Assembly (NCBI RefSeq): GCF_018129685.1
Contig: NZ_JAFCLG010000006.1
Location: forward strand, 62,001-126,000
DNA from: Bradyrhizobium manausense
Lineage (GTDB): Bacteria; Pseudomonadota; Alphaproteobacteria; Rhizobiales; Xanthobacteraceae
Length of the DNA: 64,000 nt
Direction of reading: 5' to 3'
A program made the position numbers and the translations under genes. A model generated the notes under the pieces. It was given only the letters and a program-made list of their open reading frames with translations. It made no database searches and was not told the origin of the DNA. Positions 1 through 64,000 of the stretch are shown piece after piece. How positions within the stretch are numbered: the stretch's first letter is position 1; the number at the start of each line of letters is the position of its first letter.

Positions 1-300
1 CTGGTGCTTGCGGGCGAAATCCATCACCTGCGTCACCTTCGTCTCTGCAATCTCATAGGTGAACACGCCGCACTCTCCGATACCGTGATGGTGGACATGC
101 AGCATGATCTTGGTCGCGGCCTCGACGTCCTTCTGGAAGAATTTCTCCAGCACGTGGACGACGAATTCCATCGGAGTGTAGTCGTCGTTGAGGATCAGCA
201 CACGATAAAGGTTCGGCCGCTTGGTCTTCGGCTTGACCTTGGTGATGACAGACGTGTTGGGACCCGCCGGGCCGCCCGAACGGTTCTCGTCATTGCTCAT
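1..300 (-). CDS. clpS: ATP-dependent Clp protease adaptor ClpS (3' end outside window)
   Basis: ClpS is the small adaptor that hands N-end-rule substrates to ClpA and modulates ClpAP in the cytoplasm. About 100 residues are visible. A flexible N-terminal tail of about 25 residues is followed by the family core, including [11 protein letters not shown] (the substrate-pocket strand) and the later [21 protein letters not shown]-type block, shown here only in part. The ATG is at 298-300, beginning [10 protein letters not shown]. The family is usually about 100-110 residues, so only the last few residues are missing. clpA would be expected just beyond the window edge. Identity is certain; only the C-terminus is unseen. 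Confidence 0.96.
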
Positions 301-371
301 CCGGGGAGCGTGGGCGGCGGACGCCGCGGAAAGGTCAAGTCTGGAAGTCAGTTGCGGCATGGCTCAGGCGT

Positions 372-593
372 TCAAATTCCCCACGGAAGCGTATGACGAC
401 TTGCCACGCGGCCCCGCACACGGAAGCTCCGCGCTGGCGCGCCGGCTTTTTGGATCGCCGCCTCCAGCCCGTCCGGCCTAACCGGATCGGCTGCAAGGAA
501 TATGGGCCTGCCATCGGCTAGCCGCAAGCGTGCAAAGGTCCAGCCGATGCGGCCGCAACGATCCCGATTCCCGGTCCGGGCGATCCTGGACAA
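372..593 (-). CDS. possible small protein, unrecognised
   Basis: A 73-codon frame lies upstream of clpS on the same strand, with ATG at 591-593 and TGA at 372-374. The product would be basic and arginine-rich, with no motif I recognise. It is the only candidate gene in the 484-base interval 301-784; the rest (594-784) shows no clear promoter, hairpin or RNA. Codon use is only moderately biased to G/C at third positions, so it could be a chance frame. Confidence 0.25.
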   Translation of the reverse strand: MSRIARTGNRDRCGRIGWTFARLRLADGRPIFLAADPVRPDGLEAAIQKAGAPARSFRVRGRVASRHTLPWGI

Positions 594-784
594 GGTTAAT
601 CAATCCGAACCGATTTGACAAAAATTTCCCGCTGGCCGTTCAGAGGGTGTTGACCAGGAACCCGACGCCGACATGACCCGCGGCGTTCTGGAGCAGGATT
701 CTCCCGTTTTTCTACGGGCCTGGTTTACCCGTCTTTCAAGGCCTTGGCGCAAAATAGGGCAAAACCACAGACCCCGGAATCGTC

Positions 785-2167
785 ATGTTTCGCCTGCCCG
801 TCGTCAGCCGCATGGGTCGACAGTTCACCCGTTTCGCGAGGGCGGAGCAAGGCAATATCGCCATGATCTTCGCCATCAGCCTGGTGCCTGTTCTCGGCTT
901 CATGGGCGCCGCGATAGATTACAGCCGCGCCGTCCAGGCCCGCACCCAGATGCAGGCAGCGCTGGATTCCACCGCGCTGATGCTCTCCAAGGATTTGTCG
1001 TCGGGCGTCATCACGACGTCGCAGATCAACTCCAAGGCGCAGAGCTATTTCAACGGCCTGTACACCAATACGAGCACCCAGTCGCTGGCCGTCTCGGCGA
1101 GCTATACGGCTGCAAGCAGCTCTGCCAATGCGTCGGTCCAGGTCACGGGATCCGGATCGATTCCCACAGAGTTCACGAAAATCATCGGATTTCCGAATCT
1201 CGGCTTCAGTGCGAGCTCAACCAGCACCTGGGGAGCCAGCCTGCTGCGCGTTGCGCTGGTGCTCGATAACACCGGTTCGATGGGGCAATACAACAAGCTG
1301 ACGTCAATGCAGAGCGCGGCCAAGAGCCTGGTCACCCAATTGTCCAACCTCGCCGTGAACGCTGGTGACGTCTATATTTCCATCGTTCCCTTCGAGATCG
1401 ATGTCAATGTCGGCACGTCCAATGTCGGCGCGAGCTGGCTGCGTTGGGATCAATGGGATCCGAAGAACTATTCCAATGCAGCCACTCCGTGGCAGACCTA
1501 TTGCAGTGGCGGCTACTGGATGACCATGGCCCAATGCAAAGGCCATGGCTACAATTGGGGTCATACGCCATCCGGCAGCACGTCGCAGTGGAACGGCTGC
1601 GTGACCGATCGGGACCAGAGCTACGACGTCTCGTCCACCGCGCCCACCTCGGTCGCGACCTATTTCTACGCCGACCAGGACCAGTCGTGCCCGACGGCGC
1701 AGATTCTGCCGCTGACCTACAATTGGACTGCGGTAAACAACACGATCAATGCCATGACGGCCCAAGGCGCGACCAACCAGACCATCGGGCTGCAGTGGGG
1801 CTGGCTCTCGCTGCTTCAGCAGGCACCGCTGAACGCGCCGGCGGAACCAGCTACCGGCAACACCTATCAGCACATCATCGTGCTGTTTACCGACGGCTTG
1901 AACACCGGCGACCGCTGGTACGGCGATTTCTCGAACACGAGCAGCCAGGTCGACTCGCGCATGAGCACCCTGTGCACCAACATCAAGAACTCGGGCGTGA
2001 CCATCTACACGGTTCAGATCGATACGGACGGCGCGGGCCAGTCTGCAGTCCTGCCGGGCTGCGCGAGCGACTCGAGCAAGTTCTTCATGCTGACGAGTTC
2101 GAGCCAGATCGCAGCCGCCTTCAACCAGATTGGCGTATCGATCTCCAAGCTCCACGTATCACGGTGA
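785..2167 (+). CDS. TadG-like pilus-assembly protein with von Willebrand factor A domain
   Basis: This 460-residue protein starts with a TadE/TadG-type segment: a short basic N-terminus, then AEQGNIAMIF and a hydrophobic helix (about residues 28-52) that would anchor it in the inner membrane. The rest is extracytoplasmic. A VWA domain begins near residue 155 with a MIDAS-like motif (DNTGSMG) and continues to the C-terminus, with VLFTDGLNTG as a later metal-site loop. Several tryptophan/cysteine-rich loops (about 225-300) interrupt it. TadG proteins belong to Flp/Tad pilus or surface-adhesion systems, but no other tad gene is nearby, so this is an orphan copy. The start is the first ATG of the frame; an in-frame ATG at 812 is an alternative. 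Confidence 0.85.
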   Translation: MFRLPVVSRMGRQFTRFARAEQGNIAMIFAISLVPVLGFMGAAIDYSRAVQARTQMQAALDSTALMLSKDLSSGVITTSQINSKAQSYFNGLYTNTSTQSLAVSASYTAASSSANASVQVTGSGSIPTEFTKIIGFPNLGFSASSTSTWGASLLRVALVLDNTGSMGQYNKLTSMQSAAKSLVTQLSNLAVNAGDVYISIVPFEIDVNVGTSNVGASWLRWDQWDPKNYSNAATPWQTYCSGGYWMTMAQCKGHGYNWGHTPSGSTSQWNGCVTDRDQSYDVSSTAPTSVATYFYADQDQSCPTAQILPLTYNWTAVNNTINAMTAQGATNQTIGLQWGWLSLLQQAPLNAPAEPATGNTYQHIIVLFTDGLNTGDRWYGDFSNTSSQVDSRMSTLCTNIKNSGVTIYTVQIDTDGAGQSAVLPGCASDSSKFFMLTSSSQIAAAFNQIGVSISKLHVSR

Positions 2168-2187
2168 CGCGGCGGAGCCTGCACAAA

Positions 2188-2216
2188 AAAAGCCCGACTG
2201 TTTCAGCCGGGCTTTT
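2188..2216. terminator. bidirectional Rho-independent terminator
   Basis: AAAAGCCCG at 2188-2196 pairs with CGGGCTTTT at 2208-2216, and a short CTG/CAG stem extends it inwards. A-rich and T-rich flanks provide a U-tract on both strands. It sits between the convergent TadG-like gene and phasin gene and should end both transcripts. Confidence 0.85.
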
Positions 2217-2237
2217 CGATTCCAGGAGTTCAGAGAA

Positions 2238-2576
2238 TTACTGAGCAGCCGGGGTGAACTTCGACACGACCGTCTCGACCGGCTTGAAAGCCTGCTTGGC
2301 AAGGTCGCTGTAGAGGCCGGCGATCTTCTGCGATTCCGCGACGAAGGTCTCGTAGGCGGAACGGGCGAAATCGGTCTGGGCTTCCATCGCCTTGTCCAGC
2401 GACTTCACGCCGGAAAGCTTCTCGACGAAGGACTTGGTGTCTTCAAAGGACTTCTTGGTGTAGTCGCCGTAGGCGCTGGCGATCGCCTGGAGGCCGTGCT
2501 GCACCGAGGTCGCGGAGGCAACGTATGTCTCGAAATGCTCTTTCCCGTAGTTCTGGAAGTCTTCAACCTTGAACAT
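2238..2576 (-). CDS. phasin (polyhydroxyalkanoate granule-associated protein)
   Basis: A 112-residue, helix-rich protein that would coat polyhydroxybutyrate granules. It begins MFKVEDFQNYGKEHFE and has the amphipathic phasin pattern throughout (repeated A/S/F spacing, few prolines until the C-terminal PVETVVSKFTPAAQ). The ATG at 2574-2576 is preferred over an upstream in-frame extension because it matches the usual phasin N-terminus and follows a purine-rich stretch. The upstream region holds two GTGC-N3-GCAC palindromes (separate entry), which fit control by a PHB-responsive repressor such as PhaR. Proximity to clpS is a known arrangement in bradyrhizobia. Confidence 0.9.
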   Translation of the reverse strand: MFKVEDFQNYGKEHFETYVASATSVQHGLQAIASAYGDYTKKSFEDTKSFVEKLSGVKSLDKAMEAQTDFARSAYETFVAESQKIAGLYSDLAKQAFKPVETVVSKFTPAAQ

Positions 2577-2963
2577 CTTGGAATCCTTTTCCCTGGCTCG
2601 TGTCCGGAAGCCCCGGCTCCCTGACTCTGCCCACAATTAGTGCAACGCACAAAAAAGTCAAGAATATTGTGCGACGCACAAAAATAGATGCAAGTCGCGG
2701 AGATTCCCGGGCTTTTCCGCAATGGTTCCTTAAGCTTTTGGAAACCGCACCCCCCTACCCTGATTCCCTGGACGGTTCACCTTCCGCAAACGGTCAAAAG
2801 CCGTTTGAGAACATCACCTTAGCCAGAACAGCGGCTCAGGCCCAACGTTCCCCGCACTGAGCACCAGCGGAGGGACAGCCTAAGCAGGTAATGATACCGG
2901 GTCCGCAGGGCACAATTTTGCCTCACGAGCCGGTGATCAAGTCACAAACGGGGACGGGGTTCC
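2577..2963. other. intergenic region between divergent phasin and D,D-carboxypeptidase genes
   Basis: No convincing gene is seen in these 387 bases. The part next to the phasin gene carries the paired palindromes listed separately. The remainder (about 2690-2963) is unremarkable apart from the purine-rich GGGGACGGGG just before the ATG at 2964, which can serve as ribosome-binding site. Confidence 0.6.
2640..2681. promoter_or_regulatory. two tandem GTGC-N3-GCAC palindromes, candidate PHB-regulator operator
   Basis: GTGCAACGCAC (2640-2650) and TTGTGCGACGCACAA (2667-2681) share the form GTGC-N3-GCAC. Their centres are 29 bases apart, close to three helical turns, and they lie 64-105 bases upstream of the phasin ATG. 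TGC/GCA-type palindromes are the known kind of target for PhaR in alphaproteobacteria. Binding by PhaR here is inferred. A similar palindrome occurs at 8808-8821. Confidence 0.55.
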
Positions 2964-4769
2964 ATGCTTCGTAACAACTGGTCTTCCTCGCGCTTGGCGC
3001 GGGTTGGCGTTTTCGGTCTTCTCACGGTCACCACTGCCGTCATCTTCACGACCAATGCTGCCGACGCACGGCACTATCGCCGTCACTATGCGCACCACCG
3101 GGTGCAGCGCGAAGCCTCCGAGAGTTCCAGTCCGAAATTCGCGTCGATCATCGTCGACGGCAATTCAGGCGCGGTGCTCCAGTCGACCAGCCCGGACGGG
3201 CTGCGTCATCCCGCCTCGCTTACCAAGATCATGACGCTCTATCTGCTGTTCGAGCGTCTGGAGTCCGGCAAGATGAAGCTCGACACCGAGTTGCCGGTGT
3301 CTCAGCATGCCGCCGACCAGGATCCGACCAAGCTCAATTTGCGCGCCGGCCAGACCATCCGCGTCGAGGACGCGATCAAGGGCCTCGTCACCCGCTCCGC
3401 CAACGACGCCGCTGTCGTGATCGCGGAAGCAATCGGCGGCGACGAGGACGATTTCGCCGCGATGATGACGCGCAAGGCGCGCGCTCTCGGAATGTCCAAG
3501 ACGGTCTATCGCAACGCCAACGGCCTTCCCAACGACGAGCAGGTCACGACAGCGCGCGACCAGGCCACGCTCGGCCGCGCCATCCAGGAGCGCTTCCCGC
3601 GCTACTATCGCTATTTCTCGACCACCACGTTCAGCTGGCGCGGAGAATCGATCCGCAACCACAATCACCTGCTCGGCAGCGTCGAAGGCGTCGACGGCAT
3701 CAAGACCGGCTACACCCGCGCCTCCGGCTTCAATCTCGTGACGTCGATGCGCCGTGGTAACCGCCACCTGATCGGCGTGGTGCTCGGCGGCCGCAGCGGC
3801 GGCTCGCGCGACGCCATCATGCGCAACCTGCTCGCCGAGAATCTCGAGAAGGGCGCGACCGTCCACACCGTTGCTGCGGTGACCGAACGCAATGGTGCCG
3901 ACGCCAGCACCGACGTCGCCGATGCGTCGGACACCCCTGCCCGTCCCACTCCGCAGGTCCAGGCCGCAGCCGCTCCGGCCCCCGAGGCAGCCGCGCCGCG
4001 TCCCGCCTCGCGCCTCTCCGCGCTTGCAGCGGCGACCGCAGCGATGCCGCCGGCTCAGGCCAAACCTGAAGCCAAGCCCATGGAGTCCAGGATCGAGCCC
4101 GCGCCGCTCACCAATGGCGTGATCTCGAGCCAGCCGCTCTCCCTCATTCCGGGATCGTCCGAACCGATGAGGCCGGTCCGGGTCAAGACGGTTCAGGTCA
4201 AGGCCGGCGCGGTCAAGGTCGCCTCCGCCGCCCCGGCACAGGTCGCACCGCAGGTCACCAACACGATTTCGCCTCGCACTGATGTCGCCGAGACCTCAGG
4301 CGCGGTCGTCGCCAGGGCAGACATCGTCAACAAGCCGGAGCAGGCTCGTGCCGAACTGCCGCAGCAGCCGGCTGGCTTCGGCACCGGCAACGGCGTCCTC
4401 GGCGTGCTGCCCGCCGCAACCGCCGCGGCCCCGGCCCCCGCCCCGGTCGCCAAGCTTGCCTCCGCCGATCCGGCAGCGCAGCCGATCCAGATGAGCGCCA
4501 CCGCCAAGCCCGCGGTCACCCATAGCGGCTGGATCGTCCAGGTCGGCGCGCTCGAGAGCGAAAGCGAAGCCCAGCAGCGCATCGAAGCCGCGCGCAGCTC
4601 GGCCCACGGCCTGCTCAGCAAGGCCGATCCGTTCACCGAGCCTGTCGTCGCCAGGGACAATCGCAAGCTCTACCGCGCCCGCTTCGCCGGGCTCGAGCGG
4701 GACCAGGCCGAAGCCGTCTGCAAGACGCTGAAGCGCGCTGATATCTCCTGCATGACCGTCCGCAACTGA
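2964..4769 (+). CDS. D-alanyl-D-alanine carboxypeptidase (DacF-type, PBP5/6 family) with C-terminal SPOR domain
   Basis: An exported penicillin-binding protein (601 residues) that trims the terminal D-Ala of peptidoglycan pentapeptides. An N-terminal hydrophobic segment (about 14-33) acts as signal or anchor. The peptidase S11 domain carries all three active-site motifs: SLTK (S85, K88), SAN (145-147) and KTG (247-249). A long Ala/Pro-rich linker (about 300-515) follows. The C-terminal 80 residues, starting SGWIVQVGALESES, form a SPOR domain, which binds denuded glycan at the division septum. This domain order is typical of rhizobial DacF-like enzymes. A strong terminator follows directly. 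Confidence 0.93.
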   Translation: MLRNNWSSSRLARVGVFGLLTVTTAVIFTTNAADARHYRRHYAHHRVQREASESSSPKFASIIVDGNSGAVLQSTSPDGLRHPASLTKIMTLYLLFERLESGKMKLDTELPVSQHAADQDPTKLNLRAGQTIRVEDAIKGLVTRSANDAAVVIAEAIGGDEDDFAAMMTRKARALGMSKTVYRNANGLPNDEQVTTARDQATLGRAIQERFPRYYRYFSTTTFSWRGESIRNHNHLLGSVEGVDGIKTGYTRASGFNLVTSMRRGNRHLIGVVLGGRSGGSRDAIMRNLLAENLEKGATVHTVAAVTERNGADASTDVADASDTPARPTPQVQAAAAPAPEAAAPRPASRLSALAAATAAMPPAQAKPEAKPMESRIEPAPLTNGVISSQPLSLIPGSSEPMRPVRVKTVQVKAGAVKVASAAPAQVAPQVTNTISPRTDVAETSGAVVARADIVNKPEQARAELPQQPAGFGTGNGVLGVLPAATAAAPAPAPVAKLASADPAAQPIQMSATAKPAVTHSGWIVQVGALESESEAQQRIEAARSSAHGLLSKADPFTEPVVARDNRKLYRARFAGLERDQAEAVCKTLKRADISCMTVRN

Positions 4770-4789
4770 TCGCCCTTGGCTTTCCGAAC

Positions 4790-4819
4790 AAAATGCCCGC
4801 GCCTTGCGCGGGCATTTTT
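4790..4819 (+). terminator. Rho-independent terminator
   Basis: AAAATGCCCGCG (4790-4801) pairs with CGCGGGCATTTT (4807-4818), giving a 12-bp stem with a tiny loop and T-rich 3' flank. It lies 20 bases after the carboxypeptidase stop. Confidence 0.9.
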
Positions 4820-4992
4820 GTTTTTGCGATGCGGCGGCGCTGGAAGCTGTTCTGCGACAACCTCTCGTCAAGAATTTACGGTTAAGACTTTCCTCAAGGG
4901 ATCGACCACGCCGACAAGGCGGGCATCGGGGCGACGGCAAACGGAGCAGGCGGAGCTGACGCGGTACGGGCGTTTGTGGCGTGGTGCCGGAG

Positions 4993-5718
4993 TTAGCCGT
5001 TATGCGTACGAAGCAGAGTATCCTTGGCCTCGTTTACCCGAGCAGCGAGATACGTCGAGCCCCCCTGGTCGGGATGCAGTTTCTTCATGAGGGACTTGTG
5101 CGCCCGACTGATGTCGTCGCGCCCCGCGCCCGGCTGCAGGCCAAGGATCTGATAGGCCTCCTCCGTCGTCATTTTACCGCTCGCCGACGTGCGGCGCTGC
5201 CTCCCTGCCGCGTCTCCCTGCGCGTTCTGACGCCAAGCGGGAAACCGGCGGTCCAGATAGCTTTCAAGTAAGGCCACGCTCTCGGCGTCAAACGCCGGGA
5301 CCATCGCCAGCAGGCCAGCCAGATCGAACTCGTCGAGACTGCGCCCGGCGTACGGCCCGGCGACGATCTCACCCGATAGCTGACCGGACTCGTGATCAAG
5401 CCGCATGTCCAGGAATTGCGAGCGGACGCGCGAGGCCTGACCGGACGCGCGCGTTGCACCACCGCCGAACAGGCTCCCAATATTCCCCAACCCGGCATTG
5501 GCCAGCGGCGCCCAGCCAAGCAATCCGGCCCCAAACAGTCCGAGCGGGATCGCCACCGCCAGTTCGCCCCGCAAGCCCGTGAAGGCGGCCACCGCAAGCG
5601 CGACGACGCCGCCCCCAACCTTGATGGCGCGTGCCAGCACAGCCGGATTGGCAGAGCGGAACATCTGCAGCAGCATATAAAGCGTGATAACGGCAACGAG
5701 GCCAGCGATCAGGGTCAT
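4993..5718 (-). CDS. membrane-anchored J-domain (DnaJ-type) protein
   Basis: A 241-residue protein with two N-terminal hydrophobic segments (about 1-20 and 35-75), a middle soluble region, and a C-terminal J domain of about 65 residues (EEAYQILGLQPGAGRDDISR onwards). The J domain contains the invariant HPD motif (KKLHPDQGG), so it should stimulate an Hsp70 such as DnaK. The architecture resembles TIM14/Pam18-like bacterial membrane J-proteins. The ATG at 5716-5718 gives the first membrane helix. The substrate is unknown. It is divergent from the TehA-like gene. Confidence 0.88.
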   Translation of the reverse strand: MTLIAGLVAVITLYMLLQMFRSANPAVLARAIKVGGGVVALAVAAFTGLRGELAVAIPLGLFGAGLLGWAPLANAGLGNIGSLFGGGATRASGQASRVRSQFLDMRLDHESGQLSGEIVAGPYAGRSLDEFDLAGLLAMVPAFDAESVALLESYLDRRFPAWRQNAQGDAAGRQRRTSASGKMTTEEAYQILGLQPGAGRDDISRAHKSLMKKLHPDQGGSTYLAARVNEAKDTLLRTHNG

Positions 5719-5886
5719 GGCGCGAATATAGTCGCGCCGTTGTCAAAAAGCATGGTGTCCTTCCCTCGGTCTACGATCGGACGGTGACACCAGCGCTTCT
5801 TTTGCGGATAAGCACTTCACCCAATCATTCCAGCTCTCTCTGCCGTGACGAAGGTCAGGAATGATGAGGAGGCTTTGGGGAAGACC

Positions 5887-6882
5887 ATGAGCATGGGATA
5901 CAAGCCACCGATCGTGCCGGCCGCCTTCTTCGGCATTGTCCTCGGCCTTGCAGGTCTCGGTAGTGCCTGGCGTGCCGCACACCAGGTCTGGCACCTGCCG
6001 GCGATCGTCGGCGAAATCATTCTTGCCCTCGCCTCGGTCGTCTGGGCGGTTCTGATTGCGCTGTTCGCGCTGCGCTGGATTTTTGCACGCGCCGAGTCGC
6101 TTCATGAAGCCCATCACCCGGTCCAGTGCTGCTTTATCGGCCTCGCCGGCGTCTCCACCATGCTGATCGCGCTCGCCGCGGAGCCCTATTCGCGTCTCGT
6201 CGCCCTCAGCCTCTTCGGGCTCGGCTCAGCCTTCACCCTCGGTTTCGCACTTTGGCGGACGGGACTATTGTGGCGCGGCAACCGCGATCACACTGCGACA
6301 ACGCCGGTCCTCTATTTGCCGACCGTTGCGGGCGGCTTCGTTACGGCCGGCGTCTCGGCGGCGCTCGGTTATCCCGATTGGGGGCAGCTCGCATTCGGTG
6401 TCGCACTGTTCTCCTGGTTCGCGATCGAGTCCGTTCTGCTGCATCGACTTTATATCGTCGAGACCCTTCCCATCGCACTTCGTCCGACGCTCGGCATTCA
6501 GCTCGCACCACCGGTGGTCGGCGCGGTCTCCTATCTCGCGATCAATGGCGGTGTCCCGGACATGTTCGCCCATGTCCTCGTCGGCTACGGGCTGATGATG
6601 GCGCTGCTGCTGCTTCGCCTGCTGCCCTGGATCATGGAGCAGCCGTTCTCGGTATCCTATTGGAGCTTCACCTTCGGCGCCACGGCGCTTGCGATCGCCC
6701 CGATCCGCATGGTCGGCCACGGCGACACCGGCGCGATTGCGCTGCTCGCGCCCTATCTGTTCGCGGTCGCCAATGTCGTAGTCGGACTGATCGCGCTCGG
6801 CACGTTGCGTCTGATCATACAAGGACGCTTGCTGCCGCCGCCCGTCGCGGCACCGTCTCCGCCGCAGGCAGCACCAGCCTGA
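5887..6882 (+). CDS. TehA/SLAC1-family membrane channel-like protein
   Basis: A hydrophobic protein of about 331 residues with roughly ten transmembrane helices, from PPIVPAAFFGIVLGLAGLG to the C-terminal proline-rich tail. It matches the tellurite-resistance/dicarboxylate (TDT) family that includes E. coli TehA (about 330 residues) and plant SLAC1 anion channels. The conserved early FFGI.LGLAGLG helix and mid-protein FxWFAIESVL helix are visible. The ATG at 5887, preceded by GAGGAGG, gives the family's usual length; a GTG at 5845 would add 14 residues. The transported anion cannot be told from sequence. Confidence 0.85.
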   Translation: MSMGYKPPIVPAAFFGIVLGLAGLGSAWRAAHQVWHLPAIVGEIILALASVVWAVLIALFALRWIFARAESLHEAHHPVQCCFIGLAGVSTMLIALAAEPYSRLVALSLFGLGSAFTLGFALWRTGLLWRGNRDHTATTPVLYLPTVAGGFVTAGVSAALGYPDWGQLAFGVALFSWFAIESVLLHRLYIVETLPIALRPTLGIQLAPPVVGAVSYLAINGGVPDMFAHVLVGYGLMMALLLLRLLPWIMEQPFSVSYWSFTFGATALAIAPIRMVGHGDTGAIALLAPYLFAVANVVVGLIALGTLRLIIQGRLLPPPVAAPSPPQAAPA

Positions 6883-6888
6883 CTGCTG

Positions 6889-7644
6889 CTACTTCATCTG
6901 CCCGATCAGCTGCGCCGCGCCGCTCGCTGTCTTCGCCAGTTTCAGCAATGCCTCGCGGCCGCCGGCTGCATAAGCCGCAGCCGCCCGCAACAGCGCGCGC
7001 AACTGCGCCGCCGCGCCCGGATCGAACCTGCACCAGGCGCCGCCGGTCAGGCGCGCGATCTCGCGAAACGCCTGTTCGGCGACCGCGTCATGGCCTTCCT
7101 GAAACAGGAACACCGGCACCCTCAGCATCCCAAGCTCGCCGGCCCTGGCGCAGAGCGCGTCGACCTTCTCCTCCATGGCATCGCCGACGAACACCACGGC
7201 ACGCACACCCGATGCGACCGCCTCGCGACGCGCGTCGGAGAGCACCCTGCCGATCTGGGTGTCGCCGCCGCGGCAATCGATCTTGCTCATCAACGTCGCA
7301 AGTTTGCCGCTGTCGGAAATCCACCCCGTGGCGCGGCATTCGTTGTAGCCCCGATAGTAGACAAGGCGGATGTCGAGGCTGCCCAGAGCCGCGGCCTCGC
7401 GAAACATGTCCGCCTGAAGCGTGCAGGCCATGTCCCAGGTCGGTTGCCTGCTCATCGTTGCATCGAGCGCGAAAATCAGCCGGCTCTTCGCGCCGGGTGC
7501 ATGCGGCGAGAGCGCATGTGCTTTGGCGACGAAGGCAGCGACGTCCTCCGACGTCGAGGTCTTTGCCAGGGGCAACGCGCCGTCGTCATCGGCCTTCGCC
7601 GACAGGGCGTCGCCATGACGCAATTTGGTGGGATCGTCGGGCAT
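6889..7644 (-). CDS. VWA domain-containing protein
   Basis: A 251-residue cytoplasmic-looking protein with no signal peptide. A von Willebrand A domain starts near residue 55. Its metal site appears intact though variant: DATMS (in place of DxSxS), GGDTQIG for the threonine, and FVGDAMEE for the third loop. The C-terminal 40 residues are Ala-rich. In rhizobia such VWA genes commonly lie next to a J-domain gene, as here with the TehA-like gene between, so a shared protein-assembly role is possible but unproven. It is convergent with the TehA-like gene (6-base gap). Confidence 0.82.
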   Translation of the reverse strand: MPDDPTKLRHGDALSAKADDDGALPLAKTSTSEDVAAFVAKAHALSPHAPGAKSRLIFALDATMSRQPTWDMACTLQADMFREAAALGSLDIRLVYYRGYNECRATGWISDSGKLATLMSKIDCRGGDTQIGRVLSDARREAVASGVRAVVFVGDAMEEKVDALCARAGELGMLRVPVFLFQEGHDAVAEQAFREIARLTGGAWCRFDPGAAAQLRALLRAAAAYAAGGREALLKLAKTASGAAQLIGQMK

Positions 7645-7712
7645 CGGTGATCCGTAATCGCACTTGGCCTGAAGCCATCAATGTGGAGAGCATGCCCTGC
7701 CCGGTCAATGTG

Positions 7713-7748
7713 CAAAGCCTCCGCAGGCCGGGGCCTGCGGAGGCTTTG
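7713..7748 (-). terminator. perfect 17-bp inverted repeat, likely terminator
   Basis: CAAAGCCTCCGCAGGCC (7713-7729) is followed after two bases by its exact reverse complement (7732-7748). It lies about 50 bases after the hydrolase stop on the minus strand. The T-run following on that strand is short, so termination is likely but not certain. Confidence 0.7.
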
Positions 7749-7759
7749 AAACGCGTGTC

Positions 7760-7804
7760 TTCTCAGATCAGCCGTTCTAAGATCAGCTATTCTAAGATCA
7801 GCCC
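7760..7804 (-). repeat. three tandem 15-bp units at the 3' end of the hydrolase gene
   Basis: Three 15-base units (7760-7774, 7775-7789, 7790-7804) share the core AGATCAGC; two are TTCTAAGATCAGC and one TTCTCAGATCAGC. Because the unit is a multiple of three, each copy places another TGA in the hydrolase frame after the true stop at 7798-7800. It looks like a recent slippage triplication spanning the stop codon. Confidence 0.75.
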
Positions 7805-8658
7805 TTGGCCGGCGCCATCAGAGCAACCGGGCCGGGCTCCAGGATCTTTGGCGGAGCGGAACGGGTGTCGACCGGCGCGAGCGCACTGTCACTGTCGTTC
7901 AGGAACTTATCGAGCATGCCCTGGATCGAGTTCTTGGCATCGTCGGGACCGGTGTCGCGCATGTCGTTATGCTGGAATTCGGTCTTCACAACCTTAATAC
8001 CGGCCTTCTCGCACTCTTCGTCGGTCGGGATCACGCCCGGATCAGTCTTGAACTCCGGATCCTTGGAGCGGAACGACAGAATCTTGAACTTGCCGGCGGT
8101 CACGAAGGGCACGCGGAGATTGTCCAGTGTAACGACCTTCTTGACCTCATCCGGATACTGCTTGGCGAAATACATCGTGATGTCGCCACCCATGGAATGG
8201 CCGACCATCGTCACTCTGTCGTAATCAGCGTTGGGCTGAACCTTCTTCATCTCCTGCATCGCCAGATGGATGTTGGCGACGCCGCGCAGGATCTGCGGCA
8301 GACGGCCGACATAGAGCTCACCGGGCTTGGTCACCATCGGGGGATCGGTCGGCAAATCATGCTGCGGGCTCACGACGAGATAACCGCGCGCTGCGAAAAT
8401 GTTGGCAAGAAAGCCGTATTCGGTGTTCTTGACGGTGTTGCCGTGATTGATCACCGCAACCGGAAGCGTGATCATGCCGGCATTGGCCTGCATTTCCTTG
8501 TCGCGGCGGATCGCGATGTCGACAGGCACGGGACGGTTGTCGCGCGAAGGGTCGTAGAATGTGATGGTCTCGTGCTTGATGGCCCACTTGCTCGCCGTGA
8601 AATAGGCGACGCCGAAGAGGGCTCCGACCGAAACCAGAACGGCAATTCCACGCTTCAT
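7798..8658 (-). CDS. exported alpha/beta hydrolase
   Basis: A 286-residue protein with an N-terminal hydrophobic signal or anchor (RGIAVLVSVGALFGVAYFTA), so it acts in the periplasm or at the membrane. The alpha/beta-hydrolase fold is shown by the oxyanion-region HGN (VAVINHGNTVKN), the nucleophile elbow GHSMGG, and a late His in FQHNDM. It resembles the dienelactone hydrolase/platelet-activating-factor acetylhydrolase-like group, but the substrate is not evident. The C-terminal 25 residues are Pro/Ala-rich. A palindrome like those in front of the phasin gene lies about 150 bases upstream, which raises a possible link to PHB metabolism. Confidence 0.82.
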   Translation of the reverse strand: MKRGIAVLVSVGALFGVAYFTASKWAIKHETITFYDPSRDNRPVPVDIAIRRDKEMQANAGMITLPVAVINHGNTVKNTEYGFLANIFAARGYLVVSPQHDLPTDPPMVTKPGELYVGRLPQILRGVANIHLAMQEMKKVQPNADYDRVTMVGHSMGGDITMYFAKQYPDEVKKVVTLDNLRVPFVTAGKFKILSFRSKDPEFKTDPGVIPTDEECEKAGIKVVKTEFQHNDMRDTGPDDAKNSIQGMLDKFLNDSDSALAPVDTRSAPPKILEPGPVALMAPAKG

Positions 8659-8997
8659 TTTCGTCCTCAGCCTCAGGCCTTTCGACCTGATCCCTGTTGA
8701 AAATCGTGTTGTTCGAGGAGCTCTTCGGCCCCTTCGCGCCTATTCCCTAATATATGTCACAGCCGCGTGACAGGAAGGCCAAATATTGTGATCCGGCAGC
8801 CCTTTCATTGTGCGACGCACACGTTTGGTAGGCACCCCTGTTCTGATACCGGTACATCAGGTGCAAGTGACCATCCGACGCAACCTGTCACAACCAGGTT
8901 CAATTTCACGGTGAACGCCTGGTGAAAACGGCTTTGGGCGCGTCGGGTTCCCGCGCGCACCGGCCGCCATGATCGACAGGAAGTAGCAGCGTACCGC
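8659..8997. promoter_or_regulatory. intergenic region with two palindromes upstream of the hydrolase gene
   Basis: No gene is visible in these 339 bases. TGTCAC-N6-GTGACA lies at 8755-8772 and TTGTGCGACGCACA at 8808-8821; the second matches the 2667-2681 palindrome upstream of the phasin gene. Both would be upstream of the minus-strand hydrolase gene. A looser inverted repeat (ACCAGG...CCTGGT) lies near 8900-8932. Confidence 0.45.
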
Positions 8998-9921
8998 CTA
9001 CGCCCCGAGGATATCGTGAACCTCGAGCGGCTTATCCACCTGGTTGAACCATTCGGCGCGATTTGCCGCACGGCGGCGGCCACGCTCGTCGAGCGGCAGC
9101 TTGAGCTGGCGGAGCAGGCTCGTCACCTCCTCCCGCGCGGTGAGATGGCCAAGATTGGGCCGCATCCCGAGCGTGGCCTCGTCGATCTCGTCGAGTGCCG
9201 TCAGGCCGCGCGGGAAGAACTCGCGATAGACGACGCGCTCGGCGAAGCCGTCGATGTAGCGGAAGCCGAGTCGAAGCGACAACTCCTTCAGCCCGTCGGC
9301 GACGAGCTGCTTGTTACGCGAGCCGAGCATCGACAGGCGGTTGCGCACCACGATCCAGTCGGTGGTCGAGCCGTCGAGCTGGCGGCGCTTGCGCCTGACG
9401 TCGCGCACCATCTCGGCGTAATGGCTTTCCCCCGTCACGGCGTAGTTGGCGGGATCGACGGTCCCGAGCACGTCGAAATCGAGGAAGCTGTCGTTGATCG
9501 GCGTGACCAGCGTGTCGGCCATCGAATGGGCCAGCCGCATCAGATAGCTGTCGGTGCCGGGCGTATCGATGACGATGAAGTCGAAGCTGCTCTCGACCGC
9601 CGAGACAGCCTCCATGAACTGCTGGAACTCGGAATTCTCGTTCTCGGCGATCTGCATGGTCTCGCCGAGCTTGATGCAGCGATGCACCGGCAGCTCAAGG
9701 TCGAGCTTGGTGCGGCGTGCCCAGGCGGACCGGTTGTTGATGTAGCGGGTGAAGCTTTGCTGGCGGCAGTCGAGGTCGATGGTAGCGACGCGCTGGCCGG
9801 CCTTCAGGAGCGCAACGGCGATGTGCAAGGCGGTGGTCGATTTGCCGGAGCCGCCCTTCTCGTTGCCGAGCACAACGACGTGCGCCGAGCCGGATTGGCT
9901 TTGGCTAGCCTGCACAAGCAT
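8998..9921 (-). CDS. mipZ: division-plane positioning ATPase MipZ
   Basis: A ParA/MinD-type P-loop ATPase (307 residues) that in alphaproteobacteria forms a gradient from the ParB-bound pole and inhibits FtsZ there. The deviant Walker A motif GNEKGGSGKST lies at residues 19-29, and the Walker B-like FIVIDTPGTDS follows. The C-terminal half (conserved IVVRNRLS, FRYIDGF, FPRGLTALD) is diagnostic of MipZ rather than ParA. The ATG at 9919-9921 is chosen over a GTG 15 bases upstream because GAGG is correctly spaced from it. A decayed panC lies on the other strand upstream. Confidence 0.95.
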   Translation of the reverse strand: MLVQASQSQSGSAHVVVLGNEKGGSGKSTTALHIAVALLKAGQRVATIDLDCRQQSFTRYINNRSAWARRTKLDLELPVHRCIKLGETMQIAENENSEFQQFMEAVSAVESSFDFIVIDTPGTDSYLMRLAHSMADTLVTPINDSFLDFDVLGTVDPANYAVTGESHYAEMVRDVRRKRRQLDGSTTDWIVVRNRLSMLGSRNKQLVADGLKELSLRLGFRYIDGFAERVVYREFFPRGLTALDEIDEATLGMRPNLGHLTAREEVTSLLRQLKLPLDERGRRRAANRAEWFNQVDKPLEVHDILGA

Positions 9922-10193
9922 GGCGATCCTCAACACCCCTGAACAATATCTTCGAGTTGGCCGCGTCTGCGGTCAAGTGAAATGCGTGACAGGATGACGA
10001 AATCACAGTGCGTTGGTCGTCATCATCAATCGCATCGTGGTGTTGCGTCTGTGATCCAGCCCACAATGGCGCGACGACCTCGCTGCAGGAAATGCTGTGC
10101 CTGATGTCGATGTGCGGCGTCCACGACCGCCGCTCGTTAAGGTTAGCCGGCCGCGCGGCTGGCGGCGCCCACCCCCAGCCTTCCCAAGCTCTG

Positions 10194-10394
10194 ATGTCAC
10201 GAAGCCCCTTGATCACCCGCACGGTGCCCGCCCTGCGACGCGCCGACGACCTTGTTCGCAAACGAAAGGCCACGGTCGCGCTGACAGCGACCATGGGAGC
10301 ACTCCATGACGAGCATGTGTCGCTGGACGCCCGGCCCATGAATCCCGAAGGCTTCACCAACGGTGGCGAGGCTGACATCGTCAGACCGCCGTAA
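10194..10394 (+). pseudogene. panC: panC remnant (pantoate--beta-alanine ligase, internally deleted)
   Basis: The frame opens [20 protein letters not shown] and continues to [14 protein letters not shown]. This closely follows the PanC N-terminus, where TMGALHDGH is the ATP-binding HIGH-type motif; here G is replaced by E in DEH, which should damage it. After about 43 residues it jumps to MNPEGF, similar to the MYPEGF block that lies about 75 residues further on in PanC, and stops at TAA 10392-10394. Intact PanC is about 280 residues, so this is 66 codons of a deleted gene. The alignment is from memory of the family. It explains the otherwise empty 470 bases between mipZ and the DUF1489 gene; 9922-10193 shows nothing else. 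Confidence 0.7.
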
Positions 10395-10403
10395 GCCTCT
10401 ACG

Positions 10404-10844
10404 TCAGAGCAGTCCGAGATCGCGCAACTCGCGCCGCATCGGCTCAGGCATCGCCGCGATGGTGCCTGCGGCGGACTTGCCGAGATCGGGCGGCACGGAA
10501 TCGTCGGTGAGATAGCGCCAGCCCTGGAACGGCCGCATCGGCCGCGGCGACACCGAGATCACTTTCGGCTGCATCACGATCCGGCAGCGTCCGATGCCGT
10601 CCTTGTCGCGGAACGGCTCGATGCCGATGATTTTTTCGCGCGCAGCGATCTCGCCCTTGATCACCCAGTAGAGCGAGCCGCCCGCGAGGATCTCGACGTC
10701 ACGCTTGGGCACCATGCGCGTGATGTGGATGTGGTGTTGCGGCAGGCCTTTTTTCTTGGCCGTCCGCATCCGTTCGGCGACCCATCCCTTCAATTCCTTG
10801 ACGGAGTCGCAGCCGACGGCAAGCTTGATCAAATGGAGTGGCAT
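10404..10844 (-). CDS. DUF1489 family protein
   Basis: A 146-residue soluble protein of unknown function found across alphaproteobacteria. The family start MPLHLIKLAVGCDSVKELKGW and the later RYLTDDSVPPDL and LRDLGLL end are recognisable, and the length is typical. No catalytic motif is apparent. It stands alone, with a short gap to the next minus-strand gene. Confidence 0.88.
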   Translation of the reverse strand: MPLHLIKLAVGCDSVKELKGWVAERMRTAKKKGLPQHHIHITRMVPKRDVEILAGGSLYWVIKGEIAAREKIIGIEPFRDKDGIGRCRIVMQPKVISVSPRPMRPFQGWRYLTDDSVPPDLGKSAAGTIAAMPEPMRRELRDLGLL

Positions 10845-10886
10845 GGCCCAGCATTAGCGGGCCATGCGCGCGTTTTCAAAGCCGAA

Positions 10887-11888
10887 CTACTCGTTATCCG
10901 CAGCCGCGGGAGCCGAGCCCGGCGGCGGTGCAAGGGGAACCGGCGCGGCAGCCGGTGCGCGCGCCGCCTTCGATGCGGGCGGCTTCTTCGCAGCCGGGGC
11001 CGCGGGCGCTGCAGCCTGTGCCGAAGTCGCAGCCGATCCGCGCGGCGCCGGCGCAGCCGCGGGCGACGCGGCCGTATTGGCCGGTGACTGGCGCGTCGTC
11101 GCGGTGGGCGGCTCAGGAGTCATGATGCTTACCGGCGGGGTCGACGCGGCGCTCGGGAACTCGGCATTGGTCGGCTTGCCCGTCGGCATCGTTGGCGGCA
11201 ACACGGCGATCGGGTTGGGCGGCAGCGCTCCCGGCGCTGCGGCGGGCGAATTCCAGCCTGGTGCGTAGCGCGCGACCAGCTGATCATAGAGATGAGCGTC
11301 CATGTTGGCGGCGACCTGCTGCTGATCGGTCAAGGAGCGGAACGCGGCGCAGTCGAACTGCGTGCAGCCGTCGCGCGCGACCAGCACCTGGGCAACGAGG
11401 CCGTAGCGATCGTGCTCCAGCGACTTCCGCAGCACCTTGATGTCCAGCGTCAGGTTCTTGTCGGCGGCCGCGACATCGCCGAGCGCGGTCAGCCGATCGA
11501 TCCGTGCCGCCGTATAGGCGACGGCCGCAGCAGCGGTGTCCGGCGCGCCGAACAGCGCCTTCTCGCAGCCCACGGCAACGGCATCACCGCCGAGATCATC
11601 GAGGCAGGACAGCGCCGGCAGAGTCGCCGTCACCATGGTTTGCGTGCGCGCCTCAGTCGGGGCCGCCTGACCCACCGGTCCGTAGATGCGCATCGTGGCG
11701 GCCACGGCGATGCCGATCGACAGCAGCGTGATGACGGTTAGCGCACCGTTGGCGACCGATTTCTCGGCGCGCAGCAGCGTGATCAGCAGGATCAATCCGA
11801 AGAAGCCGGCAGCCGCCAGCGTCATCCACATCGGAAAAGCTGGCGAGCGCCAGATTTGGTCGAGCGACGAGGCCCATGCCCAGTTCAT
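10887..11888 (-). CDS. hypothetical membrane protein with Ala/Pro-rich tail
   Basis: A 333-residue protein I do not recognise as a named family. Two transmembrane helices lie near the N-terminus (about 20-40 and 48-66). A domain of about 140 residues follows, with four cysteines in a repeated pattern (SCLDDLGG, GCEKALF, GCTQFDCAAF). The last 120 residues are low-complexity Ala/Pro-rich sequence. The conserved-cysteine domain would face the periplasm. It is probably a conserved rhizobial envelope protein. Confidence 0.7.
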   Translation of the reverse strand: MNWAWASSLDQIWRSPAFPMWMTLAAAGFFGLILLITLLRAEKSVANGALTVITLLSIGIAVAATMRIYGPVGQAAPTEARTQTMVTATLPALSCLDDLGGDAVAVGCEKALFGAPDTAAAAVAYTAARIDRLTALGDVAAADKNLTLDIKVLRKSLEHDRYGLVAQVLVARDGCTQFDCAAFRSLTDQQQVAANMDAHLYDQLVARYAPGWNSPAAAPGALPPNPIAVLPPTMPTGKPTNAEFPSAASTPPVSIMTPEPPTATTRQSPANTAASPAAAPAPRGSAATSAQAAAPAAPAAKKPPASKAARAPAAAPVPLAPPPGSAPAAADNE

Positions 11889-12045
11889 GCGCGATGTCCC
11901 CTCACGCGAGCAAAGAGCTGATGGTCAAGCGAGCACCGCGAGTCGGCAACTGCCCCCGGCCCACCTTGTCGAGCCGAAGCTGGCCTTTTGACGGCGAGGC
12001 GGGCAAATTCGGCCGCGATGTCAACGCGCAGCGACGTTCAGCCAA

Positions 12046-12237
12046 TTACGAGAGCGCGAGCTGGCTTTCCTTGGCGACCCGTTCAAAGGCTTCGGTTGAG
12101 CTCTTGATGCGGTACTGGCAGTCGTCGCCTTCCGTCGGCAGCAGGCGAATGACCTCGTACGAGCCACTCGCAGCCGGGCGCGCGACGTTGCTGGCAGTGA
12201 ACAATACGCGCGTTCCCACGGGAAATTTATGCTTCAA
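12046..12237 (-). CDS. small conserved hypothetical protein
   Basis: A 63-residue protein starting MKHKFPVGTRVLFTASNVAR. The beta-rich pattern (GTRVLF, GSYEVIRLLP, CQYRIKS) suggests a small SH3-like or nucleic-acid-binding barrel, but no family is certain. Codon use is like that of neighbouring genes, and no better frame overlaps. I have seen similar short proteins in bradyrhizobial genomes; function unknown. Confidence 0.65.
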   Translation of the reverse strand: MKHKFPVGTRVLFTASNVARPAASGSYEVIRLLPTEGDDCQYRIKSSTEAFERVAKESQLALS

Positions 12238-12439
12238 CGCCCATCTCCATCACTCAAACAGCGCCGGCCGTGCCCAGGGTCCCACTGCGACGGACCGGCT
12301 GAAAACCCGGCCCGACCTATAGCACGCGATGCGGCGTTTTGGCCAGCAGTATGCAGGCATGGCAAATGCGCCAAACCCGGAGTGTTTTCAGGTTGATAGA
12401 GGGGGAACCGGGCGTCCGGTGATACCGCCGGGATTCCCC

Positions 12440-12808
12440 CTAGGCGCCGTGGGGCAGGTGCCCATTCGGGCTTGCCTGATCCACGGCCTTGGGCAGCTCC
12501 TGGGCCAGGATCTCGCCGAGCTGGTCGACCGGGATGTTGTAGCGCGCGGCGAGCTGACGGACGGTGTCGCTGCCGAGCACGGCACGGAGCTGGTCGGCCG
12601 AGATCGGCAGGTTCTGGCCATTGCCAAGCCAGGATTTCACCTGGTCGCCGAAGCCCGCCTGCTGAAGCTTAGCCACGATCGCCCCCAAGCCGCCCTGATT
12701 GTTGCTGCCCATCACCTCCCCCAGCACGGCCGGCAGGACCGCAGCGCCGAGCTGGCCGAGCGCGCTGCGCAATGCAGGATTGTTTTCCAGCGAGTCCAGA
12801 ATTCCCAT
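12440..12808 (-). CDS. YidB-like (DUF937) protein
   Basis: A 122-residue protein that starts MGILDSLENNPALRSALGQL and contains the family block LSADQL-like ISADQLRAVLGSDTVRQLA followed by LGEILAQELPKAVDQ. DUF937/YidB proteins are small cytoplasmic proteins of unknown function. The ATG at 12806-12808 is selected because it begins at the family start and follows AGGAGAGGG on the minus strand. An upstream extension in frame is not conserved-looking. Confidence 0.85.
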   Translation of the reverse strand: MGILDSLENNPALRSALGQLGAAVLPAVLGEVMGSNNQGGLGAIVAKLQQAGFGDQVKSWLGNGQNLPISADQLRAVLGSDTVRQLAARYNIPVDQLGEILAQELPKAVDQASPNGHLPHGA

Positions 12809-12896
12809 GACCGTCCCTCTCCTGAGCCGTGTTCCCTCTGATTGAGCGCCGCGAGCGGCCATGCCGTCAAGCCGCGCTCAATCACATTTCAACCGA

Positions 12897-12938
12897 GCAT
12901 GATCGGTCGGAGAACCAGTCCACTTCTCCCGATCATGC
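12897..12938. repeat. palindromic intergenic element (GCATGATC...GATCATGC family)
   Basis: GCATGATCGG at 12897 is closed by CCGATCATGC ending at 12938, with an inner GAGAA/TTCTC stem. It is a diverged relative of the second hairpin in the two elements at 51506-51609 and 53536-53638. It lies just after the glutathione transferase stop and may act as its terminator. Confidence 0.65.
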
Positions 12939-12944
12939 CCGTCA

Positions 12945-13607
12945 TCACACGTTCTCGAACTTTTCGATGACAAGCGTTTCGGCGAGGCCATCGCGCGTCC
13001 ATTCCTGGAACGCCGGCATCGCCATCATCGTGTCCATATAGGCCTGGGTGTCCGGGGCGACGTCGATCGCATAGGTCCGGAAGCGGTGCACGACCGGGGC
13101 ATACATCGCATCCGCCGCCCCGAAGCGGCCGAACAGGAACGGTCCGCCAGCACCGTAGCGGGTCCGGCACGTGCGCCAGATCTCCTGCACGCGCGCGACG
13201 TTGGCCTTGGCATCCGCGGACAGCGTCACGGCCCGCACCGGACGGTGCAGGTTCATGCCGCATTCGCTGCGCAGGGCCATGAAGCCGGAATGCATCTCGG
13301 CGCACACCGAACGGGCGAGCGCGCGGGCGGCAACGTCGTCGGGCCACAGCTTCTTTTCCGGATAGCGCTCGGCGATGTATTCGATAATGGCGAGCGAATC
13401 CCACACCGTGATGTCACCGTCGACCAGCACCGGCACCTTGCCGGCGCGGCTGAAGGACAGGATCTGCTCCTTGTCCGCGGGATTGTCGGTGTAGAGCGGG
13501 ATCAGGGTCTCCACGAACGGGATGTCGCTGGCGCGAAGCGCGAGCCAGGGCCGCATCGACCATGACGAGTAGTTCTTGTTGCCGATCGCGAGCCTGAGCG
13601 CTGCCAT
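12945..13607 (-). CDS. glutathione S-transferase family protein
   Basis: A 220-residue cytosolic protein. The thioredoxin-like N-terminal domain starts LRLAIGNKNYSSWSMRPWLA, where the NYSSWSMRPW block carries the likely catalytic Ser/Tyr, and includes the glutathione-site GKVPVLVDGDITVWDSLAI. An all-helical C-terminal domain follows. Length and motifs fit the YfcF/GstA-like bacterial class often annotated as GST. The ATG at 13605-13607 gives the canonical N-terminus. The substrate is unknown. Confidence 0.9.
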   Translation of the reverse strand: MAALRLAIGNKNYSSWSMRPWLALRASDIPFVETLIPLYTDNPADKEQILSFSRAGKVPVLVDGDITVWDSLAIIEYIAERYPEKKLWPDDVAARALARSVCAEMHSGFMALRSECGMNLHRPVRAVTLSADAKANVARVQEIWRTCRTRYGAGGPFLFGRFGAADAMYAPVVHRFRTYAIDVAPDTQAYMDTMMAMPAFQEWTRDGLAETLVIEKFENV

Positions 13608-13728
13608 GTCACTGGTCCTTCCGGGGCATTGGATGCGGCTGCTTTTAACGCCATCGCCTGCGGCCAATCAATCGTTGCCGCAACCCAGCATGCGTGGCAA
13701 TCGTTGCGATCCTCGCGAGGAGAGAGAG

Positions 13729-14442
13729 ATGAGCAGGCATTGGGTCGACATCACCGCCGTCGGCTTCTTCATCATCGAATGGCTGGTCTATGCCGTGACG
13801 CTGGAACACTCCGCCTATGGCCGCGACAGCCTGTCGGCGCGGATGAACCGATATCGCGAGGTCTGGGTGCGCCGCCTGCTCGACCGCGAGGCGCGCATGG
13901 TCGACATGCAGATCATGGCCTCGCTGCAGAACGGCACCGCCTTCTTCGCCTCGACCAGCCTGTTCGCGCTCGGCGGCGCGCTGGCGCTGCTGCACGCCAC
14001 CAACGACGCCATTACCATTCTCGGCAAGCTGCCGATCGATCTCAGCACCTCACCTGCCATGTGGGAGCTGAAATGCGTCGGGCTGGTGCTGATCTGCGTC
14101 TACGCGTTCTTCAAGTTCGCCTGGGCTTACCGTCTGTTCAACTATGTCGCGATCCTGTTCGGCGGCATGCCGCCGGCCTCGAAACGCGACACGCCGGAGG
14201 CCGAGGCCCATGTCATGCGCACCACGCGGGTGTTCGAATCCGCCGGCCGCCACTTCAACCGCGGCCAGCGCGCCTTCTTCTTCGCGCTCGGCTATCTCGG
14301 CTGGTTTGTCAGCCCCTGGGTGCTGTTCGTGACCACGGCCGCGGTGGTGATCGTGACCTGGCGCCGGCAGTTCGCGTCCAGCGCCTGGGCCGCGATGGCG
14401 CCGGAGGTTGTGGCGGGCGACGGACAGAAGCCCGGTCATTGA
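13729..14442 (+). CDS. DUF599 family membrane protein
   Basis: A 237-residue integral membrane protein. Four hydrophobic helices are clear (about 8-27, 67-90, 105-128 and 185-215). The family signature RMNRYREVWVRRLLDRE..MVDMQI follows the first helix. The function of DUF599 is unknown. The ATG at 13729 is preceded by GAGGAGAGAG, a strong ribosome-binding site, and is preferred to upstream ATGs. Confidence 0.86.
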   Translation: MSRHWVDITAVGFFIIEWLVYAVTLEHSAYGRDSLSARMNRYREVWVRRLLDREARMVDMQIMASLQNGTAFFASTSLFALGGALALLHATNDAITILGKLPIDLSTSPAMWELKCVGLVLICVYAFFKFAWAYRLFNYVAILFGGMPPASKRDTPEAEAHVMRTTRVFESAGRHFNRGQRAFFFALGYLGWFVSPWVLFVTTAAVVIVTWRRQFASSAWAAMAPEVVAGDGQKPGH

Positions 14443-14495
14443 TACGGCCGTCCCCAGGACAAGCTGCCGCGCTCGGGCGCGGCGCAGCACTGCGG

Positions 14496-15389
14496 CTACG
14501 ATCCGCCGAAATCCCCCGGCGTGAACGAAAGGTCCATCACCTTCCATTCCTCGTACTTGTCGGGCGGCAGCATCTTGTAGGGTTGACAGGCTTGCATCGC
14601 GCTCATCGCGGATTTCACGACGGCGACGCCCTTTGTCGACGGCGGGGCTTCGATCAGGATCGGCGGGCGCGCCAGCGTGCCGTCGGTGGCCATCACCGCG
14701 CGCAGCCTGATGCGGACGGCATCGGTCGGAGCGACCCCGGCGGGCAGCTTCGAACAGTTCCTGAGGTGACGGCGAAGCTCGGCGATGACCTCGGGCGGCA
14801 GCTTGGCGGCGATCGAATCATTGGCACCGCCGCCGTCATCCTTGGGGGCGTCTTTCGGCGCAGGCGGCAAGTCGGGCGGCAGGCCAAGTATCACCCCATA
14901 TTTCAGAGTGACATCGGGCTCCGGTTGCTTATAGGCCGGCGGCGCGGCCTGTGGTTGCGGCATTGCGGGCGGTGGCTGCTGTGAAGCCTGGGGCTGAGGC
15001 GGCGGCGCTTGGGACGGCTGTGGCTGCTTCTGCTGCGGCTCGTGGGCGGCCTGCTTCTGCTGCGTCGCCGTCTTTTCCGGCGGCTTTTCTTTGGCCGCAG
15101 GCTTGGCCGCTGCCTCCATCTTGTCCTTGTCGGTAAAGTCGAGCTTCGGCAGTTTCAGGTCGGGGAGCGGCTCCGGCGGCTTCTCCTTCGCGACCTCCTG
15201 GGCCTTCTCTTCAGCCTTGGCCTCCTCCTGCTTCACCTGTTCCGGCGTGACGATATCGACCGCAACAGTCTCGGGCGGCGCGGGATGAAACGGATGGACC
15301 TCGCTGATCGCGATGATCAGCACCACCAGCGTCAGATGCGCGATCGCCGACGCCGCAATGTCCGTCCGGATGATTTTCCGCAGTTCCAT
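14496..15389 (-). CDS. TolA/TonB-like energy-transduction protein
   Basis: A 297-residue protein with one N-terminal membrane helix (ASAIAHLTLVVLIIAISE), a long Lys/Glu then Pro/Gln-rich periplasmic linker (about 45-165), and a C-terminal globular domain with a conserved cysteine pair (RNCSKLP and ACQPYKMLP). The C-terminal ending KVMDLSFTPGDFGG resembles rhizobial TolA. The role is to couple an inner-membrane ExbBD/TolQR motor to the outer membrane. No motor genes are adjacent. A GC hairpin (14466-14483) separates it from the convergent DUF599 gene. Confidence 0.78.
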   Translation of the reverse strand: MELRKIIRTDIAASAIAHLTLVVLIIAISEVHPFHPAPPETVAVDIVTPEQVKQEEAKAEEKAQEVAKEKPPEPLPDLKLPKLDFTDKDKMEAAAKPAAKEKPPEKTATQQKQAAHEPQQKQPQPSQAPPPQPQASQQPPPAMPQPQAAPPAYKQPEPDVTLKYGVILGLPPDLPPAPKDAPKDDGGGANDSIAAKLPPEVIAELRRHLRNCSKLPAGVAPTDAVRIRLRAVMATDGTLARPPILIEAPPSTKGVAVVKSAMSAMQACQPYKMLPPDKYEEWKVMDLSFTPGDFGGS

Positions 15390-15438
15390 CGCCCGATCAT
15401 GGGTTGCCGCTTTGCTCCTAGCATACAGCGGCTTCCTC

Positions 15439-16257
15439 TCAATCCCATTTCGGCGCGAAGCCGAAATCGGTCAGGCGCCCCTTGGGGCTGGCCAGCGCGG
15501 CGACCTCCGCCATCTCGTCGGCCGAGAGCTCGAAATCGAAAATCTCGATGTTCTCGGACAGACGTTCGACGCGCGAGGTTCTGGGAATGGCAGACACATT
15601 CTGTTGCACCAGCCAGCGCAGGCAGACCTGCGCCGCCGTCTTGTAATGCGCCCGGCCGATGGCGGCGAGCGTGTGGTCGGCCTTGATACGCCCCCTGGCG
15701 ACCGGGCTGTAGGCAACGAGCGCCATCCCATGCTGGTCGCAAGCCGCCTTCACCTTCGTCTGGTCGAGATAGGGGTGATATTCGACCTGGTTGCAAACGA
15801 GCGGCTCACCCGACAGAGCGGCCGCCTGCTCGATCAGTGCCACCGTGAAATTGGAAACCCCGATGTGGCGCGTCAGGCCCATGCGCTTGGCATGCGCCAG
15901 CGCGCCCAGCGTCTCTTCCAGCGGCACGTGCGGATTGGGCCAGTGCAGCAGCACGAGATCGACGTGGGGAAGCCGCAACCGCACCAGGCTCTCCTTGACC
16001 GACCGTTCGAGATCGTGGGGCGTAAAATGGTTGGTCCAGACCTTTGTGGTGACGAAGACGTCGTCGCGGCGGACGCCGGAGGCGCGCAAGCCCTCGCCGA
16101 CCTCGCGCTCATTGTCATAGACCTGCGCCGTTTCGATGTGGCGGTAACCCAGCCGCAGCGCCTGCTCGACCACGCGGGCGCAGGTTCGCCCGCTTAGCTC
16201 CCAGGTCCCGAGCCCGATCGCCGGGATTTTCGCGCCATTGGCCTCGACGAACAGCAT
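15439..16257 (-). CDS. aldo/keto reductase (2,5-diketo-D-gluconate reductase-like)
   Basis: A 272-residue NADPH-dependent reductase with a complete (beta/alpha)8 barrel. The catalytic tetrad is visible except that the usual Asp is Glu: HIETAQVYDNE (Glu in place of Asp, plus Tyr), TTKVW (Lys) and LLHWPNP (His). The NADPH-binding end AIPRTSRVERLSENIEIFDF is typical. Glu in place of Asp occurs in some steroid reductases of the superfamily, so activity may be preserved with altered preference. Confidence 0.9.
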   Translation of the reverse strand: MLFVEANGAKIPAIGLGTWELSGRTCARVVEQALRLGYRHIETAQVYDNEREVGEGLRASGVRRDDVFVTTKVWTNHFTPHDLERSVKESLVRLRLPHVDLVLLHWPNPHVPLEETLGALAHAKRMGLTRHIGVSNFTVALIEQAAALSGEPLVCNQVEYHPYLDQTKVKAACDQHGMALVAYSPVARGRIKADHTLAAIGRAHYKTAAQVCLRWLVQQNVSAIPRTSRVERLSENIEIFDFELSADEMAEVAALASPKGRLTDFGFAPKWD

Positions 16258-16408
16258 GAGGAATCCTCTCTGTTGCGGCAGCCCCGCTCGCCATTATGGA
16301 CCCGCTCCGCCGGAGTGCAACGGATGACGCCGGCCGCCAGATGCGGATCTTCGGCGCAATGCAAACGGGAGGTTCGTATCGGGCCTTGTCGTATCAGGCC
16401 TGGTCGCG

Positions 16409-16735
16409 TCAGGCCTTGGCGAGCGCCTGGAACACCGTGTCGGGCGCATGTGCGATCACGGCCAGCAGCGCGCGGGCGGGTCCGCGCGGGGCGCGCTTGC
16501 CCTGCTCCCAGTTGCGGATCGTCTCGACGGGCACGCCGAGCTTGGCGGCAAATTCCATCTGGGTCAGACAGGCGCGCCGGCGTAAATCGCGAACCGCGAG
16601 CGAGCCGGCCTCTGCCGGCGGCGTTTCGACCGCAGGCTGGACCGGAGAGGGCTGGACCGGAAACGGCTGAACAGGAAGCTCTTGCCCGTCCCGCAACTCA
16701 ACGACCCGCCCGTCCGCCTTCAGCCGTAACCGCAT
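16409..16735 (-). CDS. XRE-family helix-turn-helix regulator
   Basis: A 108-residue DNA-binding protein. The first 45 residues include a short repeat (PVQPFPVQPSPVQP). The HTH spans about 50-85 (LTQMEFAAKLGVPVETIRNW, then EQGKRAPRGPARALL), which is the HigA/NadS-like form seen in antitoxins and small repressors. No toxin gene is adjacent, so it is called a stand-alone regulator. Tandem GGCCTTG/CAGGCC motifs just after its stop (about 16380-16420) look like slippage repeats. Confidence 0.82.
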   Translation of the reverse strand: MRLRLKADGRVVELRDGQELPVQPFPVQPSPVQPAVETPPAEAGSLAVRDLRRRACLTQMEFAAKLGVPVETIRNWEQGKRAPRGPARALLAVIAHAPDTVFQALAKA

Positions 16736-16796
16736 GCTTATTCCCCCAAGCGGCGCGATGATGCGGCAGGTCGCTTAAGGTCGGATTAAAGATGCT

Positions 16797-16836
16797 CTCG
16801 TGCCCCGGACGCGGCGCAGTGCGCCCGGGACACGAG
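16797..16836. repeat. REP-like inverted repeat after mgtE
   Basis: CTCGTGCCCCGG at 16797 pairs with CCGGGACACGAG ending at 16836. It directly follows the mgtE stop on the minus strand and can serve as a hairpin terminator. Similar elements are common between bradyrhizobial genes. Confidence 0.6.
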
Positions 16837-16838
16837 TC

Positions 16839-18260
16839 CTACTTCAGCCCGAACCACAACGTCGCGATGCCGAGGAAGGAGAAGAAGCCGACCACATCCG
16901 TCACCGTCGTCACGAACGTGCCTGATGCCACGGCCGGATCGGCCCTGACACGTTCGAGCGCCATCGGGATCAGGATGCCGCCGAGCGCGCCGGCGACCAG
17001 GTTCACGATGATCGCGAGCCCGATGACAACGCCGAGGCCGGGAATCTTGAACCAGACCACGGCCGCAATGCCAGTGATCACGGCAAAGGCGAGACCGTTG
17101 ATGAGACCCACCAGCGTCTCGCGGACCACCACGCGCCAGGCATTGGAGGAGCCAAGCTCGCGGGTCGCGAGGGCGCGCACTGCGACTGTCATGGTCTGGG
17201 TCGCGGCATTGCCGCCCTGGCTGGCGACGATCGGCGCGAGCACGGCGAGCGCCACCATCTGTTCGAGCTGGCCTTCGAACAGGCCGAGCACGGACGACGC
17301 CAGGAAGGCGGTCGCGAGGTTGATCAGCAGCCAGTTGAAGCGACCGCGGGCAATCGTCAGAAACGTGTCCGACAGCTCTTCGTCGCTGGTGACGCCGCCG
17401 AGGGCCTTGAGGTCTTCATCGGCCTCCTCCTCGATGACGTCGACGACGTCGTCGACGGTGATGACGCCAACGAGGCGGTCCTGGGTGTCGAGCACCGGTG
17501 CGGCGACGAGGTTATATTTGCCGAACATGCGCGCCACCTCCTCCTGGTCCTCCAGGACGGAGACGCGGCGCCGATCCTCGTCGGTGAGCTCGGCCAGTGG
17601 CACCGGGCGACGTGCGCGGAGCAGCACGTCGAGCGGCACCGCACCCTGCCAGTGCCGGTCCTTGTCGACGACGTAGATCTCATAGAAGCGGTCAGGAAGA
17701 TCGGGCGTATCGCGCATGTAATCGATCGCCTGCCCGACCGTGAAATCCTGCGGCACGGCGATGAACTCGGTCTGCATCCGCCGGCCGGCGGAGTTCTCTG
17801 GATACAGCAGGCTGCGCTCGAGCGCGACGCGCTCCTGCAGCGGCAGCTTCTCGAGGATCTCCTCCTGATCTTCCTCGTCGAGGGTTTCGAGCAGCTCGAC
17901 CGCGTCGTCGGATTCCAGTTCGCGGACGCCCTCGGCCACCGTCTCGGGCGGCAGCTCGTCGAGGATTTCCTCGCGGACGGTCTCGTCGACCTCGTTCAGC
18001 GCGGAGAAGTCGAAGTCCGCGCCGGTCAGCTCGACCAGGCGGACGCGATCATCGGGTGCAAGCGCCGCGATGAGATCGCCGAGGTCGGCCTCGTGCAGAT
18101 CGGCCACACAGGCACGCAGCGCAGCGCTGTCACCGGCCTCGATCGCGCGGGCGATTTCCTCGACGAACTCCTGCCGGATTTCGCCGTCTTCGTTGCGCAT
18201 CGGGACGTGGTCGAGTACCAATGTCTCGGCGGGCGCAGCACCATCGATATGTTCATCCAT
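16839..18260 (-). CDS. mgtE: magnesium channel/transporter MgtE
   Basis: A 473-residue Mg2+ channel. The acidic N domain (about 30-150, with many Glu/Asp pairs such as ETLDEEDQEEILEKLP) and the paired CBS domains (about 155-275) form the cytosolic Mg2+ sensor. Five transmembrane helices begin near 315. The pore motif GGNAATQ follows LAPIVASQ, as in MgtE. Length and domain order are normal. It is divergent from the first deacetylase gene with a 75-base gap. Confidence 0.96.
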   Translation of the reverse strand: MDEHIDGAAPAETLVLDHVPMRNEDGEIRQEFVEEIARAIEAGDSAALRACVADLHEADLGDLIAALAPDDRVRLVELTGADFDFSALNEVDETVREEILDELPPETVAEGVRELESDDAVELLETLDEEDQEEILEKLPLQERVALERSLLYPENSAGRRMQTEFIAVPQDFTVGQAIDYMRDTPDLPDRFYEIYVVDKDRHWQGAVPLDVLLRARRPVPLAELTDEDRRRVSVLEDQEEVARMFGKYNLVAAPVLDTQDRLVGVITVDDVVDVIEEEADEDLKALGGVTSDEELSDTFLTIARGRFNWLLINLATAFLASSVLGLFEGQLEQMVALAVLAPIVASQGGNAATQTMTVAVRALATRELGSSNAWRVVVRETLVGLINGLAFAVITGIAAVVWFKIPGLGVVIGLAIIVNLVAGALGGILIPMALERVRADPAVASGTFVTTVTDVVGFFSFLGIATLWFGLK

Positions 18261-18335
18261 GGAACGCCTCGCCGTCTGACAGGTTGATGGTTGGGCTGAC
18301 GGTCAGGGAATACCCACAAGACAATCGCGAGCGCA

Positions 18336-19142
18336 ATGGCAAAGATGCACCCGCCGAAATGGACCTCGATCACGACGGGCCTGGCTCTCGCCACCCTCAC
18401 GGCGATCGGCTCGGCCCGGGCCGCAGACTGCCCGCGGAGCGATGCACTCGGCACCTCACGGGTGCTCAGTGTCGATGCGAAGACCACGCCCCGCGTTGGC
18501 CTGAAAAGTTTTCCGCAGACATTGCCGCTCGCCGATCATGAAGTGGTGCTGACCTTCGATGACGGTCCTCGTCCGCCGTCGACGAACAAGGTGCTGGCGG
18601 CGCTGGCGCAGGAATGCGTACGCGCGACCTTCTTCCTGGTCGGCCGGAGCTCCACCGAATTTCCGGACCTGGTCAAGCGCATCGCCCGCGAGGGTCACAC
18701 CATCGGCCACCACACCTGGTCGCATCCGTACATGGCGCGGATTCCGGCCGATACCGCGAAGTACGAGATCGACCACGGCATCGCCGCGGATGAGAAGGCG
18801 CTGAACGGGGTCGCAACGACGACGCCGTCGACGCCGTTCTTCCGCTTCCCCTATTTCGAATCCACGCCGGCTCAGCTCGATCAGCTCGAGCAGCGCGGCA
18901 TCGTTGTGTTCGGGGCCGATTTCTGGGCCAGCGACTGGAACGACATGACGCCGGAGCAGGAACTCAAGCTGATCACCGACCGCGTGACTGCCGCGCGCAA
19001 GGGTATCATCCTGTTCCACGATGCCCAGCCGCGCACGGCGGCCATGATGCCGGACTTCCTGCGGTGGCTGCGGGAAAACGGCTATCACATCGTCCACATC
19101 GTGCCGGCTGGCACATCGCAGCAGAACGCCGACGCGCATTGA
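18336..19142 (+). CDS. secreted polysaccharide deacetylase (NodB-homology domain), copy 1
   Basis: A 268-residue exported carbohydrate esterase-4 enzyme that would remove N-acetyl groups from a polysaccharide. A signal peptide ends near ARA|ADC (about residue 29). NodB motifs are present: TFDDGP (catalytic Asp and metal Asp), HTIGHHTWSHP (metal His pair), RFPYFES (variant of the usual RxPxG) and ILFHDAQ. It is a tandem paralogue of the next gene: both begin the mature protein with C(P)..(P/S)DALGTSR and share DHEVVLTFDDGP. Confidence 0.9.
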   Translation: MAKMHPPKWTSITTGLALATLTAIGSARAADCPRSDALGTSRVLSVDAKTTPRVGLKSFPQTLPLADHEVVLTFDDGPRPPSTNKVLAALAQECVRATFFLVGRSSTEFPDLVKRIAREGHTIGHHTWSHPYMARIPADTAKYEIDHGIAADEKALNGVATTTPSTPFFRFPYFESTPAQLDQLEQRGIVVFGADFWASDWNDMTPEQELKLITDRVTAARKGIILFHDAQPRTAAMMPDFLRWLRENGYHIVHIVPAGTSQQNADAH

Positions 19143-19336
19143 TGCCGGAATGTCACGCCTGACCAAAATGGGGTGATTTGAGCCCTATTAACACTCTGTT
19201 CATGCTACGCCATGCATTGATTGCGGGGCGTCTTGAGCGGAACCTTGGGCGAGAAACGTCTTTGCGCCTGAACCGTTTCCGGGCATCTCCGACCTACGGA
19301 TATTGCACGCGACGTAGATGAGGACAGACGGAATTC

Positions 19337-20629
19337 ATGATCGAAAGTAGCGTTGTAGTTCGGACGCGATCGTGGACCGTCCTGTCGGCTGCCCTGCCAG
19401 CTGTCGTGCGAGCTGTGTTGTTCCTGGGGGTGCTGACCACCGCCTCGACAGCAGCGTTGGCCGCCGAATGCCCGGGCCATCCCGACGCGCTCGGCACCTC
19501 CCGCACCCTCGTCGTCGATCCGCGCGAGCATCCGCGCATCGGCACCATGCAGTACCGTGAGACGCTGCCGCTGAAGGACCATGAGGTCGTGCTGACCTTC
19601 GACGACGGTCCGCTGCCGAAATATTCCAATCAGGTGCTTCAGATCCTCGCCGACGAGTGCATCAAGGCGACCTTCTTCATCATCGGCGAGCAGGCCAAGG
19701 CGAACCCGGAGGGCGTGCGCAAGCTGGTTGCAGCCGGTCACACCGTCGGCACGCACAGCATGACCCATCCCCTGACCATGGACCGGATGCCAATCGACAA
19801 GGTCGAGGCCCAGGTCGATGGCGGCATCCAGTGGACCTCCGCGGCGATGACGGACCCGTCCAAGCTCGCGCCGTTCTTCCGCATTCCCGGCCTGATGCGC
19901 GCCGATGGCGTGGAAAATCTTCTGATCTCGCGCGGCATCCAGGTGTGGAGCGCCGACTTCCCGGCCGACGACTGGCGCCACATCTCGCCGGATCGCGTCT
20001 ACCAGCTCGCGATCCAGCGGCTGGAGGCCAAGGGCAAAGGCATTCTGCTGCTGCACGACATCCAGGCGCGCACCGTGGCGGCGCTGCCAAAGATCATCCG
20101 CGACCTCAAGGCGCGCGGCTATCGCATCGTGCATGTCGTGCCGGCAACCGCCGACCAACCGGCAACACCGACGACGACCGTGGAGTGGCTGCTGCATCCG
20201 CCGACGGAGACGACGCCGATTGCGCGCTGGCCGGCTGTCCCGAATTTCGTGTTCACGCAGACCGCAGCGATGCCTGCGCCCGGTCTTGCCGACCTCAACA
20301 CACAGACTGCGCACCCGCCGCTGGTGCTGCCGCGCATGACCATGGCACAGGCCGATATCGCATCCACCCTGCCCGCCCCCGGCCGCGATCTCTTCACGAT
20401 CCCCGAGGGCTCGGTCGAAGTTCTGTTGTCGGCGACCTTGTCGCGGCGCGCCGCCACCCGGCTCGCGATGGCGGCCGAGGCACCGCGCGCCAGCAAGCGC
20501 AACGCGGGGAAGATTCAGGCGCGCCGAACCGCGCATGCCGGCCACGCCGCGCCGAAGCACGCGGCTCAGGCCAAGAGCGCAGCGCCGCGACCGACCCGGC
20601 TCGCAAGCTTGAAGAAGCGCCCGCAGTAA
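19337..20629 (+). CDS. secreted polysaccharide deacetylase, copy 2 with C-terminal basic extension
   Basis: A 430-residue paralogue of the preceding gene. The signal peptide is followed by a mature start near AECPGHPDALGTSR. The NodB domain (about 80-275) has TFDDGP, HTVGTHSMTHP, FRIPGLM and LLLHDIQ. About 150 extra C-terminal residues form a Pro/Ala/Lys/His-rich low-complexity tail that copy 1 lacks; it may bind the cell wall or an anionic polymer. The two genes lie 194 bases apart in the same direction and look like a tandem duplication. Confidence 0.9.
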   Translation: MIESSVVVRTRSWTVLSAALPAVVRAVLFLGVLTTASTAALAAECPGHPDALGTSRTLVVDPREHPRIGTMQYRETLPLKDHEVVLTFDDGPLPKYSNQVLQILADECIKATFFIIGEQAKANPEGVRKLVAAGHTVGTHSMTHPLTMDRMPIDKVEAQVDGGIQWTSAAMTDPSKLAPFFRIPGLMRADGVENLLISRGIQVWSADFPADDWRHISPDRVYQLAIQRLEAKGKGILLLHDIQARTVAALPKIIRDLKARGYRIVHVVPATADQPATPTTTVEWLLHPPTETTPIARWPAVPNFVFTQTAAMPAPGLADLNTQTAHPPLVLPRMTMAQADIASTLPAPGRDLFTIPEGSVEVLLSATLSRRAATRLAMAAEAPRASKRNAGKIQARRTAHAGHAAPKHAAQAKSAAPRPTRLASLKKRPQ

Positions 20630-20633
20630 ACCT

Positions 20634-21008
20634 TCACTGCCGGAAGATGGCGGCGACACAGAGCAGCACGATCAGCGCCAGGAAGAACAGGTCCATGTAG
20701 GACTTGATCTCGCCGTCACGGCGCAGCCGCGCGACGTCGGTGACGATTTGCTTGCGGGCTGCTGTGCCGCCCGCACCGTCATTGATCGGCGCCTGCAGAC
20801 GCCTCGTCTCCGCCTCCAGTTTCTCGATCTTCTGGAAGAAGTAGAACGCCCGCAAGGTCGAGGCCGCGCGCATCCCGCTATAGACCAGCACGAGCACCGC
20901 AAGCAGCGCCCGGTACTCATACTTCTCCATGTAGTTCAGGCCGAAATAGACCAGCGTGAGGAAAACGAAGTTGGTCAGGAAGCGGTAGACGAAGCTTAGA
21001 AAGACCAT
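20634..21008 (-). CDS. hypothetical small membrane protein
   Basis: A 124-residue protein with two or three N-terminal hydrophobic segments (about 5-25 and 32-50), a charged coiled-coil-like middle (KIEKLEAETRRLQ) and a C-terminal helix (MDLFFLALIVLLCVAAIF). No family is recognised. It is convergent with the second deacetylase gene (4-base gap). The interval after it, 21009-21231, holds no clear gene. Confidence 0.7.
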   Translation of the reverse strand: MVFLSFVYRFLTNFVFLTLVYFGLNYMEKYEYRALLAVLVLVYSGMRAASTLRAFYFFQKIEKLEAETRRLQAPINDGAGGTAARKQIVTDVARLRRDGEIKSYMDLFFLALIVLLCVAAIFRQ

Positions 21009-21231
21009 GCTGGCTCCAGCGAAGAGAGGTCGCGCGAGGTCCGTCTACGCCGCTTTTGTTTCAACGAGGCTACGATTGCCCGCACGCCGCCGCCTTTTAT
21101 CCACGCGCCGCCATAATGCAAGCGCGAGCCGCAGGCCGCCGCCTGTTCCACGCGCCCTCCGCTGCGGCTCGATGGAGATTCGATGGAAGCTACGATAGAC
21201 TGCCGCCGCCGCTTACGCGTGAGGTCTGCCG

Positions 21232-21489
21232 ATGCCGAAAAAGGGAATCACGGGCCACGACGACTGGGTTATGACCGAAGCGCTCGCAACCGCCCTGGTC
21301 GCGCTGGAGCAGCTTGAGACGAAGCACCAGCCGAGCGCGCATATGGATGACATCCGCAAGATGCTGTCGCACGGCAAGGAGCCGACCGCGGTGCGCTTGC
21401 ACCTCGCCCAGGCCAAATGCCGCCTGTTTCCGGAGACGGATCCGCTGGAAATCTACAAGGAATACGGCATCGGCGAGGAATATGGCTAG
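21232..21489 (+). CDS. small conserved hypothetical protein
   Basis: An 85-residue soluble protein beginning MPKKGITGHDDWVMTEALAT. It is predicted largely helical, with a Cys near residue 63 and an acidic end (EIYKEYGIGEEYG). GAGG lies just upstream of the ATG. No domain is recognised; composition and codon bias support a real gene. Confidence 0.65.
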   Translation: MPKKGITGHDDWVMTEALATALVALEQLETKHQPSAHMDDIRKMLSHGKEPTAVRLHLAQAKCRLFPETDPLEIYKEYGIGEEYG

Positions 21490-21717
21490 GCGATCTGCCT
21501 GCCTCTCCCGCGGCCCCATCCGACGTCATTTCAACGGCTTGCCATCGATCCTTCAGGCTCAGGCTTCACCTGAGCCGCGCGTGCATTAATCGAAACCACA
21601 CCATGACCAATGGGCTGGGCCTTCTTCCTCCGAGATCGATTCAATTTGAGGCAATGGTTTAGCGGCATCGCGAGGTCTGTCTGCGAGCCTCCCGTCCGGA
21701 CGCCGATGGGGGCAGGC

Positions 21718-22443
21718 ATGACCGGATCTTGCAGGACGCAACTCAACACCGCCGCACGGATTTGCCGGTGGATGATGGCTGCCGCCGCCCTCGCCGCCGC
21801 CGCGCTGAATGGTGCGCCGGCCCACGCCTTCCTGGTCCGCCCGGCGCTGTTCGCCGCGATCGGAAACGCCACAAAGGCTCCGAACGGATGGTTGCAGCTC
21901 TGCGCCAGCAATGCCGAGGAATGCAAGCCGGCCGCCGACCAGGCCCGCGACGTGACGTTGACGCCGGACCTGCTGCAACAGCTCTATGACATCAACAAAT
22001 ACGTCAACGACCGCGTCACCTGGACCAGCGATGCCGAACTCTACGGTACGAGTGAACGCTGGGCCTATCCGCTCGACCGAGGCGATTGCGAGGACATGGT
22101 GCTGCTCAAGCGGCGGATGCTGGCCAAGGCCGGCTGGCCGATTGGCGCCTTGCTGATTACCGTCGTCGAGGAGCGCGGCCAGGGCAAACAAGGAGAGAAG
22201 ACGCGTCACGCGGTGCTGACCGTCCGGTCGGACCGCGGCGAAATGATCCTCGACAACCAGACCCCGGAAATCCTGTTCTGGTACGAGACCAGTTATCGCT
22301 ATCTGTTACGGCAGAGCGCGACGGACCCGAATGTCTGGGTATCCTATGGCTCCGATCTGGCCAGGCCAGTGGCGGCGATGCCCGTCCCCGTGTCCAGCTC
22401 CTCGCCTTTGGAGCTGCCTCCCCCTCTGGGGATCAAGCCCTAG
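21718..22443 (+). CDS. bacterial transglutaminase-like cysteine proteinase (BTLCP family)
   Basis: An exported protein of about 241 residues. The signal peptide runs through MMAAAALAAAALNGAPAHA. The papain-like catalytic residues are in order: Cys in DRGDCEDMVLLKRRML, His in KTRHAVLTV, Asp in MILDNQ. BTLCP proteins are periplasmic proteases, some acting on adhesins (LapG-type). The ATG at 21718, after GGGGGCAGG, gives a proper signal peptide; the frame extends upstream. Its TAG stop shares CTAG with the stop of the convergent HTH gene. Confidence 0.87.
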   Translation: MTGSCRTQLNTAARICRWMMAAAALAAAALNGAPAHAFLVRPALFAAIGNATKAPNGWLQLCASNAEECKPAADQARDVTLTPDLLQQLYDINKYVNDRVTWTSDAELYGTSERWAYPLDRGDCEDMVLLKRRMLAKAGWPIGALLITVVEERGQGKQGEKTRHAVLTVRSDRGEMILDNQTPEILFWYETSYRYLLRQSATDPNVWVSYGSDLARPVAAMPVPVSSSSPLELPPPLGIKP

Positions 22444-22808
22444 CCCTTCTCGGGGCGGCGAAGCCGCGGCTCCTGCCGTGCACGAAGTTGCTCTTCGTAC
22501 TTCAGCTTCTCCAGCAACATGTCAGTAACAAGACGTCGCAATTGGGCGTTTTCCAACTCCAGCTGCCTGATGAGCTGTTCGGAGCCAGCCTTATGCTGGG
22601 AGAGCGAGCCGCCATTGACCCCGCCGTCCGATTCGTCGTCCATCGACGGGACCGGAGATCGGAGCATCTTCTTCCAGCGGTGGTAGGTCATCACGCTGAC
22701 GCCGAGCGCCTTTGATATCTCGCGCTGGGTCTTGCCCTTGGCCGCTAGTTGATCCGCCTGGGCCAGCTTGTCCGATATTTCCCGCGAATCATGCCGCCTG
22801 CCGACCAT
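22440..22808 (-). CDS. orphan transposase-OrfA-like helix-turn-helix protein
   Basis: A 122-residue basic protein. An N-terminal HTH (AQADQLAAKGKTQREISKAL, then GVSVMTYHRWKK) is followed by a leucine-zipper helix (LIRQLELENAQLRRLVTDML), the layout of IS3-family OrfA. No OrfB frame or terminal inverted repeats are nearby, so it may be a domesticated or stranded fragment. The ATG at 22806-22808 follows AGAGGGTGGAG; a TTG at 22821-22823 is possible. No gene lies between it and the tRNA (22809-23046). Confidence 0.65.
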   Translation of the reverse strand: MVGRRHDSREISDKLAQADQLAAKGKTQREISKALGVSVMTYHRWKKMLRSPVPSMDDESDGGVNGGSLSQHKAGSEQLIRQLELENAQLRRLVTDMLLEKLKYEEQLRARQEPRLRRPEKG

Positions 22809-23046
22809 CTCCACCCTCTTCAAACAATGTCCCTGACCACCCTAGTAAGCGCGGCAAGCCAACCTTTTCAATATGGTTATAAAGAGTTGGGCTGCCGCTG
22901 ATCGGCACCGAAACACGGCATCGTGGCATTGAGCAATACCAGAGGTCGTATTGCAACAAATGGTCGAGAACGGAACAGATGGTCTGGGGTTAAATGGACA
23001 TCCACGGAAGCCCGCGGATGCAGTTCGACAATCAGCAAATGCCTAA

Positions 23047-23131
23047 TGGTGCGCTCGGAGGGACTCGAACCCCCACTCGGTTAAGAACTGCCACCTCAAG
23101 GCAGCGCGTCTACCAGTTCCGCCACGAGCGC
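23047..23131 (-). tRNA. tRNA-Leu (anticodon GAG)
   Basis: Read on the minus strand, GCGCTCG pairs with CGAGCGC to form the acceptor stem, and CCA is encoded at the 3' end. The anticodon arm is CTGCC-TTGAGGT-GGCAG, giving GAG at positions 34-36, which reads CUC leucine codons. A long variable arm and the TTCGAGTCC T-loop are present. The 85-base length is normal for tRNA-Leu. Confidence 0.96.
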
Positions 23132-23307
23132 AAGAAGATACCGGCCTGAGGTCGTTGGCTGGCCGGATCAGCGGCCGCCGATCTAACAAATCCATCAGGG
23201 GGATACAAGTCTGCAAAGACCCTGAATTCCACAAGCTGGTCAGGAAAGTCGCGATCCTCGTCCGGATCGGCCCAATCAGGCCGCCAGCGGGTCCGCGGGC
23301 CCCGGCC

Positions 23308-23562
23308 CTACCGGGTCCCAGGCGTCCGCGGCAACATTTGTTTGACCTCGACCGCAATCCGGTTGCGGTCGACCAGCACAACGCCGGAGGCGACCGGCAG
23401 ATTGTTGGCGAGAACCTTGACCTCGTCGGCCTCGGTTGCATCCAGCTCGATGATGGCGCCGCGGGAAAGACGTAATACTTGATGGATCGGCATGGTGGTC
23501 GTCCCGAGGACGACCATGAGATCCACGGTGACTTTATCGAGTGTGGGCACTGTCAGGACCAC
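23308..23562 (-). CDS. FliN/FliY-family motor-switch-like protein (SpoA domain)
   Basis: An 84-residue protein made of one SpoA (FliM/FliN C-terminal) domain. Family features are the opening VTVDLMVVLGTTTMPIHQVLRL, the turn LSRGAIIELD and the closing VASGVVLVDRNRIAVEVKQM. In flagella such a domain forms the C-ring; in type III secretion SpoA proteins form the sorting platform. No flagellar or secretion gene is adjacent. The start is a GTG at 23560-23562. It may serve a distant flagellar cluster or be a stand-alone copy. Confidence 0.82.
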   Translation of the reverse strand: MVLTVPTLDKVTVDLMVVLGTTTMPIHQVLRLSRGAIIELDATEADEVKVLANNLPVASGVVLVDRNRIAVEVKQMLPRTPGTR

Positions 23563-23655
23563 CGCAACTGGGGACTACACCAAGGAACTTGAACCAGGGA
23601 CTGGAAGCAAGGACTTGGAATTTGCGTCCCATCATCACCACGTTATGGTTAGCCA

Positions 23656-24390
23656 ATGGTTAATTCGCCTCAAAACCTCCGCCAACAGCTCGATTTGACG
23701 TCGTTTTCCGCCACCGGCGAGACCGTCGAGTGGCGGATCTCGGACGCTCCCGTGCACTATCCGGATGCCGTAGCGGCTATGGAGGCCCGTGTCGCCGCGA
23801 TCGCCGCGGGCGAGGCGCCCGAGTTGGTCTGGCTGCTCGAACACCCCCCGCTCTATACCTCCGGGACATCAGGCAAGGCGACCGACCTGCTCGATCCCCG
23901 CTTCCCCACCTTTGCCAGCGGACGCGGCGGGCAGCTCACCTATCACGGGCCCGGTCAGCGGGTGGCCTATATCATGCTCGATCTCAAGCGGCGGCGTCCG
24001 GACGTGCGGGCCTATGTCGCGAGCCTGGAGGAACTGGTTCTGAAGACGCTCGCCGCCTTCAATGTCCGCGGCGAGCGGCGCGAAGATCGAGTCGGCGTCT
24101 GGGTGAAGCGCCCGGACAAGGGGCCCGAGCACGAGGACAAGATCGCCGCGATCGGCGTGCGGCTGAAGCGCTGGGTCTCGTTTCATGGCATCGCCATCAA
24201 TGTCGAACCGGAGCTGGAGCACTTTGCCGGCATCGTGCCCTGCGGCGTTGCCGATCGCCGCTACGGCGTCACCTCGCTGGCCGATCTCGGCCAGCTCGTG
24301 ACAATGGCCGATGTCGACATCGCGCTGCGGCAGGCATTCGAGGAGCTGTTCGGGCCGACCCACGCGCTGCTGCCGGAGGCGGCGGTCTAA
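23656..24390 (+). CDS. lipB: octanoyltransferase LipB
   Basis: This enzyme moves octanoyl from acyl carrier protein to lipoyl domains, the first step of lipoate synthesis in the cytoplasm. Signature motifs are present: [12 protein letters not shown], the catalytic Lys region ([19 protein letters not shown]) and the nucleophilic Cys in GIVPCGV. The 244-residue length is typical. The ATG at 23656 gives a normal N-terminus. It stands alone, divergent from the FliN-like gene. Confidence 0.96.
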
Positions 24391-24589
24391 TCCATTTCTG
24401 TTGGAGACACGCTGACCGCGTTCTCGACGAGTGCGGAATCGGTTACCCTTGTGTCAGGCGCCGCCCACGCCTCCCCCCTCCGCCGGGAAAGCAGACTTCA
24501 TGTCGGGCGATGCGACCATCGGACCAACTGTTCGAGCGCTGAGCATAAGGAGGGATTGCGCTTTCTGCTCGCATCAGGAGGTTCTGACG

Positions 24590-25303
24590 ATGAAGCTGTC
24601 TGCACCGATCTATCATCTCAAGCGCAAGGCCAGGCGCCTGTCCCGCGAGGACGGCATCCCGCTCCACGACGCGCTCGACCGCGTCGCTGCGACGGAAGGC
24701 TTTTCCGCCTGGAGCATGCTGGCGGCGAAAGCGGCCGCGGCGACACCGGCGAACAAGCTGTTTCCGCACTTCAAACCTGGCGATCTGGTGCTGGTCGGGG
24801 CGCGTCCCGGCCAAGGCAAGACGCTGATGAGCCTCGCGCTTGCCGTGGAAGCCATGAAGTCGGGCCATCGGGCCGCGTTCTTCTCGCTCGAATACACCGA
24901 GAAGGACGTGCTGGATCGCCTGCGCGCGATCGGCGCGGAGCCCGCGCAGTTCGACAAGCGATTTGAGGTCGATTGCTCCGACGCCATCAGCGCCGACTAC
25001 GTCGTCAAGCAGATGGCGGCAGCTCCCCGCGGCACAGTCGTGGTGATCGACTATCTGCAACTGCTCGACCAGCGGCGGGAACACCCCGACCTGACTGTTC
25101 AGGTGCGCACATTGAAATCCTACGCGCGCGACAAGGGGCTGATCATGGTCTTCATCTCCCAGATCGACCGGTCCTACGATTCCTCGGTCAAGCCCTGCCC
25201 TGATCTCAGCGATGTGAGACTGCCCAACCCGCTGGATCTGAAGCTGTTCGACAAGACGTGCTTCATCAACAATGCCGAGGTGCAGTTCCGCGTGGCAAGC
25301 TGA
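24590..25303 (+). CDS. minimal DnaB-type RecA-fold ATPase
   Basis: A 237-residue protein. Residues 1-50 hold a short motif (KRKARRLSREDGIPLHDALD and then EGFSAWSML). Residues 60-237 form a DnaB C-terminal-like ATPase: Walker A in GARPGQGKT, FSLEYTEKDV corresponding to the DnaB H1a region, Walker B in VVVIDYLQLL, and a sensor loop FISQIDRS. The DnaB N-terminal domain is missing, and so are the usual C-terminal arginine-finger motifs. A replicative role is therefore unlikely. The ATG at 24590 has a clear AGGAGG. Partners are not evident. Confidence 0.8.
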   Translation: MKLSAPIYHLKRKARRLSREDGIPLHDALDRVAATEGFSAWSMLAAKAAAATPANKLFPHFKPGDLVLVGARPGQGKTLMSLALAVEAMKSGHRAAFFSLEYTEKDVLDRLRAIGAEPAQFDKRFEVDCSDAISADYVVKQMAAAPRGTVVVIDYLQLLDQRREHPDLTVQVRTLKSYARDKGLIMVFISQIDRSYDSSVKPCPDLSDVRLPNPLDLKLFDKTCFINNAEVQFRVAS

Positions 25304-25310
25304 TGATCGG

Positions 25311-25338
25311 GCCGCGGGTGAGATCGCTCACCCGCGGC
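25311..25338. terminator. bidirectional hairpin terminator
   Basis: GCCGCGGGTGAG (25311-25322) pairs perfectly with CTCACCCGCGGC (25327-25338) over a 4-base loop. It separates the convergent ATPase and tautomerase genes. Confidence 0.8.
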
Positions 25339-25346
25339 TTGCCTCC

Positions 25347-25769
25347 TCACGCGGCCTTCAGCGACACGTCGAGCTTGCCGGCGATGTAACGGCGCTCCTG
25401 GGTGAGGCCGCCAAAGCCGTAGGCATCGCCCCTGACCTCGTCGACATGCAAATACGTCTCGGGATGCAGCGGGCCCAAAATCTCGGCCATGCGCTTGAAT
25501 ATGGCGGCAAGATAAGCGGCCTTCTCGTCCTTGGTGTTGGTGCCCTCGGTGACGTGGATGTCGATCCAGTAGCTGGCGAGCTTCTGCTCGGCGAGCGACG
25601 TCCCGCCGGCGAACCAGTCACCCGCATCGACCGACTTCACGATGATGGCGGTGACCCTGGGATCCTTGTGAAGAATTTGCGCAGTGAGCTCGGACACGGC
25701 GCTGGCGATGTCGGCCTTCAACGACGGCGACTGGCGGGTAGACGTATAGGACACGGTGATCAGGGGCAT
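25347..25769 (-). CDS. tautomerase family protein
   Basis: A 140-residue 4-oxalocrotonate tautomerase-superfamily protein. The catalytic Pro follows the initiator Met (MPLITVSYTSTRQ). The longer C-terminal part (YWIDIHVTEGTNTKDEKAAY) resembles YusQ/Tautomerase_3-like long forms. Its role may be keto-enol isomerisation of a small acid, but no pathway genes are adjacent. It is divergent from a LysR gene that probably controls it. Confidence 0.86.
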   Translation of the reverse strand: MPLITVSYTSTRQSPSLKADIASAVSELTAQILHKDPRVTAIIVKSVDAGDWFAGGTSLAEQKLASYWIDIHVTEGTNTKDEKAAYLAAIFKRMAEILGPLHPETYLHVDEVRGDAYGFGGLTQERRYIAGKLDVSLKAA

Positions 25770-25843
25770 TGTCGTTCTCCTCAGGATGTCGCGCAGGTCT
25801 TGCGCGGCGTTGGCAGGAAGCTAGACCTTCACCCATCATTTTG

Positions 25844-25874
25844 GTACCTTATCTCATATGATACCAGTGATAAG
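25844..25874. promoter_or_regulatory. inverted repeats in LysR/tautomerase divergent promoter
   Basis: CTTATC (25848-25853) and GATAAG (25869-25874) form an inverted repeat around TCATATGA, and GGTA...TACC arms overlap it. LysR-type regulators bind such dyads (T-N11-A type) between divergent genes. The site lies 9 bases before the LysR ATG and 75 bases before the tautomerase ATG. Binding is inferred. Confidence 0.5.
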
Positions 25875-25882
25875 AATTCATA

Positions 25883-26755
25883 ATGATAGCCACACTCGAC
25901 ATCGCCACGGTCCATGCCTTCCTGCTGGTCGCGGACCTCCAGAGCTTCACGCGCGCCGCCGAAGCCCTCGGCACGACCCAGGCGGCGGTCAGCCTCAAGC
26001 TGCAACGGCTGGAAGCACTGCTGGGCAAACGCCTCGTCGAACGATCGCCGCGCGCGGTCCGGCTCACGGCCGACGGCGCCAGCTTCCTCGAGCGCGCTCG
26101 CGCACTGATGCAGGCGCATGACCACGCGCTCTCGGCTGAGGCGCCAGTCACGCAGCCGCTCTCGCTCGGCATTTCAGATCACGCGGCGGGCCCCGAGCTG
26201 GTGCCGCTGCTCGAACGCCTGAACGCAATGGCGTCAAACCTCACCCTCGCCGTCACCATCGGCTTCTCGCGCGAGATGCAGGATGCCTATGACGCAGGCG
26301 AGCTCGACGCCGTGATCGTCCGCCAGGAAGGCAGCCGCCGCGGCGGCGAGAAGCTGACGGAGGACGAGTTCGGCTGGTTTGCGTCGCGACGCCTCGCCCT
26401 GCCGAAGGGCGAGCCGCTGCCGCTGGCAACGCTCGCCCCGCCCTGCGGCGTCCGCGCGATTGCCGTGCGCGCGCTCGACAAGGCCGGCATCGCCTGGCGC
26501 GAGCGCTTTGTCGGCGGCGGTGTGACGGCGGTGGTCGCGGCTGCACTGGCCGGGTTGGCTGTTGCGCCGCTGGCGCGGCGAATTGCTCCGGCGGGCCTCG
26601 TCGATGTCGGACCGGCGCACAAGCTTCCCAGACTCGGCAGCTCGAAGGTGATGCTACATTCGAAGGTCAGCGATCCCGCCAAGCTCGCGGCGCTCCGTAC
26701 GGTCGCCGCGACATTCCGGAGCGCGGCAGACGGACGCATTGGCGACAGAAACTAG
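25883..26755 (+). CDS. LysR-family transcriptional regulator
   Basis: A 290-residue regulator. The N-terminal winged HTH is clear (FLLVADLQSFTRAAEALGTT and QAAVSLKLQRLEALLGKRLV). A periplasmic-binding-protein-like effector domain (about 90-285) follows. It is divergent from the tautomerase gene, the usual layout for LysR control. The TAG stop overlaps, through CTAG, the stop of the convergent membrane-protein gene. The inducer is unknown. Confidence 0.92.
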   Translation: MIATLDIATVHAFLLVADLQSFTRAAEALGTTQAAVSLKLQRLEALLGKRLVERSPRAVRLTADGASFLERARALMQAHDHALSAEAPVTQPLSLGISDHAAGPELVPLLERLNAMASNLTLAVTIGFSREMQDAYDAGELDAVIVRQEGSRRGGEKLTEDEFGWFASRRLALPKGEPLPLATLAPPCGVRAIAVRALDKAGIAWRERFVGGGVTAVVAAALAGLAVAPLARRIAPAGLVDVGPAHKLPRLGSSKVMLHSKVSDPAKLAALRTVAATFRSAADGRIGDRN

Positions 26756-27180
26756 CCCGTCTCCCCGGCAGGATGACCGCGACCGGCATGGCGTCCAGCG
26801 ACATACCAATAACTCAGCCCCGCGGCGCCGCCGGCCAGAACAAACAGCCAGACGCGATTGAACGAGCGTTCGAACAGGATTTGGCTCAGCCCCCCGGTCA
26901 CGCCGGCCGAGCAAACATAGAATAGCAGCGACCGCACCCGAAAACGCTCGGTCAGGCCGATGACGATAACGGCCGGGATCGCAGTGAGCATTCCGATCGC
27001 GAACAGGATAAGTGGCGCAGTCAGGCCAAGACCGATCAGATAATCCGACGCCGGCACAGATATTTGGGCGCGATGGTTTTCCCACATCGCCGCAACGATG
27101 AGGCAGATCTCGGCAGCGAGCGTGGCTGCCACGCATCCGCTGAGCCAGCCCTTGGTGACGCGCAACCAAGTTGACCTCAT
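26752..27180 (-). CDS. hypothetical membrane protein, last gene of the gbsR-like operon
   Basis: A 142-residue protein with four hydrophobic helices (about 13-33, 47-77, 84-100 and 108-127). No family is recognised. Its ATG (27178-27180) overlaps the TGA of the upstream gene as ATGA, so translation is coupled. This places it in one operon with the SDR fusion, the DUF4166 protein and the GbsR-like regulator. Confidence 0.75.
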   Translation of the reverse strand: MRSTWLRVTKGWLSGCVAATLAAEICLIVAAMWENHRAQISVPASDYLIGLGLTAPLILFAIGMLTAIPAVIVIGLTERFRVRSLLFYVCSAGVTGGLSQILFERSFNRVWLFVLAGGAAGLSYWYVAGRHAGRGHPAGETG

Positions 27181-28613
27181 AAAATCGCCTCGAACGCGCT
27201 GCGCAGCGTCTCGTGTCGAAAGACAAAACCGCGGCTCAGCGCCTTGTTGGGCAGCACGCGCTGGCCGCCGAGCAGCAGCTCGTCGGCAAAGCCTCCGCCG
27301 ATCCGGCGGAGCAGGCCACCGGGAATGCGGAACACCGTGGGCCGACGCAGACGGCGGCCAAGCTCCTCGGTGAACTTTGCGTTGGTGACGGGGATCGGTG
27401 CGGTGGCGTTGACCGGCCCGGCAAGGTCGGGCGTCGCCATCACATAGGCGATCAGACGGATGAGATCGTCGCGCTCGATCCACGACATCCACTGCCGCCC
27501 GGTGCCGAGCGGACCGCCAAGGCCGAACTCGAACGGCGTCAGCAGGCGCGTGATGAAGCCGCCTTCGGTGCCGAGCACGAGGCCGATGCGCAGGTTGACG
27601 ACGCGCACGCCAAGCTCCTGCGCCGGCCGCGCAGCCTTCTCCCAGGCTGCGCACAGTTCGTGGCTGAAGCAGGTGTGAGATTTTGCGGACTCCGTCAGCA
27701 CCTGGTCGGCCCATAGGCCATACCAGCCGATTGCGGAGCCGCTGACCAGCACCTCGGGCTTGCGGTCGAGCCGCCCGATCAGCTTGACGACCTCGCCGGT
27801 CATGTCGACACGCGAGCCGATGATCGTGGCGCGCTTCGCCTCGGTCCACAGGCCGTTGCCGATCGGCTCGCCCGCGAGATTGACGATGGCGTCGATATGC
27901 GTGTCCGCGGAAAGCTGATCGAGGCTGGTGATCAGCGTTACCGGCGGCGGCAGCATCTCGGCCTTCGCGGGATTGCGGATCAGCGCAATGACGTTATGTC
28001 CCGCCCCGCTGAGGCTTGCCGCAAGCCGGCTGCCGATGAAGCCGGTAGCGCCGGTGATCAGCACCGTCTTGCGGTTGGAGAGCTTCTCAACAAGTCCTGC
28101 TGCAGGCACACTCTTCATGCGGCAGAGCCGGCGCATCGCCGCAAAGTCCCTGACGCCGCAGAGCGCCGCGCCGACCGCGCAGGCGCTCGCAGCGATGCTG
28201 AGCAGGCCTTGATACATAACGCTCACGCCGAACGGCTGCGTCGCCCAGTCGATCAGCACCGGCAGCAGCAGCACCAGGATGGCACCGTAGTTGATGGCGA
28301 GCAGCGTGTGATTGATCCGCTCGCTCGGGGGCAGCTTCCGGCTCAGATCCTCCTCGACGAAATCCATCAGCGTGATGACGATCTCGGCGACCAGCACCGC
28401 GACGACCAGCACCGCCAGCAGGCCGTAGACTTCGAGCCACCCGAGCAGCAGGAACAGCAGCGCATAGAGCATGTTGCGGATGCCGTGCAGCTTGAGCTCA
28501 AACCGCTGCGATGGCCGCCAGGCCAGGCGCTCGGTGAATTCGTGATGATAGAAGGTGTCGAACACACCCATCACGATCTGGATGGCGATGAGCGTCCACA
28601 AGAGCGGCGTCAT
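27177..28613 (-). CDS. fusion of membrane domain and TIGR01777-family NAD(P)-dependent epimerase-like protein
   Basis: A 478-residue protein. Residues 1-165 hold about five transmembrane segments (MTPLLWTLIAIQIVMGVFDT, ALLFLLLGWLEVYGLLAVLV, AILVLLLPVLIDWA and others). Residues 180-478 are an extended SDR of the TIGR01777/SDR39U1 family: the Rossmann motif TGATGFIGSRL, the family blocks NLAGEPIGNGLWTEAK and SGSAIGWYG, and the end GQRVLPNKALSRGF. The stand-alone TIGR01777 protein is about 300 residues, so the membrane domain is an addition. The ATG overlaps the TGA of the DUF4166 gene. The substrate is unknown. Confidence 0.88.
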   Translation of the reverse strand: MTPLLWTLIAIQIVMGVFDTFYHHEFTERLAWRPSQRFELKLHGIRNMLYALLFLLLGWLEVYGLLAVLVVAVLVAEIVITLMDFVEEDLSRKLPPSERINHTLLAINYGAILVLLLPVLIDWATQPFGVSVMYQGLLSIAASACAVGAALCGVRDFAAMRRLCRMKSVPAAGLVEKLSNRKTVLITGATGFIGSRLAASLSGAGHNVIALIRNPAKAEMLPPPVTLITSLDQLSADTHIDAIVNLAGEPIGNGLWTEAKRATIIGSRVDMTGEVVKLIGRLDRKPEVLVSGSAIGWYGLWADQVLTESAKSHTCFSHELCAAWEKAARPAQELGVRVVNLRIGLVLGTEGGFITRLLTPFEFGLGGPLGTGRQWMSWIERDDLIRLIAYVMATPDLAGPVNATAPIPVTNAKFTEELGRRLRRPTVFRIPGGLLRRIGGGFADELLLGGQRVLPNKALSRGFVFRHETLRSAFEAIL

Positions 28614-29275
28614 GATACGGCCTCCCTGAACAATGCAGACTGGTGGATCAGCGCGCCGTAACGCGGATGAATGACATCGAGAGTGAAGCGGAACGCGCCC
28701 TCGCCGAGATCCGAGTGTGTCACGGTGAGATCGCCCGGCGTGAGCCATTGCGGCAGCGGGATCCAGAAGCTTCCCAGCTGCAGGCCGTAACCGGCACTGC
28801 GAAACGTCAGCGTCTCGCCTTCGACCGCAATGCGGAGCGCCATGGAGACGCCGAAGCCGACATATTCCTCCAGACCGGTCGGGCCGGCGAAACGTTTGGC
28901 CGAATGGATCACCTGCGGAAAGCCGCGCTTGCGCGCGCAGATCCGGGTCCAGGTCTGTCCGCCGGTGGCACCATCCTCGGTGACCGTGACGATCATCGGC
29001 ACGCCGGTGTCGCGCCCGATTGGCAGCGGCCCGCCGATCAGCCGTGCGGCCTGCGCGAACCACCAGCCGATCTCGCTGAACGAGACCTCGTCGACCACGC
29101 CGACATAGACGACGCTGTCGCCGTCAGCGACGCGCTTGGAGAAGCGCCGCCAGGTCGCCAGCGGCAGGCGGCCCCAATCCTCGTCCGACAACAGCGAACG
29201 GAAGCGGCGGTCGTCGAGCAGCTTGATGTGAGCGGAGGCTGGAGCGTTGGAGCCTGGTAATCTTGCCGACGTCAT
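28610..29275 (-). CDS. DUF4166 domain-containing protein
   Basis: A 221-residue soluble protein beginning MTSARLPGSNAPASAHIKLL. The DUF4166 region covers about 45-215, with IGWWFAQAARLIGGPLP and VIHPRYGALIHQSALF as clear blocks. In other genomes this domain is often fused or adjacent to TIGR01777/saccharopine-reductase-like proteins, which matches the neighbour. The ATG at 29273-29275 has AGGAGG six bases upstream. Gap to the regulator gene is 16 bases; the stop overlaps the next start. Confidence 0.84.
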   Translation of the reverse strand: MTSARLPGSNAPASAHIKLLDDRRFRSLLSDEDWGRLPLATWRRFSKRVADGDSVVYVGVVDEVSFSEIGWWFAQAARLIGGPLPIGRDTGVPMIVTVTEDGATGGQTWTRICARKRGFPQVIHSAKRFAGPTGLEEYVGFGVSMALRIAVEGETLTFRSAGYGLQLGSFWIPLPQWLTPGDLTVTHSDLGEGAFRFTLDVIHPRYGALIHQSALFREAVS

Positions 29276-29291
29276 CGCAACCTCCTCAACT

Positions 29292-29849
29292 CTACTTGGC
29301 CTTGCCCAGCGGCAGCAAATTCGCGATTTTCTCGCCAAGCCGCATCAAGGCGACCACACGCGGCCGCGGCACTTTCAGCATCTGCATGAACCAGTGATCG
29401 GCGAGCTCGGTGAAGGCGAGCATCTCCTTCAACCGTTTGCTCGCGACCGGATTGATGGTGGGATCGTCGGCGGCGTCGGTGACGCAGGCCCTGAGCGCCG
29501 TGATCGCCGGATCGAGCTCGCGCTCCTTGCGCCGCGCCGCGATGCGGGCCGCGACCTCCCAGATGTCGGTCTCGGCCTCGAAGTGATCGCGGCGGTCGCC
29601 GAGGATCGGCACCCGCCGGATCAGGTTCCAGGCGAGCAGTTCCTTCAGCGAGTTGGAGACGTTGGAGCGGGCCATGCCGAGCGTGTCGGCGATGTCCTCC
29701 GCCGTCATCGGCGCCTCCGCGAGATAGAGCAATCCGTGGATCTGACTGACCGAGCGGTTGACGCCCCACTGATCGCCCATGTCGCCCCAATGCAGAACGA
29801 AGCGCTCAACGGCGGCGGGGAGTTTCTTCTTTCCGGTTAATTCTGTCAT
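29292..29849 (-). CDS. GbsR/MarR-family transcriptional regulator
   Basis: A 185-residue winged-HTH regulator, the first gene of a four-gene operon. The GbsR-like N-terminus (VERFVLHWGDMGDQWGVNRS) precedes an HTH (MTAEDIADTLGMARSNVSNS) and the wing (RRVPILGDRRDHFEAETD). GbsR in Bacillus senses choline; the ligand here is unknown. The ATG at 29847-29849 lies inside a palindrome that may be an autoregulatory operator. Confidence 0.9.
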   Translation of the reverse strand: MTELTGKKKLPAAVERFVLHWGDMGDQWGVNRSVSQIHGLLYLAEAPMTAEDIADTLGMARSNVSNSLKELLAWNLIRRVPILGDRRDHFEAETDIWEVAARIAARRKERELDPAITALRACVTDAADDPTINPVASKRLKEMLAFTELADHWFMQMLKVPRPRVVALMRLGEKIANLLPLGKAK

Positions 29850-29856
29850 AACAGAA
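29841..29856. promoter_or_regulatory. TTCTGT-N4-ACAGAA palindrome over the regulator start codon
   Basis: A perfect 6+6 inverted repeat with a 4-base spacer that contains the complement of the ATG. Binding by the encoded regulator would block its own operon. This is inferred from position only. Confidence 0.4.
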
Positions 29857-30001
29857 ATATCTGACAATTGCGGTTGCATGTCAAGGACCCCAACCCGCCT
29901 TGCGTCATGCATACCGTTCGCAATATTTGCCTAAAAACGTCCCAGAGACTCGGAACCAAACGCCTTGACGAGCGTTTGCTCCGGTCGAGGCGGGGTCCGG
30001 A

Positions 30002-31522
30002 ATGGTGAAAAAGTTCAGTCAACAGAGAGACTTGTTCGAAAGCGAACGGAGTTTCCGGCTGTTGGTTGAGGGCGTCGCTGATTACGCGCTCTACATGCTC
30101 GATCCCAACGGCATCATCACCAGCTGGAACATCGGCGGCGCGCGGATCAAGGGCTATTCGCCCGAGGAGATCCTCGGCCAGCATTTCTCGCGCTTCTATA
30201 CCGAGACCGACCGGGCCAACGGCAAGCCTGCCCGGGCGCTCGGCATCGCGCGCGACCAGGGCCGCTACGAGGAGGAAGGCTGGCGCGTCCGCAAGGACGG
30301 CACCTTCTTCTGGGCGAGCGTCGTGATCGACCCGATCTACGAGGACGGCGTTCTCGTCGGCTTTGCCAAGATCACCCGCGACATCACGGAGCGGCGCAAC
30401 ACGCAAATCAAGCTCGAAGCGATGCAGACGCAGCTCGCGGAGTCGCAAAAATTCGACGCGCTCGGCCAGCTCACCGGCGGTGTCGCGCACGATTTCAACA
30501 ATTTGCTGATGATCATCAGCGGCAGCCTTCATATCCTCAAGAAGGGCGACGTAGACGATCCCAAGTTTCAACGCGCGATCTCGGCGATCGAAACCGCCGC
30601 CAAGCGCGGCGCTGCGCTGACAGGCCAGCTCTTGAGCTTCGCGCGGCGGCAGAGCGTCAATCCGCAGGCGATCCGTTTCGGCGACCGCATCGCGGCGATC
30701 CGCGAGGTGCTTGACGCCGGCGTCGGCAGCTCCGTTCACCTTGCCTTCGACATCGCGCGCGACGTCTGGCCGATCAAGGCCGACGTCTCTGAGCTCGAGA
30801 CCGGGCTGCTCAACCTCGTCATCAACGCCCGCGATGCCATGCCCGACGGCGGCACCGTGACGATCGGTGCGCACAATATCGTCCTGGACGATCCGCTCCA
30901 TAGCGGCGAATTCGTCGCCATTACTGTCGCCGATACCGGGCTCGGCATTCCGTCAGACGTCGTCGACAAGATTTTCGAGCCGTTCTTCACGACGAAGCCG
31001 ATCGGAAAAGGCACCGGTCTCGGCCTGTCACAGGTGCACGGCTTTGCCCATCAGGCCGGCGGTACGGTCAAGGTCGCGAGCGAACTCGGCAAGGGCACGA
31101 CCTTCACCATCCTGCTGCCGCGCGAAACCGCGAGCATGCCGAGCGAAGCGCCCAAGACGACGCTCGCGCGCGGCAGCGGCACGGTGCTGCTGGTCGAAGA
31201 CAATCCTGACGTCGCCATCGTCAGCACCGGGTTGCTGGAGCAGCTCGGCTACCACGTGCGCCGGGTTGCGGATGCCGAGTCCGCGCTGCGCGAGCTCGAG
31301 CACAACGGCGTCGACTTCGTCTTCTCCGACGTCGTCATGCCCGGCAAGATGGACGGGCTCGACCTCGCCCATCGCCTGCGCCAGATCCGCCCCGACCTGC
31401 CGATCCTGCTCGCCAGCGGCTATAGCGAAGCCGCCGCCGGCGTGCGCGGCGATTTCCCGATCCTGCGCAAGCCGTACGAAATCCACGAGCTGAGCGAAGC
31501 GATTTCGAAACTGCCGCGGTGA
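30002..31522 (+). CDS. PAS-containing hybrid sensor histidine kinase
   Basis: A 506-residue soluble sensor kinase without membrane helices. A PAS/PAC domain covers about 15-135. The dimerisation/phosphoacceptor helix has His163 in [11 protein letters not shown]. The ATP-binding domain shows [21 protein letters not shown] and [10 protein letters not shown]-terminal receiver domain (about 393-506) has acidic VEDN and the phospho-acceptor Asp443 in FSDVVMPG. It therefore probably feeds a phosphorelay, but no response regulator is adjacent. It is convergent with the cytochrome operon. Confidence 0.93.
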
Positions 31523-31552
31523 ACATCAGGCGGCGAGCTGACTGCGCGAGGC

Positions 31553-32155
31553 CTATCTAACGAAGCTTAGATAAGACGCCAGCGCCTCGACTTCGGCCGG
31601 ACCCAACGAGCGGGCGACGATCGGCATCGGCGTTCCTACTCCCGAGTGGTAACCTTGGCCCCACTGCTCCAGCCGGGTCTTCAGGTAGACGTAAGCCAGT
31701 CCGCCGAGGCGGGGAATGTCCCGCACACCCTCGGCGTTCGGACCATGGCATGCATAGCAGGACGCGACGTTCGCTTCCGGAATACCTTCGAGGTAAATCG
31801 TTCTGCCCCGTGCGGCGAGGCCCCTGTCGCCGTCATCCGCGGGCTTTGCCGGAATGGATGCGAAATAGGCAGCGAGGTCGCGCGCGTCCTGCGGCGCAAG
31901 CGCTGCTACCGCGCCCCACATGTACTGCTTCGAAAACGGGTTGTCGCGCGTGTGTTCGCGGAAGCTCCTGATCTGACTTTCGATGTATTGCGAACGCTGA
32001 CCAGCGAGCCGCGGCGCAACCGTGTATCCCTGTCCTCCGGTGCCGTGACACCAGGTGCAATTGCGGACCCGGGAGTCGCCTCCGTCCCATGCCAGCGCCG
32101 GTGCGATCGAGCCCGCGATGGCGAGAACCACGAGTTTCCAACCGATGCCCTTCAT
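31553..32155 (-). CDS. periplasmic diheme cytochrome c (c4-like), last gene of the cytochrome-porin operon
   Basis: A 200-residue exported cytochrome. The signal peptide (MKGIGWKLVVLAIAGSIAPA) is followed by two c-type heme sites, CTWCHG and CYACHG, each with a downstream Met candidate ligand (QYMWG and GTPMPI). The two-domain, about 20-kDa layout is that of cytochrome c4. An in-frame ATG at 32216-32218 overlaps the TGA of the upstream gene, but starting there would put 21 residues before the signal peptide, so 32155 is preferred. It would shuttle electrons in the periplasm. Confidence 0.87.
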   Translation of the reverse strand: MKGIGWKLVVLAIAGSIAPALAWDGGDSRVRNCTWCHGTGGQGYTVAPRLAGQRSQYIESQIRSFREHTRDNPFSKQYMWGAVAALAPQDARDLAAYFASIPAKPADDGDRGLAARGRTIYLEGIPEANVASCYACHGPNAEGVRDIPRLGGLAYVYLKTRLEQWGQGYHSGVGTPMPIVARSLGPAEVEALASYLSFVR

Positions 32156-32214
32156 GATCCCGCGCTGTCGCGCCCCATGTTTGCGGCCGCCGCAGATTTG
32201 AAACGGCGTTACCG

Positions 32215-32892
32215 TCATTGCAGATAACCGACATAGGCTGCGACCGCCTCGACCTGGGATCGCGAGAGGTTGTGCGCCGTCGGCGCCATGATCGCCGAGG
32301 TATCGACCGCCGAACCCTGGCCTCGCACTTTCGCCCAGCCCCCGAGCTGGCCGACCGTATAATCGTAAAGCTGACCCGCAAGGCGCGGGATTTCATTCTG
32401 GCCCCTGCCGTCGGTGCCGTGACAGGCCGAGCACGCCGGCACGTTGGCCTCCGGAATCCCTTCCTCGTAAATGCGCTTGCCGACCGCCAGAGAGCCGCGC
32501 GGCGCTCCTCCGATCGGTTTCGGATCGAGACTCTTGAAATGGGCAGCCAGGGCAGACACCATGGACGGGCTCAGCACGTGAGCGACGTTGGCCATGATCG
32601 GATTGGTTCGCCTGCGCTCGATGAACGCGCGCAACTGGTTCTCCAGATATTGCGGCTGCTGCCCGGCCAGCCGTGGCATCGGAAAATATCCGCGATAGCC
32701 CTGGCCCGACAGCCCATGGCAGGTCTTGCAATATTCGAGCTTGGCCTCGAGGCTTCCTCGGGAGGCGACGCCGCCGTCCTCGGCATGACACGCAACGGAG
32801 AAGGCCAGCACGAGCATCAATGCCTGCAAGGCCCGGCCCAGGCCGGCCGTGCTCCGCAGCAAGATGCGCCTTCGTACCGGAGAGCGGAACAT
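32215..32892 (-). CDS. periplasmic diheme cytochrome c (c4-like)
   Basis: A 225-residue exported diheme cytochrome. A basic N-terminus and hydrophobic segment (ALQALMLVLAFSVACHA) form the signal peptide. Heme motifs are CKTCHG and CSACHG; Met candidates lie in NPIMANVAHVL and SAIMAPTAHNL. It is strongly similar along its whole length to the divergent cytochrome at 35417 (shared FPMPRLAGQQP and FIERRRTNP), so they are paralogues. The ATG at 32890-32892 overlaps the TAA of the preceding porin-like gene (TAATG), which suggests coupled translation. Confidence 0.9.
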   Translation of the reverse strand: MFRSPVRRRILLRSTAGLGRALQALMLVLAFSVACHAEDGGVASRGSLEAKLEYCKTCHGLSGQGYRGYFPMPRLAGQQPQYLENQLRAFIERRRTNPIMANVAHVLSPSMVSALAAHFKSLDPKPIGGAPRGSLAVGKRIYEEGIPEANVPACSACHGTDGRGQNEIPRLAGQLYDYTVGQLGGWAKVRGQGSAVDTSAIMAPTAHNLSRSQVEAVAAYVGYLQ

Positions 32893-33662
32893 TACCAGCC
32901 AGCTCCCCACATGTGGAAGTTCAATCCGACCTTCACGACCTGGACGGTCTGGCTGACGCTCACCAAGCCCTGGGTTCCCGTGAGCGGATCAAACATATTC
33001 AGGTTGCCGCGGCCGAACCCGTAATAGTCGTATTCAAAGCTTGCCGACCAGTGACGCGCAAAGGCCCAGTCCACGCCGGCGCCGACCGTCCAGCCGATCC
33101 GATTGTCGAGGCCGCGAAAGTCAAACGGCACACCACCGATTGAGCCACTGACCTCGTATTTGTCGCCAGCCATTGCGACGCCGCCCTTTCCGTAAAGCAG
33201 CACGTTGTCGAAGGCATAACCGACGCGCCCCGTGACGCTGGTCAGAAAATCCGTATTCGCCTGCACCAACGCCGTATCGGGAACGCTGACCGGCAGTCCA
33301 ACGGTCTTGTTGGCCTTCATGGTCGAGCCTGACGCGCTGCCTTCGATTCCGATCACGAATGCGGAGGAAGCGAACTGGTAGTCGCAGCCGATCTGGCCGC
33401 CGATAACAGCACCGCTCGGCCCTGGGTTGACGGTCGTTACCCCGACCGTCCCACCCGGCCCCGCGTTATCCTGCACCAGTTGCACTGGGTCGGTCATGTT
33501 CTTGGTGGCGAAGCCGCCGCCAAGATGCATACCACCGTAGCAGCTGGTCCAGTTGAAGCGCTCCGCGAACGGCGTTGGCGCGACCGCCAGATCGGCAGCA
33601 TGCGCCGGTCCAATCACGCTCAGTGCGAGCGCTGCGACTTGTACGGCAATCGATTTTCTCAT
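32892..33662 (-). CDS. outer-membrane beta-barrel protein (Omp25/OmpA-like small porin family)
   Basis: A 256-residue exported protein with signal peptide ending PAHA|ADLAV. The rest shows alternating-residue beta strands with aromatic girdles (VTGRVGYAFDNVLLYGKGG, WSASFEYDYYGFGRG) and ends VGLNFHMWGAGW with a C-terminal Trp, as for Bam-inserted barrels. The usual rhizobial NWTGFYVG start is NWTSCYGGMH here, adding a Cys that could pair with the one in GGQIGCDYQF. It lies between the cytochrome-porin gene (25-base gap) and a diheme cytochrome. Confidence 0.87.
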   Translation of the reverse strand: MRKSIAVQVAALALSVIGPAHAADLAVAPTPFAERFNWTSCYGGMHLGGGFATKNMTDPVQLVQDNAGPGGTVGVTTVNPGPSGAVIGGQIGCDYQFASSAFVIGIEGSASGSTMKANKTVGLPVSVPDTALVQANTDFLTSVTGRVGYAFDNVLLYGKGGVAMAGDKYEVSGSIGGVPFDFRGLDNRIGWTVGAGVDWAFARHWSASFEYDYYGFGRGNLNMFDPLTGTQGLVSVSQTVQVVKVGLNFHMWGAGW

Positions 33663-33687
33663 GCGACGATCTCCTGAGCAGCCCGGC

Positions 33688-35223
33688 CTACATTGCGAAC
33701 CAGGCGTGGAGGAATAGGGTGTTGTTGTCGTGGGCGGCGACCGAGGTACCGTTGAACTTGTTGTAATAGGTGTATTGCAGGCCGATGCGGGCGTTGAACC
33801 ACGGCCAGCCGATCATCTTGCTCGCCCCGAAGGGGATGTAGGCGATCTCGGCCTGCCAGCCGTCACTGTTGGGGGTCATGGCCAGTCCGCTGAGCGGGTC
33901 GGTGCCGTAAAGATTCGCGTCGGAAGTGCCCGAGATTTTGAAGTACTGGCCGGTGAGAACGACGCGGTTGTCGGCCCCCATCGCCACGGAGGCCTGCAGC
34001 TTCATGCTGTTGACCACATTGGTCGGATTGGCGGCGGCGAGGCTCGCAAAGCTGGAGTCGAGCCGCTGATATTCGCGAATGTAGCTGCCGCGCAATGTCA
34101 GCCAGAAATCGTCACCTTGATATTGGTATTGCGTGTCGAAGCCAATGTCGGTGAACCTGTCCGACAAGGGATCAACCGCGGTTGTCCAGGTGCCGAAGGC
34201 GGTGTTGAGCCATGGATGGAGCTCGGAATACATGCCGAAGGTTCCGATCATCCATGTATTTCGGCCCCAGTGCGGCTCAAACGCCACGCGCCAATATGGC
34301 GCGACGCCGCCGAGTTGTCCGACGCCGAACGGATCCGTGCCGAGCGCATTCTGCTGGCTGAAGGAGAGCATCTTGTAGCCGGTCACTTCGAGATACAGCA
34401 GATCGTTGATCATCGCGTATGCGCCAACGCCGCCGACATGCGCGGCGAGCGCACCCTCGACAACGGTTTTGGTGGCGGGCGTCGACGCCAGGTTCGAAGC
34501 CGCATAGGGGAATCCCCATGCCGGCGTGGTGTTCCACAGATCCTGCACGGTCGGATTGTTGTTGGCGGTGATGCCGTAGACGACGTCGAGAGGTCCGACC
34601 ATCGCGGTCCCCGCAAAGCGCACGTCGGTGTTGTCCCACGTCCAGGTGTGTCCGAAGGGGTCGCCAAATCCTCCGGCCGGTACCGCGTTGTAAGTGACTT
34701 GCGCGAACGCGCCGATGTTGCTCGTGATCGCGCCGCCCCAGAAGATGCTGAACGGCGACATGACGGTGTTGTTGTTCGGGGCATAGGGATCTGTCGGCGC
34801 AGGCAGGTCCGCCTGTGTGTGGGTGAAGCCGACGACCGCCATCATCGAGATCGGCGGGACCCATTCCTTGCTATCGGCATCGGCCCGAGATTGCGGCGCC
34901 ACCGCCTTCGCGTAGCCGCGCAGCTTGTCGTACTCGGCGCGCACGTCCATCGCGTCGTTGGACGAAAACGGCGTCGTGCGGAATTGGCCACCGCCAGCAG
35001 TATATCCGAGCAACTTGAAGCGACGGCCGTAAGGCGTGAGCGCGGGAAAGTCGGTATGGCATGTGCCGCACGGTTGCCCGGTTTGGCGCGCGAAACTCGG
35101 CAAGGCCTGCGCAGGCGACGCAAAAACGATCGTCAGCCAAAAAGCCGAGAACAGGATTGCGCCAACTGCGACCAGCTTCCAGCTTCCTAGCAAGCCAAGA
35201 AAACGACCGCGGTCAGCTCGCAT
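33688..35223 (-). CDS. fused monoheme cytochrome c-porin, Cyc2-like
   Basis: A 511-residue exported protein, first gene of a four-gene operon. A long signal peptide ends near ASPAQA (residue 40). The mature protein opens SFARQTGQPCGTCHTDFPAL with one c-heme site CGTCH (52-56), then TPYGRRFKLLGY. About 430 residues of alternating beta pattern follow (FWLTLRGSYIREYQ, ARIGLQYTYYNKFNG) to FLHAWFAM. One N-terminal heme plus an outer-membrane barrel in one chain is the architecture of Cyc2, the outer-membrane iron oxidase of Fe(II)-oxidising bacteria, and the SFARQTG..C..CHT.FP block resembles Cyc2 and related proteins. Function as an iron oxidase is not shown; homologues occur outside known iron oxidisers. 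Confidence 0.8.
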   Translation of the reverse strand: MRADRGRFLGLLGSWKLVAVGAILFSAFWLTIVFASPAQALPSFARQTGQPCGTCHTDFPALTPYGRRFKLLGYTAGGGQFRTTPFSSNDAMDVRAEYDKLRGYAKAVAPQSRADADSKEWVPPISMMAVVGFTHTQADLPAPTDPYAPNNNTVMSPFSIFWGGAITSNIGAFAQVTYNAVPAGGFGDPFGHTWTWDNTDVRFAGTAMVGPLDVVYGITANNNPTVQDLWNTTPAWGFPYAASNLASTPATKTVVEGALAAHVGGVGAYAMINDLLYLEVTGYKMLSFSQQNALGTDPFGVGQLGGVAPYWRVAFEPHWGRNTWMIGTFGMYSELHPWLNTAFGTWTTAVDPLSDRFTDIGFDTQYQYQGDDFWLTLRGSYIREYQRLDSSFASLAAANPTNVVNSMKLQASVAMGADNRVVLTGQYFKISGTSDANLYGTDPLSGLAMTPNSDGWQAEIAYIPFGASKMIGWPWFNARIGLQYTYYNKFNGTSVAAHDNNTLFLHAWFAM

Positions 35224-35310
35224 CGCGCCACCCCAATTTGCTCGCAGCCAGCCGTCAATACGGTGATCGCTGCCGAGGACACTGAGCTAAAACCGAACCA
35301 ATCCGCGCGA

Positions 35311-35328
35311 CTGTTCTAAAAAGAACAG
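35311..35328. promoter_or_regulatory. CTGTTCT-N4-AGAACAG palindrome in divergent cytochrome promoter
   Basis: A perfect 7+7 inverted repeat with an AAAA spacer lies in the 193-base gap between the Cyc2-like gene and the divergent diheme cytochrome (88 bases from either start codon). It is a candidate operator for joint control. The nearby Crp/Fnr-family regulator is the obvious candidate binder, though the sequence is not a standard FNR box. Confidence 0.6.
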
Positions 35329-35416
35329 CAAATTTGATTTCGAGGGTGTGAGGTGATTCAGCAACACGGATTGGGCGTAAACAAAACCAGGTTGCGCGGA
35401 TCATCGGAGGGCGATC

Positions 35417-36064
35417 ATGAAGATCAGGGAACTGGCGTCGACGCTGCTGGCAGCAATTCTGGTAGCCGGCGTCCCGGCGCCGAGCTTCGCAGAGGACAAG
35501 GGGATCGACGTCCCCGCTCGGGAGCTCAAAGCCAAGACTGACTACTGCAAGACGTGTCACGGCCTATCAGGACAGGGTTTCCGAGGATCTTTTCCGATGC
35601 CGCGGTTGGCAGGGCAGCAACCGGAATACGTGAAGAATCAACTGCAGGCCTTCATCGAGCGCAGGCGAACCAATCCCGTGATGTTCAACGTGTCGCATGT
35701 TCTGACGCCGGCGATGCTCACCGCCCTTTCGACCTATTTCAAGGATCTCAACCCGAAGCCATTGGGAGGCGCACCGAGGGACTCACTGGCTGCCGGAAAG
35801 AAGATCTATGAGGAAGGCGTTCCCGCCGCTGAGGTGCCGCCATGCGCGTCGTGCCACGGACCGGACGCCAAGGGCGCCGATGCGTTTCCGCGTCTGGCGG
35901 GCCAGCTCCACGACTACATGATCAGGAAGCTGAGCAATTGGGACAAGGAGCGCGGCCAGGACAAGGCCAACCCCGACAACTCGGCGATCATGCAGCCGAT
36001 CGCTCACAATCTCACCGAAGCGCAGATCAAAGCCGTCGCGGCCTATCTCAGTTACCTGGAATAG
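35417..36064 (+). CDS. periplasmic diheme cytochrome c (c4-like)
   Basis: A 215-residue exported diheme cytochrome. The signal peptide ends near APSFA|EDKG (about residue 25). Heme sites are CKTCH (44-48) and CASCH (143-147), with Met candidates in NPVMFNVSHVL and SAIMQPIAHNL. GGAGGG precedes the ATG. It is divergent from the Cyc2-like operon and a close paralogue of the cytochrome at 32215. In Acidithiobacillus the diheme c4 cytochrome Cyc1 is the partner of Cyc2, so this protein could be the electron acceptor; that role is inferred. Confidence 0.9.
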   Translation: MKIRELASTLLAAILVAGVPAPSFAEDKGIDVPARELKAKTDYCKTCHGLSGQGFRGSFPMPRLAGQQPEYVKNQLQAFIERRRTNPVMFNVSHVLTPAMLTALSTYFKDLNPKPLGGAPRDSLAAGKKIYEEGVPAAEVPPCASCHGPDAKGADAFPRLAGQLHDYMIRKLSNWDKERGQDKANPDNSAIMQPIAHNLTEAQIKAVAAYLSYLE

Positions 36065-36098
36065 GCTGGCCCCCTCCAGTGCATGGCCCCTACGACGG

Positions 36099-36773
36099 CT
36101 AGGCTCCCAGCACCGACATCAGAAGTGCGGCGTAGACCTGGATTCTTCGGCCATGGCCGTCGTAGCTGATGAATCCTTGCTCGCGAAACCTGTTCATGAA
36201 AGTGCTGATTCGAGATCGGGTCGTGCCGACCATCTCCGCGAGCGCTTCCTGACTGAGGTTGATCTCGTTCGGTCTTCCGTCGTCTTGTCCCGAGTCGGAG
36301 AGGACCAGCAACAGCCGAGCGAGCCGCTTTTCACTCAGGTTCAGCAACTGGTCGCCCAAGTCCTCCTCGAGCCGCGTGTTCCGCGAAAGGAGATGCGCCA
36401 TGAAGAACTTACAGAACTCTGGCTCAGAGGCGAGGGTCGCAAACATCACGTCCTTCGCCACGGTGGTGATCAAGCAATCTTCGAGCGCCACGACGGTTGC
36501 GGTCCGCAGCTTCGCCCCACCCAGGCTGGTCTCGCCGAAGAACTGGCTTGGTCCGATGATCCCGACGATGGCTTCCTTGCCGCGGTTGGAAAGCGTCGTG
36601 ACCTTGACGCTCCCCTTGCGGATGTAGCCTATGGCGTCGGCGGGCTCACCCTGGGTCCAAATCTGCCAGCCGGCTTGAAATCGCTCCAGCGTCACACCGG
36701 CGGCGGGCTTCGCGAGGAAAGCCTTGGGATCGAACGGCACCTTCACTGTTCTATCGAGCGGTGCATCGGCCAT
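36099..36773 (-). CDS. Crp/Fnr-family transcriptional regulator
   Basis: A 224-residue regulator. The cyclic-nucleotide-binding-fold sensor domain (about 25-140) includes GYIRKGSVKVTTLSNRGKEA and GPSQFFGETSLGG. The C-terminal winged HTH is NLSQEALAEMVGTTRSRIST. The N-terminal cysteine cluster of FNR/FixK-type iron-sulfur sensors is missing, so it is not a direct oxygen sensor by that mechanism. The ATG at 36771-36773 is preferred over a GTG nine bases upstream. It faces the diheme cytochrome gene and probably regulates the cluster. Confidence 0.9.
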   Translation of the reverse strand: MADAPLDRTVKVPFDPKAFLAKPAAGVTLERFQAGWQIWTQGEPADAIGYIRKGSVKVTTLSNRGKEAIVGIIGPSQFFGETSLGGAKLRTATVVALEDCLITTVAKDVMFATLASEPEFCKFFMAHLLSRNTRLEEDLGDQLLNLSEKRLARLLLVLSDSGQDDGRPNEINLSQEALAEMVGTTRSRISTFMNRFREQGFISYDGHGRRIQVYAALLMSVLGA

Positions 36774-36839
36774 GGCATGCACTTACCGATCTTGAAAGCT
36801 TGAACACAGCCATTGATAGACTGTTCGCAAGCGCAAGCG

Positions 36840-36869
36840 TTGCGGCAGATCAAGCCTGATCTGCCGCAA
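36840..36869 (-). terminator. 13-bp perfect hairpin after the acylphosphatase gene
   Basis: TTGCGGCAGATCA (36840-36852) pairs with TGATCTGCCGCAA (36857-36869) over AGCC. It lies about 30 bases past the acylphosphatase stop, before the Crp-family gene start. No U-tract follows, so it may also be an mRNA-stabilising or regulatory hairpin. Confidence 0.55.
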
Positions 36870-36900
36870 TTGCGAGGCATTCTTGATTTCAGCAGGCGCT

Positions 36901-37200
36901 CTAAACCGTCGGCAGAACCGAGAATGGTTCCCCTGCCCTGCGCAGGTTCAGCTCATCCACGCTCGCCGTCTCGCTCGTCACGCTGTCCACGCGCGACGAC
37001 GGCGGGCCGTGGCGGCACAGCGCGACCATGTCGGCGACGTGCTTCGGCGCGCCCGCGAACAGCGCTTCGACGCTGCCGTCGCGGCGGTTGCGGACCCAGC
37101 CTTCGAGACCGCTCGTCGTCGCCTGGTATTCGACCCATGCGCGATAGCCGACGCCCTGGACGCGTCCGCGGATCATGACCTGGAGGATCGCGCGGCTCAT
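36901..37200 (-). CDS. acyP: acylphosphatase
   Basis: A 99-residue enzyme that hydrolyses the carboxyl-phosphate bond of acyl phosphates. The phosphate-binding loop with catalytic Arg is [11 protein letters not shown], and the catalytic Asn is in [17 protein letters not shown]. The length is typical. The ATG (37198-37200) overlaps the TGA of the preceding PEP-mutase-family gene, so the two are co-translated. Confidence 0.94.
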
Positions 37201-38063
37201 CTCTTCAGTCCAAGAAAGTCGGCGCTGCGCGCTTTGACCTCGGCCTCGCGCGTGACGCGGCTGGTCAACTCCGCCGAGGGCAACCCCTTCAGCGCTTTCG
37301 GCGCAGTCCCTTCACGTAACGCTTTCTGCACGTCGTAGATTGCCTGCGTGGCCGCCGCGATGGGCGCATGGCCCTGGAGCGCGATGCGGACGCGCTGGCC
37401 CGCGAGGTCATCGATCGCGTTCAATTCATCAGGCACGCCGCCGAGCACGATCGGCAGATGCGTGGCACCAACAATCGCCTCGAGCTCAGCGCGCGACTTG
37501 ATTCCAGTGAAGAACAGCGCATCGACTCCGGCAGCCTCATACGCCCTGGCGCGGCGGATTGCATCCTCGATCGAGGTGATCGAGGCAGCTCCGGTGCGTC
37601 CCATGATGACGAGCGAAGGATCGCCGCGCGCATCGAGTGCCGCCTTGATCTTGCCGACGCCCTCCTCCAGCGAGATCAGCTGCGCCTTGGCCTCGCCAAA
37701 AGCGGCCGGCAGCAGCGTGTCCTCGATGGTGAGGCCGGCCGCACCTACCGTTTCCAGCTCCTGCACCGTGCGGCGAACATTGAGCGCATTGCCATAGCCG
37801 TGATCGGCATCGACCAGCACCGGGAGGCTGGCGGCACGCGACATCCGCCGCACCTGCTCGGCGAGCTCGGTGAGCGTGATCAGGGTGACGTCAGGGTCGC
37901 CGAGCACGGCGAGCGAGGCGACCGAGCCGCCAAACATGCCGAGCGGAAAGCCGAGGTCCTCGGCGATGCGGATCGAGATCGCGTCATAGACCGAGCCGGG
38001 ATGGACGCAGGCCGGCCCCGACAGGATGGAGCGCAGTTTTTCGCGGCGGGAACGAAAAGCCAT
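37197..38063 (-). CDS. PEP mutase/isocitrate lyase family protein (oxaloacetate decarboxylase-like)
   Basis: A 288-residue (beta/alpha)8 enzyme. Family features are [20 protein letters not shown], the Mg2+-binding [16 protein letters not shown], and [12 protein letters not shown]. The KKCGH-like loop of isocitrate lyase is not evident. The closest known group is the PA4872-type oxaloacetate decarboxylases, so decarboxylation of oxaloacetate to pyruvate is likely. It is the first gene of a two-gene unit with the acylphosphatase. A REP-like repeat lies upstream. Confidence 0.85.
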
Positions 38064-38089
38064 GGGAATGTCTCGCGATCACACTCTAT

Positions 38090-38231
38090 CGTCGTCCTGG
38101 CGAAAGCCAGGACCCATTACTCCAACTGTACATTGTCGCAGAAGATGATGGCTACGATCTCCGTCCACAACTGCCCCTTGGGGTAATGGGTCCTGGATCG
38201 GCTTTCGCTCCGCTCACTTGTCCAGGACGAC
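38090..38231. repeat. long REP-like inverted repeat (CGTCGTCC...GGACGAC family), copy 1
   Basis: The left arm starts CGTCGTCCTGGCGAAAGCCA at 38090 and reaches CCCATTAC at 38120. The right arm starts GTAATGGGTCC at 38183 and ends CCAGGACGAC at 38231. It fills the gap between the carboxylase gene stop (38256) and the PEP-mutase-family start (38063). It is related to the element at 44232-44354. Confidence 0.75.
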
Positions 38232-38255
38232 ATTGGGCGATAGCCGAGACCAGCC

Positions 38256-40271
<2,016 letters not shown>

Positions 40272-40447
40272 GATTTTCTTGAGCTTCGTCCCTTGGGCGG
40301 GACCCCACCCGGGGCCTTGGCGGGCCGAGCGGACGGGGCCGTATCCTGCCGTGGTACATCAAAATGGGCCGGAGGCAACGGGCAAAATCCCACCCGCTCT
40401 GGCGTACCAGCGCAAGACCGGAACGGGTCCGGTGAGCCCGGCGGGCG

Positions 40448-41530
40448 CTATTGCTTTCCGGCCCCGGTCCTGCCCTTGGCCACGCCACGGACCAGGCTAT
40501 GGATGAAGCCCAGTTTGGCGACCACGGCCGGCGACAGGATGAAGGGATAGAGATCGCGCAGGCCCATGGCGCGGTTGACGCTGTTCAGGGCGAAGGTGAA
40601 CGGCAGCCATGCGTCGACGATCGCCTGAACGTCCCGCGCCTCGTAGGGGTTGAAGCGGATCCGCGTGGACAGCTCCCCGTCGCGGTCGACCTTGGGCCGC
40701 ACCTCCATTCCGAACTCCGAGGCCATCTCGAGGGTGTCGACGATGTGAAGGTAATGCGCCCAGGTTTCGGCGAAATCTTCCCAGGGGTGCGTGGTGGCGT
40801 AGGCCGAGACGTAGTTCTGCTGCCAGTCCGGCGGCGCCCCTTCGGCATAGTGACGCTGCAGCGCCTCGCCGTAATCGGCGGAATCGTCACCGAACACCGC
40901 CCGGCATTCGTCGAGTCTGCCGCCGTCACGCACCAGCACGTCCCAAAAATAGTGCCCGACTTCGTGGCGGAAATGGCCGAGCAGCGTCCGGTACGGCTCG
41001 CCCATCTCCAGCCTGCGCCTCTCGCGCTCGATGCCATCGGTCTCGGTGAGCGCGATCGTGATCAGGCCGTTGTCATGGCCGGTCAGGATCTTTTGCCCGC
41101 TGTTGGGATCGTCGGCGAGGAAATTGAAGATGAGGCCGTGCGCGGGATTGTCCTGCCGGGTCTGCAGCGGCAGATTCCAGCGGATCAGCGAATAGAACAA
41201 CCGGTGCTTCGCCACCTCCAGCTCGCGCCAGCCGGCGAACTGCGCGGGGTCGGAGAGGTCGGGCACGATGCCGTTGTGACAGCAGGCGCGGCAATAGCCG
41301 GTGGTGTCGTCCATATCCGTCAGCCAATTGCAGGAATCGTACTCGGCATTGCGGCACAGCATGCGACTTTCGCCCTTGCCTGCCAGAGTCTTCCAGCCCT
41401 CTCCATCAGGCTCGATCGCCGACATCGTCTCCTTCTCCGGCAGGAAGGCGACCCGGTGGCCGCAGCGTTCGCAGGCACGGTTCTCGAAATAGAGGACATT
41501 GCCGCAGTCCTGGCAGACAAAGAGCTTCAA
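40448..41530 (-). CDS. zinc-binding metallopeptidase family protein
   Basis: A 360-residue soluble protein. An N-terminal zinc ribbon has two CxxC pairs (CQDCG and CERCGH); further Cys motifs are YCRACCHNG. The metallopeptidase active site is FRHEVGHYFWD (HExxH form HEVGH), with a later Glu in DFAETWAHYLH as a probable third ligand. It matches the putative zinc-binding metallo-peptidase family (DUF2248-like). The start is a TTG (41528-41530) with AGAGG upstream. The substrate is unknown. Confidence 0.86.
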   Translation of the reverse strand: MKLFVCQDCGNVLYFENRACERCGHRVAFLPEKETMSAIEPDGEGWKTLAGKGESRMLCRNAEYDSCNWLTDMDDTTGYCRACCHNGIVPDLSDPAQFAGWRELEVAKHRLFYSLIRWNLPLQTRQDNPAHGLIFNFLADDPNSGQKILTGHDNGLITIALTETDGIERERRRLEMGEPYRTLLGHFRHEVGHYFWDVLVRDGGRLDECRAVFGDDSADYGEALQRHYAEGAPPDWQQNYVSAYATTHPWEDFAETWAHYLHIVDTLEMASEFGMEVRPKVDRDGELSTRIRFNPYEARDVQAIVDAWLPFTFALNSVNRAMGLRDLYPFILSPAVVAKLGFIHSLVRGVAKGRTGAGKQ

Positions 41531-41733
41531 GGTTTAGCCTCTCGGGAAAGGGAGTCTTGCTGATATCATTGTGGCGCCCCGCAGATACGCGCACCGCGGC
41601 TCATCGTTCCTTCGTCAGGAACAAATTGCCAGCCCCGGCGTTCGAAGTCATACCCGCAACACGGTGTTTCATCATCTATTCCCCATTGAGCAATGGCTAT
41701 CACGCTCTGTATGTGTGAATATCGGCCCGGCAC

Positions 41734-44211
41734 GTGCGCTCCCGCATCACAACGGCCGACGCCTTGAACGATCCAAAACCCGAGACCCAGGCCGCCGAAA
41801 GGCTGCGCCAGCACCTCGACGAAATCGCCCGCGAGCGCGACAACGCCCATCATGCGCTCCAGGAGCGCGAAGCCGAGCTCGCGCGCATCCAGCGCATCGG
41901 CAAGGTTGGCGGCCTCGAGGTCGACTTTCGGGCAGGCTTCAAGAACCGCCGTTCGCCGGAATATCTGATGATCCACGGGCTGCCGCCCGAGGCCGCCGAC
42001 GAGACACATGAGAACTGGGTCAGCCGCATCCACCCTGACGACCGCGACGTCACCGTCCAGCATTTCTTCGATGCGCTGGCCGGCACCAGCGAGGACTACA
42101 CCGCCGAGTACCGCATCATCCGCCCCAGCGACGGCGAGACGCGCTGGATACGCGTCGTCGCCAAGGTCGAGCGCGACGTCGACGGCCGCGCCATCCGCCT
42201 CGTCGGGGCCCATATCGATATCACCGATCAGGCCCTTGCCCGCGCGACCTTGCGCGAAAGCGAGGAACGCTTCCGCCTGATCGCCGACAGCGCGCCGGTG
42301 CCGATCTGGGTGACGAAGCTCGACCGCACGCGCTCCTTCGCCAACCAGGCCTATGTCGATTTCGTCGGCCTTCCCTACGAGCAGGCCATCGCCTTCGACT
42401 GGCGCAAGGTACTGCATCCGGACGACCTGCCGCGCGTCTTGCAGCAATCGGTCGAGGGCGAAGCCTCGCTCAAACCCTTCGTGCTCGAAGCGCGCTACAA
42501 GAACGCCAGCGGCGAATGGCGCTGGCTGCGCTCCGAATCGCAGCCGCGCTGGGACCCCACCGGCAAGCATATCGGCTTCATCGGGGTCGCCCACGACGTC
42601 ACCGTCGCCAAGCAGGCCGAGATCGAGCTGCGAAGGCTCAATGAGACGTTGGAGGAGCGCATCACCGAACGCACCACCGAGCTCGAATCCAACGAGGCAC
42701 GGCTGCGCGCGATCTTGGAGACCAGCAACCAGTATCAAGGCCTCGTCAACCTCAAGGGCGAGCTGCTCTACGCCAACAAGACTGCGCTCGACGACATCAA
42801 GGCTAGTCCTGCAGACGTCATCGGCAAGCCGTTCTGGGACACGCCCTGGTTCACCGGCACTCCCGGCATGAGCGCCCTCGTCCGCCAAGCCTTCGACACC
42901 GTGCTGAAAGGCGAAGCGGTGCGGATGGAGATGCGCCTGCACTTGCCGATCGGCGAGCGCGATTTCGAATTCGGCATGCGTCCGGTGCTCGACCGCCACG
43001 GCAACATCACCGGCGCAGTGCCCGAGGCCGTCGACATCACCGAGCGCCGTCGCGGCGAGGAAGCGCTGCGGCACTCGCAGAAGATGGAGGCGATCGGCCA
43101 GCTCACCGGCGGCGTCGCGCACGACTTCAACAACCTCCTCACCATCATCCGCTCGGCGACCGACTTCCTGCGCCGCCGCGAGCTGCCGGAGGAGCGGCGC
43201 CGCCGCTATGTCGATGCGATCTCCGACACCGTCGAGCGCGCCTCGAAGCTGACCGCGCAGCTGCTGGCCTTTGCACGCCGGCAGCCGCTGAAGCCGCAGA
43301 TCTTCAATGTCGGCAGCCAGGTCGAAGGCGTGGCGCAGCTGGTGCGACCACTGGTCGGCGGCCGCATCGAGATCGTGGTCGAGATCGACGATGCCGACTG
43401 CTTCACGGTCGCCGACATCGCGCAGTTCGAGACCGCACTGATCAATCTCGCCGTCAACGCCCGCGACGCCATGGACAGCGAAGGCCGGCTCACGATCGCC
43501 GTGCGCAAGGTTCAGGGCATCCCGAGCCTGCGGGCGCAGTCGGCGCGCGGCGGCGATTATGTCGCGATCTCGGTGGCGGACACCGGCAGCGGCATCGCGC
43601 CTGAAAACATCGACGCCATCTTCGAGCCGTTCTTCACCACCAAGGAGGTCGGCAAGGGCACCGGCCTCGGCCTCAGCCAGGCCTTTGGATTCGCAAAACA
43701 GTCCGAGGGCGACATCGCCGTGACCAGCACGCCCGGCAAGGGCGCGACCTTCACGATCTATCTGCCGCAGGCGCAGAGCCCCGCCGCTGAGAAGGAAGCG
43801 GCGTCGCTCTCCAGCGAAGGAGCCACCACCGGGCGCGGCTATCGCGTGCTCGTGGTCGAGGACAATGACGATGTCGGCCAATTCTCCACCGAGCTCCTGG
43901 AAGACCTCGGCTACCTCACCCGCCGCGCCGCCAACGCCAATGCCGCGCTCGCCATCCTCGGCGAGAATGAATTTGCGGTTGATCTCGTCTTCTCCGACGT
44001 CATCATGCCTGGCATGAACGGCGTCGAGCTCGCCGGCATCATCCGCGAGCGCTACCCCGGCCTCCCAGTGGTACTGACCAGCGGCTACAGCAACGTGCTC
44101 GCTGAAAACGCCCATCGGGGATTTGAATTGATCCAGAAGCCATATTCGGTGGAATCGCTCTCGCGCATCCTGCGCAAGGCGATCACGGAAAAGCTGCCGG
44201 TGGCACGGTGA
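41734..44211 (+). CDS. multi-PAS hybrid sensor histidine kinase
   Basis: An 825-residue soluble kinase. After a short coiled coil (about 20-55) come three PAS domains (about 58-165, 172-295, 325-437). The phosphoacceptor His463 lies in [14 protein letters not shown]-binding motifs are NLAVNARDAMDSEG, DTGSGIAP and KGTGLGLS. A receiver domain (about 703-825) has VVEDNDD and phospho-acceptor Asp756 in VFSDVIMPG. It is similar in kinase and receiver parts to the kinase at 30002. GTG 41734 is used as start; a TTG ten codons later is possible. No cognate regulator is adjacent. Confidence 0.92.
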   Translation: MRSRITTADALNDPKPETQAAERLRQHLDEIARERDNAHHALQEREAELARIQRIGKVGGLEVDFRAGFKNRRSPEYLMIHGLPPEAADETHENWVSRIHPDDRDVTVQHFFDALAGTSEDYTAEYRIIRPSDGETRWIRVVAKVERDVDGRAIRLVGAHIDITDQALARATLRESEERFRLIADSAPVPIWVTKLDRTRSFANQAYVDFVGLPYEQAIAFDWRKVLHPDDLPRVLQQSVEGEASLKPFVLEARYKNASGEWRWLRSESQPRWDPTGKHIGFIGVAHDVTVAKQAEIELRRLNETLEERITERTTELESNEARLRAILETSNQYQGLVNLKGELLYANKTALDDIKASPADVIGKPFWDTPWFTGTPGMSALVRQAFDTVLKGEAVRMEMRLHLPIGERDFEFGMRPVLDRHGNITGAVPEAVDITERRRGEEALRHSQKMEAIGQLTGGVAHDFNNLLTIIRSATDFLRRRELPEERRRRYVDAISDTVERASKLTAQLLAFARRQPLKPQIFNVGSQVEGVAQLVRPLVGGRIEIVVEIDDADCFTVADIAQFETALINLAVNARDAMDSEGRLTIAVRKVQGIPSLRAQSARGGDYVAISVADTGSGIAPENIDAIFEPFFTTKEVGKGTGLGLSQAFGFAKQSEGDIAVTSTPGKGATFTIYLPQAQSPAAEKEAASLSSEGATTGRGYRVLVVEDNDDVGQFSTELLEDLGYLTRRAANANAALAILGENEFAVDLVFSDVIMPGMNGVELAGIIRERYPGLPVVLTSGYSNVLAENAHRGFELIQKPYSVESLSRILRKAITEKLPVAR

Positions 44212-44231
44212 GTGCGAGCCAGGAATTTCGC

Positions 44232-44354
44232 CGTCGTCCCGGCCAAGGCCGGGACCCATACCCCCAAGGAAGAAGCTTTACACGAGACGGTCATTGGCGA
44301 TCTTCGCCAAACACCTTTTCGTGGTTATGGGTCCCGGCCTTCGCCGGGACGACG
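44232..44354. repeat. long REP-like inverted repeat (CGTCGTCC...GGACGACG family), copy 2
   Basis: Arms of 29 bases, 44232-44260 and 44326-44354, are reverse complements with one mismatch; the left arm begins CGTCGTCCCGGCCAAGGCCG. The 65-base spacer contains an inner GGCGATCTTCGCC stem. It shares its CGTCGTCC and GGACCCAT cores with the element at 38090-38231. It lies between the kinase and the EamA transporter gene. Confidence 0.8.
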
Positions 44355-44395
44355 ATTGAATGCTAGGCTACAGTTAGCCCCACAAAAGAGCCCCC

Positions 44396-44836
44396 ATGAA
44401 ACCCGCCCTCTTCTCCGCCTGGCAAACCTGGGCGCTGCTCTCCGCATGTTTCGCCGCGCTGACCGCGATCTTCGCCAAGGTCGGCGTCGAGAACATCAAT
44501 CCGGACCTCGCCACCTTCATTCGCACCATCGTCGTGCTGCTTGCCTTCGCGGTGCTGCTGTTCTTCACCGGGCAGTTCGCCGTCCCCTCGGCCGTGTCGT
44601 CCAGGACCTGGTTGTTCCTGATCCTGTCGGGGCTCGCGACGGGCGCGTCATGGCTGTGTTACTTCCGCGCCCTGAAGCTCGGGCCGGCGACACTGGTGGC
44701 GCCGATCGACAAGCTCAGCGTCGTCCTTGTGGCCCTCTTTGCTTTCGCCTTTCTCGGCGAGCGACCGACCGCTCAGGGTTGGGTCGGGATCGCCATGATC
44801 GGCGCCGGTGCGGTGCTGCTGGCGGTCAAGTTCTAG
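44396..44836 (+). CDS. EamA-family transporter (half-size, five helices)
   Basis: A 146-residue membrane protein with one EamA repeat. Five hydrophobic helices span the length, and the conserved end LVAPIDKLSVVLVALFAFAF, FLGERPTAQGWVGIAMIGAG is typical of the YvfK/half-size DMT group. Such half-size proteins work as dimers. The substrate is unknown. The start of the next transporter gene lies 28 bases downstream, so they may be co-transcribed. Confidence 0.88.
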   Translation: MKPALFSAWQTWALLSACFAALTAIFAKVGVENINPDLATFIRTIVVLLAFAVLLFFTGQFAVPSAVSSRTWLFLILSGLATGASWLCYFRALKLGPATLVAPIDKLSVVLVALFAFAFLGERPTAQGWVGIAMIGAGAVLLAVKF

Positions 44837-44864
44837 GGCACGAACTCATGGACAAGGATTGAAC

Positions 44865-46115
44865 GTGCCGTCTGACGCCATCTGGGCCTGGAGCATCATC
44901 GTCGCCGCGACCGCCTGCGTCATCATTCGCCCCTTTCGCCTGCCCGAAGCGATCTGGGCCGTGCTCGGCGCCGCCGCTTTGGTATTGCTCGGCTTCTTGC
45001 CGTGGCAGGATGCGCTTGTCGGCATCGAGAAAGGCGTCGACGTCTATCTTTTCCTGATCGGCATGATGCTGATCGCCGAGTTGGCGCGGCTTGAAGGCCT
45101 GTTCGACTATCTCGCAGCGCTCGCCGTGGAATATGCCGCCGGCTCGCCGCAGCGGCTGTTCCTGCTAATTTATGTCGTCGGTACGGTCGTGACCGTGCTG
45201 CTCTCGAACGATGCCACCGCGATCGTGCTGACGCCGGCGGTCTATGCCGCGACGCGCGCGGCCGGTGCCAAACCGCTGCCTTATCTGTTCGTCTGTGCCT
45301 TCATTGCGAACGCCGCGAGCTTCGTGCTGCCGATCTCCAATCCGGCCAATCTCGTCGTGTTCGGCGCGCGCATGCCGCAACTGACAGAATGGCTGCGCCT
45401 GTTCGCCCTGCCCTCGATTGCCTCGATCCTGCTGACTTACATTGTGCTGCGCCTCACCCAGCACCGGACGCTGAAGGACGAGACCATCGCGCGCAGCGTG
45501 CCCCATCCAAAACTCGGCCGCGGCGGCAAACTGACCGCCATCGGCATCGTCGCAATTGGCGTCGTGCTGGTCGCGGCCTCCGCGCTCGACACGCAGCTAG
45601 GCCTGCCGACCTTCATTTGTGGCGTCGTGACGGCCGCGATCGTGCTGCTGATCAGCCGCCAATCGCCTCTGCCCGTGCTCGGAGGCGTGTCCTGGAGCGT
45701 GCTGCCGCTGGTCGGCGGACTCTTCGTGATGGTCGAGGCGCTGATCAAGACCGGCGTGATCGGGCAGCTCAGCGCGCTGCTCCATCAGGCCGTTGAACAA
45801 TCCGCGACGAAGGCCGCCTGGAGCGTTGGCATCGCCACTGCCATTGCCGACAACGTCGCCAACAATCTGCCGGTTGGACTCGTCGCGGGCTCGGTTGCCG
45901 GCAGCGATCATCCGCCCGCATTTGTCGTCAGCGCGATCCTGATCGGCGTCGATCTCGGCCCCAATCTGTCGGTGACCGGCTCGCTTGCGACCATTCTCTG
46001 GCTGGTCGCGTTGCGGCGGGAGAAGATCGAGATCGGCGCCTGGCCGTTCCTCAAGCTCGGCATGCTGGTGACGCCGCCAGCCCTGATCGCGGCATTGGCG
46101 GCCGCGATCAGTTAA
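44865..46115 (+). CDS. ArsB/NhaD ion-transporter-family protein
   Basis: A membrane protein of about 416 residues with roughly 11-12 helices. Family features are LLSNDATAIVLTPAVYAATR (the conserved ND.T motif of ArsB/CitM proteins), FVCAFIANAASFVLPISNPA, and IADNVANNLPVGL in the second repeat. It resembles arsenical pump membrane proteins, but no arsR or arsC is adjacent, so arsenite export is only one possibility. GTG 44865 with AAGGA is chosen as start. Confidence 0.86.
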   Translation: MPSDAIWAWSIIVAATACVIIRPFRLPEAIWAVLGAAALVLLGFLPWQDALVGIEKGVDVYLFLIGMMLIAELARLEGLFDYLAALAVEYAAGSPQRLFLLIYVVGTVVTVLLSNDATAIVLTPAVYAATRAAGAKPLPYLFVCAFIANAASFVLPISNPANLVVFGARMPQLTEWLRLFALPSIASILLTYIVLRLTQHRTLKDETIARSVPHPKLGRGGKLTAIGIVAIGVVLVAASALDTQLGLPTFICGVVTAAIVLLISRQSPLPVLGGVSWSVLPLVGGLFVMVEALIKTGVIGQLSALLHQAVEQSATKAAWSVGIATAIADNVANNLPVGLVAGSVAGSDHPPAFVVSAILIGVDLGPNLSVTGSLATILWLVALRREKIEIGAWPFLKLGMLVTPPALIAALAAAIS

Positions 46116-46125
46116 CTGGCAGAGT

Positions 46126-47490
46126 TTAGTCGTTCTCGTAACCGTAGACTTCCGGCAGGATGAAGATGGCGGCACACAATCCGATCAGCGGGAAGATCGC
46201 GACGAACAACGTGGCGTTGGCCTGGCCGATCGCCGCGAACAGCGACGGGAACAGGAAGATCGCCAGGAACGACGGCAGCTTCACGAACATGTAGGCGAAG
46301 CCGCTGGCAGTGCCGCGATATTTCGGCTTGGCCACCATCGTCGGGATCGTCATGCAGTTCGACGCATCCCAATAATGGCCCCACAGCATGGCGGCGGCCG
46401 CGAACGGCAGCAACATCTTGTTGTCGGTGTAGAGCGCAAAGGCTGCGACCAGGAGCGAGGCCAGCACGATCGAAAAGCCGGCGATCGCGATGCCGCGATG
46501 GCCGATCTTCGGCGTCAAGAGCGGGCCGACCCAGCCCGACACTGCGGCGAAGCAGAACAGCGCCATGGTCACGAGGTTGTTGCCGAGCACGCTCGACACG
46601 CCGACCATGACGAACAGCACCGGCAGATAGAACGCGAAGGTCGAGAACTCGCTGCCTTGCGCGAAGCAGGCGATCCAGCCATAGATCGTCGCGCGCCAGC
46701 GGATCGGGTCCTTCCGGAGATCCGCGATGAAGTCGCGGGTCGAGACCTTCGGCATCACGACGTCCTGGTCGGGCAGCATGGCGAGATCGTCGTTGAACAT
46801 CTCGCACGCGACCTGCTTGGCCTCGCGGAAGCGCCCCTTCTGCACCAGCCACACCGCCGTCTCCGGCACGTCGTGCCGCATGATCAGGATGATCAGCGCC
46901 GGCACCGCACCGAGGCCGAGCGTCACGCGCCACAGCGTCTCGTGGTGGAGGTCGAGCAGCAGGAAGATCACGATGACGCCAATGGTCAGGACTTCGCCGA
47001 CGGCGAACATGAACTGCCAGCGATTGCCCATCACCTCGCGCTCACCCTTGGCCATGGATTCCATGATGTAGGTGTAGCCGGTCGAAATGTCCGAACCGAG
47101 CGGGACGCCGAGCAGGAAGCGGATCACGACGAGCCAGGTGACGTTCGGCACGAAGGCTTGCGCGAGCGCCAGCACGATGAACATCACCATAGTGATCAGG
47201 AACATGACGCGACGGCCGATCTTGTCCGACAGCCAGCCGCCGAGCAGTGCGCCAATCAGCGCACCGCCCTGCGTGCCTGCTGCGGCAAGGCCAAGCATCA
47301 ATGGATCGGGATTGTATTGCTCCTTGATGAAGATGAGCACGAAGGCGATGGAATAGAGATCCCAGGCCTCGACCAGGATCGAGGCCATCATCAGCCAGCC
47401 GACCTTGTTGCCCTTGGGGCTGTAGTTCGTGATGAGGTAGCGGACCGCGGCTTCGCTCGCGGTCGGTTGTGGCATGGCCATCGTTGACAT
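46126..47490 (-). CDS. MFS transporter, probable sugar-acid permease
   Basis: A 454-residue major-facilitator protein with 12 predicted helices. The MFS loop motif after helix 2 is GGWLSDKIGRRVMF, and RFLLGVPLGSDISTGY matches the sugar/acid symporter group. The ATG at 47488-47490 starts MSTMAMPQPTASEAAVRYL. It follows the GntR-type gene by 41 bases on the same strand, and the divergent operon encodes sugar-acid enzymes, so uptake of the pathway substrate is likely. Confidence 0.9.
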   Translation of the reverse strand: MSTMAMPQPTASEAAVRYLITNYSPKGNKVGWLMMASILVEAWDLYSIAFVLIFIKEQYNPDPLMLGLAAAGTQGGALIGALLGGWLSDKIGRRVMFLITMVMFIVLALAQAFVPNVTWLVVIRFLLGVPLGSDISTGYTYIMESMAKGEREVMGNRWQFMFAVGEVLTIGVIVIFLLLDLHHETLWRVTLGLGAVPALIILIMRHDVPETAVWLVQKGRFREAKQVACEMFNDDLAMLPDQDVVMPKVSTRDFIADLRKDPIRWRATIYGWIACFAQGSEFSTFAFYLPVLFVMVGVSSVLGNNLVTMALFCFAAVSGWVGPLLTPKIGHRGIAIAGFSIVLASLLVAAFALYTDNKMLLPFAAAAMLWGHYWDASNCMTIPTMVAKPKYRGTASGFAYMFVKLPSFLAIFLFPSLFAAIGQANATLFVAIFPLIGLCAAIFILPEVYGYEND

Positions 47491-47531
47491 GTCTGGTCCT
47501 CTCTTCAAAACGCCTTGCGTGCCGGATGGTT

Positions 47532-48299
47532 CTAAGCGCCGAGCAACGGCTCAATGCTGCAATCGAGCAGGCGCGGATCGATCCCGGTCTCCATGCCCGT
47601 GAACATCTGGCCCATGTAGTCGATCAGCGCATCGCTCGCCTTGACGGCATCCTCCACGCGGCGGTTCGCAACTGCATTGAGAATACCGAGATGATGGTCG
47701 ATCGTTCCTGAGAGATCTTGCTGGCCAGGCATGAAGCGGTGGTGGATGTAGCCGATGCGGCGATACAGCGTGTGCAGCGGCCGCAGCGTATGCACCAGGA
47801 ACGGCTCGCCTGCAGCCTCCAGCACCAGCGCATCGATGCGGCGGTCGATGCTGTTGAACTCGTCCAGGGTCAGGGTTGCGCGGCGCTCGCGCAGCAGGCG
47901 CTCGATGTGCAGCGCCTGATTGCGATGCGAAAGGCTGGCACGATCCGCTGCAAGGCGAACGACAAAGCGCTCCATGTCGCGGCGCAGGGCCAGCAGCATG
48001 CGCTCGCGCGCCAGATCGATCGGCGCGATGTGCAGACCGTGGCGCGGACGGATGATGATGAGCGTGTCGGCTGAGAGACGATTGACGGCGTGATGCACCG
48101 GCGTGCGGCCGAAGCCGGTGATATGCTGCAATTCCAGCATGGTCATGAACTGACCGGGCTTGAGCTCGCAATGAACCAGCAGCTCCTCGATCTTCTGATA
48201 GGCCAGCTCGAAGAAGTTGAGACGATTGCGCCGCGAGGGCCTACCCTCGCCGTCGTCCTCTGATCTCACCACCTCGAGCGCGCGCTTGCGCCGTGCCAT
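47532..48299 (-). CDS. GntR-family (FCD-like) transcriptional regulator
   Basis: A 255-residue regulator. A basic N-terminal arm precedes the winged HTH (YQKIEELLVHCELKPGQFMT, LQHITGFGRTPVHHAVNRLS). The all-helical FCD-type effector domain (about 100-250) carries the metal/ligand His residues (IHHRFMPG, IDHHLGIL). It is transcribed with the MFS gene and divergent from the dehydratase operon, the usual position for a local repressor. Confidence 0.9.
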   Translation of the reverse strand: MARRKRALEVVRSEDDGEGRPSRRNRLNFFELAYQKIEELLVHCELKPGQFMTMLELQHITGFGRTPVHHAVNRLSADTLIIIRPRHGLHIAPIDLARERMLLALRRDMERFVVRLAADRASLSHRNQALHIERLLRERRATLTLDEFNSIDRRIDALVLEAAGEPFLVHTLRPLHTLYRRIGYIHHRFMPGQQDLSGTIDHHLGILNAVANRRVEDAVKASDALIDYMGQMFTGMETGIDPRLLDCSIEPLLGA

Positions 48300-48367
48300 G
48301 TTGTCCTCCCGGCCGCCCGAGCTGTCGCTCGCAAGGCGCGCCCTATTAGTGGCACCCTTAAAACATG

Positions 48368-48383
48368 TTGTGATATATTACAA
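48368..48383. promoter_or_regulatory. TTGTGATATATTACAA palindrome, candidate GntR operator
   Basis: A 16-base near-perfect palindrome in the 175-base gap between the GntR gene and the dehydratase gene, 68 bases from the first and 91 from the second start codon. FCD-type GntR regulators typically bind short AT-rich palindromes with TTGT...ACAA ends. Binding is inferred. Confidence 0.6.
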
Positions 48384-48474
48384 GCAGGCGTAAGAATCCC
48401 GAACCTCTGCGGCATGCTGCAGTGCGGAATGAACAAGACCGGCGCGAAGCGCCTGCGATGGGAGGACAGTTGTT

Positions 48475-49674
48475 GTGAAGATCACGTCGATCGAGACGCT
48501 GCGCACCGAGGAATTCTCCAACGTCATCTGGGTGCGCGTTCACACCGACACAGGCATGATCGGTCTCGGCGAGACTTTCTACGGCGCTGGCGCAGTCGAA
48601 GCGCAGATCCACGACACCTTTGCCGGCCGCCTGCTCGGCCGCAATCCCCTGCATATCGAGGCGATCCATCGCGACATGCTGAACCTGCCGATGGCGCAGT
48701 CGTCCACCGGCGTCGAATATCGCGCGGCCTCCGCGATCGACATCGCGCTGTGGGATCTGTTCGGCAAGGTCTGCAATCAGCCGGTGCACCAGATGCTCGG
48801 CGGCCTCTGCCGCGACAAGCAGCGCATCTACAACACCTGCGCCGGCACGCAGTACGTCCGCTCCACCAATATCAGCCCCGTGGCGAACTGGAATCTGGGC
48901 GCCAACAAGGGTCCCTATGAAGACCTCGACGGCTTCATGAACCGCGCCGATGCGCTCGCCGAAAGCCTGCTCGAAAGCGGCATCTCGGCGATGAAGATCT
49001 GGCCGTTCGATCCGGCCGCACAGGAGAACAAGGGTCTCTACATCACCGCCGCTCAGATGAAGCAGGCGATCGAGCCGTTCGAGAAGATCCGCAAAGCGGT
49101 CGGCGACAAGATGGAGATCATGGTTGAGCTCCACTCGCTGTGGAATCTGCCGACCGCAAAACAAATCGCGCGCGCGCTCGAGCCGTACAAGCCGACCTGG
49201 TACGAAGATCCGATCCGCATGAACTCGCCGCAGGCGCTGGCCGAATACGCCCGCTCGACCGACGTCTGGGTCTGCGCCAGCGAGACGCTGGGCTCGCGCT
49301 TCCCCTACAAGGACATGCTCGACCGCGATGCCATGCATGTCGTGATGGCCGACCTGTGCTGGACCGGCGGCCTCACCGAGGGCCGCAAGATCGCGGCGAT
49401 GGCCGAGACCTATCACCGGCCCTTTGCGCCTCACGACTGCATCGGCCCGATCGGCTTCATCGCAGCCATCCACATGTCGTTCAGCCAGCCCAACACGCTG
49501 ATCCAGGAATCGGTGCGCGCTTTCTACAAAGGCTGGTACAATGAACTCGTCACCACGATGCCTACGATCAAGGACGGTTACGTCTTCCCGATGGAAGGCC
49601 CTGGCCTCGGCGTCGATCTTCTGCCCGCCGTCTTCGAGCGCTCCGATCTGATCGTGCGCCGTTCCAACGTCTGA
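48475..49674 (+). CDS. mandelate racemase/muconate lactonizing (enolase) superfamily dehydratase
   Basis: A 399-residue enolase-superfamily enzyme, first gene of a three-gene operon. The N-terminal capping domain begins MKITSIETLRTEEFSNVIWV. The barrel shows metal ligands in MVELHSLWNLP, WYEDPIRM (Glu) and CASETLGSR (Glu), and a C-terminal catalytic His candidate in FAPHDCIGPIG. It would dehydrate or epimerise a sugar acid by proton abstraction. The adjacent gluconate- and idonate-dehydrogenase-like genes support a hexonate. Start is GTG 48475 after GGGAGGACAG. Confidence 0.85.
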   Translation: MKITSIETLRTEEFSNVIWVRVHTDTGMIGLGETFYGAGAVEAQIHDTFAGRLLGRNPLHIEAIHRDMLNLPMAQSSTGVEYRAASAIDIALWDLFGKVCNQPVHQMLGGLCRDKQRIYNTCAGTQYVRSTNISPVANWNLGANKGPYEDLDGFMNRADALAESLLESGISAMKIWPFDPAAQENKGLYITAAQMKQAIEPFEKIRKAVGDKMEIMVELHSLWNLPTAKQIARALEPYKPTWYEDPIRMNSPQALAEYARSTDVWVCASETLGSRFPYKDMLDRDAMHVVMADLCWTGGLTEGRKIAAMAETYHRPFAPHDCIGPIGFIAAIHMSFSQPNTLIQESVRAFYKGWYNELVTTMPTIKDGYVFPMEGPGLGVDLLPAVFERSDLIVRRSNV

Positions 49675-49686
49675 GGATTATTTGAG

Positions 49687-50454
49687 ATGAGCACCGCCCT
49701 CTTCGACCTTTCCGGCCGCACCGCGCTCGTGACCGGCTCTTCCCGCGGGCTCGGCCGCGCCATCGCCGAAGGCATGGCCAAGGCCGGCGCCAGGATCATC
49801 ATCAACGGCGTCGATCCCAAGCGCGTTGAGCAGGCCGTCGCCGAATTCCGCGCCGCCGGCCATCAGGCCGAGGGCGCCGCCTTCAACGTGACCGACGAGC
49901 CCGCGATCGTCGCAGCCTTCGACGACTTCGACAGACAAGGCATTGCCGTCGACATCCTCGTCAACAATGCCGGCATCCAGCATCGCAAGCCGCTGGTCGA
50001 GTTCACCACCGACGAATGGCGCAAGGTGATCGAGACCGACCTCACCAGCGCCTTTGTGATCGGCCGCGAGGCCGGCAAGCGCATGATCCCGCGCAGGCGC
50101 GGCAAGATCATCAATATCGGCTCGCTCGGCAGCGAGCTCGCCCGCCCGACCATCGCGCCTTACACCGCAGCCAAGGGCGGCATCAAGAACCTGACCCGAT
50201 CGATGGCGGTGGAGTGGGCCCAGCACGGAATCCAGGCCAATGCGATCGGCCCTGGATACATGCTCACCGACATGAACGAGGCGCTGGTCAACAACGCCGA
50301 CTTCAACAACTGGCTGATGGGCCGCATCCCCTCCAAGCGCTGGGGCAAGCCGGACGAGCTGGTGGGCGCGGCGATCTTCCTCGCCTCGGATGCTTCCACC
50401 TATGTCAACGGCCAGATCATCTATGTCGATGGCGGCATGATCGCCGCGATGTAA
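49687..50454 (+). CDS. short-chain dehydrogenase, gluconate 5-dehydrogenase-like
   Basis: A 255-residue classical SDR. The cofactor motif is TGSSRGLGRAIA, the NNAG motif is present, the catalytic Ser is in NIGSLGSELA, and Tyr/Lys are in PYTAAKGGIKNL. The C-terminal FLASDASTYVNGQIIYVDGG is canonical. It resembles IdnO/gluconate 5-dehydrogenase, which interconverts gluconate and 5-ketogluconate. It lies 12 bases after the dehydratase gene and 22 before the MDR gene. Confidence 0.88.
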   Translation: MSTALFDLSGRTALVTGSSRGLGRAIAEGMAKAGARIIINGVDPKRVEQAVAEFRAAGHQAEGAAFNVTDEPAIVAAFDDFDRQGIAVDILVNNAGIQHRKPLVEFTTDEWRKVIETDLTSAFVIGREAGKRMIPRRRGKIINIGSLGSELARPTIAPYTAAKGGIKNLTRSMAVEWAQHGIQANAIGPGYMLTDMNEALVNNADFNNWLMGRIPSKRWGKPDELVGAAIFLASDASTYVNGQIIYVDGGMIAAM

Positions 50455-50476
50455 TTGGGAACACCGAGGAACACCT

Positions 50477-51508
50477 ATGCGCGCCGTCGTCATCCACGCC
50501 CCGAAAGACCTCCGGATCGACAACTACCCCGACACCGAGCCCGGCCCGGGCGCGGTCCGCGTCAAGATCGCCAACGGCGGTATCTGCGGCTCCGACCTGC
50601 ACTATTACCATCACGGCGGCTTCGGCGTCGTGCGCATCCAGCAGCCGATGGCGCTGGGGCACGAGATCGCCGGCGTGGTCGCGGCGGTCGGCGACGGCGT
50701 CACCAGCGTCAAGGCCGGCACGCGCGTCGCGGTCAATCCGAGCAAGCCGTGTGGCCAGTGCCATCATTGCCAGGAAGGCATGCGCAACCAGTGCCTCGAC
50801 ATGCGCTTCCTCGGCAGCGCGATGCGCTTCCCCCATGTGCAAGGCGGTTTTCGCGAGTTCATCACGGTCGATGCGGCGCAGGCGGTGCCGATCTCCGACA
50901 AGCTGTCGCTGGCGGAAGCTGCGGTCGCCGAACCGCTGGCGGTGTGTCTGCATGCCGGCAAGCAGGCCGGCCCCCTGCTCGGCAAGCGCGTCCTGATCAC
51001 CGGCTGCGGACCGATCGGCGCGCTGATGATCCTGGTCGCGCGCTTTGGCGGTGCTTCCGAGATCGTCGTCACTGACGTCGCCGACGCGCCGCTGGCCGTT
51101 GCCAAGAAGCTCGGCGCCACGCACGCCATCAATGTCGCGACCAATGCCACCGCGCTCGATCCCTGGCGCGCCGGCAAAGGCGTGTTCGACACGCTGTTCG
51201 AAGCCTCGGGCAATCAGGCCGCGCTGCGCACCGCGCTCGACGTGCTCCGTCCCGGCGCGACGATGGTGCAACTCGGCCTCGGCGGCGAGATGACGCTGCC
51301 GATCAATTCCATCGTCGCCAAGGAATTGCAGCTTCGCGGCACCTTCCGCTTCGACCCGGAATTCGAGCTCGCGGTGCGGCTGATGGGCGAAGGCCTGATC
51401 GACGTCAAGCCGCTGATCACGGCGACCATGCCGTTCGAGAACGCGGTCGCCGCGTTTGAATTGGCCACCGACCGCTCGCAATCGATGAAGGTGCAGCTGA
51501 CGTTCTAA
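50477..51508 (+). CDS. zinc alcohol dehydrogenase-family enzyme, L-idonate 5-dehydrogenase-like
   Basis: A 343-residue MDR enzyme. Catalytic zinc ligands appear in GGICGSDLHYYHHGG and GHEIAGVVAAVG; structural zinc cysteines are in NPSKPCGQCHHCQEGMRNQC. The Rossmann motif is GCGPIGALMI. The sequence resembles L-idonate 5-dehydrogenase (IdnD). Together with the SDR it suggests an idonate/5-ketogluconate/gluconate route. Its TAA stop is the first three bases of the following repeat element. Confidence 0.88.
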   Translation: MRAVVIHAPKDLRIDNYPDTEPGPGAVRVKIANGGICGSDLHYYHHGGFGVVRIQQPMALGHEIAGVVAAVGDGVTSVKAGTRVAVNPSKPCGQCHHCQEGMRNQCLDMRFLGSAMRFPHVQGGFREFITVDAAQAVPISDKLSLAEAAVAEPLAVCLHAGKQAGPLLGKRVLITGCGPIGALMILVARFGGASEIVVTDVADAPLAVAKKLGATHAINVATNATALDPWRAGKGVFDTLFEASGNQAALRTALDVLRPGATMVQLGLGGEMTLPINSIVAKELQLRGTFRFDPEFELAVRLMGEGLIDVKPLITATMPFENAVAAFELATDRSQSMKVQLTF

Positions 51509-51609
51509 AGCGCGATGAGATTTGGATGAATCGTCACCGCGCTTTAGCTTGTTGTTTGCGCATGATCTTTCCGGAAAACCGCTTCGCACTTTTCCGGATC
51601 ATGCTTTAG
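51506..51609. repeat. two-hairpin intergenic element, copy A
   Basis: This element of about 104 bases starts TAAAGCGCGATGAGATTT and ends GGATCATGCTTTAG. Hairpin 1 pairs AAAGCGCG with CGCGCTTT; hairpin 2 pairs GCATGATC (from about 51560) with GATCATGC. It is nearly identical to copy B at 53536-53638. It lies between convergent genes, supplies the TAA stop of the idonate-dehydrogenase-like gene, and probably terminates both transcripts. Such elements are very common in bradyrhizobial chromosomes. Confidence 0.88.
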
Positions 51610-51616
51610 GGCGCTC

Positions 51617-52600
51617 TCATTCGCGCGCGATCACCTGGTCCAGCCAGGCGCAGTTCAGCGGCGGCACGCGCGGATCGGGGACGCGTACGCCGCGCGCGGC
51701 CGCATCCATCCGCATCTCGCGCAAGCGCTTGCGCTGCTCCTCCGGCATGTTGAGACGCTCGTGGCCCCACAGCGACGGACCATCGAAGGTCTCGTGCGGC
51801 TGCCAGGTCGCGGGGTCGATGATGCGCCCGCCCCAGCCATATTCGATGAAGAAGCCGGACGGCGTGTTCACATAGAACGAGGTCATGTGGTCGTTGGTGT
51901 GCCGTCCCAGCGTATAGACGATGCGGCCGTCTTCGAGCTGCGCGAGGTCGTAGCCCTGCCCGACATCGTCGAGGCTGCCGAGCTCGACCATGAAATGATG
52001 CAACGCCTTGCGCCCGGAGCCCACCATCGCAAAGGAGTGATGGCGGCCGTTGACGTGGAAGAAATAGAGCCCATACGGCTTCAGCCCGAAATCCGACACG
52101 TGAAAGCCGAGCACGTCGCGGTAGAACGGCAGCAGCGGCTCGACATCCTCGACGTTCAACACGACGTGACCCATGCCGAGCGCGCCGGTTCTGAAGCCCG
52201 AGATGGGGCGGCCTGGCTGGAACGGCTCGGTCGCAAGCTCCGGCTTGCAGAACGCCTCCAGCCGGTTGCCGGCGGGATCAGCGAACGCGATCAGCTCGCC
52301 GACATGCCGCTCATCGGCGAGCGCGCGCGAGCCGCGCGCGACCTTGACGCCGCGGCTCTCCAATCGCCCCGCGAGTTGATCCAGTTCGGCAGTCGATGGA
52401 ACTTCCCAGCCCATCACCGCAAGGCCGGCATCGCTACTGCCATCGACGATCAGCCTCTGCTTGCGATCGTCCATGCGGAACGCGCGCATCTTGCCGCCGC
52501 GATCGACCTGCTGCATGCCGAGCAGCCCGGTTGCCATCCGGCTCCACTGTTCGAGCTGCGATGAATTGATGCCGACATAGCCGAGCGCGGTGATTTCCAT
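51617..52600 (-). CDS. extradiol ring-cleavage dioxygenase (2,3-dihydroxybiphenyl 1,2-dioxygenase-like, VOC family)
   Basis: A 327-residue type I extradiol dioxygenase with two VOC domain pairs. The Fe(II) ligands in the C-terminal half are His in LGMGHVVLNV, His in ALHHFMVELG and Glu in GFFIEYGWGG, with His/Tyr second-shell residues (HTNDHMTSFYVNTPSG). It would open a catechol-type ring next to the hydroxyls. AGGAGG-like GGGAGGAA precedes the ATG at 52598-52600. It is divergent from the IclR regulator and lies in an aromatic-degradation locus. Confidence 0.9.
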   Translation of the reverse strand: MEITALGYVGINSSQLEQWSRMATGLLGMQQVDRGGKMRAFRMDDRKQRLIVDGSSDAGLAVMGWEVPSTAELDQLAGRLESRGVKVARGSRALADERHVGELIAFADPAGNRLEAFCKPELATEPFQPGRPISGFRTGALGMGHVVLNVEDVEPLLPFYRDVLGFHVSDFGLKPYGLYFFHVNGRHHSFAMVGSGRKALHHFMVELGSLDDVGQGYDLAQLEDGRIVYTLGRHTNDHMTSFYVNTPSGFFIEYGWGGRIIDPATWQPHETFDGPSLWGHERLNMPEEQRKRLREMRMDAAARGVRVPDPRVPPLNCAWLDQVIARE

Positions 52601-52672
52601 CGAATTCCTCCCGAAGGCACCGCACTCGCCGCAGTGCGGCGAACTTGATACCGGCCGCGCGCGCTCTTACGG

Positions 52673-52700
52673 TGCGTTCCGCAATCGCCTCGCGTTCGCA
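52673..52700. promoter_or_regulatory. candidate IclR-type operator between dioxygenase and regulator
   Basis: TGCGTTCCGCA (52673-52683, a TGCG/CGCA palindrome) is followed by GCGTTCGCA (52692-52700). They lie in the 146-base gap between the divergent dioxygenase and IclR genes. Paired short palindromes of this kind suit IclR regulators; this is inference. Confidence 0.35.
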
Positions 52701-52746
52701 AAGACGATAATAGCGAGACCGTCGGCCACAAGGGAGGAAATACGAG

Positions 52747-53538
52747 GTGTCCAAGGAGCGGACGCGGAACGGCCAGCCGCGGCAGTCGGAAGGCGTCCGC
52801 GCCTTCAAGCGCGGGCTGGACGTGCTGCAGGAGGTCAACCGCTCCGGCGGCATCCGCGCCGGCGATGTGGCCCGGGCGCTCGACCTGCCCCGCCCCACCG
52901 TCTACCGCCTGCTCGAAACGCTGGAGGAGCTCGGCTACGTCGCCCGCAGCGCCAGCGACGACCGCTTTCGCGTCACCCGGCTCGCCCTCAGCCTCGGCGA
53001 TGGTTACGACCCCGGCGTGGTGATCTGCCAGGCGGCGGCGCCCTATCTCGCCGAGCTCAGCAAGGCCCTGGTCTGGCCGGTCGATCTCTCGACTTACGAG
53101 AACGCCGCCATGGTGGTGCAGGAAACCACCCATTCCCGCAGCCCGCTCTCGATCGACCGTGGCATGATCGGCAAGCGCCTCCCGATGCTGCGCACCTCGG
53201 CGGGCCGCGCCTATCTCGCCGCCTGCCCGGTGCGCGAGCGCGACCTCATCGTCAGCCATCTCCGCCGCATCGACGAGGCCGACGACCGCCCCTTCCTCGA
53301 TCAGGGCCGCCTCGACCGGATGATCGCCGAGACCGCCGCGCGGGGTTACGCCATTCGCAGCGAAGGCGAATACAATCCGAAGACGGCATCGATCGCCGTG
53401 CCGATCGTGCGCGAAGGTGTTGTCTATGGCTGCATCTCCATCATCTGGATCCGCTCAGCGCTGGGCGTAGAAGAGGCCGTGGCGCAGTTCGTCGGCCCGA
53501 TGCGCGAGACGTCCGAAGCGATTCCGGTCAGCCCCTAA
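52747..53538 (+). CDS. IclR-family transcriptional regulator (MhpR-like)
   Basis: A 263-residue regulator. The N-terminal winged HTH is FKRGLDVLQEVNRSGGIRAG then DVARALDLPRPTVYRLLETL. The IclR effector domain (about 90-255) contains LPMLRTSAGRAYLAACPV and AVPIVREGVVYGCISI, typical of MhpR/PcaU-type activators of aromatic catabolism. The start is GTG 52747 after GGGAGG. Its stop TAA lies within repeat copy B. Confidence 0.9.
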   Translation: MSKERTRNGQPRQSEGVRAFKRGLDVLQEVNRSGGIRAGDVARALDLPRPTVYRLLETLEELGYVARSASDDRFRVTRLALSLGDGYDPGVVICQAAAPYLAELSKALVWPVDLSTYENAAMVVQETTHSRSPLSIDRGMIGKRLPMLRTSAGRAYLAACPVRERDLIVSHLRRIDEADDRPFLDQGRLDRMIAETAARGYAIRSEGEYNPKTASIAVPIVREGVVYGCISIIWIRSALGVEEAVAQFVGPMRETSEAIPVSP

Positions 53539-53638
53539 AGCGCGATGAGATTTCCATGAATCGTCATCGCGCTTTGACTGTTGTTTGCGCATGATCTTTC
53601 CGGAAAACCGCTTCGCACTTTTACGGATCATGCTTTAG
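53536..53638. repeat. two-hairpin intergenic element, copy B
   Basis: This is near-identical to copy A at 51506-51609, with a few substitutions and one missing base. It starts at the TAA of the IclR gene, and the TTTA at its other end supplies the TAA stop of the convergent P450 gene (53635-53637). Hairpins are AAAGCGCGATGA/TCATCGCGCTTT and GCATGATC/GATCATGC. It should be a bidirectional terminator. Confidence 0.88.
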
Positions 53639-54810
53639 CTCACCCGCACGGGCAAGGATGTGAGCCCCCGCAACACGTTGTTGAGCGCCAGCACGGGTTC
53701 GCCGATATCGAAGTGACGGACCTTCTCGACCAGAACTTCGAGAAGCGCGGTCATCTCCAGCCGGGCCAGATGCAGGCCCGCGCACATATGGGTGCCATTG
53801 CCGAACCCGAGATGATCGCTGGCACGACGGCGCACTTCGAAGCGCTCCGGCTCCTGCCACTTCCGCTCGTCGCGATTGGCTGATGCATAGAGCAGCAGCA
53901 CGCGGCTTGCTTTTGGGATGGTGACGTTCCCGATCGTCGCCTGATCGGTCAGATGGCGGGTAAATCCGCGAATAGGAGATTCAAGGCGCAATGCTTCGTT
54001 GATCGCCCCCGGAATCAGGGCGGGGTCTTTGCGCACCAAATCCCATTGATCGGGGTATTTTCCGAACAACAGGATCAGATTCGCCGTCGCAAAGATCGTG
54101 GTATCGAGGCTCGGTCCCAGATAATCGCGCATCAGAACCGGACAGCGTTCCGGTTCGACGTCTCCACGGTCCGCGGCCTCGAAAATCCGGTCGCCCCAAC
54201 TGCCCGGCCGCAAGCGCTCGCGGATCGCGGAACCGCCAAGGTACTGACGCATGTCCTGCACGTCAGCCATGGCCGCGCAGCCGCGATCATTCATCGCACC
54301 GAGGACGTTGAACGTCGCCGACGCCCATCGCAGCATGCTGCCGCGTCCGTAATCCTCGAGACCCACGAGCTTGGATACGATCGTCAGCGGCAGGTGCTGC
54401 GCCAGATCTGTCACGGCGTCGAACCGCCCCCGGCTCACGAGATCCTCAACGAGGCGCCGTGCTTCGGCCCTGATCTCCGGCCCGATCTGCTCCAGGGCTC
54501 TCGGCAGCAAGGGAGCTGCTATGATCGCACGCAACCGGTCGTGCAGCGGCGCATCGCTTGCGAGTGTCGTGCCTTTCGAGATCTCGTTGACGCGATCGTT
54601 GGCGGCAACGCCTTGCGCCGAGGAAAACAGGCCGGGGTTGCGCAAGGCCGCGCGGACATCCTCGAAACGGCCGATCGCGTAGAGCCCGTTGCGCGGGAGC
54701 CAGACGGCCGCACCCAGATCGCGCAAAGCGCGATAGTGCTGATAGGGTTGGCGCAGGACGTCGTCGCCGTACAGGTCGACGTCATAGACTGGACATTCCG
54801 TTACGGGCAT
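53635..54810 (-). CDS. cytochrome P450
   Basis: A 391-residue soluble bacterial P450 monooxygenase. The I-helix motif is LGPSLDTTIFATANL, the K-helix ExxR is EALRLESP, and the heme-binding loop is HLGFGNGTHMCAGLHLARLE with the axial Cys. A ferredoxin and reductase would be needed and are not encoded nearby. The gene context suggests oxidation or O-demethylation of an aromatic acid, as for CYP199-type enzymes. AAGGAG precedes the ATG. The binding-protein gene lies 21 bases upstream on the same strand. Confidence 0.92.
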   Translation of the reverse strand: MPVTECPVYDVDLYGDDVLRQPYQHYRALRDLGAAVWLPRNGLYAIGRFEDVRAALRNPGLFSSAQGVAANDRVNEISKGTTLASDAPLHDRLRAIIAAPLLPRALEQIGPEIRAEARRLVEDLVSRGRFDAVTDLAQHLPLTIVSKLVGLEDYGRGSMLRWASATFNVLGAMNDRGCAAMADVQDMRQYLGGSAIRERLRPGSWGDRIFEAADRGDVEPERCPVLMRDYLGPSLDTTIFATANLILLFGKYPDQWDLVRKDPALIPGAINEALRLESPIRGFTRHLTDQATIGNVTIPKASRVLLLYASANRDERKWQEPERFEVRRRASDHLGFGNGTHMCAGLHLARLEMTALLEVLVEKVRHFDIGEPVLALNNVLRGLTSLPVRVS

Positions 54811-54831
54811 CGTCCCGCTCCTTCCTGCCGC

Positions 54832-55980
54832 TCAGCGCACTGCAATCCATTCGCCCTTGTCGAGCTTGCCGAGCATCAAGGCGCTCTGGTCCAGCCCCGT
54901 GTGGTCGTTCGGCCCGTAATTGTAGACACCGCGCGATCCCGCGACGCCCCTGAGCCCCTCGATCGCGCTTCGCAGCCCCTCTCGAAACTCCGCGGTTCCG
55001 GGCTCTCCCGCCTTCAATGCCGCAGGCACCGCACGCTCGATCAGAATCAATGCGTCATAGGCAGAACCCGCAAAGATGTTGCGGCTGCCGGGTCCGAATT
55101 TGGCCTCATAGCGCTGGATGAAGTCGAGCGCCGCTGTCTTCGCCGGATAGTCGTCCGGGAATGACGCAGCGCCCACTGCCGGGCTCAGCGGCACGAGAAT
55201 GCCGTCACCCTGCGCGCCGGTCAGCTTGCGGAAATCGCCGAATGTGGCGCCGAGCGTGCCGTAAATCTGCCCCTCATATCCCTTCTCCCGCAATTGCAGC
55301 AGCGGAAGCGCGGCCGGTGCGCCCGAGGCCGCAATCAGCACCGCATCCGGCTGGGCCGCGATCACCTTGAGGATCTGGCCAACGACCGTGGTATCCGTCC
55401 GTGCATATTTCTCGTCGGCGACGAGCTCGATCCCGGCGGCCGCGCACATGTCGGCGCTGACCTTGCTCCAGGCATCGCCATAGGAGTCGCCAAAGCCGAT
55501 CAGCGCAAGCTTCCTGACGCCGGTCTTCTTCATGTTCGCAAACAGCGGAGCCGCCTCGTGATCGTCGTTTGTCGTGGTCTTGAAGATCCAGCGCCGCCTG
55601 GCATCGACCGGGGCGACCAGCGCGTTGACAGGCGCAAGCGTGATCATCGGCAACTTGTACTCGACCGCCGGATCGATCGTAGCGAATGAGCCCGGCGTCG
55701 AGGTCGGTCCGACGAGGATATCGATCTTGCTCTCTTGGTAGAGCTTCCGCAGCGCGGCCACCGCTGCGGTACTGTCCGACGCCTCGTCGAGGAAGAGATA
55801 GTTGACCTTCTTCCCGGCAATCTCTTTCGGACCGAAAATCGTGCCGTTCCGCTCGGCATTGCCGATGGCTGCAGCTGGTCCGGTTGCCGAGAGGATGATC
55901 CCGACATTGATATCGGCAGCGAGCCCCTGCGCTGCGTAGAGTTGCATCGCAAGGCACACGCCCAGCATGGATCGCAGCAT
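54832..55980 (-). CDS. ABC-transporter substrate-binding protein (branched-chain amino acid/aromatic type)
   Basis: A 382-residue periplasmic-binding protein of the LivJ class. The signal peptide (MLRSMLGVCLAMQLYAAQGL) ends before ADINVGIILSATGPAAAIG, which is the family start. Type I binding-protein folds continue to LDKGEWIAVR. The frame extends far upstream, but the ATG at 55978-55980 has GGAGGAGA and a proper signal. No permease or ATPase genes are present, so it either uses a distant transporter or feeds another carrier. Aromatic-acid binding is inferred from neighbours. Confidence 0.9.
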   Translation of the reverse strand: MLRSMLGVCLAMQLYAAQGLAADINVGIILSATGPAAAIGNAERNGTIFGPKEIAGKKVNYLFLDEASDSTAAVAALRKLYQESKIDILVGPTSTPGSFATIDPAVEYKLPMITLAPVNALVAPVDARRRWIFKTTTNDDHEAAPLFANMKKTGVRKLALIGFGDSYGDAWSKVSADMCAAAGIELVADEKYARTDTTVVGQILKVIAAQPDAVLIAASGAPAALPLLQLREKGYEGQIYGTLGATFGDFRKLTGAQGDGILVPLSPAVGAASFPDDYPAKTAALDFIQRYEAKFGPGSRNIFAGSAYDALILIERAVPAALKAGEPGTAEFREGLRSAIEGLRGVAGSRGVYNYGPNDHTGLDQSALMLGKLDKGEWIAVR

Positions 55981-56083
55981 CGCCGTCTCCTCCGGTCGGC
56001 TGCGCACGGGCAGCCTGCACTTTATTGCCGTTGCCTTTGACTTAGCCCCAACGAGCCTGTCACGCTTAGCGCTATCATCGAAT

Positions 56084-56138
56084 TGTCCGGCTGGTGGACA
56101 GCCCGCTAACATGCGTGCGGTCGTCCGCTGGGCGGACA
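56084..56138. promoter_or_regulatory. paired GTCC-N7-GGACA dyads upstream of the hydroxylase gene
   Basis: TGTCCGGCTGGTGGACA (56084-56100) and CGTCCGCTGGGCGGACA (56122-56138) are 17-base dyads with centres 38 bases apart, in the gap between the divergent binding-protein and hydroxylase genes. They may bind the IclR regulator and coordinate both operons. No experimental basis. Confidence 0.5.
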
Positions 56139-56190
56139 CTTGGCGCGGCGGCATTGATGCTGCGGCGCGGGTTGGGGGAGAGATAGCCCC

Positions 56191-57687
56191 ATGCAAGATA
56201 AATCTGTCCCGGAAGAGTTTGACGTCGTAATCGTCGGCCGTGGCCCGGTCGGCGCCACGCTGGCCAACCTGCTCGGCCTCTGCGGCGTACGGACGCTGGT
56301 GCTGGAGCGCGAGGCGCGGACCTACCATCTGCCGCGCGCGGTGCATTTCGACGACGAATGCATGCGGGTGTTCCAGACCATTGGCCTTGCCGATGCGGTC
56401 CTACCCCGCGTCATCCTCAGTCCCGGGATGCGGTTCCTCGACGCCGACGGCAAGATGCTGCTGGACTGGTCACGGCCGCAGACGCTGACGCCGATGGGCT
56501 GGAATCTCAGCTACCGCTTTCACCAGCCGGATCTGGAGGACGTGCTGATCGGCGGCCTCGCGCGCTGGCCACACGTCACCATGCGCAATCGCTGCGACGT
56601 CTTCGCCCTCGATCAGGACGAGCATGGCGTGCGCGTCCGCTACGAAGACCTCTCCAACGGCAGGCTCAGCGAGGTCCGCGCCGGCTATGTTATCGGCTGC
56701 GATGGCGCGCGCTCTCTCGTGCGCCGCTTCATCGGCTCCGGCATGGACGACCTCGGCTTCCACGAGCGCTGGCTGGTGATCGACGTGCTGCTCAAGCGCG
56801 CGCGTGACGATCTCGGCGATTACAGCCTGCAGTATTGCGATGTCAGACGTCCCGCGACCTATGTCCGCGGCACCGGCACGCGCCGGCGCTGGGAGATCAC
56901 GGTCCTCCCCAATGAGGATTCGAACGACGTCGCTCAACCCGCAAAGGTCTGGGAGCTGCTGTCGCGCTGGATCACACCTGAGGACGCCGAACTCGAGCGC
57001 GCCGCGGTCTACACTTTTCACTCCGTCATCGCCCAACAATGGCGGAACCGCCGGCTGCTGCTTGCGGGCGATTCAGCGCACCAGACCCCGCCGTTTCTCG
57101 GCCAGGGCATGTGCGCCGGCATCCGCGATGCCGCCAATCTTGCCTGGAAGCTCGCGAACGTCATTCGCGACGGCGCCGATGCCAGCCTCCTCGACACCTA
57201 TCAGAGCGAACGCCAGCCGCATGTGCGCGCGTTCATCGAGCTTGCCATTCGTCTCGGCGGCGTCATCAACACCACGGCGATCGAAGCGGGTCTCGCAGCC
57301 GGCCAGGCCCGCGAGAATGCGCCGGTCAAGCTCGAGGTGAAAAAGCCCCTGCTCGGCCCGGGGCTTGCGCTCGACGACCTGCCCCTCGCCGGACATCTCG
57401 CACCGCAGTTCACGCTGAAGGACGGCAGCCGCGGCGACGACTTCGTGGGCTACAGCCATGTCCTGCTTGTCGAGAGCGCGGTGCGTCCGGCATTTTCGCC
57501 AGCGGGGATCAGGGTTCTGACCAGCGACGATGCCCAGGACATCGGCCCGTGGCTGCGTGAGCACGGCATCGCTGCCGCGCTGGTCCGCCCGGACCGTTAC
57601 ATCCGCGGCACCGCCCGCAACGATGCCGAGTTCGACCGCCTCATCGCCACCGTCACGTCTCCAACCCATGTGCCGTCCGCGGCCTGA
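56191..57687 (+). CDS. FAD-dependent aromatic hydroxylase, MhpA-like
   Basis: A 498-residue group A flavoprotein monooxygenase. Motifs in order are the dinucleotide-binding VVIVGRGPVGATLANLL, the DG motif in YVIGCDGARSLVRR, and the GD motif LLLAGDSAHQTPPFLGQG. It resembles 3-(3-hydroxyphenyl)propionate hydroxylase (MhpA). It would add a second ring hydroxyl to make the catechol cleaved by the dioxygenase at 51617. GGGGGAGAG precedes the ATG. It is co-directional with the FAH-family gene 24 bases downstream. Confidence 0.9.
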   Translation: MQDKSVPEEFDVVIVGRGPVGATLANLLGLCGVRTLVLEREARTYHLPRAVHFDDECMRVFQTIGLADAVLPRVILSPGMRFLDADGKMLLDWSRPQTLTPMGWNLSYRFHQPDLEDVLIGGLARWPHVTMRNRCDVFALDQDEHGVRVRYEDLSNGRLSEVRAGYVIGCDGARSLVRRFIGSGMDDLGFHERWLVIDVLLKRARDDLGDYSLQYCDVRRPATYVRGTGTRRRWEITVLPNEDSNDVAQPAKVWELLSRWITPEDAELERAAVYTFHSVIAQQWRNRRLLLAGDSAHQTPPFLGQGMCAGIRDAANLAWKLANVIRDGADASLLDTYQSERQPHVRAFIELAIRLGGVINTTAIEAGLAAGQARENAPVKLEVKKPLLGPGLALDDLPLAGHLAPQFTLKDGSRGDDFVGYSHVLLVESAVRPAFSPAGIRVLTSDDAQDIGPWLREHGIAAALVRPDRYIRGTARNDAEFDRLIATVTSPTHVPSAA

Positions 57688-57711
57688 CTGAACACATCTC
57701 AAGGATCTCTC

Positions 57712-58563
57712 ATGAAGTTTCTCTCGTTCATCGCCAACGGCCACGCCTCGTTCGGGGCCGTCAAGGACAACGGCGTCGTCGATGTCGGCACGCGCATGGC
57801 GCCCTGCTCCACGCTGCGGCAGTTGCTCGAAGCGGGCCGCATCGCGGAGGCGGCAAAGCTGGTCGCTTCCACCGCGCCCGATCATCGGCTCGATGCCATC
57901 AGCTTCGCGCCTGTCATCCCCGATCCCGGCAAGATCATCTGCGTCGGCCTGAATTATCGCGACCACGTCGCTGAAACCGGCCGCACCGTCACCGAGAAGC
58001 CGGCGCTGTTCGTCCGCTTCCCCTGCAGCCAGGTCGGCCATCTCCAGCCCATCGTGAAACCGAAAGTGAGCGACGATTTCGACTATGAAGGCGAACTCGC
58101 GCTTGTGATCGGCAAGCAGGGTCGCCACATTCCCGCGCGCGGCGCGCTCGATCATGTCGCCGGCTATGCCTGCTACAACGAAGGCAGCATCCGTGACTGG
58201 CAGCGCCACACCAGCCAGTTCCTCTCCGGCAAGACCTTTGCGGAGAGCGGCAGCTTTGGCCCGTGGCTGGTGACGGCGGACGAGATCCCAGACCCGTCGA
58301 AGCTCACGCTTCAGACCCGCCTCAACGGCGCCGTGGTGCAGAACACGACGACGGATCTCCTGATCACAGGCATCCCCGACCTGATCGCCTACATCTCGAC
58401 GATCTGCCCACTCGACCCCGGCGACGTCATCGTGACGGGCACGCCCGGCGGCGTCGGCCTCAAGCGCACGCCGCCCCTGTGGATGCGCCCCGGTGACACC
58501 GTCGAGGTCGAGATCTCCGGCATCGGCACCCTGCGCAACAAGGTCATTGCCGAGGCAGCGTGA
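57712..58563 (+). CDS. fumarylacetoacetate hydrolase (FAH) family protein
   Basis: A 283-residue enzyme. The FAH domain begins near residue 70 (KIICVGLNYRDHVAETGR). Metal ligands appear in DFDYEGELALVIG (Glu) and the preceding conserved region, and the end is VIVTGTPGGVGLKRTPP, a family signature. Members hydrolyse or decarboxylate ring-fission products. Here it would act after the extradiol dioxygenase. AAGGA precedes the ATG. Confidence 0.9.
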   Translation: MKFLSFIANGHASFGAVKDNGVVDVGTRMAPCSTLRQLLEAGRIAEAAKLVASTAPDHRLDAISFAPVIPDPGKIICVGLNYRDHVAETGRTVTEKPALFVRFPCSQVGHLQPIVKPKVSDDFDYEGELALVIGKQGRHIPARGALDHVAGYACYNEGSIRDWQRHTSQFLSGKTFAESGSFGPWLVTADEIPDPSKLTLQTRLNGAVVQNTTTDLLITGIPDLIAYISTICPLDPGDVIVTGTPGGVGLKRTPPLWMRPGDTVEVEISGIGTLRNKVIAEAA

Positions 58564-58585
58564 CGTTCGCAAGGCGACGCCCGCG

Positions 58586-58632
58586 CTTTCAAGCGAACTG
58601 GGCACCGGTTCGCATGAAGAAAACGCGTCAAA
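58586..58632. repeat. GGGCACCGGTTCGC-type dispersed element
   Basis: The stretch centred on GGGCACCGGTTCGCATGAAG and AAAACGCGTCAAA resembles a sequence I recall as frequent between genes in bradyrhizobia. It lies between the convergent FAH-family gene and membrane-protein gene. Only one copy is in this window, so the assignment rests on memory. Confidence 0.45.
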
Positions 58633-58640
58633 CTGAAGTC

Positions 58641-59504
58641 TCAGGCCAGATAGCGGGTGAGATAGCCTTCCATGGCGTAGAGCGCGCAGAGCGCAAGGCT
58701 CGACCACACGGCGGCACTGAAATAGAGGAACATCCAGGTCAGCTCGCCCTTCCAATGCGCGATGTCGTGGGTCACCACCCATCGCGTCGAGACATCGTGC
58801 AGGCCCTCGAGGAAACCGAGGAACCTGCCGCCCTCGGCATGCCCGGCCCGCCAGCGGCTGAGATACATGGGAACGTCGACGGTGACGAGGAAGGCGAGGA
58901 AGCAGGCGATGCCGACAACGCCTGACATCAGCGCCCAGCGCACCGGCCCCTGGAATTCCGGCACCAGGCGGCACAGCGCGAGTCCCGCGAGGAAGAACGT
59001 CACCGCCCAGAGCGAGTTCTCGATCGCGTTGAACAGGAAGTTGGTCGTCACCACCGCGTACCAGGAGAAGCATTCCGCGATGATGATAACAGGCACGATC
59101 ACGAGCGCGATGTTCACCGCGGTCCCAGCGCCGGTCATGTTGCCGAGCTGATGCAGGATGATCGCCCATTGCGCGGCGAAGCAGACTTCGGCCACGGTCG
59201 CGACCGTGCGGCCGACGAAGACGCTCGACAGCCAGGTGTCGAACAGGCAGATGCGCTGCACGTCGGCGCGCGGTAGCACCGAGCGGAAGGCGCAGCCGAA
59301 CACATACCCCGCGCAGAGCAGGAACATCAGCCCGATATCCGAGCCGCCGCCGATGCTCCCGGCCACGCTCGGATAAAACTCGCGGTACAGCATGAACCAG
59401 ACGAGAATGTTCGCAGCGCTGACCAGCGTCAGGGAGCCCCACCACCACGCCAGGGGATTAGACCGTGCCTGCCACTGCAACATGAACCGCTCCGTCGTAG
59501 TCAT
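58641..59504 (-). CDS. hypothetical seven-helix membrane protein
   Basis: A protein of about 287 residues with seven clear hydrophobic segments, from WWWGSLTLVSAANILVWFML to LYFSAAVWSSLALCALYAME. A hydrophilic loop with HAEGGRFLGFLEGLHDVSTR and several Trp/His residues precedes the last helix. No family is recognised with certainty. The ATG at 59502-59504 (MTTTERFMLQ) is chosen; an in-frame ATG at 59532-59534 is an alternative. No transport signature is visible. Confidence 0.72.
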   Translation of the reverse strand: MTTTERFMLQWQARSNPLAWWWGSLTLVSAANILVWFMLYREFYPSVAGSIGGGSDIGLMFLLCAGYVFGCAFRSVLPRADVQRICLFDTWLSSVFVGRTVATVAEVCFAAQWAIILHQLGNMTGAGTAVNIALVIVPVIIIAECFSWYAVVTTNFLFNAIENSLWAVTFFLAGLALCRLVPEFQGPVRWALMSGVVGIACFLAFLVTVDVPMYLSRWRAGHAEGGRFLGFLEGLHDVSTRWVVTHDIAHWKGELTWMFLYFSAAVWSSLALCALYAMEGYLTRYLA

Positions 59505-59638
59505 ACTGACATTCAACAGTAGCAATTCTGTCATAAATCTGTCGTTCCGTGCGACAAAAATTTGCGTGACGGCACTGTCATAATTCGCCCCGCGCGCGGT
59601 CATATTCGCGCAGGCGCCCGGTTTTTTTGGGCTTTTTT

Positions 59639-59666
59639 CGGGGGCGCCATTCCGTCGGCGCCCCCG
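59639..59666 (-). terminator. GC-rich hairpin after the SRPBCC gene
   Basis: CGGGGGCGCC (59639-59648) pairs with GGCGCCCCCG (59657-59666). It lies 15 bases after the SRPBCC stop. On the minus strand the stem is followed by A-runs rather than U-runs, so it is not a textbook intrinsic terminator. Confidence 0.45.
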
Positions 59667-59680
59667 AATCGCGCAGCGCC

Positions 59681-60172
59681 CTACTTCCTCAGCCCGCCAA
59701 CATAGGCCGCGAGCTTGTCCAGCGTCTGGTAGCCGTACTCGACGGCGCCGAAGCCGATCATGCCGTCGCGCTGCTCGGTGCTTGCAGCCAGCTGGCGCAT
59801 CATCAGCACGGTCTTGCCATTGGCCTGCTCGGCGAAGGTGATGGTGAAGCGGAACATGCCTGGATCCTCGTCCCGATCGTCTCCGTGGTCCATCTCCATG
59901 AAGGACGGCCGCTCGATGCGGAGGAAACGCATGCGGTTCGGATAGACGGTGCCGTCAGGGCCGATCATGTTGAAGCGCCAGACGCCGCCGACCCGAACGT
60001 CGATCTCGAAAGTCTCGATCTTGAACCCCTTCGGCCCGAACCATTGCGGCAGGTGTTTTGGATCGGACCACGCCTCGAACACCAGATCGCGCGGCGCGTC
60101 GATGACGCGCGACATCACGATCTCGCGGTCGATCGACCATTGCGACAGGGCAGCGTTGGCGGCATTCGTCAT
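59681..60172 (-). CDS. SRPBCC (AHSA1-like) family protein
   Basis: A 163-residue START/AHSA1-fold protein. Family features are IVMSRVIDAPRDLVFEAWSD, PKHLPQWFGPKGF and the C-terminal GYQTLDKLAAYVGGL. Such proteins bind hydrophobic ligands. It is translated from an ATG two bases after the stop of the ArsR-type gene. ArsR-SRPBCC pairs are a common conserved unit of unknown ligand. Confidence 0.9.
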   Translation of the reverse strand: MTNAANAALSQWSIDREIVMSRVIDAPRDLVFEAWSDPKHLPQWFGPKGFKIETFEIDVRVGGVWRFNMIGPDGTVYPNRMRFLRIERPSFMEMDHGDDRDEDPGMFRFTITFAEQANGKTVLMMRQLAASTEQRDGMIGFGAVEYGYQTLDKLAAYVGGLRK

Positions 60173-60174
60173 CG

Positions 60175-60579
60175 TCAGGCACCTTTCCGTTTGCTTGGCT
60201 TGATGGTTGTCTTCCCTGCCGTTTTGGACGGCCGCTTGGCGGCCGCCCTCTCCTTCTTGAGCTTCATCACGTAAGCCTCGAAGCGGTCGAGCCGCGCTTC
60301 CCAGATCGCGCGCTGATGCTGGAACCAGTCTTCCGCACCGACGAGCGCTTCGGGAATGAGCCGGCAGGTGCGCACGCGGCCCTCCTTCTCAGACTGCACG
60401 AGCCCACACGTCTCCAGCACGTGGATGTGCTTCATGAAGCTCGGCAGTGCCATCTCGAAGGGCTCGGCGAGCTCGCCGACCGAGGCCTCGTCGGTGCACA
60501 GCCGCATCACGATCGCCCGCCGCGTCGGATCGGCAAGCGCCGCGAAGACCTGGTCGAGCTGGGATAATTGGTTAGCCAT
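60175..60579 (-). CDS. ArsR/SmtB-family transcriptional regulator
   Basis: A 134-residue winged-HTH repressor. The recognition region is VFAALADPTRRAIVMRLCTD, SVGELAEPFEMALPSFMKHI, then the wing KEGRVRTCRLIP. The metal-binding Cys box of ArsR is absent, so it belongs to the non-metal group often paired with SRPBCC proteins. A Lys/Arg-rich tail ends the protein. The ATG at 60577-60579 lies inside a palindrome, suggesting autoregulation. Confidence 0.92.
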   Translation of the reverse strand: MANQLSQLDQVFAALADPTRRAIVMRLCTDEASVGELAEPFEMALPSFMKHIHVLETCGLVQSEKEGRVRTCRLIPEALVGAEDWFQHQRAIWEARLDRFEAYVMKLKKERAAAKRPSKTAGKTTIKPSKRKGA

Positions 60580-60637
60580 GAAGCTAACTATAAGGCGACG
60601 CCGGCCCTGCGTCAACAATTGTTAGCCTACGGGCTAA
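60571..60637. promoter_or_regulatory. two TTAGC/GCTAA palindromes flanking the arsR-like promoter
   Basis: GTTAGC-N6-GCTAAC (60571-60588) covers the start codon, and TTAGCC-N4-GGCTAA (60622-60637) lies about 50 bases upstream. Both share TTAGC/GCTAA half-sites, so a dimeric repressor could bind both and close the promoter between them. The binder is inferred to be the ArsR-type protein itself. Confidence 0.65.
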
Positions 60638-60710
60638 GTTTTTCGTCGAGAGGCAAAAGTGGAAACTTGGCGGATGGCTCAAGCGAGGCCAATGCCCCGG
60701 ATCGAGCGCC

Positions 60711-61415
60711 TCACACCGAGCGCGTCAGCCCGCCGTCGACGCGGATGTTCTGGCCGGTGATATAGGCCGCTCCGTCGGACGCAAGGAACGACACCGTCGC
60801 GGCGATCTCCTCGACCTTGCCGTAGCGCTTCAGCGGCACGCTGTCGCGGCGTGCGTCCGTCTGCGGCAGGCTGTCGATCCAGCCGGGCAGCACGTTGTTC
60901 ATGCGGATGTTGTCGGCCGCATGGGTGTCGGTGAAGATCTTCGTGAAGGCGGCAAGGCCCGCGCGGAACACGGCCGAGGTCGGAAACATCGCGCTCGGCT
61001 CGAACGCCCAGGCGGTCGAGATGTTGATGATGGCACCGGCCTTCTGCGCCTGCATCACCGGCGTCACCAGCCGGGTCGGACGGATCACGTTGAGCAGATA
61101 TGTATCGAGGCCGATGTGCCACTGCTCATCGGTAATCTCGGTGATGGCCGCACGCGGGCCGTGGCCTGCGCTGTTGACGAGCACGTCGATGCGACCCCAT
61201 TTCGCCAGCGCGCCGTCGACGAGACGCTTCAGATCGTCATTGGACTTGTTCGAGCCCGTGACGCCGAAGCCGCCGAGCTCGGCCGCGAGCGCTTCGCCCT
61301 TGCCGGAGGACGACAGGATGGCGAGGCGAAAGCCGTCGGCCGCAAGCCGCCGCGCGGCCCCTGCTCCCATGCCGCTGCCGCCTGCGGTGACGAGTGCGAC
61401 CTTCTCTGCTGCCAT
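60711..61415 (-). CDS. short-chain dehydrogenase/reductase with atypical active site
   Basis: A 234-residue SDR. The cofactor loop (VTAGGSGMGAGAARRLAADG), NSAG motif and C-terminal FLASDGAAYITGQNIRVDGG are normal. The catalytic YxxxK is replaced: the aligned region reads MFPTSAVFRAGLAAFTK, giving S-x-x-x-R. The active-site Ser is in INISTAWAF. The protein may be a non-catalytic binder or use a different mechanism. It stands alone; the AGCG-rich gap to the ArsR gene holds the palindromes. Confidence 0.86.
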   Translation of the reverse strand: MAAEKVALVTAGGSGMGAGAARRLAADGFRLAILSSSGKGEALAAELGGFGVTGSNKSNDDLKRLVDGALAKWGRIDVLVNSAGHGPRAAITEITDEQWHIGLDTYLLNVIRPTRLVTPVMQAQKAGAIINISTAWAFEPSAMFPTSAVFRAGLAAFTKIFTDTHAADNIRMNNVLPGWIDSLPQTDARRDSVPLKRYGKVEEIAATVSFLASDGAAYITGQNIRVDGGLTRSV

Positions 61416-61534
61416 GATCAGATATCCCCGTGATAGCGTTGCGGCGAGCCCGAGGTTCAGTCGGGGCTCAGCCGGTCAACGGGCCTTCTACAGCCAGACA
61501 AGCCAACAGGTCCATCGTCACGAGGTCACGCCAC

Positions 61535-61777
61535 ATGAGCGATCTGCAGATCCGCAATTTGCGCATCCATCGCTCTGCGGCAGCGGCCGTTGTCCAGGCT
61601 TTGCTGGCGAGTCCCGGAAGCAACGAGATTGTGCTCGACATCCCCGCGGTGAACCGCGAAGCTATTGCGTTGGCGGAACAAGCTGGGCTTGACGCCGACA
61701 TTCGAAACGGCGCGAATGTACACTGGATCGGCCCCGTCACTGCGGCTCGACCGCGTGTTCGGCCTCACCAGTTTTGA
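61535..61777 (+). CDS. short protein resembling the C-terminal part of a GNAT acetyltransferase
   Basis: An 80-residue frame from ATG 61535. EIVLDIPAVNREAIALAEQA followed by GLDADIRNGANVHWIGP looks like the last strand-helix-strand of Acetyltransf_18-type GNAT proteins (usually LDVP..N..ALALAE..G). The N-terminal acetyl-CoA-binding half is missing. It is either a truncated remnant or a small stand-alone domain. The frame is open upstream to 61430. Confidence 0.45.
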   Translation: MSDLQIRNLRIHRSAAAAVVQALLASPGSNEIVLDIPAVNREAIALAEQAGLDADIRNGANVHWIGPVTAARPRVRPHQF

Positions 61778-61935
61778 ACTGGGTTAGTACCGATTTTGAG
61801 CAGGCCTGCCTGAAATTTGTAATCTGCTTCACGTTCCCGCTGCGATGCGGCGTGTATGGGTGTTCGATCCGCCGATTTTCCGGACGGCTCGAACGTGATT
61901 TTTCCGACCATCGATATTTTGATGAAGAGGGATTT

Positions 61936-62250
61936 ATGACCGAAGCCAGAACCAAGGCTCGCTTTTCCCAGTACACGGCCGAAGAGACGCACCGCCTCGG
62001 GATCGCGGCTGCGTTGGTGCTTGCCGTTGTCACGGCCCTCGGGCTGCACACGCTCGCCTCCGCGCCCGCCATGCGGGAGGCGGCCCAGGCAGAGCTGGCA
62101 CGGATCATTGCCGATGAGGATCGGGATGTGTGCGGCCAGTTCGGACTGCGTCCGGGAACGGATGCGTTTGCGGCCTGCAGCCGCGAGCTCGCCAATGTCA
62201 GGCGGAAACAATCCGACCGCGACCAGGCGGCCGCGGCGGGAATGCTCTGA
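61936..62250 (+). CDS. hypothetical single-helix membrane protein
   Basis: A 104-residue protein starting MTEARTKARFSQYTAEETHR. One transmembrane helix (about 25-45, LGIAAALVLAVVTALGLHTL) is followed by a charged, helical tail with a Cys pair (DRDVCGQF and FAACSRE). GAAGAGGG precedes the ATG. No family is recognised. Confidence 0.62.
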   Translation: MTEARTKARFSQYTAEETHRLGIAAALVLAVVTALGLHTLASAPAMREAAQAELARIIADEDRDVCGQFGLRPGTDAFAACSRELANVRRKQSDRDQAAAAGML

Positions 62251-62283
62251 AATAGAATCCGGTCATGCCAGGAGCTGCGCAGC

Positions 62284-62727
62284 TCAGTAGCAGCGCATGA
62301 CGTTGACGGTCTGCTCGCCGCCGCCGCGGCCGGGCACCGTCACCTGTTCCGTCGGACAGCTCGGCACATAGGGCCGGTCCGACGGCACGACGTTCGGCGG
62401 GAAGCGATGCGCCCAGTCCCAGGGTACGTCGTAAGTGTAGGTATAGCGAACGTCGTTTGTGACCGGCTGCCCGGCATCGACGAACGGCTCATTATAGCCC
62501 GCGCTGTCGTTGTAGAAGGCGCCGCCACCCGGCCAATAGACCCAGGGATTGTTGAAGCGGTTGCCGCGGCCGTGGAACCGCGCGCCAGGCGCGATCGGCG
62601 GTCGCGCCGAAGCCACCATGCCGTGCGGAGCAGCGCCGCCCGGTCGTGCAAAACTGTCAGCAGCAGTCAGGAGCAGCGCGGCTGCGCTGAGCGAGGCAAG
62701 CAAAGCCCCATATGATCTGGATATCAT
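62284..62727 (-). CDS. hypothetical exported protein, Gly/Pro/aromatic-rich
   Basis: A 147-residue protein with a signal peptide (GALLASLSAAALLLTAADSFA) and a mature part rich in Gly, Pro, Asn, Tyr and Trp (RFNNPWVYWPGGGAFYNDS). Two Cys near the C-terminus (PSCPTEQ and NVMRCY) could form a disulfide. No enzyme motif is evident; it could be a periplasmic or surface structural protein. The ATG at 62725-62727 gives the best signal peptide. Confidence 0.68.
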   Translation of the reverse strand: MISRSYGALLASLSAAALLLTAADSFARPGGAAPHGMVASARPPIAPGARFHGRGNRFNNPWVYWPGGGAFYNDSAGYNEPFVDAGQPVTNDVRYTYTYDVPWDWAHRFPPNVVPSDRPYVPSCPTEQVTVPGRGGGEQTVNVMRCY

Positions 62728-63269
62728 GATACGCACCAACTCGTTTGGCTTCGCAGATAGCGGCTCCCCACCGCACGCTAGGCCGGTCCATGACCCGCCC
62801 GCAAACCTATAATTAATTATTGGTTAAGACACGGGATTAACGAGGAATCGGGTGCGGCGGAACGCCCGGAATGTCCGGGGCCGTAGCCTCTACCCCTCGC
62901 GTTGCCCGACAGGCAAAACACCCAGCTAAGGGTCATCTCGTATGTCTCGCGGCAACCTGGCCCAAGGAAGAGGGGCGTATCGCGATCGTCACGAACGCGG
63001 ACCGGGCGGCGGTGGACGCAGGCCACATCGGCGCGAAGGGTTTTGCAGGGCGGGCAACCATGCGAGCTACGGAAGCGCGGCGCCACCCACATACTCCGTC
63101 ATTGCGGAAGCAGCCGCGACCCCGCAATGACAAAACCGCGGATGCCGACCCTCCCCGTCACTTCTTCATGCCGATCAGTCCTTGTAACAAAACCGTCACA
63201 CAGCAAAACTAAACGATTGCCGGGGGCCGCGGTTCGGCGGCCAAGCCGCCTCACCGTTAGGAGAATTTG
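62728..63269. repeat. gene-poor gap with REP-like sequence
   Basis: No credible gene is found in these 542 bases. The part from about 62890 to 63140 reads like a dispersed noncoding sequence of bradyrhizobia (blocks such as GAAGAGGGGCGTATCGCGAT and CGTCACGAACGCGG). It ends in an inverted repeat GTCATTGCGG (63098-63107) / CCGCAATGAC (63122-63131). The last 25 bases hold the GGAG ribosome-binding site for the next gene. Confidence 0.5.
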
Positions 63270-64000
63270 ATGCGACGTTCACTGGTGTTGCTGTCCGCCG
63301 GGCTGACAGTCCTTTCGACCGGACTCGCCTCCGCCCAGAACAACACGCCCCGCAACCTGATCCTGTTCATTCCCGACGGGCTGCGCGCGCTGAAGGTCAC
63401 CCCCGCGACGGCACCCGCCATGGCCGAGGTCCGCGACAAGGGCGTCAACTTCAAGAACTCGCACTCGCTGTTCCCGACCTTCACCATGGCCAACGGTTCG
63501 GCGATGTCGACCGGTCATTATCTCGGCGACACCGGCGTGTTCTCCAACACGATCTGGACCAACTACACCTCGGCGCCCGCCGGCGACACCGTGGTCCCCT
63601 TCATCGAGAACGACGCCGTGCTCGGCGACATCGACGAGCATTTCAAGGGCGATTATCTCAACGAAGAGACCGTCTTGAAGATGGCGCGCGACAAGGGCCT
63701 CAGCACGGCGGCGATCGGCAAAGTCGGCCCGACCTACCAGTTCGACCACACCGACAAGCCCGAGAAGCCGGGCCAGCATTCGATCGTGATCGACGATGCC
63801 ACCGGCGGCAAGGCCGGCGTCGCGCTGTCTGACGAGATGAAGGACGCGCTGACCAAGGCTGGTCTTGCCCTCACCGCGCCCGGCCGCGGCGACAACGGCA
63901 AGGCGGGCGATGCCAAGACGCCCGGCACGACAACGGCCAACGTCACGCAGCAGGCCTATTTCGCCGACGTCGCCACCAAAGTCGTGCTGCCGATGTTCAA
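63270..64000 (+). CDS. exported alkaline phosphatase-superfamily phosphodiesterase/nucleotide pyrophosphatase (cut by window end)
   Basis: The first 243 codons are visible. The signal peptide is MRRSLVLLSAGLTVLSTGLA followed by SAQNNTPRNL. The type I phosphodiesterase fold starts LILFIPDGLRA, where Asp is a metal ligand, and the nucleophile Thr is probably in LFPTFTMANGSAMSTGHYLG. DATGGKAGVALSD and a Thr-rich region follow. The likely action is hydrolysis of phosphate diesters in the periplasm; the remaining metal ligands lie beyond the window. TAGGAG precedes the ATG. Confidence 0.87.
   Translation, partial: MRRSLVLLSAGLTVLSTGLASAQNNTPRNLILFIPDGLRALKVTPATAPAMAEVRDKGVNFKNSHSLFPTFTMANGSAMSTGHYLGDTGVFSNTIWTNYTSAPAGDTVVPFIENDAVLGDIDEHFKGDYLNEETVLKMARDKGLSTAAIGKVGPTYQFDHTDKPEKPGQHSIVIDDATGGKAGVALSDEMKDALTKAGLALTAPGRGDNGKAGDAKTPGTTTANVTQQAYFADVATKVVLPMF

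Follow-up and report, generated by a model that had tools for sequence, protein, structure and literature searches.

Organization of the locus

The window, a stretch of 64,000 nucleotides from a Bradyrhizobium manausense genome, holds a compact cluster of cytochrome, barrel and regulatory genes with the following features.

31553..32218, minus strand: C4b, diheme cytochrome c4-like protein, 221 aa; heme sites CTWCH and CYACH; Pfam Cytochrom_C; 1h1o at E 1.3e-24
32215..32910, minus strand: C4a, diheme cytochrome c4-like protein, 231 aa; heme sites CKTCH and CSACH; Pfam Cytochrom_C; 1h1o at E 4.1e-26
32892..33662, minus strand: small barrel, 256 aa; Pfam OMP_b-brl (PF13505) at E 8.8e-12; 8 strands predicted
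33688..35223, minus strand: Cyc2-type fused cytochrome-porin (heme-porin), 511 aa, mature from about residue 41 as judged by eye; Cyc2 motif and predicted 16-strand barrel
35311..35328, no strand: palindrome CTGTTC-N6-GAACAG (exact match), located within the divergent promoter; candidate operator for the Crp-family protein
35417..36064, plus strand: C4c, divergent diheme cytochrome c4-like protein, 215 aa; heme sites CKTCH and CASCH; Pfam Cytochrom_C; 1h1o at E 1.1e-28
36099..36782, minus strand: Crp/Fnr-family regulator, 227 aa; PF00027 at E 8.3e-19 and PF13545 at E 4.8e-14

The listing of open reading frames contains the gene set of the initial annotation, which was also right in calling the genome rhizobium-like, the genus being Bradyrhizobium. 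The interval first drawn (31553-36773) covers the cluster and clips 9 bases from the Crp-family frame. That gene does adjoin the divergent c4 gene as described, in convergent orientation behind it. By the ORF coordinates, the heme-porin and small barrel genes are 25 bp apart, the barrel and C4a genes overlap by 19 bp and those of C4a and C4b by 4 bp; with so short a gap and two overlaps, the four minus-strand genes are compatible with a single transcript and fit the operon that had been proposed.

The complete order, a c4 gene diverging from heme-porin, barrel, c4 and c4, was found in nine distinct loci, from Bradyrhizobium and its close relatives, and the layout in Bradyrhizobium sp. STM 3843 (L112) is identical. 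The cluster is not a chance assembly, because the heme-porin and its neighbours are kept elsewhere both as genes and in order.

The heme-porin and its relatives

The heme-porin carries a single CGTCH directly after what appears by eye to be a signal peptide. A motif published as unique to Cyc2, A-x-P-x-F-A-R-[Q/K]-[T/Y] upstream of CXXCH and followed by P-x-L (PMC8406198), is matched letter for letter by its N-terminus ALPSFARQT-GQP-CGTCH-TDF-PAL. The protein has one CXXCH, the PXL (PAL) lies 4 residues downstream, and its 511 residues exceed the 365 required of a Cyc2. Among 131 heme-bearing relatives, a number in which some contigs count twice, 62 show the complete string, PXL included at its fixed spacing, and 40 depart from it, and 29 more, counted from the listing, keep the N-terminal part only.

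The barrel of 14 to 18 strands that the initial annotation expected was predicted by AlphaFold2 with 16 strands (mean pLDDT 87.4, pTM 0.88), the number also reported for Cyc2. The best Foldseek match of this model is OprP (2o4v, E 6.2e-9, TM-score 0.43 by query), which was reported as a template for Cyc2PV-1; this agrees with a 16-strand barrel of the OprO/OprP type behind the heme domain. VIA-align aligned the model with OmpE36 (Z 21.4, 297 residues at 3.6 A) and otherwise returned general 16-strand porins, with OprP not found among its best 50 rows. Sequence searches named no family: Pfam gave one match, DUF3742, below cut-off (E 0.16), NCBIfam gave none, and the PDB sequence search gave a single row, short of significance at E 0.11. 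Motif, single CXXCH, PXL, length and OprP-like 16-strand barrel are shared with A. ferrooxidans Cyc2, Mariprofundus Cyc2PV-1 and Leptospirillum Cyt572, references compared by their published descriptions, and together with the predicted fold they support the Cyc2-type fused architecture that was first proposed.

Within this family the heme-porin is probably distant from the Cyc2 of iron oxidisers. In a tree of 61 rows, picked from the relatives at hand, a long branch stands between the group with the window's heme-porin and six distant rows, which were chosen as outgroup and which we presume to be of the iron-oxidiser type; these six match the heme-porin profile mostly over its first 100-150 positions.

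At least 566 relatives of the heme-porin were confirmed, in records labelled with many phyla, and within the genus four of the 51 genomes examined carry the full-length gene. Several contigs entered from two sources (L010=L111, L011=L114, L071=L112, L075=L116, L077=L118, L080=L119, L082=L121, L084=L120 and L088=L140), and such pairs are included in the 131 heme-bearing frames. Alignment A2 comprises the window and 79 of the 80 named loci, with L186 left out. Many weaker profile matches span the heme domain alone and were not counted as Cyc2; of 11 such loci inspected, five hold small free-standing heme proteins and six none by pattern.

Cytochromes, small barrel and regulator

All three diheme proteins have 1h1o, which we take to be cytochrome c4 of A. 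ferrooxidans, as their best PDB relative, with other c4 chains among the best matches, in agreement with the c4-like nature first ascribed to them. Each has the make-up of a cytochrome c4, namely two class-I heme domains within about 190-230 aa, each with a CXXCH and a Met column. Among 42 selected c4 rows, which come from the window and 16 loci, the Met columns behind the two heme sites are kept in 40 and in all 42, respectively, and are presumably heme ligands. Of the 80 named loci, 72 offer at least 700 bp downstream of the heme-porin, and in 26 of these a c4-like gene follows within 4 kb. Its absence from the other 46 indicates that a c4 partner is not universal at the locus.

The small barrel protein noted from the outset is borne out by its PF13505 match and by a model with 8 strands (pLDDT 85.5). 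We give an even chance to the reading that it is a chance neighbour, one of the many such barrels of the genome, with no role in electron transfer. The genome holds 21 matches of the OMP_b-brl type, this one included; the gene is missing from the Methylocystis plasmid locus, which keeps all three c4s, and from L083, and L073 has merely an 80-aa frame of barrel type. A barrel also adjoins the Rhodopseudomonas genes; at 30-31% identity it ranks below many paralogues of the window's own genome and is thus probably a different gene. Against a chance association, the barrel is 54-86% identical to those in the same place in eight loci (L111-L118) and at most 43% identical to the 20 other matches in its own genome, and it sits between the heme-porin and C4a in nine of nine complete loci.

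Relatives of the Crp-family regulator adjoin the cluster in L111, L112 and L113 (77%, 58% and 70% identical), and the palindrome is kept at these loci, exact in the first two and with one mismatch in the third. The gene and the palindrome co-occur in four loci and are both absent from four others; in the stretches of 10 other loci no palindrome was found at up to two mismatches. It was first noticed in an alignment of seven divergent promoters and tested afterwards. The exact form is the sole match in the window and one of three in the genome. With one mismatch, 47 copies per strand genome-wide slightly exceed the 36 of a reversed control, and with two the window has 6 against 1.87 in shuffles. 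On these counts, the palindrome sequence itself weighs little, and the case lies in its position and conservation. The seven promoters contain no exact FNR/FixK box (TTGA-N6-TCAA) and no exact CRP box (TGTGA-N6-TCACA), and every NCBIfam match of the regulator, those to the Fnr and FixK models among them, falls far short of its cut-off.

Electron flow and relation to known systems

Clusters of this type have been described before. PMC5566968, citing Percak-Dennett et al. 2017, describes a Bradyrhizobium Cyc2 from a pyrite-oxidising enrichment whose gene cluster also encodes a HiPIP and three cytochromes c of the periplasm, among them Cyc1 and CycA1 homologues, and it already names a Cyc2-like gene in Bradyrhizobium sp. 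STM 3843. The window's locus shares with that cluster the Cyc2 and the three cytochromes and differs, as far as that text describes it, in the HiPIP: no HiPIP motif was found in 91 frames between 29000 and 38500. None was flagged around L072, L122 and L123, and a HiPIP gene was recognised by motif directly upstream of the heme-porin of Rhodopseudomonas pseudopalustris (L121). The new variant that the initial annotation anticipated is therefore less new, Cyc2-like genes being widespread, the Bradyrhizobium cluster having been published in 2017 and STM 3843 having the same layout. The type of system is known, and its exact arrangement here, which includes an additional small barrel, is a local variant; what is added is the conservation of that barrel, the orthology of the three c4s and the pair of Crp-family regulator and candidate operator.

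The A. ferrooxidans rus operon (Cyc2, Cyc1, CoxBACD, Rus), with the c4 CycA of the pet operon, likewise combines a heme-porin with c4-type diheme cytochromes (PMC10654088). Unlike a rus-type operon, which has rusticyanin and aa3 oxidase genes, the window's four-gene operon contains neither rusticyanin nor any oxidase, and the locus has a third c4 and an extra barrel. Rusticyanin searches gave weak matches in 52 of 398 sampled genomes, this one included, with none above cut-off; all three TIGR03095 matches in this genome lie below it. Closer in content is the plasmid of Methylocystis sp. MJC1 (NZ_CP107559, L004), which carries a heme-porin and relatives of C4a, C4b and C4c (56-62%), with a Crp/Fnr gene close by. 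It differs from the window in lacking the small barrel and in having all three c4s in line downstream; its Crp protein is 27% identical to the window's and is encoded about 2.5 kb from the last c4. MtrAB, PioAB and MtoAB combine a separate multiheme cytochrome with an MtrB/PioB-type barrel, as opposed to the single heme fused to a 16-strand barrel here. No match to PF11854, the MtrB/PioB barrel, was found in the genome, and so no Pio/Mto-type barrel to take the conduit role; in the control this model matched one of 14 named genomes, none above cut-off.

On sequence and structural models, we consider it likely that the locus encodes a Cyc2-type electron-uptake conduit feeding c4 carriers, with Fe(II) as the likeliest donor and under Crp control. 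The heme-porin would form a 16-strand barrel in the outer membrane, and its single c-heme would act as a small N-terminal plug facing the periplasm. The donor, a small soluble reductant and most likely Fe(II), would enter the barrel and reduce the heme. Electrons may then pass inward to the periplasmic c4 carriers, C4a and C4b from the same transcript and C4c from the divergent one, and on to presumed partners, the inner-membrane oxidases or the bc1 complex. The small barrel may have a role as well, and both promoters are probably under the control of the Crp-family regulator, which would act at the palindrome that separates them. Since the genome holds RuBisCO and two reaction-centre genes, the donor's electrons could serve CO2 fixation. 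Fe(II) oxidation is reported for Bradyrhizobium isolates (PMC3863755), and the function of Cyc2 is less certain away from its Cluster 1 (PMC8406198).

The same conduit might draw on a donor other than Fe(II), be it Mn(II), humic substances in reduced form, some different small reductant or an electrode, a possibility to which we give a minor share, suggested by relatives scattered over records of many phyla. Many organisms of the heme-porin family are, to our knowledge, not recognised as iron oxidisers. Extracellular electron transfer besides Fe(II) oxidation has been raised for such holders (PMC5566968), but the three Cyc2 representatives for which biochemical evidence exists are oxidisers of Fe(II) (PMC8406198). 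We think it improbable that electrons flow outward, discharged at low oxygen to Fe(III) or another outside acceptor. Cyc2 isoforms of acidithiobacilli (Cyc2B) are cited in ferric iron reduction (PMC10715153), and a Crp/Fnr-type regulator beside the locus would suit oxygen or redox control; yet its matches to the Fnr and FixK models are far too low, and none of the eight locus proteins scanned is a quinol dehydrogenase or a tetraheme feeder. Protection by surface oxidation, limiting Fe(II) toxicity with no gain of energy, would suit the patchy, accessory distribution (4 of 51 genomes), but three dedicated c4 carriers point to a respiratory link and RuBisCO is present, and we hold it to be very improbable.

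Returning to electron uptake, we advance with little confidence a more specific proposal, in which Bradyrhizobium and close relatives would use Cyc2 as a multi-part outer-membrane conduit. The dedicated 8-strand barrel would be a structural or substrate-handling partner, the three c4s would split electrons among acceptors, and a dedicated Crp switch would act via CTGTTC-N6-GAACAG. The window's strain has genes for RuBisCO and the reaction centre and no barrel of the MtrB/PioB type, and such a conduit would let it exploit Fe(II), by light-driven or lithotrophic growth, with no Pio system.

Many bacteria with no known iron oxidation carry Cyc2-like genes, and the literature leaves it undecided whether these act as iron oxidases there (PMC8406198, PMC5566968). 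Bradyrhizobium is cultivable and can be manipulated in the laboratory, so a compact conserved locus that includes a regulator of its own and a candidate operator permits a direct test. If the locus does oxidise Fe(II), iron-dependent electron uptake would reach the accessory gene sets of rhizobia.

A test for a link between the heme-porin and photosynthesis showed none: among 51 genomes of the genus, four have the full-length heme-porin, six have reaction-centre genes and two have both. These two are sister rows in the tree, and their heme-porins are 94% identical.

The heme-porin and its diheme partners

The heme-porin/cytochrome locus reads as the initial annotation had described it:

33688-35223, -, heme-porin, 511 aa (ORF; no Pfam match above cut-off, no NCBIfam match)
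32892-33662, -, small barrel, 256 aa (ORF; Pfam OMP_b-brl)
32215-32910, -, diheme cytochrome C4a (ORF; Pfam Cytochrom_C)
31553-32218, -, diheme cytochrome C4b (ORF; Pfam Cytochrom_C)
35417-36064, +, diheme cytochrome C4c (ORF; Pfam Cytochrom_C)
36099-36782, -, Crp/Fnr-type regulator behind C4c (Pfam cNMP_binding and HTH_Crp_2)

From heme-porin through barrel and C4a to C4b the spacings are +25, -19 and -4 bp, and C4c begins on the opposite strand, separated from the start codon of the heme-porin by 193 bp. A motif search found no HiPIP motif in window 29000-38500. A gene for a PAS histidine kinase that also carries a fused receiver domain (30002-31522, +) is convergent with the cytochrome operon and stops 30 bp short of its 3' end.

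In PMC8406198, Cyc2 is defined by AXPXFAR[Q/K][T/Y], a motif termed unique to it, upstream of CXXCH, by PXL downstream, by a length of at least 365 residues and by a 16-strand OprO/OprP-like barrel. The heme-porin carries ALPSFARQT-GQP-CGTCH-TDF-PAL, and AlphaFold2, with 80 aligned sequences as input, modelled 16 strands (mean pLDDT 87.4, pTM 0.88), the weak part being residues 41-80 (block means 51-65), which lead from the heme domain into the first strand. Foldseek ranked OprP first (2o4v; E 6.2e-9, TM-score 0.43 by query length, rmsd 9.3); VIA-align gave Z 21.4 to OmpE36 and OmpC20, level with many other 16-strand porins, and OprP was not among its best 50 rows. The barrel anticipated earlier is thus borne out by prediction and, because motif and predicted strands agree with the published definition, the heme-porin is classed on sequence and model as a Cyc2 homologue.

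For all three cytochromes the best PDB relative is 1h1o (C4a, E 4.1e-26; C4b, 1.3e-24; C4c, 1.1e-28), taken to be the A. ferrooxidans c4, the Cyc2 partner Cyc1. The name CYC41 that PMC8406198 uses for Cyc1 fits this. An alignment of 42 c4 rows, chosen from 16 loci plus the window, retains the two heme sites throughout, with a Met column behind each (40/42 and 42/42). C4a and C4c are 60% identical; C4b, at 37% to C4c, is set apart.

Relatives and conservation of gene order

The window's own genome holds one heme-porin copy. When 60 genomes were searched with the single sequence, the protein turned up in three, all of the same genus (own genome 100%, G026 94%, G034 72%), that is in 3/36 genus genomes versus 0/24 others. 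With a nine-sequence profile (A1, E <= 1e-5), matches extended to 88/398 genomes of the phylum and 27/248 of the family, many weaker ones spanning heme domain and first strands only. On plasmids, tblastn retrieved relatives in 9 of 72,556 records: two each from Caballeronia and Acidiphilium, one each from Methylocystis, Polymorphobacter, Paraburkholderia and Ideonella, and one named A. ferrooxidans. A named-genome scan confirmed at least 566 relatives from 596 candidates. Among the matches listed, the closest are Bradyrhizobium diazoefficiens SZCCT0138 (94%) and Bradyrhizobium sp. STM 3843, STM 3809 and CCBAU 51627, followed by Rhodopseudomonas, Methylocapsa and Rhodoblastus, and further by MAGs labelled Burkholderiales, Gemmatimonadota, Bacteroidetes and others.

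In a maximum-likelihood tree built from 61 selected rows, the window groups with SZCCT0138 and STM 3843 (support 100 and 96, SH-aLRT only, by a quick method on an uncertain barrel alignment), nested in a clade of genus and family rows. A long branch sets the 55 rows on the window's side apart from six distant ones (f59, f78, f107), an outgroup by choice in which three rows have an odd letter make-up.

The complete order, with C4c divergent from heme-porin, barrel, C4a and C4b, occurs at nine distinct loci: the window, L111, L112 (STM 3843), L113, L114, L116, L118, L074 and L076. L073 departs from it by a barrel-like ORF of only 80 aa, and L115 and L117 match up to their contig ends. A heme-porin with three c4-like genes and no small barrel is found on the Methylocystis plasmid (L004), in Methylocapsa (L128) and at L083, L125 and L149; L130, also barrel-less, has two within 4 kb and a third farther away. 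In L119 and L079 the barrel is present and all three dihemes lie downstream. The Rhodopseudomonas loci L120 and L121 pair the heme-porin with a different barrel that shares 30-31% identity with the window's, and no c4 gene was found in them.

For wider counts, 80 of the confirmed named relatives were kept. Since c4 and barrel genes were recognised there by BLAST similarity (E <= 1e-4) to those of the window, partners without such similarity escape the count. A c4-like gene lies within 4 kb on either side in 32/80 loci; downstream, within the same distance, it is present in 26/72 and absent in 46/72 loci with at least 700 bp there. Three or more occur in 10/80, and a barrel of the window's type in 11/80, the two Rhodopseudomonas loci included.

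Several variants stand beside these. At L083:6715-8327 (-), in genome G600, heme domain (125-aa ORF) and barrel (477-aa ORF) occupy two overlapping frames, which may stem from a frameshift, a misassembly or a gene split in two. L110:5993-6274 (-), L058:1297-1659 (+), L059:1366-1677 (+), L060:1510-1728 (-) and L061:1492-1728 (-) encode small proteins (73-121 aa by ORF length, apparent signal peptide) in which Q-T-G or K-T-G precedes C-x-x-C-H and the frame holds no barrel; they are free-standing heme domains, similar to that of Cyc2, in genus and family. The heme-porin gene of Rhodopseudomonas pseudopalustris has a HiPIP-like gene (by motif; L121:5493-5777, +) immediately upstream, which recalls the published Bradyrhizobium Cyc2-HiPIP cluster. 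In a MAG labelled Gemmatimonadetes, L145:3-3464 (+) holds two heme-porin ORFs and a c4-like ORF overlapping both on one contig.

The initial annotation was right about the kind of system, the Cyc2/c4 class, which was already known. PMC5566968 describes a Bradyrhizobium Cyc2 gene in a cluster with a HiPIP and three periplasmic cytochromes c, names STM 3843 as having a Cyc2-like gene and mentions palustris strains, PMC10715153 notes that mono- or diheme cytochromes often adjoin Cyc2 in Acetobacteraceae, and PMC7029218 assigns Cyc2 of Clusters 1 and 3 to Zetaproteobacteria. The locus is a new, well-conserved member of this class in Bradyrhizobium. Its fresh points are the small barrel as a possible additional partner and the candidate operator, neither of which came up in a survey of Cyc2 and Bradyrhizobium papers with limited coverage of subscription journals.

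Proposed electron path

Following the Cyc2 working model outlined in PMC8406198, a dissolved donor would enter the heme-porin barrel and reduce its heme plug, and the c4 cytochromes would carry the electron onward, each possibly to a different acceptor. Such a division is described for A. ferrooxidans, where Cyc1 is said to serve the oxidase and CycA1 bc1 (PMC5566968). As the own genome has RuBisCO and two reaction-centre proteins and gave no match to an MtrB/PioB-type barrel, CO2 fixation on heme-porin-derived electrons is possible. Within the genus, reaction-centre genes occur in 2/4 heme-porin carriers, the two being sisters, versus 4/47 other genomes; the two traits are not clearly associated, so a photosynthetic role is suggested solely within a less likely reading, that of light-driven Fe(II) use.

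Candidate operator and small barrel

Aligning seven divergent promoters revealed an 18-bp palindrome, CTGTTC-N6-GAACAG, at 35311-35328, exact in the window, L111 and L112 and with one mismatch in L113, the four loci whose Crp gene adjoins C4c. At up to two mismatches it is absent from L073, L074, L076 and L116, where sequence continues beyond C4c without such a Crp gene, from L114, L117 and L118, where the contig stops close to C4c, and from L119, L079 and L004, of other layout. This co-occurrence points to a candidate operator, a lead rather than proof because the four loci are related Bradyrhizobium, not independent, and the pattern barely exceeds control genome-wide.

The small barrel is predicted to have 8 strands (pLDDT 85.5, pTM 0.79), and among PDB structures its model is matched, at modest TM-scores, by OmpT, OmpA, OmpW and OprG-type barrels. 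Since barrels at the same place are 54-86% identical to it in L111-L118 (46% in L119), versus at most 43% for the 20 further matches within the window's genome, its sequence marks it as an operon-specific lineage of a very common type.
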